The notes under the pieces: model-generated | Databases searched by the model: none | The model's input: the letters and a program-made list of their open reading frames with translations, nothing else | Told to the model about the DNA's origin: nothing | Source of the DNA: a virus | Length of the DNA: 27,198 nt | Strand: one strand, 5' to 3' | IMG/VR virus record: IMGVR_UViG_3300018428_000139 | Coordinates: 1 to 27,198 of that record | In this document: one piece after another, positions 1 through 27,198 of the stretch | Position numbering within the stretch: position 1 is the stretch's first letter | Layout: each line of letters opens with the position of its first letter | Made by a program: the position numbers and the translations under genes

Positions 1-1
1 A

Positions 2-418
2 TATCTGCGCTTTGGTGTCGATGGCGGCTCACGCCCCCAGAAGGGATTTGAACGCAAGTTCCTAGGCCTGACCGCTCCGACGATCTCACCCAACGCTCAG
101 CTGCGCCCTACAGGCGCTGTAAGGCGCAATGCAGCGGGCAACGTGGGCCTCGCCACCCTTCGCAACATCAGCGAGCGCAGAGCGACCAAGGGGCACCGCA
201 GCGTGATGGTTGGCCGCCCCACTGGTGGCGCTAGACCCCCAGGCATCTACGAACGCACAGCACGGGGCAAGCTGCGCCCGCTGTTCATCGCCACCACCAC
301 GCGGGCTAGGTACACACCACGCTTGCCGATGTCGGATATCAGCATGAAGATCGCCGAGACCCGCTGGATGGACTACCTGATGAGCAGCTTGCAGCAGGCA
401 ATCGCTACCGCCCGCTGA
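2..418 (+). CDS. C-terminal part of a phage virion protein, possibly lambda gpZ-like minor tail/tail-completion protein
   Basis: The reading frame is open from the first bases of the window to a TGA at 416-418, so this is the 3' end of a longer gene. A GTG at 143 lies inside it but has no claim to be the start. The visible 138 residues are rich in arginine and proline. They contain a GIYERTARGKLRPLF-type segment, then ARYTPRL and a terminal helix ending in AIATAR. In my memory, phage minor tail/tail-completion proteins of the gpZ type end in this way: a pattern giving a bound protein, a line of 'LF...ARYKPR', then a helix. It lies upstream of the terminase rather than between the FII- and U-like genes, where lambda has Z. 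Family assignment is tentative; it could be another head-tail or virion protein. Confidence 0.45.
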   Translation, partial: YLRFGVDGGSRPQKGFERKFLGLTAPTISPNAQLRPTGAVRRNAAGNVGLATLRNISERRATKGHRSVMVGRPTGGARPPGIYERTARGKLRPLFIATTTRARYTPRLPMSDISMKIAETRWMDYLMSSLQQAIATAR

Positions 419-612
419 AATCCCTTGCGCCGCAACGGGTCTCAGCCGTCGAGGTCGCGGGTCCTTTCGGCCTCAAAGCCTGCGGGTCGTTCGTGCGCGC
501 GTTGTTGGGGTAGGTGCGGGGTGGGAGGTTTGTGAGTCCCTGAGGTGCACTTTCCCCCTCCCCCGTTATTATTTAGGGGCATTTAATTGACATTAAGTCG
601 CAATAAGGCTGG
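419..612. promoter_or_regulatory. Non-coding gap upstream of terminase; candidate cos/packaging recognition region
   Basis: This 194-base stretch is the only sizeable non-coding gap in the window and precedes a Nu1/gpA-type terminase, the position of cos in lambda. It holds three direct CGGGTC repeats (436-441, 458-463, 483-488; starts 22 and 25 bases apart, about two helical turns). A G-rich run at 507-528 is followed by a C-rich run at 554-564; GGGAGG 523-528 can pair with CCTCCC 557-562. An AT-rich tail contains the inverted repeat TTAAT-tgac-ATTAA (583-587, 592-596) just before the Nu1 start. A TTGACA at 587-592 lacks a partner -10 at proper spacing, so I do not call it a promoter. The packaging role is inference from position and repeat spacing. 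Confidence 0.4.
436..488 (+). repeat. Three phased CGGGTC direct repeats, candidate terminase-binding sites
   Basis: CGGGTC occurs at 436-441, 458-463 and 483-488. The second and third copies share the longer core GCGGGTCnTT. Start-to-start distances of 22 and 25 bases put the copies on roughly the same DNA face. In lambda the small terminase subunit binds repeated R sites in cosB upstream of Nu1; these could be their equivalent. The repeats are observed; the function is inferred. Confidence 0.35.
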
Positions 613-1101
613 ATGCTGCTTACTAAGGCCGACGCCGCAAGAGCTTTAGGCGTTCATCCTTCCGCGATTTCAAATGCCCTGCGCGATGGGCGCCTGGTGC
701 CTGTGACTGGGCCTGACGGCCGGGAGATGATCAACGGCGATACGTTGCGCGATGACTGGAAGCAGAACACTCGGGCGAGGATGCGGCCGGTGAACGTGAG
801 GACCAAGAGCGCGCCGATATCTCGGCCTAGTAGCGATGTGCCGGACTACAACGAAAGCCGAGCGCGGACTGAGCACCTGAAGGCGGAGCTATTGGAGCTT
901 GAGAGGGCGGAGAAAGAGGGCGAGCTGGTCAGGGCCGATGAGGTGGCGAAGAAATGGGGCGAGGTGGTAGCTATTGCACGGACCAAGGTGATGGGCATTC
1001 CGAGCAAGGCGAAACAGCGAATCCCTGAGATCCCGGCGGATGCTTTTGTGGCGCTTGAGGAGATCGTCCGTGAGGCGCTAGAGGACCTGGCGGATGGCTG
1101 A
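613..1101 (+). CDS. Terminase small subunit, Nu1-like DNA-binding protein
   Basis: This 162-residue protein matches the Nu1 style of small terminase subunit, which binds the packaging site and positions the large subunit. Residues 1-30 form a winged-helix type HTH (LTKADAARALGVHPSAISNAL). The C-terminal half has the characteristic helical run with ARTEHLKAELLELERAEKEG, then GELV and a long helix ending in REALEDLADG, which in this family carries oligomerisation and contact with the large subunit. The ATG at 613 follows an in-frame TAA at 604-606 and a short AAGG at 605-608. The last eight bases overlap the large-subunit start, which suggests coupled translation. Length is close to that of lambda Nu1. 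Confidence 0.88.
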   Translation: MLLTKADAARALGVHPSAISNALRDGRLVPVTGPDGREMINGDTLRDDWKQNTRARMRPVNVRTKSAPISRPSSDVPDYNESRARTEHLKAELLELERAEKEGELVRADEVAKKWGEVVAIARTKVMGIPSKAKQRIPEIPADAFVALEEIVREALEDLADG

Positions 1102-2965
1102 CATCAACGACTTGGTGCGCGGCGCTCTGGAGGGCTTTAAGCCACCGGAGAAATTGACGTTGAGCGAGTGGGCAGACAAGTTCGCGTTTCTGTCGGCAGA
1201 GAGTTCAGCAGAGGCCGGGCGGTGGCACACGCTGCCGTATCAGAAAGGAATGATGGACGCGGTGACTGATCCGAGCGTGGAGCAGATCACGGTGATGAAG
1301 TCCGCGCGGGTGGGATATACCAAGATGATCAACCACGCGATTGGGTTTCACATCCATCAGGATCCCTGCCCGATCATGGTGGTGCAGCCGACGGTTGAAG
1401 ACGCCCAGGGCTACTCCAAGGAAGAGATTGCGCCAATGCTGCGCGATACGCCGTGCATCGCCGGGCTGGTAACGGAGGCCAAAGCGAAGGATGGCAGCAA
1501 CACGATTTTGCAGAAGGGGTTTCCGGGCGGAACGTTGAGCCTGGTTGGGGCCAATAGCCCGCGAGGTTTCAGGCGGGTTAGCCGGCGGATCGTGTTGTTT
1601 GACGAGGTGGACGGCTACCCGGCGAGTGCTGGCACGGAGGGCGACCAGATCAAGCTCGGCATTCGGCGGACTGAGTACTACTGGAACCGCAAGATCATTG
1701 CGGGCAGCACGCCGACCGTGAAGGATTTCAGCCGCATCGAGCGGATGTTTGGCGAGTCAGACCAGCGGCGGTATTTCGTGCCGTGTCCGGATTGCGGGCA
1801 TATGCAGTATTTGAAATGGCCGAACATTCGCTGGATTGACAACGACACGAGCACAGCGGCTTATGGCTGCGAGAGTTGCGGCGTTCTGATCCCGCACACG
1901 AAAAAGCGGTGGATGGTTGAGCGGGGCGAGTGGAGGCCAACGGCGCCTGGGAATGGCAAGCACGCTGGGTTTCATATTTGGGCGGCGTATAGCTACAGCC
2001 CCAACGCGACTTGGGCCAATTTGGTCGAGGAGTTTTTGGAGGCCAAATCAAACCCTGAGGCGTTGCGGGTTTGGATCAATACGGCGCTGGGTGAGACGTT
2101 CGAGGATGACTACGCGAGCAAGATTGGCGCCGAGGCGCTGCTGGAACGTTGCGAGCAGTACCAAGAGGGTTTACTGCCTGCTGGCGTGCTGGCGGTGACG
2201 ATGGGCGTAGACGTGCAGGGCGGCGGCGGATCACTTGGGGAGAGATTGGCAATCAGCGTTTGGGGTTGGGGCCGTAACGAGGAGGCTTGGCTGATCCAGC
2301 ACTTGGAGGTGGCTGGCGACCCGACGCGGGCAGAGGTGTGGAAACAGCTGGATAAGCTTGTGACAAAGGATTGGCCGCATGAACTGGGCGGCAGCTTGAA
2401 AGCTGATGTGGTGGCTGTGGACTCCGGCGGCCATGCGGTCTCGGAGGTCTACCAGTACGCGCGAGAGCGCAAGGCCCAAGGCGTGATTGCGATCAAGGGC
2501 CAAAGCCAGCGAAACAAACCACCGATTGGCAAGCCGAGCCGGGTTGACATCAACGCCAACGGGCGGACGTTGAAGAAAGGGGCCGTCCTATATCCCGTGG
2601 GGTCTGATACCTGCAAAACGACGTTGTTTGGCCGCTTAAAGCATGTAGAGCCAGGTGAGGGCTATTTGCATTTCCACGCAACAACGGGCGAGGAGTATTT
2701 CAAACAGCTGACGGCTGAAAAACAGGCGATCAAATTCAGAAATGGCTTTCCCGAACGGATCTGGGTCAAGAAACCAAATGCGCGAAACGAGGCTCTGGAC
2801 ACGTTGGTTTATTCCTACGCAGCGTTGCAGTTGCTCTACCGCAAATATGACCGCCGAACGATTTGGGATCAGCTTGAGCGCAGGCTCGAAGATTCCGAGA
2901 AGCCAAAGCTAAGATCAAGTAAGAAGCCGCAGGCCGCGGCCAGCAGCTTTGCGACTAACTGGTAG
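1094..2965 (+). CDS. Terminase large subunit, lambda gpA family (ATPase and nuclease)
   Basis: The 623-residue protein is the DNA-packaging motor and cos-cutting nuclease. A variant Walker A is seen at residues 69-76 (KSARVGYT) and Walker B at about 166-173 (IVLFDEVD). Two CxxC pairs at C231/C234 and C259/C262 look like a zinc-binding insertion typical of gpA-like proteins. The C-terminal nuclease part shows GVDVQ (D373), AVDSGG (D443) and NEALDTLVYS (D569), the acidic residues expected to hold the metal ions. The tail of the protein after residue 600 is lysine-rich and low complexity. The start overlaps the small subunit by eight bases. The gpA type, rather than the P22/T4 types, suggests cohesive-end packaging. 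Confidence 0.95.
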   Translation: MADINDLVRGALEGFKPPEKLTLSEWADKFAFLSAESSAEAGRWHTLPYQKGMMDAVTDPSVEQITVMKSARVGYTKMINHAIGFHIHQDPCPIMVVQPTVEDAQGYSKEEIAPMLRDTPCIAGLVTEAKAKDGSNTILQKGFPGGTLSLVGANSPRGFRRVSRRIVLFDEVDGYPASAGTEGDQIKLGIRRTEYYWNRKIIAGSTPTVKDFSRIERMFGESDQRRYFVPCPDCGHMQYLKWPNIRWIDNDTSTAAYGCESCGVLIPHTKKRWMVERGEWRPTAPGNGKHAGFHIWAAYSYSPNATWANLVEEFLEAKSNPEALRVWINTALGETFEDDYASKIGAEALLERCEQYQEGLLPAGVLAVTMGVDVQGGGGSLGERLAISVWGWGRNEEAWLIQHLEVAGDPTRAEVWKQLDKLVTKDWPHELGGSLKADVVAVDSGGHAVSEVYQYARERKAQGVIAIKGQSQRNKPPIGKPSRVDINANGRTLKKGAVLYPVGSDTCKTTLFGRLKHVEPGEGYLHFHATTGEEYFKQLTAEKQAIKFRNGFPERIWVKKPNARNEALDTLVYSYAALQLLYRKYDRRTIWDQLERRLEDSEKPKLRSSKKPQAAASSFATNW

Positions 2966-2967
2966 CC

Positions 2968-3540
2968 GTGGCGATTTCAATCCCAGCGCAAATCAGGGCC
3001 GGTGACACGGTCAAATGGCGCGTTGATGCAACGCAAGACAATTTGGGCAATGCCGTTGATAGCGGCACTTGGACGCTGACCTACTACCTAAGGACCAATA
3101 CAGCAACCGAGGCTGCAACTGTTGTTGGCAGCGCTTATGGCGCCGGCTGGGAGTTGACACTTGCTGCGACCACAACGGCCGGATTTATTGCTGGCGATTG
3201 GTATTGGCAGGCGGTTGCAACGCATGGCAGCGAAAAGCTGACGCTGGGCGCTGGCAAATTAGAGGTGCTGGCTGCGCTTGAGTACAGCGGCACGCCTGTT
3301 GCTTATGACGGACGAACGCAGGCGCAGATTGATCTTGATGCTGTCCAGGCTGCAATCCGCAGCTTGATTAGCAATGGAGCCAAGCAGTACAGCATTGGCG
3401 GGCGGAGTTTTACCAAGCTCGATTTGCCTGACTTAATGCAGAGAGAAAGTACGCTTAAGGCTGAGGTAAAGCGCGAGCAGAAGGCTGCCTTGATCGCTAA
3501 TGGTCTAGGCAATCCCCACAACCTGTTCGTGAGGTTCTGA
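2968..3540 (+). CDS. Ig/BppU-like domain fused to a gpW-like head-tail joining domain
   Basis: This 190-residue protein starts at GTG 2968, two bases after the terminase stop, and overlaps the portal start. Residues 1-105 look all-beta (RAGDTVKWRV, WTLTYYLR, GDWYWQAVATHG), like the N-terminal module of BppU-type baseplate proteins and of the gene at 24922. From about 112, the sequence DLDAVQAAIRSLISNG, then YSIGGRSFTKLDLPDLM, a charged helix and a final GNPHNLFVRF, follows the layout of lambda gpW: helix, beta hairpin, helix, short aromatic end. Lambda W also lies between gpA and the portal gene. gpW completes the head by plugging the connector. Seen: position and pattern. Inferred: gpW function and what the extra domain does. 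Confidence 0.65.
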   Translation: MAISIPAQIRAGDTVKWRVDATQDNLGNAVDSGTWTLTYYLRTNTATEAATVVGSAYGAGWELTLAATTTAGFIAGDWYWQAVATHGSEKLTLGAGKLEVLAALEYSGTPVAYDGRTQAQIDLDAVQAAIRSLISNGAKQYSIGGRSFTKLDLPDLMQRESTLKAEVKREQKAALIANGLGNPHNLFVRF

Positions 3541-5081
3541 TGGGTCTGCGCACGCGACTATTTCGGGCTTTGGGGTATCAGCCCATTCGGCAACGTCGGC
3601 CGCGGCGTATGTATGAGGGGGCAACCATTAGCCGCTTGACCGCTGATTGGGTGGCTAGTGGCACGAGTGCCGACGCTGAAATTAATGGCAGCTTGAGCCG
3701 CCTGCGCAATCGTGCGCGGCAGTTAGTGCGTGACTCGGACTATGCGCGGCAGGCCAAGCGGGCGGTGGTGTCAAATGTGATTGGCACGGGCATCAGGATG
3801 CAGGCCCAGGTGCCAATGCAACGCGGCGGCCGCTTGGATGATCAGATCAACGGCGCCATTGAAATGGCGTGGAAGCGCTGGGGATACAAAGAGCATTGCG
3901 ACGTGGCGGGCCGGCTGTGCTTTGCCGAGATCGAGCGCATGGCGATTGGCGCTATGTGCGAAAGCGGCGAGGTTTTTATCCGCATGATCCGGCAGCCGTT
4001 TGGCGGCGGCCAGGTGCCTTTTGCGCTGCAGATCATTGAATCTGATCAGCTGGACGAGACCTACAACGGTGTTAGCACCATCTCCGGCAACGAATGGCGC
4101 ATGGGCGTCGAGGTTGATAAATGGGGCCGGCCTGTTCAGTACGCATTTCTGGCCAAACACCCTGGTGATGGTCCGTTCTCCGGTTCGCCCGGCAAGCGAC
4201 ACCTGATGCTTCCTGCTTCTGAGGTCATCCATTTGGCGATCTTGGAGCGTCCGGGCCAGACCCGCGGCGTTACGTGGTTTGCCTCTGCGATCAAGCGGAT
4301 GCATCACCTGTCGGGCTATGAAGAGGCTGAGGTTGTGCGCGCACGGGCCAGTAGCGCGCTGATGGGTTTTATTACGTCGCCTGAGGGTGAGCTGGTAGGC
4401 GATGATGTGATTGACGGCGAGCGGGTTTCGTCGTTTGAGCCTGGCGTCTTTAAGTATCTGCAGCCGGGCGAGTCAGTCAGCGTGCCCAGCCTCGATGCGC
4501 CTGATGGGCAGTTTGAGCCGTTTTTGCGGGCGATGCTGCGGGCTGTTGCTGCTGGTATTGGCTGCAGCTATGAGTCGGTCAGCCGTGATTTCAGCCAGAC
4601 CAACTACAGCAGCAGCCGGCTAGCGCTGTTGGAAGAACGGGAGCACTGGAAAACACTGCAGGATTACATGGTCAAGAATTTCCACCAGCCGGTCTATGCG
4701 GCATGGCTGGAAATGGCTGTGATGAGCGGCGCATTAAACCTGCCTTTGTACGAGGTGGAGCCCGATCGGTTTAAGCGCGTCAAGTGGGTGCCGCGTGCAT
4801 GGGGCTGGGTTGATCCTCAGAAGGAAGTTGCCGCATACAAAGAGGCAATCCGCTGCGGTTTTAAAACGCTGTCTCAGGTTGTTGGTGAGCAAGGCGGCGA
4901 TTTGGATGAATATTTGGCTGCTCGCAAAGCTGAGCTTGAAAAACTTGAAGAACTGGGCATCGCTGTTGACACCGACCCCAATGTGATGACGGCAGCCGGA
5001 AGCCTGCAACCCGCTGCGGCGGAATCGACCGATTTGCCTAGCCCTGATGTAGAAACGAGTTCTGAAGATGAGAACGGATAA
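3540..5081 (+). CDS. Portal protein, lambda gpB family
   Basis: The 513-residue product is the dodecameric portal through which DNA enters the head and on which the tail is built. It has the family's arginine-rich N-terminus (RLFRALGYQP, RNRARQLVRDSDYARQAKRAVVSNVIGTGIRM) and the middle segment around ESDQLDETYNG, together with the TRGVTWFASAIKRMHHLSGYEEAEVVRARASSA-type stretch and SYESVSRDFSQTNYSSSRLALLE, all hallmarks of lambda-type portals. The C-terminus is acidic and variable. The TGATG overlap with the preceding gene suggests translational coupling. Length agrees with lambda gpB. In lambda a ClpP-like protease gene follows; here an HK97-type protease-capsid fusion follows instead. Confidence 0.95.
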   Translation: MGLRTRLFRALGYQPIRQRRPRRMYEGATISRLTADWVASGTSADAEINGSLSRLRNRARQLVRDSDYARQAKRAVVSNVIGTGIRMQAQVPMQRGGRLDDQINGAIEMAWKRWGYKEHCDVAGRLCFAEIERMAIGAMCESGEVFIRMIRQPFGGGQVPFALQIIESDQLDETYNGVSTISGNEWRMGVEVDKWGRPVQYAFLAKHPGDGPFSGSPGKRHLMLPASEVIHLAILERPGQTRGVTWFASAIKRMHHLSGYEEAEVVRARASSALMGFITSPEGELVGDDVIDGERVSSFEPGVFKYLQPGESVSVPSLDAPDGQFEPFLRAMLRAVAAGIGCSYESVSRDFSQTNYSSSRLALLEEREHWKTLQDYMVKNFHQPVYAAWLEMAVMSGALNLPLYEVEPDRFKRVKWVPRAWGWVDPQKEVAAYKEAIRCGFKTLSQVVGEQGGDLDEYLAARKAELEKLEELGIAVDTDPNVMTAAGSLQPAAAESTDLPSPDVETSSEDENG

Positions 5082-7047
5082 GATTAAAGGAAAAGCTGGT
5101 TTGCCGATGGACACAACAGAGCTTGAGATTGAGCAGCAACCAAGCGCTGAGGTTTCTGCGGCTGATTCCGCTGAGGAACTGAATCTGCGCGATTTAGAAG
5201 GTAAGTATCAGCGTGCAGAGCTGACCACCTTTGACGAGGTGGAAGACCGGACTTATGAGTTTCCTTTTAGCTCTGAGTATCCGGTGGCGCGGTATTTCGG
5301 AAACGAAATTCTGAGCCATGACGAGAAAGCGGCTGACCTGGCCCGGTTGAACGACGCGGCTCCGCTGCTGTTCAACCACAACCCTGATCGCGTGATTGGG
5401 GTTGTCGAGCGCGCATACGTTGACGGTCAAAAACGCCGTGGCTATGTGCGCGTGCGGTTCAGCCGCAATCCGTTCGCCCAGGAAGTCCTAGGCGACGTGA
5501 AGGATGGCGTTCTTAGGAACGTCTCTTTCGGCTACTCCATCGACAAAATGGAGGAGCGTGGCGGTGGCGATTTTGTCGCTACTGCTTGGACCCCTTACGA
5601 GGTGTCCGTGGTTTCTGTGCCGGCTGATCCCTCTGTAGGGGTTGGCCGTTCCTTAGAGACCGACTCCAACGCTGCTCCGGCAGCACCTCAACCTGATCCC
5701 ATTCCTGAAATGGAAAACACCACCCCTGATCTGGCAGTGGTGCGGGCCGAAGCCGCTGAGGCTGAGCGTTCCCGTATTGCTGGCATCTCTGCCCTGTGCG
5801 ATAAGCACAACCTGGGCGACCTTGGCCGTCAACTGATCGAGTCCGGCCGCTCGATTGATGAAGCACGCGCAGCTGTCCTGGACCAGCTCGGCGCTAAGCC
5901 CATTGAAGCCGTTAAGCCGGTTGAGATGGATCAGCGCGAAGCTGCCAACTACAGCATTTCCGCAGGTATCAGCGCTGCCCTGAGCGGCGACTGGTCGTCC
6001 CGCGAAGCTGGCTTGGTTCGCGAGATCAGCCAAGAGGTTCAGCGCACTTCCGGCTTTAAGCAAGGCGGCAAGCGCAGCTTCTTTGTTCCTTTCTCGGCTC
6101 TAGCCAAGCGCGCCACCTACGTCACCTCTGGTGCGACCACCGGCGGCAATCTGGTCGCCACCGACCTGATGGCCGATGAGTTCATCGAGGCTCTTCGGAA
6201 TGAGTCGATGATGCTGCGCATGGGCGTTCGCTCAATGACCGGCCTCGTCGGTGACGTGGCGATCCCCCGCCGCTCCGGTGTCGCTTCGACTTATTACCTG
6301 TCGACGGAAACCACTGCCATCACCCAATCGGAGTCCACCTTTGATCAGGTGACCCTGGCTCCCAAGAACCTCGCTGCACTATCCAAGTACAGCCGCCAGA
6401 CCCTGCTGCAAGGCACTCCTGGCATCGAGGATCTGGTTCGTCGCGACCTGACCGACGGCATCAACCTGGGCATCGACCTGGGCATCCTGAACGGCTCCGG
6501 TTCCTCCGGCCAGCCCACCGGCATCCTGAACACCTCCGGCATCGGTTCGGTGGCTCTGGGCACCAACGGTGGCCCTATCACCGTCAACGCTCTGGTTGAC
6601 CTTGAGGAGCAGGTGCTGATCGACAACGGCGCGGTCAACCGCGACGCAATCGGTTATGTGACCAACGCCAAGGTGCTGGCCGAGCTGAAGAAGCTTCGCG
6701 CTGGTGGTTCCACCACTACCGACGGCGCCTATCTGGTGAACGATCAGCTGAACGCCATTGGCCGCGGCGGCACTCCCGCTTCGGTGAACGGCTACCCGCT
6801 GTATGTCACCAACCAAGTCCCCAGCAACCTGACCAAGGGCACAAGCAGCGGCGTTTGTTCCGCTGTGCTGATGGGTGATTTCTCCCAGGCCATGGTTGGC
6901 TTCTGGGGCAACGGCATCGAGATCGTCGTGGGTGAAGACTCCGACGATTTCAGCAAGGCTCTGACCAGCGTTCGCGCGATCGTCACCTATGACGTCGCCG
7001 TTCGCCACGCCGAGTCCTTCGCCGCCGTTCTGGACGTGACCACCTGA
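5068..7047 (+). CDS. Prohead protease / scaffold / major capsid protein fusion (HK97 type)
   Basis: One uninterrupted 659-residue frame joins what are often separate genes. Residues about 45-195 are an HK97-family prohead protease with FNHN (H104), NVSFGYS (S153) and the PYEVSVVSVPAD segment (E178), matching the expected His-Ser-acid catalytic layout. Residues about 215-330 are charged and helical (ERSRIAGI, REAANYSISAG), probably the scaffold/delta region. From about 330 comes an HK97-fold capsid protein: GGNLVATDLMADEF, LRMGVRSM, AIPRRSG, ALSKYSRQTL, NGSGSSGQPTGIL. The ATG at 5068 overlaps the portal end; ATG 5107, after AAAGGA at 5086-5091, is an alternative start. No convincing internal start separates capsid from protease, so cleavage by the protease itself likely releases capsid subunits. 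Confidence 0.92.
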   Translation: MRTDKIKGKAGLPMDTTELEIEQQPSAEVSAADSAEELNLRDLEGKYQRAELTTFDEVEDRTYEFPFSSEYPVARYFGNEILSHDEKAADLARLNDAAPLLFNHNPDRVIGVVERAYVDGQKRRGYVRVRFSRNPFAQEVLGDVKDGVLRNVSFGYSIDKMEERGGGDFVATAWTPYEVSVVSVPADPSVGVGRSLETDSNAAPAAPQPDPIPEMENTTPDLAVVRAEAAEAERSRIAGISALCDKHNLGDLGRQLIESGRSIDEARAAVLDQLGAKPIEAVKPVEMDQREAANYSISAGISAALSGDWSSREAGLVREISQEVQRTSGFKQGGKRSFFVPFSALAKRATYVTSGATTGGNLVATDLMADEFIEALRNESMMLRMGVRSMTGLVGDVAIPRRSGVASTYYLSTETTAITQSESTFDQVTLAPKNLAALSKYSRQTLLQGTPGIEDLVRRDLTDGINLGIDLGILNGSGSSGQPTGILNTSGIGSVALGTNGGPITVNALVDLEEQVLIDNGAVNRDAIGYVTNAKVLAELKKLRAGGSTTTDGAYLVNDQLNAIGRGGTPASVNGYPLYVTNQVPSNLTKGTSSGVCSAVLMGDFSQAMVGFWGNGIEIVVGEDSDDFSKALTSVRAIVTYDVAVRHAESFAAVLDVTT

Positions 7048-7048
7048 T

Positions 7049-7056
7049 AAAGGAGG
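7049..7056 (+). promoter_or_regulatory. Perfect Shine-Dalgarno AAAGGAGG placed upstream of the terminator hairpin
   Basis: AAAGGAGG at 7049-7056 is a full match to the anti-SD of 16S rRNA, far stronger than most other ribosome sites in this window. It is 30 bases from the ATG at 7087, too far for normal use. The 20-base hairpin 7058-7077 between them would shorten the effective spacing to about 10 bases when folded. The bases are observed; use as a folded ribosome site is inference. Confidence 0.5.
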
Positions 7057-7057
7057 C

Positions 7058-7083
7058 GGGGCCGGGCAACCGGCCCCCTTTTT
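7058..7083 (+). terminator. Rho-independent terminator after the capsid gene
   Basis: A perfect 8-bp GC stem, GGGGCCGG (7058-7065) and CCGGCCCC (7070-7077), is closed by a GCAA tetraloop of the stable GNRA class. One C and then TTTTT (7079-7083) follow. It lies eleven bases after the capsid stop at 7045-7047 and just before the next start. As the only strong terminator seen in the window it would limit readthrough into the tail genes, fitting the higher need for capsid protein. The same hairpin lies between a perfect ribosome site and the next ATG (see findings). Confidence 0.88.
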
Positions 7084-7086
7084 CTT

Positions 7087-7272
7087 ATGCGCGTTTTGAT
7101 TGTTCGTACCTGCTGCGCCCAGCAGCAACACCTTGAAGAGGGCAAGGTCTATGACCTTGATACCAAGGTTGCCGGCCAACTGCTTCGGATGGGTCGCGCT
7201 GTAGACGCACCCGCTGAGCAACCCAAACCAAAGGCAGCACCCCGCAAGCCCAAAACCAATGGCGCTGACTGA
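7087..7272 (+). CDS. Small protein downstream of the capsid gene, head-associated family, function unknown
   Basis: The 61-residue product begins MRVLIVRTCC and then has a pattern of beta strands with LEEGKVYDLDTKVAGQLLRMGRAV, ending in a lysine/proline-rich tail (PKPKAAPRKPK). Short proteins with this 'strand, LxxGxxxxLDxxxAxxLxxxGxA' pattern are common directly after capsid genes in siphophages; I know no settled function. The ATG is 4 bases after the terminator T-run, so it must be made from readthrough transcripts or from messages processed there. The end overlaps the FII-like gene by 14 bases. The basic tail might touch DNA or capsid; that is a guess. Confidence 0.7.
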   Translation: MRVLIVRTCCAQQQHLEEGKVYDLDTKVAGQLLRMGRAVDAPAEQPKPKAAPRKPKTNGAD

Positions 7273-7537
7273 TCTGCCCGACAGCTATTTGGCTGATTTT
7301 GGCGTTGATTGTGTCGCCGGCAGCGTGACTGGCAAAGGCATTCTTGATATGCCTGGCCAAGTCATCGCTGGCGACATGGTGCTGAGCACTGACTACACAT
7401 TGACCGCCAAGGCGGCTGATTTTGGCAGTTTGGTTCACGGTGACAGTATGACCGTCAACGGCAGCGCCTACACAGTTAGGGAAGCGCGCCTGATCGATGA
7501 CGGATTGTTTGTTGAAATTGCACTGCAACTGTCATGA
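7259..7537 (+). CDS. gpFII-like head-tail connector protein
   Basis: The 92-residue protein has the pattern of lambda gpFII and its relatives (often labelled 'ATP-binding sugar transporter-like' by fold): a short helical start DSYLADFG, GKGILDMPGQ, then beta strands with AADFGSLVHGDSMTVNGSAYTVREARLIDDGLFVEIAL. FII-type proteins bind the filled head and form the platform on which the tail joins. The position after the capsid gene is that of lambda FII. It overlaps the previous gene by 14 bases and ends in an ATGA overlap with the next. Assignment is by pattern and gene order. Confidence 0.7.
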   Translation: MALTDLPDSYLADFGVDCVAGSVTGKGILDMPGQVIAGDMVLSTDYTLTAKAADFGSLVHGDSMTVNGSAYTVREARLIDDGLFVEIALQLS

Positions 7538-7854
7538 GCATTCAGGGCCTGCCTGCAAACCTCGATCACAACATCTATCACTTTGCGCAACTGACCGCCC
7601 TGGGTTCAACCGAGGCCATCGCCGTGCATGGTGCGCATCTGACTTTTGTTCACAAGGTCACCGGCAACGTCACGATTGAAGACCAAGGGTCATTGGATGG
7701 AACCAATTGGTTCAACCTTGACGTTGAAAAAGCGCACACACAGTCCGGCATTGATGGTCATTTTTATGCTGGCCGCGCTGTTCGTTATGTCCGCTCTACG
7801 GTGACCAGCATCAGCTCTGACGTTACCGTTGACATCAGTGTGATGTGCTTCTGA
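7534..7854 (+). CDS. Small all-beta phage structural protein of unknown role
   Basis: The 106-residue product looks all-beta: alternating hydrophobic strands, EDQGSLDGTNWFNLD in the middle and a strand pair with GRAVRYVRSTVTSISSDVTVDISV at the end. That ending resembles small beta-sandwich domains (jelly-roll-like or discoidin-like) found in virion proteins. It occupies the slot that gpZ holds in lambda, between FII- and U-like genes, but does not look like gpZ. It could be a connector, a capsid decoration or a sugar-binding accessory. ATGA overlaps on both sides put it in the same translation chain. I cannot assign a family. Confidence 0.75.
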   Translation: MSIQGLPANLDHNIYHFAQLTALGSTEAIAVHGAHLTFVHKVTGNVTIEDQGSLDGTNWFNLDVEKAHTQSGIDGHFYAGRAVRYVRSTVTSISSDVTVDISVMCF

Positions 7855-8282
7855 TGACGACGCGCAGAGAGAACATACTTGCTCAAATTGCAACCGCATT
7901 AACAGGGACCACTGGGGTCAGCACGCGTATCTACCGCAGCCGGGTGGAACCACTAACGCGGGGCGAATCACCGGCGCTTGTTATTGAGCCGATTAGCGAC
8001 AGCGCTGAGCAGAACACAAGCCTTCCCAAACTTGACTGGAATTTGACTGTTCGCGTCAGCGTAATTGTGCGCGGGGCTGTGCCCGATCAGCAAGCGGATG
8101 CAACTGTTGAAAGCTTGCACAGCAAAATGATGACCGATCTAACCCTGTCCGGATATGCATTCGACGTGCAGCCTGTTGGGGTTAGCTTTGATCTAGTCGA
8201 AGCCGACCAACCTGCCGGGGTCATTAGTTGCGATTACCTTGTGCGTTATCGCACGGCCCTTGCAGATCTCACCACTGGGTAG
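7854..8282 (+). CDS. gpU-like tail terminator protein
   Basis: I place the start at ATG 7854, which overlaps the previous stop as TGATG, rather than at GTG 7845. The 142-residue product opens with a helix TTRRENILAQIATALTG, then TRIYRSRVEPLTRGESPALVIEP, strands in LDWNLTVRVSVIV, a central helix (ATVESLHSKMMTDL) and a closing strand SCDYLVRYRT. This is the alpha/beta plan of lambda gpU and related tail terminators, which cap the growing tube and join it to the head. Gene order before the tail tube gene agrees. Confidence 0.75.
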   Translation: MTTRRENILAQIATALTGTTGVSTRIYRSRVEPLTRGESPALVIEPISDSAEQNTSLPKLDWNLTVRVSVIVRGAVPDQQADATVESLHSKMMTDLTLSGYAFDVQPVGVSFDLVEADQPAGVISCDYLVRYRTALADLTTG

Positions 8283-8290
8283 TAGCTACG

Positions 8291-8473
8291 ATGATTGATG
8301 AAAACCAAGGTTTGGGAGGCAGTTACCTCCTGGATCAAAAAACCGGCAAGCGAAAGCTCGTCGAGCGGACACAGCCGGCCCCTCAACCCCAACCAGAGGT
8401 AGCCAACGATGGCATCAGTATTGACCCGCCGGCGCCTGATTTTGGCGAAGCTGGAGACAACGTACGGCACTGA
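8291..8473 (+). CDS. Small phage protein between gpU-like and tail tube genes
   Basis: From ATG 8291 this gives 60 residues beginning MIDENQGLGGSYLLDQKTGKRKLVERT, then a proline-rich, acidic and probably disordered tail. I recognise a recurring type of short protein with 'GQGGSYxxDxxTGxRxLVERT' in this slot of lambda-like phages; its function is not known to me. A longer frame from 8228 exists but overlaps the gpU-like gene and lacks support. The last 65 bases overlap the tail tube gene in another frame. Confidence 0.65.
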   Translation: MIDENQGLGGSYLLDQKTGKRKLVERTQPAPQPQPEVANDGISIDPPAPDFGEAGDNVRH

Positions 8474-9347
8474 CAGCTCTCCGACTGGCGCCAGTAACGC
8501 AATTTTGGTGCGCAATCTTGACATCCAGCCACTGGTTGCCGACACGGTGAACCGTGACTTGGTGCGCCCTTATATGGGCCAAGCCGATCAGCTGTTGGCC
8601 CAGACCCGCGTCGAGGTTTCGTTTGAGGTTGAGCTGGCCGGCTCCGGCACTGCAGGCACTGCCCCGGCTTATGGCCCGCTGCTCCGCAGCTGCGGCCTTA
8701 GCGAAACCGTGGTGGCCAGCACCAGCGTCACCTATGCGCCAGTCTCTAGCAGCTTTGAAAGCAGCACGATTCACTACCACCAAGATGGCATTCGCCACAC
8801 CCTGACAGGTTGCCGCGGCAGCTTTGAGCTGTCAGGCGAGGTTGGCGGCATTCCGGTGATTGCTTTCACCCTCACGGGCATCTATTCGGCTCCGACCGAT
8901 CAGACCCTGCCCACCCCGACCTATGCCAATCAAGCGACTCCGCTGATCTTTAAGCAGGGCAACACCAGCAGCTTTTCAGCCTTCGGGTTTAGCGGCGTGA
9001 TGCAGTCCTATAGCTTCAACGTCGCAAATGACGTGATTTATCGGGAGCTGGTTGGCGGCTCTAAGGAGATCCTGATCACCAACCGAGCCCCTAGCGGCAA
9101 CGTTGTGGTTGAAGCGCCGACCATTGCCGACAAAGACTTTTTTGCTGTTGCTACTGGCAGCAGCACTGGGTCCATCACTTGGCAGCACGGCAGCACTGGC
9201 GGCAACATCGTCACGATGACCACCGCGCAGAGCGACCTTGGCAATTTGACCTATAGCGACAGCGATGGGATTCAGATGCTGACCATGCCGTTTATTGCGG
9301 TTCCGACCAGTTCAGGCAATGATGAGCTAAGTCTCGCCTACAGCTAA
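8409..9347 (+). CDS. Major tail tube protein
   Basis: The 312-residue product opens with RRLILAKLETTYGTDSSPTGASNAILVRNLDIQPL, the typical N-terminus of a siphophage tube-protein family. Beta-rich sequence follows, with a histidine/glycine segment (IHYHQDGIRHTLTGCRGSFELSGEVGG) and FTLTGIYSAPTD. Tube proteins stack as hexameric rings round the tape measure to form the tail. Its place between gpU-like and gpG-like genes is that of lambda gpV. The start at ATG 8409 (weak AGAGGT at 8394-8399) is needed because the conserved N-terminus begins at once; it lies inside the small upstream gene. The C-terminus is serine/threonine-rich. Confidence 0.85.
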   Translation: MASVLTRRRLILAKLETTYGTDSSPTGASNAILVRNLDIQPLVADTVNRDLVRPYMGQADQLLAQTRVEVSFEVELAGSGTAGTAPAYGPLLRSCGLSETVVASTSVTYAPVSSSFESSTIHYHQDGIRHTLTGCRGSFELSGEVGGIPVIAFTLTGIYSAPTDQTLPTPTYANQATPLIFKQGNTSSFSAFGFSGVMQSYSFNVANDVIYRELVGGSKEILITNRAPSGNVVVEAPTIADKDFFAVATGSSTGSITWQHGSTGGNIVTMTTAQSDLGNLTYSDSDGIQMLTMPFIAVPTSSGNDELSLAYS

Positions 9348-9350
9348 ACC

Positions 9351-9695
9351 TTGGCGTTTGTATTAAAACGGTCTGGCTCTTATTCCTGGCCCGTCAATTT
9401 CGACGTTCCCGTCGATGGCGGCCGGCATGAGCGCCAGACTTTTGACTGCGAATTTAAGCATTTGTCTCAAACTCGCATCCAAGAGATCACCGACGGCATC
9501 GGCAATGATGATTTGAGCGCCTTAGAGGTGGCCTCTGAGGTGCTGGTGGGCTGGTCTGGCGTCACTGACGACGAGGGCAAAGAGGTGCCCTTTAGTCAGA
9601 AGAGCATGGCCGAGCTGCTTGAGGTGCCGATGCTGGCTGGCGCCATCGTGATGGCATATTTCGACAGCCTGAACGGAGCCAAGCGAAAAAACTAG
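9351..9695 (+). CDS. Tail assembly chaperone, gpG-like (unshifted product)
   Basis: The 114-residue protein starts with TTG at 9351, just after the tube stop. It is a short alpha-rich protein: RHERQTFDCEFKHLSQTRIQEITDG, acidic helices, then VGWSGVTDDEGKEVPFSQKSMAELLEVPMLAGAIVMAYFDSL, typical of siphophage tail chaperones of the G kind. These coat the tape measure before the tube polymerises and are absent from finished virions. It ends GAKRKN-stop with the slippery site overlapping its last two codons, so a fraction of ribosomes make the longer G-T form. Confidence 0.82.
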   Translation: MAFVLKRSGSYSWPVNFDVPVDGGRHERQTFDCEFKHLSQTRIQEITDGIGNDDLSALEVASEVLVGWSGVTDDEGKEVPFSQKSMAELLEVPMLAGAIVMAYFDSLNGAKRKN

Positions 9696-10018
9696 CCGAG
9701 GCCGCAGAGCATTGGGCAACCGGCGGCGTCATTGATGAGGTCGCCGACGATGCCGCGGCCATGGGTATTGAGACCCCAGACTTGCCACCCCCACCCGAAG
9801 AAAACTTTCAGGTTTGGGAGAGCAACTGGGACATCGTGCAAATGTTCTTGCGGCTCCAGACGCAATGGCGCACAAGCACGGGTGGATTGACGGGTTTGGA
9901 CTATACAGCGGCCGAATGGCTGTTTAAGCTGTATTCAGTAGAACAGCCGCGCGAGCTACTGGAGGGCCTGCAGGTCATGGAAGCGGCAGCGATGAGCAAG
10001 CTCAACAAAACCAGCTAG
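9351..10018 (+). CDS. Tail assembly chaperone gpG-T-like, -1 frameshift fusion
   Basis: The join is 9351-9692 plus 9692-10018, giving 222 residues. After the slip the protein continues LAEAAEHWATGG, a short acidic linker, and then VWESNWDIVQMFLRLQTQWRTSTGGLTGLDYTAAEWLF. That matches the DUF1799-type T domain (VW..N.....F..LQTQWR....G..GLDY) known as the shifted part of phage tail chaperones. An ATG at 9761 lies in this frame but has no ribosome site, so independent translation is unlikely. In lambda the T part recruits the tube protein to the tape measure and the G:GT ratio is critical for tail assembly. Confidence 0.85.
9686..9692 (+). promoter_or_regulatory. -1 programmed frameshift site A AAA AAC (gpG to gpG-T)
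   Basis: In the gpG frame the codons read cga-aaa-aac-tag, so bases 9686-9692 are a canonical X XXY YYZ heptamer. A -1 slip puts CTA 9692-9694 next and stays open to the TAG ending at 10018. GGCCGC 9700-9705 can pair with GCGGCC 9755-9760, seven bases after the heptamer, a fair distance for a stimulatory stem. Nested CGGCG 9724-9728 can pair with CGCCG 9742-9746. Lambda uses the same arrangement with G GGA AAG. Confidence 0.85.
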
Positions 10019-10020
10019 CC

Positions 10021-12333
10021 ATGACTTTGAACCGCGACGCTGCTTTCCGCTTAAAAGTCAACGTTGATGGCGCCAATCAGATCAGCGCGTTCAACCGCAA
10101 TCTGAAAGGTTTAGAGACCACTGCGAAACTAAACAAGGCCCAGTTGGGCCAAATGAATATCCAGATCAACCGCATGGCGCGGGAAGCTGGAAACACTACG
10201 GCCGGGATACGGCAGCACATTGCTGCGCTGACAACTCTTCGGGACCGAGTTGATCTCAACAGCAACGCCTACAAGCGCCTGGGCCGTGAAATTGATCAGC
10301 TGCAAATCAAGCTGCGAAATGCAACGCGGGGATCAGATTCAAGCGGCGGAGTTGGTGGCGGCCTGTTTGGCCGGATTGACGCTATGCGCGGCCGGATTGC
10401 TGCTTTTGCGGCAGCAGCGGCGGGCGTTGGCATATTAACCAAGGCAATCACCGACGCTGGCGTTTCTTTTACGGAATCAGAGCGCCGGCTGCGCAGCTTG
10501 AGCCTGGGCTTTGACTCGTTTACCCAAGTTCAATTTGCGGCAACTGCTGCGGCTCAGAAATTCGGCTTGAGTCAGACCGAAGCAAATCAGCAGTTTGCTC
10601 AGATCTACGCACGTTTGCGTCCGATTGGTCTTTCGCTGTCTGAAATCAAAAGCGTTTTCAATGGCTTCAATACTGCAGCCAAGCTGAGTGGTACTACAGC
10701 GCAAGAGGCCAGCGCAGCGTTTCTGCAGTTGAGCCAAGGCTTGGGCACCGGGGTGCTGCGCGGTGAAGAACTGAATAGCGTTTTTGAGCAGACACCTGCC
10801 GTTGTTCAGGCCATCGCCAAGGAAATGGGCGTCGGCGTTGGTCAGATTCGAGACCTGGCCAAAGAGGGCAAGATCACCAGCGACATTGTGATCGCTGCTC
10901 TGAAATCCATTGAGCGTGATGGAGCTGATCGACTTGAGGAGGCATTAAAGGGGCCGGAACAGCAATTTAAAAACCTTCAGAATGCCGTTGAGGATTTGAA
11001 GATTGCCGCGGCTGATGTGGCCCTGCCTGCAATTATTGAAGGCGTCAAGATGTTGACCAACACGGTCAAATTCTTGAGCGATATTGTCAAGTCCACCGAT
11101 TGGAACACGGTTTTTGCGCTGATTGGCCAGTCGGCCGGTGGCGTCCCGGCAATCGGTGATAGGCCAAGAGGTCAGCAGCAATCATTGGTCAGGCCAATGG
11201 GACCTGAGCTAACGCCTGAAATCATTGCTGGCGTTAGAGCAAGAGAGGAAGCTGCACGGCTAAGGCCAAGGCCAGATCGTGGCGGCGGCGACGCACAGAA
11301 GATCAAAGAAATCACCCAGTTCCAGCTGGATGCTGGCTTAAAGCTGCTTGCTGCTAAGCAGACCGGCAATGAGTTGCTCATAGCTGAAACACGCTATGCG
11401 GCCGCTCTTGCTGATTTGGACCAGCAGAAGATGGGCGTTCGGGCGCGTGAGCTGGCCGAGGCTGAGCTGGCTAACAATCTGCTGCTGACCCAGCTTGATT
11501 ACGCGGAGCGCATTGGCCAAGCCATTGCCCAAGATTTTCTAAAGAGAGAAGAGCTGCAGGAAAATTACAACCGCACGGTTGAGGAATTGAAGCTAAAGGC
11601 TGGGATTATCACCGGCGAAGAGGCTAAGCAGCTTGAGATCAAGCATCAGGTTGAGGCGATTCTTAAACGGCTGCCGGGACTGACTGAAACCCAGATCGCC
11701 AAAATCAAAGAGCTGGTAACCGCAACCCAAGAACAGGGCAAGAATTTCAAAGAATCATTCCAAGACAAAATCGACGAATACAAAGAAAGTCTGGCCGACT
11801 TTGGCGGCCAAGCTGCTGACGCCGTGATCAATGCCTTTAAAGGCATGGAGGACGCGCTGACCGAGTTTGTCATGACTGGCAAGATGAACTTCCGGGATCT
11901 TGCCAACAGCATCATTCAGGACATCACCCGAATCGCTATTCGTCAGGCAATCATCAAGCCATTGGTTGGCGCACTGTTCCCTGACGTTGCAAGTGCTAAA
12001 GGCAACGTCTTCGCGCAGAACGGCATTGTTCCGTTTGCCAAGGGCGGGATTATTGACCGACCAATGGTGTTCCCGTTCGCTAAGGGCGGCATTGGGCTTG
12101 CCGGTGAGGCGGGGCCTGAGGCAATCATGCCGCTCAAACGTGGCCCTGGCGGTCGCCTTGGTGTTGAGGCAAGCGGCGGCGGAAGCGTCAAGGTTGATTC
12201 AATTAACATCAGTGTGCAAAACACTGGTGAGCAACTAAGCGCTGCAGCGCAAAAGCAGATCGCTACTCAGGTGCAAGGTATCGTGATGTCGGCCCTGGTC
12301 AATGAACAGCGCAGCGGAGGCGTTCTGCGATGA
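10021..12333 (+). CDS. Tape measure protein
   Basis: The 770-residue protein sets tail length; lambda-like scaling of about 1.5 angstrom per residue suggests a tail near 115 nm (estimate). Residues 20-100 are coiled-coil-like. Around 115-140 an alanine-rich hydrophobic stretch (RIAAFAAAAAGVGIL) may enter the membrane during injection. Residues about 145-340 match the tape-measure N-terminal domain (QFAATAAAQKFGLSQTEA, GTTAQEASAAFLQLSQGLGTGVLRGEELNSV, EQTPAVVQAIAKEMGVGVGQIRDLAKEGKI). Residues about 590-770 match the lambda-type C-terminal region with DALTEFVMTGKMNFRDLANSI and AGEAGPEAIMPLKRG. It follows the chaperones by two bases and overlaps the gpM-like gene as ATGA. Confidence 0.95.
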   Translation: MTLNRDAAFRLKVNVDGANQISAFNRNLKGLETTAKLNKAQLGQMNIQINRMAREAGNTTAGIRQHIAALTTLRDRVDLNSNAYKRLGREIDQLQIKLRNATRGSDSSGGVGGGLFGRIDAMRGRIAAFAAAAAGVGILTKAITDAGVSFTESERRLRSLSLGFDSFTQVQFAATAAAQKFGLSQTEANQQFAQIYARLRPIGLSLSEIKSVFNGFNTAAKLSGTTAQEASAAFLQLSQGLGTGVLRGEELNSVFEQTPAVVQAIAKEMGVGVGQIRDLAKEGKITSDIVIAALKSIERDGADRLEEALKGPEQQFKNLQNAVEDLKIAAADVALPAIIEGVKMLTNTVKFLSDIVKSTDWNTVFALIGQSAGGVPAIGDRPRGQQQSLVRPMGPELTPEIIAGVRAREEAARLRPRPDRGGGDAQKIKEITQFQLDAGLKLLAAKQTGNELLIAETRYAAALADLDQQKMGVRARELAEAELANNLLLTQLDYAERIGQAIAQDFLKREELQENYNRTVEELKLKAGIITGEEAKQLEIKHQVEAILKRLPGLTETQIAKIKELVTATQEQGKNFKESFQDKIDEYKESLADFGGQAADAVINAFKGMEDALTEFVMTGKMNFRDLANSIIQDITRIAIRQAIIKPLVGALFPDVASAKGNVFAQNGIVPFAKGGIIDRPMVFPFAKGGIGLAGEAGPEAIMPLKRGPGGRLGVEASGGGSVKVDSINISVQNTGEQLSAAAQKQIATQVQGIVMSALVNEQRSGGVLR

Positions 12334-12854
12334 CTGCCTACATCAACCTGAACAATATGAACGTGGCGCTTGAGACAAGCGTCCGCCGTGGTGTTAGGGC
12401 TCAGCGCGTTCAGTTTGGCGATGGTTACTCGCAAATTTTGACTGACGGCATCAATTCTCAAAGTGAGGTTTGGGAGTGTTCAACTGGTCCATTGGCTTTA
12501 GAAGATGCCTACGGTATTGAGTCTTATCTTTACCGCCAAGCCGGTCGGGCATTTCTTTGGACGCCGCCTGATGCGACAAAAACGTTTGACGCACAGTTTG
12601 AAGACGGCGAATTAGACCTGGGCTACAGAAACATTTCGACTCTTGCATTGGATGGCTACACACGGCCTACCAATTACACTGCCAACTTGGCGACTGGCCT
12701 CTTGACCTCAGTTGATATTGACGACTTGACTGACGTGCAAGTTACGCTGACCCTTAACTCAAGAAATTATATTCTCGAACAGGGCTGGCAGTTTAATTAC
12801 ATCAGCCCAGTCATTGCTCGGCTCTCATTTGCGTTAAGGCAGGTGTATGTATGA
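12330..12854 (+). CDS. Minor tail protein M-like, enlarged
   Basis: The N-terminal half carries the gpM signature: RAQRVQFGDGYSQILTDGIN, W at the following strand, and GRAFLWTPPDAT. gpM joins the tip complex at the end of the tape measure. Lambda gpM is about 109 residues; this protein has 174. The extra part lies between FLWTPP and the final strands (SPVIARLSFALRQVYV) and includes NYTANLATGLLTSVDIDDLTDVQVTLT. It overlaps the tape measure stop and the gpL start as ATGA, consistent with co-translation. Confidence 0.85.
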   Translation: MTAYINLNNMNVALETSVRRGVRAQRVQFGDGYSQILTDGINSQSEVWECSTGPLALEDAYGIESYLYRQAGRAFLWTPPDATKTFDAQFEDGELDLGYRNISTLALDGYTRPTNYTANLATGLLTSVDIDDLTDVQVTLTLNSRNYILEQGWQFNYISPVIARLSFALRQVYV

Positions 12855-13558
12855 CACAATCCCCGCCCGTTGCAGAGACATTTCAAACCCAGATGCCAGA
12901 GGCTATTGACCTCTTCACTCTGGACATCTCAACGCTTTTGCCTGCCGGTTCTACTGACCAGTCGATCTATCGCTTTTGCAACTGGTCGCAGACCAATGGT
13001 GACGACATCACCTATGACAGCAACACTTACACTGCCACTCCGTTACAGGCCAATGGGTTTGAGCTAAACACCAGCGGCAAGCTTGAGCGGCCTACTTTGG
13101 TTTTTGCCAACGTTGGTTTGGCAATTACGGCATTGACCAACACCTATAGCGATTTGGTCGGTGCGAGCGTCAGCCGGATTCGCACGCTTACTACCTATCT
13201 GGACGGCACCCCAGGCGCAGACCCCAACGCCTTTTGGGGCCCTGACGAGTGGGTTGTTGAGCAGAAAACAAACGAAACCAAACTCACTGTTACTTTTCAG
13301 CTTGCTGTTCCTTTTGATCTTGAGGGCCGCAGTTTGCCTGGCCGCCGCTTGCTTCGTGAGCAGTGCCAATGGATTTACAAGAGCGATATTGGCTGCCATT
13401 ACGACGGCTCTGATTATTTCGACGCAAACGATGACTCAGTTACAGACGTTGCTGATGATGTTTGCGGAAAGCGTTTGACAAGCTGCCAGCTGCGCTTTGG
13501 CTCTACTTCGCGTCTGCCGTTTGGCGGATTTCCTGGCCTCGTCGATTCTCAAGGCTAA
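12851..13558 (+). CDS. Minor tail protein L-like, probable iron-sulfur tip protein
   Basis: The 235-residue protein follows lambda gpL in size and pattern: DLFTLDIS, YRFCNW, the repeated beta domain with GFELNTSGKLERPTLVFANVG, EWVVEQKTNETKLTVTFQLAVPFDLEG and LPGRRLLREQCQW. Four cysteines at 172, 182, 205 and 212 (EQCQW, IGCHY, DVCGK, SCQLRFG) match in order and spacing those that bind a 4Fe-4S cluster in lambda gpL. A further cysteine, C43, lies outside the motif. It acts in the tail tip below the tube. The end overlaps the gpK-like start as TAATG. Confidence 0.92.
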   Translation: MTQSPPVAETFQTQMPEAIDLFTLDISTLLPAGSTDQSIYRFCNWSQTNGDDITYDSNTYTATPLQANGFELNTSGKLERPTLVFANVGLAITALTNTYSDLVGASVSRIRTLTTYLDGTPGADPNAFWGPDEWVVEQKTNETKLTVTFQLAVPFDLEGRSLPGRRLLREQCQWIYKSDIGCHYDGSDYFDANDDSVTDVADDVCGKRLTSCQLRFGSTSRLPFGGFPGLVDSQG

Positions 13559-14280
13559 TGCTGTCGCAATGGCAAAACCCGCTTACCGCTGAACAGCGGC
13601 TCGCAATGCGGACTTATGCAGAACGTGCATACCCGAAAGAGACATGCGGCTTTGTTTTGCTGGACGGATCGGTAGTGGAGTGCCAGAACACCAGCGACGA
13701 GCCCGACACGTTCGTTATCAGCGCTCAAGAGACCGCTGACTACCTTGACGATGCCAAGGCGTGCTGGCATAGCCATGCCAAATACAGCGGGTTTAGCCCA
13801 GCTGACGTCAAAGCTTGCAAGGCATTGAACCTGCCTTATGCAGTTTGGAACTGCGGCGGTAGCGAAGCCTTTTGGCTTGACCCGTCACAAGATGCAGGTC
13901 TGCTCGGTCGTCAGTGGAATTACGGCGTCTATGACTGCTATTCCGCTGTGCGGGACTGGTACAAGCAGCAGCTAGGTGTCGAGATGGGCGATTACCCCAG
14001 GCGCTACGAGGGCGAATGGTCAAAGCCTGGCTTCGTGTTCTTTGAGCAGAACTTTGCCGCTGAAGGCTTTGTCAAACTGCCCCCAGGTGCTGATCTACTT
14101 CGTGGTGACGTAATCCTCTTCAGAATCCGCAACCAACACGTTTGCAACCATGTTGCCGTTGTGGAAGATCCTGCAGCAAACAAGCTTTACCAACATTTGG
14201 TGGGCAGGTTGTCTGGCCTTACTTCCTATAGCGGCTATTTCCGCGACAATACCTATATGGTTGTGCGGAGGGCAGGCTGA
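13558..14280 (+). CDS. gpK-like tail tip peptidase (JAMM plus NlpC/P60)
   Basis: I start at ATG 13558, which overlaps the gpL stop; the same frame runs back to 13462, but that would overlap gpL by 97 bases. The 240-residue product has two domains. Residues 10-115 are a Mov34/JAB type metalloprotease domain: KETCG (E28), WHSHAKYSGFSPADVKAC (H71, H73, S80, D83) as metal and catalytic residues. Residues about 118-240 are NlpC/P60: GVYDCYSAVRDWY (C127), CNHVAVV (H198), YQHLVG (H213), a Cys-His-His set. In lambda gpK is needed for tail tip assembly, and the cell-wall peptidase may aid entry. Both active sites look intact. Confidence 0.93.
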   Translation: MLSQWQNPLTAEQRLAMRTYAERAYPKETCGFVLLDGSVVECQNTSDEPDTFVISAQETADYLDDAKACWHSHAKYSGFSPADVKACKALNLPYAVWNCGGSEAFWLDPSQDAGLLGRQWNYGVYDCYSAVRDWYKQQLGVEMGDYPRRYEGEWSKPGFVFFEQNFAAEGFVKLPPGADLLRGDVILFRIRNQHVCNHVAVVEDPAANKLYQHLVGRLSGLTSYSGYFRDNTYMVVRRAG

Positions 14281-14927
14281 TGGTGACAATCCGTTTGCTT
14301 GGTGAAGCTGGGCGCCGGTTTGGCCGGCAATTCAAGCTTGCGGTCAAAACCCCGGCTGAAGCCGTCCGAGCGCTTTGCGTTCAGATTCCCGCATTGCGTC
14401 AATATCTGCTTGAGTCAGAAGAGAACGGCATTCGCTGGCGTGCAATTACTGAGCACCCAGATGGATTGACTGAAGAGCAGCTGCACTGGCCACTAAGCAA
14501 GCGCTTTGTCTTGGCCCCGATTCCTGTAGGCCGCGGCGGTGTTGGACGGATCATCGCTGGTGTTGCCTTAGTTGCGTTCTCAATCTTTGTGCCGGCCATT
14601 GGTGCAGCAGGTGCTCCGTGGTTGTTTGGCATGACTAATTTCACCGCGATTGGTCTACTTGGCGGTGCAATGATTTTGGGCGGGGTCGCTGACCTGCTCA
14701 CACCAACGCCGAAGATGACAAATGTCACCGGCGGCATTGGAGGCGGTTTTTCAGGCAGTGGAGCCACTGGCGGACGCAGCCGCGAGGATCAGAGAAAGTC
14801 ATTCACGTTTGACAAGTCCAATGCCAACACTCAGCAGGGCGAAGTGGTTCCAGTCCTCTACGGTGAGCGCATCATCGGATCGACAGCGATTCTGAGCTTC
14901 GGTCTGGAACTTCAGAACAGCCTGTAA
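14280..14927 (+). CDS. Tail assembly protein I-like
   Basis: The 215-residue protein matches lambda gpI: an N-terminal ubiquitin-like beta-grasp start (VTIRLLGEAGRRFGRQFKLAVKTPAEAVRAL), then a hydrophobic glycine/alanine stretch at about 88-140 (VGRIIAGVALVAFSIFVPAIGAAGAP). A C-terminal half follows with the gpI ending (QGEVVPVLYGERIIGSTAILSFGLE). gpI helps build the tip and is not kept in virions in lambda. It is flanked by TGATG and TAATG overlaps with K- and J-like genes, the lambda order. Confidence 0.9.
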   Translation: MVTIRLLGEAGRRFGRQFKLAVKTPAEAVRALCVQIPALRQYLLESEENGIRWRAITEHPDGLTEEQLHWPLSKRFVLAPIPVGRGGVGRIIAGVALVAFSIFVPAIGAAGAPWLFGMTNFTAIGLLGGAMILGGVADLLTPTPKMTNVTGGIGGGFSGSGATGGRSREDQRKSFTFDKSNANTQQGEVVPVLYGERIIGSTAILSFGLELQNSL

Positions 14928-17900
14928 TGGAAGACTTTCAAGATCTGCCTGAAGTCAGCGGTGCTGGTGGCGGTGGCGGCGGCGGCCAACAAGTTGTTCA
15001 ACAGACGGTTCAGCAGAACGTCACGATTGCGGCGCCTACAGCTAGGCAACCAACTGTTGCGGCAAACAACCTGTTTTCAGTCGCCTTTGCAAAAACCGTT
15101 TATGCACTGAGCGAGGGCGAAATTGAGGGCTTCCCTAACAGCATTACAAAGGACACGTTTCTAGATTCAACGCCAATCCAGAACGAAGACGATACCTACA
15201 ACTTTCAGGGCTACACAATCGAGCACCGTACTGGGACCGACGAAACCCAGACGCCAATTGAAGGCTTTAGCACCACTGAAAACGTTGTTGGCGTAAATAC
15301 CAACCTGACTGTCGCCGCTGGCGCCCTGACTCGCACCATCACCGACACGGATGTGGAGCGGTGCCGCATCATTATGACTTTCCCTGCGTTGCAGGCGCAA
15401 AACAGGGATAACGGCGATATTACTAGCACTAGCGTTCAATTCAGAATTGAGGTTTCTGCAAACGGAGGCGCCTACACAACAATTGATTCGCCAACAGTTA
15501 GCGGCAAATCAAACAGTCAGTTTCAACGTGCCTACGAGTTTGATCTAGACGGCACTGGGCCTTGGACTATTCGCCTGACTCGTTTGACGGGTGATGACAG
15601 CAGCGGCTACGTCGCAAACCAAACGCGGTGGCAGTCACTGGTTGAGATTATCGACGAGAAATTTGCTTACCCCAACACTGCTCTGCTAGCGCTGAAGGTT
15701 GACGCTCGCCAATTCAACAGCATCCCGAACGTTTCAGTTCGCCTTCGAGGCAAGCGTGTTCAAGTTCCCAGCAACTACAACGCCGAAACTCGCACTTATA
15801 CCGGGATCTGGGATGGTACGTTCCAAATGGCTTGGACGGACAACCCGGCTTGGATCTTCCGCGACATTGTCGTTAATGATCGCTTTGGCGTGGCGCGTTA
15901 TGTGCCAAACATCTCAATAGACCCTTGGTATCTTTACACCGTCAGCCAGTATTGCGATGAATCAGTTCCCAATGGCAACGGTGGAACTGAGCCGCGTTTT
16001 ACCTGCAACGTCTACTTGCAAAACGCGGGCAGCGTCTATGAGGTTCTGAATGGCTTGGCATCTTGCTTCCGCGGGCTGATCTATTACAGCCAAGGCCAGC
16101 TGTTCCTGACGCAAGATCGCGCACAACTTCCAGTTCAGCAGTTCAGCGAAGCAAACGTTATCCAAGAAGTTGACGAGTCCGGGCAAGTTACGTCGCCTTG
16201 TTTTACTTACACCGGCACGGCGCGCGGCGCCCGCAAGTCTGTTGTCCTGGCTAACTGGGATGATCCCAATCAGGCATATTCAAGCGTCACTGAGTACCAG
16301 CAAGATGACGCGCTGCTAGAAACCTTTGGCTACAACCCGATTGACCTGCGCCTGCTTGGCGTTACTTCACGCGGTCAAGCGCTGCGGGCAGCAAAGCACA
16401 CGCTGTTTTCTAACCGCTACCTGACCGAAAAAGTCAGCTTCCGCATTGGTGCGGAGGGCCTAGCTGCTGGTGTTGGCGAGATCATTCAAATTGCGGATCC
16501 ACTGAAGCAGGGTCAGCGTTTAGGCGGTCGCATTAAAGAGATCAGCGGCAACAACGTCAAACTTGACGCCGTTCTGAACTTAAACGACGCGATTGATTAC
16601 ACCCTGACGTTTGTGGTGCCTGACGGTGAAACGGTCACCAACCCTGACAACACCATCACCAAACGCCCAAAACTTAGCGTTCACAACCTAATCAGCGCTA
16701 CTGAAGACGAAAGCGAAGCCGAATTCCGTTCGCTGGCTACTCAAGGCGGAATTGACGTTCTCGTCACTCAAGACGGTGACGAGATTGAATGCCAGCCGAT
16801 TGTTGACAAGCTTGGGACGACCACTGCTGTTGTCGATGGCAACGTTGACAGCCAAGCTAACGCCTTGTGGGTCTTGGAGTGGTCTGATATGCAGGCCGCG
16901 CTCTACAAGATTGTGGCAATCACTGAGGTCGATCCGCTTGTCTTCCAAGTTGAGGCGGTTCAGTACAACGCGAGCAAGTTCGATTACGTCGATAACGACC
17001 TGCCGATTGCAATTCCAAAGGATCGTTTTACGCTTGAAGCAACTCAAGCCGTTGTCAGCCTTTCTGCGAAACTGGCTTACAACAATGGCCGCACCCAAAT
17101 CAATGCCAACTGGCAAGCGCCTGAGCGCAATGGTGCAGACGACGTATTGATTCGCGGTTATCGGTACCAGTGGCGCCAAACCGGGGCAGCTCAATGGAAT
17201 GAGGTGCAGGTCACCTCGGTTACTAATGCATCGATCAGCCTGCCGGATCACGTCTATGGCAACACTTACGAGTTCCGCGCAGCAACATTTGACCGCCTGA
17301 GCCGTCAAAGCGAGTTCACGGCAGTCACCGTTTCTGACTTTGACGCAATCCCAGATCTCAGTGCAGCTGAGTACAACGCCACCGTCACTCACGCCAACCA
17401 GCCTGATGGCACCCAGCTAATCATTGTTGACCCTGGAACGTGCCCGATCCTTCCTCGGATTACTGGTTTCAGGTGCTGGGCACGCCCTCGCAACCTCAAA
17501 GGCGGTGAGATCCCTGGCGTCAAAACTCCTGGGAATGATGGCTACTACTTCCTGGCTGACATCCCGCTCACGGGGTATTACACGATTGCGTTCCACGCGC
17601 CAGATACCTACGACATTCGGATCAGCTTCACCAGCGCGGTCTTCGGTGAAAAGCCGGACGACTACATCTATGACGTGGTGGAGCGTGCCGAGATTGCACC
17701 GCCAACGCCTAATAACTTCAGCGTCGTTGAAAGCGCAAACCGTGCAGGCAAGCGCTTCAGCTGGCAATTGCCGCTGAGTGAATACGGCAGCTGGGATCAG
17801 AAGGTCGTCAGCGACATTGTTGGATATGAGGTCCGCTTTAAGCGCGGCACCTTGGCCACCAACATCGTTGAGTTTGACGTTGACACTGACATCGTTACGG

Positions 17901-19327
17901 TCAAGACCTCAACGGTTATCGGCATCAAGACCAACCAGCACCTGCTGACTGTCGGTCAGGAAATCATCTTTGCCGCTAGCGCTGGCACTTTGCCCACCGG
18001 CATTACAGCTGGCACAACTTATTTCGTGGCAGAGGAAGGATTCAACAGCGTTGAGTTCAAACTGGCCGCAACTGCAGGCGGCGCCCCAATCAACCTGACA
18101 GGCACTGCCACTGGGACGTACAACGTGTCCGGTCCGGCAGCGCTTGCTACTCGCCTGAATTTGTCTGCCAGCTGGGGTGCTGGTATTGAATTGGCGTCTG
18201 GTGGTTTGAACGCCAACCAGCAATGGTTCGAGACCAGCCTGTTTGACTCTGACACCTGGGTGGTGATGGTCAAGTCGGTTGATGCGACCAACTGGCGCTC
18301 TGACCTTCCTGCCTTTGTGCTGGTCAACATTGGTGCGCCACCGATCAGCAACGCAGTCGCAACGATCAATGCCAGAACCCAAGGCGCCGGCAGCTGGGAA
18401 GGCAACTACATCAACTGCGAGGTCGATGGTGACGGTGATCTGGTGCAGACCGATGCCACCCGAGACAGCATCTTCACCTGGAACTTCGACAACAACGAGG
18501 CAGAGAGCAACCTGCTGTTGAGCACTACGGCGACGGCAACGTACCAGCACAAACTGGTCGCGCTAACTGGTGAAGACACTGTGCTGGTGCAAGACCCTGA
18601 TGGCACCAATGATGACGACAAGTTGCTGCAGGAAGATACGCCTGTGGTGATTGACGTTGCCAGCAGCAGCTTCCAACTACAGCGCGGTGGCAGCACCATT
18701 GCTCACCTGCTGGAAGAGAACGACACGCTTGAGTTCGTTGAAGTTTCAGGCAGCTTGCCGACCGGGATCTCTACTGGGACGACCTATCACGTCGTTTCAA
18801 CTGATCTGACCACCACCGTCTTCCGTGTTGCGGCTACCCAGGGCGGCACAGCAATTACCCTCAGCGGTAGTGCCACTGGAACGTATGCAGTCAGGGGCGC
18901 AGCGTTTGGCATCTTGGGCGAACAGCGTTTCTACAGCGACACCGAGCTTGCTGAGGGCGGCATTGTTCACCCTTACGCCCCATACGAAAGGTTGCTGGGT
19001 GATGTGTACCGCGTGCAAACCACCTTCAAATCCCCTGATGGTGTTGTTGCCGGTGAAATCACTGCCCTGACAGCCCAGCTCGATTACCCCGATGTGATCG
19101 AGAAACAGAATGACGTTGCAATTAGCAGCGCTGGCACGGCGGTCAGCCTGAACAAGACATTCCGCAGCGTGGAAAGCGTACAAATCACTGCTCTTCAGAC
19201 TGGCGGTTCAACTGCGGTGACTGCTGTGGTCACAGCCAAATCCACCACCTCGGTTACGATTAAGTGTCTCGATGCCAGCGGTTCCGGCGTGACCGGCTTA
19301 GTTGACATCACAGTGATTGGCTACTGA
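14927..19327 (+). CDS. Tip attachment protein J-like, central fibre and receptor-binding hub
   Basis: The 1466-residue protein is the trimeric tip of the tail that touches the host receptor. A glycine/glutamine-rich start (GGGGGGQQVVQQTVQQ) precedes the J core: VAFAKTVYALSEGEIEGFP, the insertion domain, FAYPNTALLALKVDARQFNSIPNVSVRLRGKRVQVP, WTDNPAWIFRDIVVNDRFG and GLASCFRGLIYYSQGQLFLTQD. Around residues 680-900 there are fibronectin-III-like segments (GYRYQWRQTGAAQWNEVQVT, YEFRAATFDRLSRQSEF). Two related modules at roughly residues 1005-1072 and 1258-1325 share LPTGI.xGTTYxV and AAT.GG..I.L.G.ATGTY.V.G. It is some 330 residues longer than lambda gpJ, mainly in the distal part, where receptor specificity resides in lambda. 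Confidence 0.93.
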   Translation: MEDFQDLPEVSGAGGGGGGGQQVVQQTVQQNVTIAAPTARQPTVAANNLFSVAFAKTVYALSEGEIEGFPNSITKDTFLDSTPIQNEDDTYNFQGYTIEHRTGTDETQTPIEGFSTTENVVGVNTNLTVAAGALTRTITDTDVERCRIIMTFPALQAQNRDNGDITSTSVQFRIEVSANGGAYTTIDSPTVSGKSNSQFQRAYEFDLDGTGPWTIRLTRLTGDDSSGYVANQTRWQSLVEIIDEKFAYPNTALLALKVDARQFNSIPNVSVRLRGKRVQVPSNYNAETRTYTGIWDGTFQMAWTDNPAWIFRDIVVNDRFGVARYVPNISIDPWYLYTVSQYCDESVPNGNGGTEPRFTCNVYLQNAGSVYEVLNGLASCFRGLIYYSQGQLFLTQDRAQLPVQQFSEANVIQEVDESGQVTSPCFTYTGTARGARKSVVLANWDDPNQAYSSVTEYQQDDALLETFGYNPIDLRLLGVTSRGQALRAAKHTLFSNRYLTEKVSFRIGAEGLAAGVGEIIQIADPLKQGQRLGGRIKEISGNNVKLDAVLNLNDAIDYTLTFVVPDGETVTNPDNTITKRPKLSVHNLISATEDESEAEFRSLATQGGIDVLVTQDGDEIECQPIVDKLGTTTAVVDGNVDSQANALWVLEWSDMQAALYKIVAITEVDPLVFQVEAVQYNASKFDYVDNDLPIAIPKDRFTLEATQAVVSLSAKLAYNNGRTQINANWQAPERNGADDVLIRGYRYQWRQTGAAQWNEVQVTSVTNASISLPDHVYGNTYEFRAATFDRLSRQSEFTAVTVSDFDAIPDLSAAEYNATVTHANQPDGTQLIIVDPGTCPILPRITGFRCWARPRNLKGGEIPGVKTPGNDGYYFLADIPLTGYYTIAFHAPDTYDIRISFTSAVFGEKPDDYIYDVVERAEIAPPTPNNFSVVESANRAGKRFSWQLPLSEYGSWDQKVVSDIVGYEVRFKRGTLATNIVEFDVDTDIVTVKTSTVIGIKTNQHLLTVGQEIIFAASAGTLPTGITAGTTYFVAEEGFNSVEFKLAATAGGAPINLTGTATGTYNVSGPAALATRLNLSASWGAGIELASGGLNANQQWFETSLFDSDTWVVMVKSVDATNWRSDLPAFVLVNIGAPPISNAVATINARTQGAGSWEGNYINCEVDGDGDLVQTDATRDSIFTWNFDNNEAESNLLLSTTATATYQHKLVALTGEDTVLVQDPDGTNDDDKLLQEDTPVVIDVASSSFQLQRGGSTIAHLLEENDTLEFVEVSGSLPTGISTGTTYHVVSTDLTTTVFRVAATQGGTAITLSGSATGTYAVRGAAFGILGEQRFYSDTELAEGGIVHPYAPYERLLGDVYRVQTTFKSPDGVVAGEITALTAQLDYPDVIEKQNDVAISSAGTAVSLNKTFRSVESVQITALQTGGSTAVTAVVTAKSTTSVTIKCLDASGSGVTGLVDITVIGY
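17941..18148 (+). repeat. First copy of a repeated module in the J-like gene
   Basis: The encoded segment runs from LTVGQEIIFAASAG through LPTGITAGTTYFV to ATGTYNVSGPAA. It is related to the segment coded at 18700-18907. Protein-level similarity is clear; DNA similarity is weaker, so duplication is old or the copies arrived separately. Confidence 0.75.
18700..18907 (+). repeat. Second copy of the repeated module in the J-like gene
   Basis: The encoded segment runs from AHLLEENDTLEF through SLPTGISTGTTYHV to SGSATGTYAVRGAAF. It shares with the first copy the core LPTGI..GTTY.V, AAT.GG..I.L and ATGTY.V. Similar modules recur in fibre proteins of marine phages as I remember them; they may bind ligands or act as spacers. 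Confidence 0.75.
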
Positions 19328-20397
19328 TGGCTGACCGTCGCATATCCCAATTAGCTGCACAGGAGACACTGGTCGAAAACGACCTGCTGCCTTTTGTTGA
19401 CATCAGCGCCACCGAAACCAAGCGCATCACTGCTGAAAATCTTGGCTTGGCAATGGTCCAATTTGGGACCACGCGAGGGTCAGACGTTCCAACATCACCA
19501 GCCAACGGTCAGCTGTGGGTGGATACGTCCAACAACCCGCCTGAGCTGAAGATCTATAACGGCGCCAGTTTCTCACTGGTTAGCTTCCTGCCTAGCTCGG
19601 CGGTCATCACCAATCCAAGTGGAACGGAACCCGCTAGCCCTGTTCTGGGTCAGTTGTGGCTTGATACCAGCCAAACACCTGATGAGCTGAAGGTGTACGA
19701 CGGGGCAAACTTTGTCCGCGTTGATCCGCTTGGTATTACGCAAGCAGCTGGTGACGCTCGCTATTTGCAGATCACGGCAGCGTCTACTACTTACCTGCCG
19801 TTGGCTGGTGGCACGCTGACTGGAACCCTGACCTTAGATGCTGCACCGACAGCAGATCTGCAGGCGGCAACCAAGAAATACGTTGACGACGAGATTGCAG
19901 GCATCCCATCAGCAACGGACCTGACGCCTGCTGGCACGGTGATTTACACCGCCCGCTCTACTGCACCGACCGGCTACCTCAAGGCAAACGGCGATGCAGT
20001 TAGCCGGACAACCTATGCCACGTTGTTCAGTGCCATCGGGACGACTTATGGCGGCGGTGATGGATCCACAACGTTCAATTTGCCTGACCTGCGTGGTGAA
20101 TTTGTCCGTGGTTTAGACGATGGTCGCGGCGTTGATACCAGCCGCACGCTTGGATCGTCTCAGGGTGATGCAACTGCACTGCCCAACAACGCCTTTACCA
20201 CCAGCAACCCTGGCAATCACTCGCACTCCTACGACGGTGGTGATCGTCAGAATGTAGGGTCTGGCGGTCAGTCGCAGCCTGTTTCCCAGGGCGGCAACAC
20301 CACTGGACCGGGTGGCGCTCACATCCACACGATTGGCGGTGGTGACGCTGAGACTCGTCCGCGAAACATTGCACTGCTTGCTTGTATTAAAACCTGA
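19327..20397 (+). CDS. Tail fibre with C-terminal phage tail collar domain
   Basis: The 356-residue product starts with RRISQLAAQETLVENDLLPFVDISATETKRITAENL, a fibre attachment-like module shared with the next gene. Two copies of a 'GQLWxDTSxxPxELKxYxGAxF' unit follow (DNA about 19507-19578 and 19645-19716), then a heptad-like stretch ending YVDDEIAGI. The collar domain starts near PAGTVIYTARSTAPTGYLKANG and includes FNLPDLRGEFVRGLDDG. The C-terminus has NHSHSY and AHIHTIG histidine pairs and ends ETRPRNIALLACIKT, as in metal-binding distal fibre tips. It starts as TGATG with the J-like stop. Likely a trimeric side fibre involved in adsorption. Confidence 0.9.
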   Translation: MADRRISQLAAQETLVENDLLPFVDISATETKRITAENLGLAMVQFGTTRGSDVPTSPANGQLWVDTSNNPPELKIYNGASFSLVSFLPSSAVITNPSGTEPASPVLGQLWLDTSQTPDELKVYDGANFVRVDPLGITQAAGDARYLQITAASTTYLPLAGGTLTGTLTLDAAPTADLQAATKKYVDDEIAGIPSATDLTPAGTVIYTARSTAPTGYLKANGDAVSRTTYATLFSAIGTTYGGGDGSTTFNLPDLRGEFVRGLDDGRGVDTSRTLGSSQGDATALPNNAFTTSNPGNHSHSYDGGDRQNVGSGGQSQPVSQGGNTTGPGGAHIHTIGGGDAETRPRNIALLACIKT

Positions 20398-20432
20398 CCA
20401 GCGCCTAAAATCTCTGTATTGGAGCGACAACG

Positions 20433-21338
20433 ATGGCAAACATCAAAATCACCGACCTGACGGCTTACACGAGCCTGATTGGTACTGATGTCATTCCCAT
20501 TGTTGATGTAACTAACGACCAGACCAAAAAGGTCAGCGTTGCCGATATCCAGAAGTATTACGACACGGATGGCAGCAATTACGTTGCATTCGTTTCACCG
20601 GGCACCGTTACCAGCAATATCACTTGGACCCTGCCTGGCGCTGACGGTACTAGCGGACAGGTTTTATCGACTAACGGTTCTGGAACGCTTAGCTGGTCCA
20701 CCGTTAGCACCACGCTTTCGGATGGGGATTACGGCGACATCACGGTTAGCGGCAGCGGCACAGCATTTGCAGTGGATGCCGGCGCGATTACTTACGCCAA
20801 GATCCAAGACGTAAGCGCGACTGACAAGTTGCTTGGACGCAGCACGGCTGGGTCTGGCGATGTTGAGGAAATCACTTGCACTGCCGCTGGACGAGCGCTG
20901 CTTGATGACGCTGACGCTGCTGCTCAACGCACCACACTGGGACTGGCAATCGGTACAGATGTTCAGGCATACGATGCTGACACTGCCAAAACTGACGTTG
21001 CTCAATCATTTACGGCTCAGCAACGTGGTGCAATTACGGCACTGACTGACGGCGCCACAATCACGCCTGATTTCAGTGCTGCAAACAATTTCAGCGTCAC
21101 CTTGGGCGGAAACCGGACTCTCGCCAATCCAACGAACTTAACGGCTGGCGCGAGTGGCTGCATCTGGATCACTCAAGATGGCACGGGCTCTCGTACTCTG
21201 AGTTATGGATCTGCGTGGTCATTTTCCGGAGGAACGGCGCCTACACTTTCAACAGCAGCAAATGCCGTTGATTGTTTGGCTTATTCGGTCCGGACAACTG
21301 GCGACATTACCGCAACGCTGATCACCAACCTGAGCTGA
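20433..21338 (+). CDS. Second tail fibre / appendage protein
   Basis: The 301-residue product begins with KITDLTAYTSLIGTDVIPIVDVTNDQTKKVSVADI, clearly related to the start of the preceding fibre. Then come repeats seen in fibre shafts: GQVLSTNGSGTLSWSTVS, DGDYGDITVSGSGTAFAVDAGAITYAKIQDVSATDKLLGRSTAGSG, and DAAAQRTTLGLAIGTDVQAYDADTA. The C-terminal beta-rich piece (NFSVTLGGNRTLANPTNLTAGASGCIWITQDG) is a frequent tip domain. The start has TTGGAG about ten bases upstream. It carries no collar domain or chaperone signature. Probably a trimeric side fibre or a spike. Confidence 0.85.
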   Translation: MANIKITDLTAYTSLIGTDVIPIVDVTNDQTKKVSVADIQKYYDTDGSNYVAFVSPGTVTSNITWTLPGADGTSGQVLSTNGSGTLSWSTVSTTLSDGDYGDITVSGSGTAFAVDAGAITYAKIQDVSATDKLLGRSTAGSGDVEEITCTAAGRALLDDADAAAQRTTLGLAIGTDVQAYDADTAKTDVAQSFTAQQRGAITALTDGATITPDFSAANNFSVTLGGNRTLANPTNLTAGASGCIWITQDGTGSRTLSYGSAWSFSGGTAPTLSTAANAVDCLAYSVRTTGDITATLITNLS

Positions 21339-21347
21339 TTTAGGCAG

Positions 21348-24344
21348 ATGATTCCTGGAAGCGCCAATCCCCTGCTGCTGGCTTCTGCTGCTGCTGCTGG
21401 AGCCTACAACATTGAACGTTCGGTACGGTTTAACTCGGCAGATAGTGCTTACTTGAGCCGTACTCCAAGTAGTGCAGGTAATCGCAGGACGTGGACTTGG
21501 AGTGGTTGGGTTAAGCGGAGCAAGCTAAGCGCCACTATGCGTCTTCTGCGTGCTGTTAGTGGCGGCACTGAGGCTGGGATACAGTTATTAAGTGGCGACA
21601 CTATTGAGCTTTACCATTATTCAGGCGGATATACATGGCAGTTAGTAACCAGCCAGCTCTTCCGAGATGTTTCAGCTTGGTATCACATAGTTGTTGCTTT
21701 TGATACTACACAAGGAACGGCTGCAGACAGGGTTAGTTTATACGTTAACGGCGCAAAAGTTACAGCATTTTCTACCAGTTCTTACCCCTCACAAAACTTC
21801 GATGGGTTGATTAACACTACCAATGCACATGCTATCGCTGGTAGTGACTTATTCTTTGACGGCTACCTCGCCAACATACACTTCATCGACGGCCAAGCGT
21901 TAGACCCCACCAGCTTTGGTTTTACCGATTCCAACGGAGTCTGGCAACCTAAAGCTTACACTGGTTCATACGGTACTAACGGTTATAACCTTGATTTCGC
22001 TGACACCTCATCTGCTACTGCACTTGGTAACGATGTAAGCGGTAATAACAACGACTTCACTCCTAGTGGTCTTGTCGCTGGACCGGCTTACACGGCTAAT
22101 AGCTTTAGTACGGAGTTTGATGGTACTGGGGATTATTTGAGTATTCCCGACAGCACAGACTTTGATCTGGGTAGTGGTGATTTTACTATTGAAGCTTGGG
22201 TTTATCCTGACTCTGGATTCACTCTTGGTTCTATTATTACCAAACGTAATAGCCCTGCAATCTTTGCGCCATTTCTATTAAGAAACTCTAGCACCACTAG
22301 TCTTACGCTTTTGATGAGCACTAGTGGAACAAGTTGGGATTTTACTCAAACCGCAGCTTCTGCGCTTACTACGGCTGCATGGCAGCATGTAGCGGTAACA
22401 AGAAGCGGTACAGCAATCAAAGCTTTTGTAAACGGTACAGAAGTTATTTCTAGCACGTTGTCTGGTGCATTAACAACCAACACACAGCCAGTAGTCATAG
22501 GCAGTGACGTTACGGCTAATCATTGGGATGGCAAGATCTCCAACCTCCGCATCATCAAAGGTCGTGCACTGTATACCGCTGCCTTTACCCCGCCTTCAAC
22601 TGCTTTAACTGCTGTTACCGATACTGTTCTGCTTACCTGTCAAGACAGCACGTTTATTGACAACAGTCCTAGTGCTCACACCATTACGGCTGTTAATGAC
22701 GCAGCTACAACCACCGTTAGTCCGTTTGAGCCAGTTGACGGCAGTGATGCGATGTTGGATTCACCGACTAACTACGGTTCTGGTGATTTGGTACGGGGGA
22801 ATTATGCGACATGGAACCCGTTAAATTCTGCAATGACTTTAACAAACGGGAACCTTGAGGCTAACACAACTACTCAAACTAAATGTTTGGCTACCTTTGG
22901 CATGGAAACTGGTAAGTGGTACTGCGAAGTCACTCAAAACGCCACTGGCAATAACTCAGGTTTGATTGGTTTGACTAAACAAAATGTCAGTCTTACTACT
23001 TACACCGGAGCAGATTCAACCAGTTACGGTTATTTCGCTGCTAATGGTAATAAATATAATAATGGTAGTGCTTCTAGTTACGGTGCATCTTATACAACTA
23101 ACGATGTAATTGGCATTGCGTTTGATGCTGACAATGGAACCCTTGTGTTTTATAAAAACGGTGTTTCACAAGGTACAGCGTTTACTGGGTTGACTTCTGG
23201 TCCTTATTTCTTTTCTGTTTCAAACTCAACTACTACAGGCAATCAAAGCGCCACTAGCGCTAACTTCGGTCAACAACCCTTCAAATACCCAGCTCCGGCT
23301 GGCTACAAGTCGTTGTGCAGCACTAACTTGCCAACACCGGCTATTGCTGATGGAAGCACGGCGATGGATGTGGTGCTTTACACTGGTAATAACAGCACTC
23401 AATCGATTAGCGGGTTGAAATTTAGTCCGGACTTGGCGTGGTTCAAAGGTAGATCGGGTACATACTGGCATGCGGTTGTTGATTCCGTTCGCGGCAGAAG
23501 TTCCGGATTGTCTACCAATAGCACTAATGCCGAGTACACATCATCAGCAGCCAATGATTTGGTTTCTTTCGATTCAACTGGTTTTACCCTTGGTCCTGTA
23601 TCCAACTGGAGTTCTATCAACAGGAACGGGGAATCACTTGTCGCCTGGACGTGGGACGCCGGTTCTTCAACCGTGTCGAACACAGATGGCACCATAACTT
23701 CTCAGGTAAGGGCGAATCCCACTGCGGGGTGCTCGGTTGTTAGTTATACGGGAACAGGGGCCAACGCCACAGTTGGGCATGGTTTAAACGCTGTGCCAGA
23801 AATGATTATAGTTAAAAACCGTGACGCGGCACTTAACTGGAATGCATATCATGTTGGAGTCGATTCCTCAAGTCCTGAGGACTACTTTCTGAGGTTAAAT
23901 TTTACTGACGCGATAATTGCTTCAGTTAAGCGGTGGAACAACACCGCCCCCACAAGTAGTGTCTTCTCAGTAGGAACTTCTGGTAATGTAAATGGTAATA
24001 CCCAAGATTTGATTGCCTACTGCTTCGCCCCAGTCGAAGGCTTCAGCTCCTTTGGTTCGTTTACTGGGTCAACTTCAAATACATTTGTTTACACCGGAAT
24101 GCGTCCACGGTGGCTGATGATTAAGCGGACTGATACTACTGGTAATTGGCAAATCCTTGACACCGAACGGGAAGGTTACAACGTAGATAATGACCCTTTG
24201 TGGGCAAACCTTGCTGATCAAGAGGGTACTACCGACATTGCAGATATTCTCAGCAACGGTTTCAAAATGCGTGATGGCGCTACTGGCGATTACATCTACG
24301 CAGCCTTCGCTGAACATCCTTTCAACACGAGCCGTGCTCGGTAG
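21348..24344 (+). CDS. Large LamG-LamG-SPRY receptor-binding/tail fibre protein
   Basis: The 998-residue product has four regions. Residues about 24-235 form a LamG/concanavalin-like domain (WTWSGWVKRSKL, DVSAWYHIVVAFDT, LYVNGAKV, DGYLANIHFIDGQALDP). Residues 253-460 form a second one (FDGTGDYLSIP, FTIEAWVYPD, WQHVAVTRSG, AFVNGTEV, ISNLRIIKGRALYT). Residues about 520-640 look like SPRY (GKWYCEVT, IGIAFDADNGTLVFYKNGV). The rest to 998 is a domain I know from large marine phage fibres (FSPDLAWFKGR, VPEMIIVKNR, PRWLMIKRTD, YIYAAFAEHPF), likely DUF7483-type. All are sugar- or protein-binding folds, so surface receptor binding is likely. Base composition is visibly more AT-rich than the capsid and tail genes. 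Confidence 0.88.
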   Translation: MIPGSANPLLLASAAAAGAYNIERSVRFNSADSAYLSRTPSSAGNRRTWTWSGWVKRSKLSATMRLLRAVSGGTEAGIQLLSGDTIELYHYSGGYTWQLVTSQLFRDVSAWYHIVVAFDTTQGTAADRVSLYVNGAKVTAFSTSSYPSQNFDGLINTTNAHAIAGSDLFFDGYLANIHFIDGQALDPTSFGFTDSNGVWQPKAYTGSYGTNGYNLDFADTSSATALGNDVSGNNNDFTPSGLVAGPAYTANSFSTEFDGTGDYLSIPDSTDFDLGSGDFTIEAWVYPDSGFTLGSIITKRNSPAIFAPFLLRNSSTTSLTLLMSTSGTSWDFTQTAASALTTAAWQHVAVTRSGTAIKAFVNGTEVISSTLSGALTTNTQPVVIGSDVTANHWDGKISNLRIIKGRALYTAAFTPPSTALTAVTDTVLLTCQDSTFIDNSPSAHTITAVNDAATTTVSPFEPVDGSDAMLDSPTNYGSGDLVRGNYATWNPLNSAMTLTNGNLEANTTTQTKCLATFGMETGKWYCEVTQNATGNNSGLIGLTKQNVSLTTYTGADSTSYGYFAANGNKYNNGSASSYGASYTTNDVIGIAFDADNGTLVFYKNGVSQGTAFTGLTSGPYFFSVSNSTTTGNQSATSANFGQQPFKYPAPAGYKSLCSTNLPTPAIADGSTAMDVVLYTGNNSTQSISGLKFSPDLAWFKGRSGTYWHAVVDSVRGRSSGLSTNSTNAEYTSSAANDLVSFDSTGFTLGPVSNWSSINRNGESLVAWTWDAGSSTVSNTDGTITSQVRANPTAGCSVVSYTGTGANATVGHGLNAVPEMIIVKNRDAALNWNAYHVGVDSSSPEDYFLRLNFTDAIIASVKRWNNTAPTSSVFSVGTSGNVNGNTQDLIAYCFAPVEGFSSFGSFTGSTSNTFVYTGMRPRWLMIKRTDTTGNWQILDTEREGYNVDNDPLWANLADQEGTTDIADILSNGFKMRDGATGDYIYAAFAEHPFNTSRAR

Positions 24345-24367
24345 ACTTTCCTTATCACCGCGGAACC

Positions 24368-24919
24368 ATGCCCTACTACCTCGACGGCAGCGCAATCTCA
24401 GATAACCGCGCATTTGTCCACGGCGGGATTCAGTATCCCGCTAACTGGATTCGCCTTTCAACCCAGGAGGATCGCGACGCGATTGGCATGACTTTTGTGC
24501 CAGAAGCCCGCAACTGGGATCAGCGTTTTTACTGGGGCTACGACGGCAATGGCGATCTAATCCCCAAAGATCACGCTGATCTCGTTTCCCTTTGGACGGG
24601 TAAAACTCGGGACACTGCGGGCGGCTTGCTGCAAGGCAGCGACTGGATGGTAATTCGCCAGGCAGATAATGGCACAGCAATTGATGACGCCTGGAAAACC
24701 TGGCGCGAATCAATCCGCACGGCATCAAGCGCAAAGATCACCGCTATCGCCGCAACATCTACAACGGACGAGCTGCGGGCATACATTCTTGGTGCCGATT
24801 ACCCTGTATGGCCACAAGATCCCAGTCAACCAGTTGTAACTGAATCCGACGCTGATACCGTTGAGGTAGGCGACGCAACTGCTGCCAGCGCTGGACCTGT
24901 GCCCATCGACACGCCGTAA
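24368..24919 (+). CDS. Tail fibre assembly-like protein
   Basis: The 183-residue product begins MPYYLDGSAISDNRAFVHGGIQYPANWIRL and has YWGYDGNGDLIPKDHADLVSLW. From residue 93 comes GGLLQGSDWMVIRQADNGTAIDDAWKTWRESIRTA, similar to the 'LL..SDW...R......P..W..YR..LR' signature of fibre chaperones, then PVWPQDP and an acidic tail. Fibre chaperones usually follow the fibre gene, as here. The front resembles small cyanophage appendage proteins and is not diagnostic, so it could instead be a structural fibre component. No clear ribosome site precedes the ATG. Confidence 0.7.
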   Translation: MPYYLDGSAISDNRAFVHGGIQYPANWIRLSTQEDRDAIGMTFVPEARNWDQRFYWGYDGNGDLIPKDHADLVSLWTGKTRDTAGGLLQGSDWMVIRQADNGTAIDDAWKTWRESIRTASSAKITAIAATSTTDELRAYILGADYPVWPQDPSQPVVTESDADTVEVGDATAASAGPVPIDTP

Positions 24920-24921
24920 CC

Positions 24922-25260
24922 ATGGCTATCCAACCCGGCAAATACGACATCACGCTGCAGCGCCGAGCTGATTACAGCGTGACTTTGCGGTTCATTGACA
25001 GCAACAGCGTCTCAATCGATTTGACAGGTTGGACAGTTGCAGCGCAGGTGTGGAATAAACCCCGGACCACAAAATACGCTGATTTTGCTGTGACCTACAC
25101 AGACCGCGCAAATGGCACCGTTGCAGTCGCGCTGACAGACACCGAAACAGCTACGTTCCCAGACGACGCGTATTATGACGTCCTGCTCACGAACACTGAC
25201 GGACTGAAAGAGTATTACCTTGAGGGCACCATAACTGTTTCTGAGGGGTACACCGCATGA
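24922..25260 (+). CDS. BppU N-terminal-like virion protein
   Basis: The 112-residue product is an all-beta domain: GKYDITLQRRADYSVTLRFIDSNSVSIDLTGWTVAAQVWNKP, ADFAVTYTDRANGTVAVALTDTETATFPDDAYYDVLLTN, YLEGTITVSEGYTA. The order of 'QRRADY', 'IDLTGWT', a strand, 'GTVAVALTDTET' and 'YYDVLLT' follows the N-terminal module of BppU baseplate proteins, which attaches receptor-binding proteins to the tail in lactococcal phages. Here it stands alone, probably as an adaptor. It overlaps the next gene as ATGA. Confidence 0.72.
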   Translation: MAIQPGKYDITLQRRADYSVTLRFIDSNSVSIDLTGWTVAAQVWNKPRTTKYADFAVTYTDRANGTVAVALTDTETATFPDDAYYDVLLTNTDGLKEYYLEGTITVSEGYTA

Positions 25261-25439
25261 CTGCCGTTCAGGTCAGCTCAGTTAAAAACACGGTTGTTGT
25301 TACTGGTGATGCCGACACCAGAGTTGTCACGGTCGCGACCGCAGGGCCTCAAGGTGCAGCAGCAACTGTTGCAGCGCTAGAAGCTCGCGTTGCAGCACTA
25401 GAAGCTGTTGACTATCTGGTGCTGCAGGACGGCAACTAA
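25257..25439 (+). CDS. Small collagen-like / coiled-coil virion protein
   Basis: The 60-residue product has a beta start (VQVSSVKNTVVVTGDADTRVVTVATA), a single GPQG collagen-like step and a heptad stretch AALEARVAALEAVDYL. That is a short trimerising coiled coil, then a free end DYLVLQDGN. It reads like a miniature fibre stub or adaptor. It sits between the BppU-like gene and the basic small gene, sharing ATGA and TAATG overlaps with them. Function unknown. Confidence 0.7.
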   Translation: MTAVQVSSVKNTVVVTGDADTRVVTVATAGPQGAAATVAALEARVAALEAVDYLVLQDGN

Positions 25440-25576
25440 TGGCGGTTAAGTCGAAGACTGCACTGGGGCGGGTTGAGCACAAAGCCGGTCATCCCAAGAC
25501 CACAAAACAAGGTTTCGGACAGCACTCACGGCCTCGCCGTCGTGGTAAAAAGCCCTTGCGGGGTCAGGGTCGTTAG
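25439..25576 (+). CDS. Tiny very basic protein, conserved type in marine phages, function unknown
   Basis: ATG 25439 overlaps the previous stop as TAATG and gives 45 residues ending at TAG 25574-25576. It has seven lysines, seven arginines and three histidines against one acidic residue. The sequence HPKTTKQGFGQHSRPRRRGKKP and final RGQGR resembles small basic proteins I recall from marine phages, where the 'KQG.G..SRPR..GKK..RGQG' pattern recurs. Such a composition suggests binding to nucleic acid, perhaps DNA or the ribosome, or packaging with the genome. I know of no proven role. The short length and tight overlap argue it is a real gene. Confidence 0.7.
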   Translation: MAVKSKTALGRVEHKAGHPKTTKQGFGQHSRPRRRGKKPLRGQGR

Positions 25577-25593
25577 CGTTAGGGCAGCGTTAG
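25571..25593 (+). repeat. Three CGTTAG hexamers around a stop codon
   Basis: CGTTAG is found at 25571-25576, 25577-25582 and 25588-25593. The first contains the stop of the basic gene. The stretch lies just upstream of the GTG start at 25601. It may be a slip-duplication with no function. Confidence 0.5.
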
Positions 25594-25600
25594 TGCCCCC

Positions 25601-25882
25601 GTGGATCGCCTAAATGTTGAGCTAATCGGCGGCATCTTGGCTATCGCCGTGCAGGCTGGTATTGCGGTCTGGTGGGCTAGCGGCGTCAGCTCCAAGATGT
25701 TTCACATCGAGCATGAGCTGATGAAGCTGAATATGAACGTGGAGCAGAACACCGAGTTTCGTATTCTCTGGCCGCGTGGCGAAATGGGTGCGTTGCCGGA
25801 CGATGTTAAACAGGATTCCGCAATTCAGGTATTGCAGGCAGAGGTTGAGCGGCTTAGACAGCGGACAGTATGCGCCCGATAA
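25601..25882 (+). CDS. Small membrane protein with one N-terminal TM helix
   Basis: From GTG 25601, 93 residues. Residues about 5-27 (NVELIGGILAIAVQAGIAVWWASGV) form one transmembrane segment, followed by a helix with SKMFHIEHELMKLNMNVEQNTEFRI and a charged C-terminal helix VLQAEVERLRQRT. One TM helix plus a coiled-coil-like tail near a lysozyme fits holin-associated or spanin-like proteins, but no signal peptide, lipobox or Cys ladder is seen. It ends as a TAAATG junction with the next small gene. Lysis role is inferred from place and form. Confidence 0.72.
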   Translation: MDRLNVELIGGILAIAVQAGIAVWWASGVSSKMFHIEHELMKLNMNVEQNTEFRILWPRGEMGALPDDVKQDSAIQVLQAEVERLRQRTVCAR

Positions 25883-26026
25883 ATGGACCCCGACAAGCTA
25901 GAAAACTGGCGAAAGATTAAGGAAGTATTAGAACAAGCTGGGAAAACCGACTGCGATTACTACCGCCGAGCCGTTGTAATCCTGCAGGGCCGCAGGGACC
26001 CATGGCGCCCACCTTCGATAGACTGA
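25883..26026 (+). CDS. Small soluble phage protein, unknown function
   Basis: ATG 25883 directly follows the TAA of the membrane gene, giving 47 residues to TGA 26024-26026. The sequence has LENWRKIKEVLEQAGKTDCDYYRRAVVILQGRRDPWRPP, a helix-rich pattern with 'W..I...LE..GKTD..YYRRA..I..GR.DP' that I recall from small genes of cyanophages. Too short for a domain assignment; no hydrophobic stretch. Its place among lysis genes does not prove a lysis role. Confidence 0.65.
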   Translation: MDPDKLENWRKIKEVLEQAGKTDCDYYRRAVVILQGRRDPWRPPSID

Positions 26027-26044
26027 ATCCAACAGACCGCAGCC

Positions 26045-26245
26045 GTGGATCCGTTTATCACGCCATTGATCACGGCCGCAATAGTTGCTGGCGTTGGTGC
26101 GCTTTGGCGCATTGATAAACGTGCCAGCGTGATGGACACGCGGGTGGCGCTAATCCTTGAGCAAATCACGGCATTGCGAAGTGATCACAAAGAACGTCTC
26201 GACGATCACGAACGCCGGTTGCGTCGCCTTGAACAACAGGGCTAA
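26045..26245 (+). CDS. Second small membrane protein: TM helix plus coiled coil
   Basis: From GTG 26045, 66 residues. Residues 4-22 (FITPLITAAIVAGVGALWR) are a hydrophobic helix; the rest (ASVMDTRVALILEQITALRSDHKERLDDHERRLRRLEQQ) is an amphipathic, charged coiled coil. This one-TM/coiled-coil plan recurs in phage lysis cassettes, as holin partners or regulators. No ribosome site is evident. The reading frame is short but the protein pattern is clear. Confidence 0.72.
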   Translation: MDPFITPLITAAIVAGVGALWRIDKRASVMDTRVALILEQITALRSDHKERLDDHERRLRRLEQQG

Positions 26246-26269
26246 CTTTCAAGCAGTCAACGCCTCCAA

Positions 26270-26407
26270 ATGGACCCCACTACCCTTGCCGCAATCGCAA
26301 TTCTCGCCGCGGCCGGATCTGAAATCATCACCCTGCTGCCGATCCGCGAAAACAGCTGGGTCCAGCTGCTGGTCAAGGTGCTCAACGTTATTGGCAAAAA
26401 AAAGTAG
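26270..26407 (+). CDS. Holin-like 45-residue membrane protein (unshifted product)
   Basis: ATG 26270 gives 45 residues ending at TAG 26405-26407. Residues 5-16 (TLAAIAILAAAG) and 31-42 (VQLLVKVLNVIG) are hydrophobic with SEIITLLPIRENSW between. The end is IGKKK, a basic tail like those of small holins. I recall similar 'SEIIALSPLKENS..QL' mini-proteins from cyanophages, of unproven role. The lysozyme starts 204 bases further on and lacks a signal peptide, so a hole-forming protein is needed; this is the best candidate. The three lysine codons form the slippery site described separately. Confidence 0.68.
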   Translation: MDPTTLAAIAILAAAGSEIITLLPIRENSWVQLLVKVLNVIGKKK

Positions 26408-26640
26408 GCGGCACAACTTGGCTTCTGCGCTTTGGCGATAAGGATTGGCGGCACCACGTCCACAAAGCAGCGCAGGATTGGAAATTCAGGGCCACTCTCA
26501 AACCGCGGCTAGATCGCGAGATTGAGGATTGGCATAAAACCCAACCTGCTGCGGGGCCGCCACCAATCATCAGCAGCGATGAGCTGCGCATATCTGCACC
26601 CTGGGCCACCGATGAGCAACCCGGCACCGATCAGTCTTGA
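26270..26640 (+). CDS. Putative frameshift-extended holin-like protein (123 residues)
   Basis: The join is 26270-26404 plus 26404-26640. The 78 added residues start VGGTTWLLRFGDKDWRHHVH and continue with KAAQDWKFRATLKP, then LDREIEDWHKTQP and a proline-rich end. They look like a soluble, tryptophan-rich, charged domain and show no family I know. This frame is open only from 26323 and has no ATG, GTG or TTG start, so it cannot be translated alone by a normal start. Its end overlaps the lysozyme start by 29 bases, like the other genes here, and it fills a gap that would otherwise be the largest after 612. Alternatives: a sequencing error in the A8 run making one 123-residue gene, or a decayed gene. 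Confidence 0.5.
26398..26404 (+). promoter_or_regulatory. Candidate -1 frameshift site A AAA AAG at the end of the holin-like gene
   Basis: The frame reads ggc-aaa-aaa-aag-tag, so 26398-26404 is A AAA AAG, a very efficient bacterial slippery heptamer, directly before the stop. After a -1 slip, GTA 26404-26406 opens 78 codons to TGA 26638-26640. CTGCGC 26425-26430 can pair with GCGCAG 26470-26475, but it is farther downstream than usual. A run of eight As is also where sequence errors arise, so a read check is needed. Confidence 0.55.
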
Positions 26641-27198
26641 GCAGCTGTTTCGCTACTACAAGGCGCTGCCCCACCAGGCCGCGGCAATTAAAGAACTAGA
26701 GGCCGACCTAGAGGCCAACGGCTACGAAACGGCAATGCGCCGTGATCGCGGCTGGTTCCAGACTTGGAGCCAAGACGGCAAGCAAGCCAATTTGGCTGCA
26801 GCCATCGCGCTGATTAAAGAGTTCGAGGGCGTGCACCTGAGCGCGTACCCGGACCCGCTAAGCGGCGATGAGCCTTGGACCATTGGTTACGGAACCACGC
26901 GCTACAGCGGCGGCGTGCCGGTCAAGCGTGGCGATCGGATCACGATCATCGAAGCCGACATGTTGTTGCGGCTTGAGGTGGACCGCATCGCTGAGAAGCT
27001 GCGGGCCAGCGTGCCGTTCTGGAAAGAGATGGACGACAACCAGAAGTCGGCTCTGGTGTCGTTCGCCTACAACCTCGGTTCTGGTTTCTACGGCTCTGGC
27101 GGATTCGAAACGATCAGCCGCTGCTTGAAAGAAAAAGATTGGGCCGGAGTGCCTGCAGCTCTGGAGCTGTACCGCAACCCTGGCACCAACGTCGAGGC
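26612..27198 (+). CDS. Endolysin, GH24 (T4-type) lysozyme, cut by the window edge
   Basis: From ATG 26612, 195 codons are visible with no stop before the end. Residues 1-58 (ISLEQLFRYYKALPHQAAAI, KELEADLEANGYETAMRRDRGWFQTWSQDGKQ) form an N-terminal extension I recall from lysozymes of cyanobacterial phages, possibly wall-binding. The muramidase follows: IKEFEG (E72), AYPDPL (D81), WTIGYGTT (T90), the E-D-T catalytic set of T4-type lysozymes, then DNQKSALVSFAYNLGSGF and YRNPGTN. No signal peptide or SAR helix is present, so release should depend on a holin. Another frame open at 26868-27128 is a shadow. Confidence 0.92.
   Translation, partial: MSNPAPISLEQLFRYYKALPHQAAAIKELEADLEANGYETAMRRDRGWFQTWSQDGKQANLAAAIALIKEFEGVHLSAYPDPLSGDEPWTIGYGTTRYSGGVPVKRGDRITIIEADMLLRLEVDRIAEKLRASVPFWKEMDDNQKSALVSFAYNLGSGFYGSGGFETISRCLKEKDWAGVPAALELYRNPGTNVE

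Follow-up and report, generated by a model that had tools for sequence, protein, structure and literature searches.

Does a 45-codon open reading frame (ORF) beside a phage lysozyme gene encode one protein or two? The ORF lies near the 3′ end of IMG/VR virus record IMGVR_UViG_3300018428_000139, a fragment that we analyzed from position 1 to 27,198 (hereafter the window, 27,198 bases). The window carries terminase, portal, head, tape measure, and central tail fibre genes and ends with small ORFs followed by the phage lysozyme (PF00959). A sequence-only reading had noticed that the small ORF terminates AAA AAA AAG TAG, which places the slippery heptamer A AAA AAG directly before the stop, and that a −1 slip would lead into an open frame without a start codon of its own. 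The sequence agrees in each respect (Table 1): the joint reads GGC AAA AAA AAG TAG GCG GCA, and the −1 frame has no ATG, GTG, or TTG. The reported 29-base overlap of this frame with the lysozyme and the 204 otherwise unused bases (26408-26611, with no other assigned gene) are also correct if the lysozyme starts at the ATG at 26612. We took this start because the PHROG match begins exactly there, and we note an alternative in-frame TTG upstream, at 26522. The predicted slip product has 45 + 78 = 123 residues, which confirms the arithmetic of the earlier claim, although no protein data are available.

Table 1. Features at the 3′ end of the window (coordinates are those of the window)
Feature	Position	Strand	Remarks
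Upstream GTG-start gene	26045..26245	+	One hydrophobic segment and a charged tail
Zero-frame ORF, N part	26270..26407	+	45-residue small putative membrane protein, PHROG 22542 family
Full open −1 frame, stop to stop	26323..26640	+	Frame translation
Slippery heptamer A AAA AAG	26398..26404	+	−1 register, immediately 5′ of TAG
−1-frame C domain (tail)	26404..26640	+	78 codons and stop, no ATG/GTG/TTG
Zero-frame stop TAG	26405..26407	+	Read from sequence
Endolysin (phage lysozyme, PF00959, E 3.6e-20)	26612..27198	+	Runs off the window

We propose, with a probability of roughly 0.9, that programmed −1 ribosomal frameshifting lets this gene encode two proteins, the slip itself being inferred from sequence without protein data. 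Most ribosomes would read the zero frame and stop at TAG, yielding a 45-residue protein whose membrane location is inferred. A fraction, with two tRNAs paired to A AAA AAG, would slip back by one base, from AAA to AAA in the P site and from AAG to AAA in the A site. These ribosomes would pass TAG and continue to the end of the −1 frame, and the resulting form would have 123 residues, 78 of them in a soluble tail. The slip rate, likewise an inference, would fix the ratio of the two forms, with the short form presumed to be in excess and the long form in the minority. The main heptamer types found in the set of relatives described below (A AAA AAG and C CCA AAG) are given as shift-prone in Escherichia coli in Atkins et al. 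(PMC5009743).

We scanned the plus-strand frames of at least 40 codons (stop to stop) for X XXA AAZ or X XXT TTZ in the last 12 codons, followed by a −1 extension of at least 20 codons. Only three frames qualify, with sites at 26398, 9686, and 13055. The −1 frame of the site at 13055 is the plain ORF at 12851-13558. The site at 9686 (A AAA AAC, within 9348-10018) stands where a 114-residue ORF ends, and its −1 frame extends to 10018, shortly ahead of the tape measure gene; this is the known kind of tail-chaperone (G/GT) frameshift and presumably the first of the two that the sequence-only reading had in mind.

When the 79-residue −1 peptide was used as a query, 38 viral contigs matched, and in all 38 the tail lies in the −1 frame of a similar small ORF with a slippery heptamer at the joint. 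Profile searches with both parts yielded at least 355 sequences, including the window, its own copy (L001), three phage records, and repeated contigs. Among the matches listed (repeats and L001 included), at least 293 loci have both parts, and the tail is in the −1 register in 293/293 and in frame or in +1 in none; at least 62 of the sequences listed have the small ORF without a match to the tail profile. We considered that the joint might be a homopolymer error of sequencing or assembly, the true gene being a single frame. Homopolymers are error-prone, but the identical stretch with its A8 run is present in three other IMG/VR contigs (L002-L004), and the same −1 step recurs in all 293 loci listed and in named isolates, many of them with heptamers that are not homopolymers. 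As judged from these relatives, a sequencing error is refuted for the family, and we see next to no room for it.

Among the matches listed, an in-register heptamer lies 0-3 codons before the zero-frame stop in 179/180 distinct joints. We counted only heptamers with AAA as the second triplet and left out the letter pattern TTTCCC(A/T), which is present in both the tail-bearing and the tail-less groups. A AAA AAG or C CCA AAG is included in 178 of these 179 joints, and one joint has C CCA AAA as its sole counted heptamer. The exception among the 180 is L056 (CCCGAAG), which keeps the tail without a canonical heptamer. CCCAAAG is the only counted heptamer in 60/180 joints, where the A run is just A3, and the run is A6 or A7 at many others. 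These lengths bear on transcriptional slippage, in which RNA polymerase would add an A within the A8 run and create a mixed mRNA pool. A8, which is long enough for polymerase slippage, is present in the window's clade, but it is not conserved, and for this reason, together with the A3 runs and the G GGA AAG of phage S-EIVl, we consider polymerase slippage very improbable. Across the relatives, it is the codon register, and not the run length, that is conserved.

More distant small ORFs gave 80 further loci, which reduce to 59 distinct sequences; these partly repeat earlier contigs and were not added to the 180. A heptamer with a −1 extension of at least 25 codons is present in 54/59, and one more (L397) has a heptamer with a 17-codon remnant. 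The remaining four lack a heptamer: L394, L396, and L416 have no tail by eye, while L451 (GTA AAG AAG) has a tail without a canonical heptamer. L448 carries G GGA AAA and A AAA AAC; these two heptamers, and C CCA AAA, are not named as shift-prone in E. coli in the accessible part of PMC5009743. The heptamer is also kept in three contigs binned in bacterial MAGs.

The tail-less relatives serve as a natural control. Among the matches listed, 37/48 distinct sequences negative for the tail profile have no heptamer. Of the 11 that keep one, six have a short −1 tail or a remnant, all with A AAA AAG: L289, L299, L310, L336, and L345 have a short −1 tail ending LHI[KR]SPW that the profile misses, and L286 has a remnant. 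On noticing these six, we cut the 48 profile-missed sequences to 42. The other five (L089, L112, L223, L232, and L271) have no tail but keep C CCA AAG, with a stop three codons on, which may reflect either recent loss of the tail or another use of the slip.

The spelling of the joint differs between the two groups at synonymous sites. Phe-Pro-Lys ends are spelled TTC CCA in 63/64 sequences with a tail versus 5/34 without (Fisher p 1e-18, uncorrected for kinship). The proline codons of the 34 tail-less ends are CCC (16), CCT (11), CCA (5), and CCG (2), and the background frequency of TTC CCA in frames of at least 150 codons from the same loci is 0.484 x 0.256 = 0.124. Lys-Lys ends with a tail read A AAA AAG in 118/126 cases, versus 4/130 distinct contexts for Lys-Lys pairs in the long ORFs of the relatives; nine different codons stand before AAA AAG at these joints, every one ending in A. 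The other eight of the 126 are Pro-Lys-Lys ends, seven with C CCA AAG and one being L056. We note that our Fisher test on Lys-Lys ends took 118/118 whereas the full count is 118/126, and that the Fisher values are overstated because the sequences are related.

To take kinship into account, we used an endolysin tree of 122 rows, a quick tree with long-branch warnings, in which the five sequences with short tails were coded as tail-bearing and L286 was dropped. The tail changes at least 8 times on this tree and the heptamer at least 6 times; the two differ together in 4-5 independent pairs and in no pair oppositely. With so few pairs, the kinship-aware test is not significant by itself (p 0.06-0.125). 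Among the 100 tail-bearing rows, the heptamer class switches between AAA and CCC at least 16 times with the register kept, although this count could be inflated if the small ORF and the endolysin have recombined. Taken as sequence evidence, the bias at synonymous sites meets the criterion of selection on the heptamer beyond the protein sequence.

We then asked what the −1 frame encodes. The median pN/pS of the tail frame is 0.22 over 299 pairs (equal length, 75-98% identity), compared with 1.29 and 1.73 for the other two frames, which also carry stops over the tail region. By this measure, the tail is under purifying selection and conserved as a protein. The sequence-only reading would have been refuted by homologs without the downstream frame or with random stops inside it; the relatives came out the opposite way, with the two frames joined through the slippery run and the tail evolving as a protein. 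Its proposal of a frameshift is thus supported by the register, the conserved heptamer, selection on the tail, and the tail-less controls.

AlphaFold2 (99 rows) predicted a long helix and a short C-terminal hairpin with modest confidence (pLDDT 73.5, pTM 0.37). The hairpin region includes the conserved end [LM]-x-I-x-[AS]-P-W (ELRISAPW in the window), which holds three of the tail's eleven nearly invariant positions and persists in tails of only 44 residues (L121). A Foldseek search of the model against the PDB returned no match at E 0.001 or better, and searches of Pfam, PHROGs, and NCBIfam with the tail returned none. The tail profile matches S-EIVl (E 3e-15) and S-CBS2 (E 3e-9) and misses the −1 tails of S-B28, 7B11-B, WH11-B, L411, L447, L437, and L446. 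In the missed cases only the slip site and the small ORF are alike, apart from an ending that appears alike by eye in S-B28, 7B11-B, WH11-B, and L437/L446. The fixed heptamer before unrecognized tails (L411, L447, L437, and L446; also L358, L359, and L361) suggests, on sequence grounds, that tails have been swapped or evolve fast.

The tail could instead be a separate small gene, translated by termination-reinitiation from a non-standard or overlapping start after the first ORF. The stop is TGA in 137/180 distinct joints, each of which has an overlapping −1-frame NTG (CTG in 119, TTG in 12, and GTG in 6); S-CBS2 has a GTG overlapping its TAG, and in L056, which lacks a canonical heptamer, a GTG overlaps the stop. 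However, ATG, the best start, occupies the overlap in 0/137; the stop of the window and its near kin is TAG, with no start codon at that spot; and 97/180 joints lack any −1-frame ATG, GTG, or TTG between 60 bases before the stop and 30 after it. Reinitiation would also leave unexplained why TTC CCA AAG and NNA AAA AAG are retained at synonymous sites, and we consider it unlikely. Because polymerase slippage does not fit the A3 runs and reinitiation does not fit the missing starts, tandem −1 ribosomal slippage is by far the best reading.

Shine-Dalgarno (SD) or downstream-structure stimulators often accompany bacterial −1 sites; they are common but not universal. Downstream structure at the window site is not significant (z -0.26, with pseudoknots outside the model). 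For 60-nt windows just 3′ of the heptamer in 45 of 101 representatives, the mean z is about -0.4, compared with -0.7 for windows 30 and 120 bases further on, so the immediate downstream region is no lower. RNAalifold on 18 close relatives gave weak pairs with little covariation. Pairing to the anti-SD in the 101 representatives shows no peak 5-16 bases upstream of the heptamer and is stronger 31-35 and 43-46 bases upstream. As we found no stimulator, the slip rate may be modest. The fragmented genome to which L357 belongs has 33 tRNA places; ARAGORN output for 30 of them included no Lys tRNA.

Named phages follow the same pattern, with the heptamer in 7/8 records that have a tail versus 0/3 that have none. 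S-CBS1, S-CBS3, and KBS-S-2A have A AAA AAG and a homologous tail, the T7-like phages S-B28, 7B11-B, and WH11-B have CCA AAA AAG TAA and a −1 tail, and S-EIVl joins its G GGA AAG to a homologous tail. The small ORF occurs without tail or heptamer in S-CBP1, the fosmid phage MedDCM-OCT-S37-C6, and one Microviridae genome. S-CBS2 (L475 1159-1649) has no heptamer, and its tail is a separate annotated gene whose GTG overlaps the TAG of the small ORF; the tail can therefore be made separately. The separate-gene layout of S-CBS2 and the frameshift layout offer a comparison of function. In S-LBS1, the best isolate match by terminase (46%), other genes precede the lysozyme, and the N part was found neither by searches nor by inspection, so the module is not universal.

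These records also show how the tail has been treated in annotation. The annotated tail genes of S-CBS1 (gp23) and S-CBS3 (gp22) begin inside the domain (at 1504 of L041 and 1531 of L042), and in KBS-S-2A, S-B28, 7B11-B, and WH11-B the tail was omitted, with no gene annotated over its joint-proximal part. Gene models in many cyanophage sequences are corrected accordingly.

Separately, we noticed a relative of the small protein in a microvirus from Ciona gut, MH572431.1 (2849-2986; L363 1201-1338). This unannotated 46-residue ORF (tblastn E 3e-3; profile E 4e-11 in a small set) is flanked by the scaffolding and replication genes and has neither slip site nor tail; we regard it as a candidate lysis gene.

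What might the small protein do? The sequence-only reading had called it holin-like and the pair of forms a possible lysis timer, both of which are inferences. The hydropathy and the endolysin neighborhood fit the holin-like description, but homology to a named holin family was not found. By Kyte-Doolittle analysis only, the best 19-residue hydropathy in the window's protein is 1.99 (residues 5-23), with a weaker stretch at residues 28-42, and the C-terminal end is basic. The protein matches phrog_22542 (E 5e-06), of unknown function, and searches of Pfam, NCBIfam, and PHROGs gave no holin family. In the window, the small ORF is directly upstream of the lysozyme. In S-B28 and WH11-B, the small ORF and tail are followed by the terminase small subunit gene, and in 7B11-B an endonuclease VII gene lies between them and the terminase small subunit; we take this to be the place of the T7 holin gene 17.5. 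The hydrophobic stretches, basic end, gene position, and microvirus relative support a lysis role, with no holin model to add to them. Position and hydropathy suggest that, within the lysis cassette, the short form is the holin or one of its components, lesion formation and lysis being inferred.

Just 5′ of the lysis genes are two more small, unassigned genes that each encode a hydrophobic segment, at 25601-25882 and 26045-26245. The PHROG matches of the latter are weak: the best (E 0.0076) is to a family of unknown function, and one holin family is matched at E 0.077. Because this is the only holin-labelled match, the holin could be 26045-26245 instead, and we regard that gene as a possible partner or as itself a holin candidate.

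Several lineages keep the short form without a tail, so the tail probably acts in regulation or as a helper and does not form the lytic core. We hypothesize that the long form is a regulator, either an antiholin or a tether of the endolysin or of a partner, an inference to which we give somewhat less than even odds. More tentative still is a ribosome-set lysis clock, in which a single gene of about 45 codons would supply several distant cyanophage groups with both a holin and the regulator of that holin, at a ratio fixed by the heptamer. If the frameshift is real, cyanobacterial viruses make two forms of one probable lysis protein, from a site in the lysis cassette and in a family that databases list as unknown. 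Cultured phages allow a test of lysis timing set by translation, and tail-less relatives with synonymously broken sites are ready natural controls.

In tailed phages, tail chaperones and some structural genes are the best-known sites of frameshifting. The sequence-only reading knew of no described case like this one, and our literature search, limited to open-licence papers, agrees: we found neither a published frameshifted holin nor an account of this gene. Frameshifting at such heptamers is known already; undescribed, as far as we found, is its use in a small lysis-cassette membrane protein. The site resembles those of dnaX, IS elements, and lambda G/GT in having X XXY YYZ in register, a −1 overlap, and a shared N terminus. 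Unlike them, it lies in a 45-residue putative lysis-cassette membrane protein, and it differs from known −1 sites in its stop 0-3 codons after the heptamer and in having no detected stimulator.

Among lysis systems, dual-start holins such as lambda S and S21 offer a close parallel: in the cyanophage case, too, a single gene would yield a pair of related membrane proteins, with one member possibly regulating its partner. In this pair, however, a 78-residue tail would set the forms apart at their C termini, and they would arise by frameshifting instead of a second start; two in-frame starts are absent, since the window frame 26246-26407 has one Met. SPP1 gp24.1/24.1* and gp26/26* and lambda S are described as dual-form holins in PMC6316719. 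That paper also presents XhlA-XhlB of PBSX/SPP1 as two small membrane-protein genes beside the endolysin, an arrangement that the cyanophage locus shares. The gene at the small-ORF place in S-CBS1 and S-CBS3 has weak "hemolysin" PHROG matches (E 0.0024 and 0.029), its best match being phrog_26178, of unknown function. In contrast to XhlA-XhlB, the small protein has no match to a named holin family, and we found no XhlB frameshift reported within the accessible text of the sources. A link between frameshifting and phage lysis has a precedent in MS2, where, according to PMC10885494, ribosomes that slip in the coat gene thereby reach the start of the overlapping lysis gene; in the cyanophage gene, unlike in MS2, the fusion itself appears to be the product.
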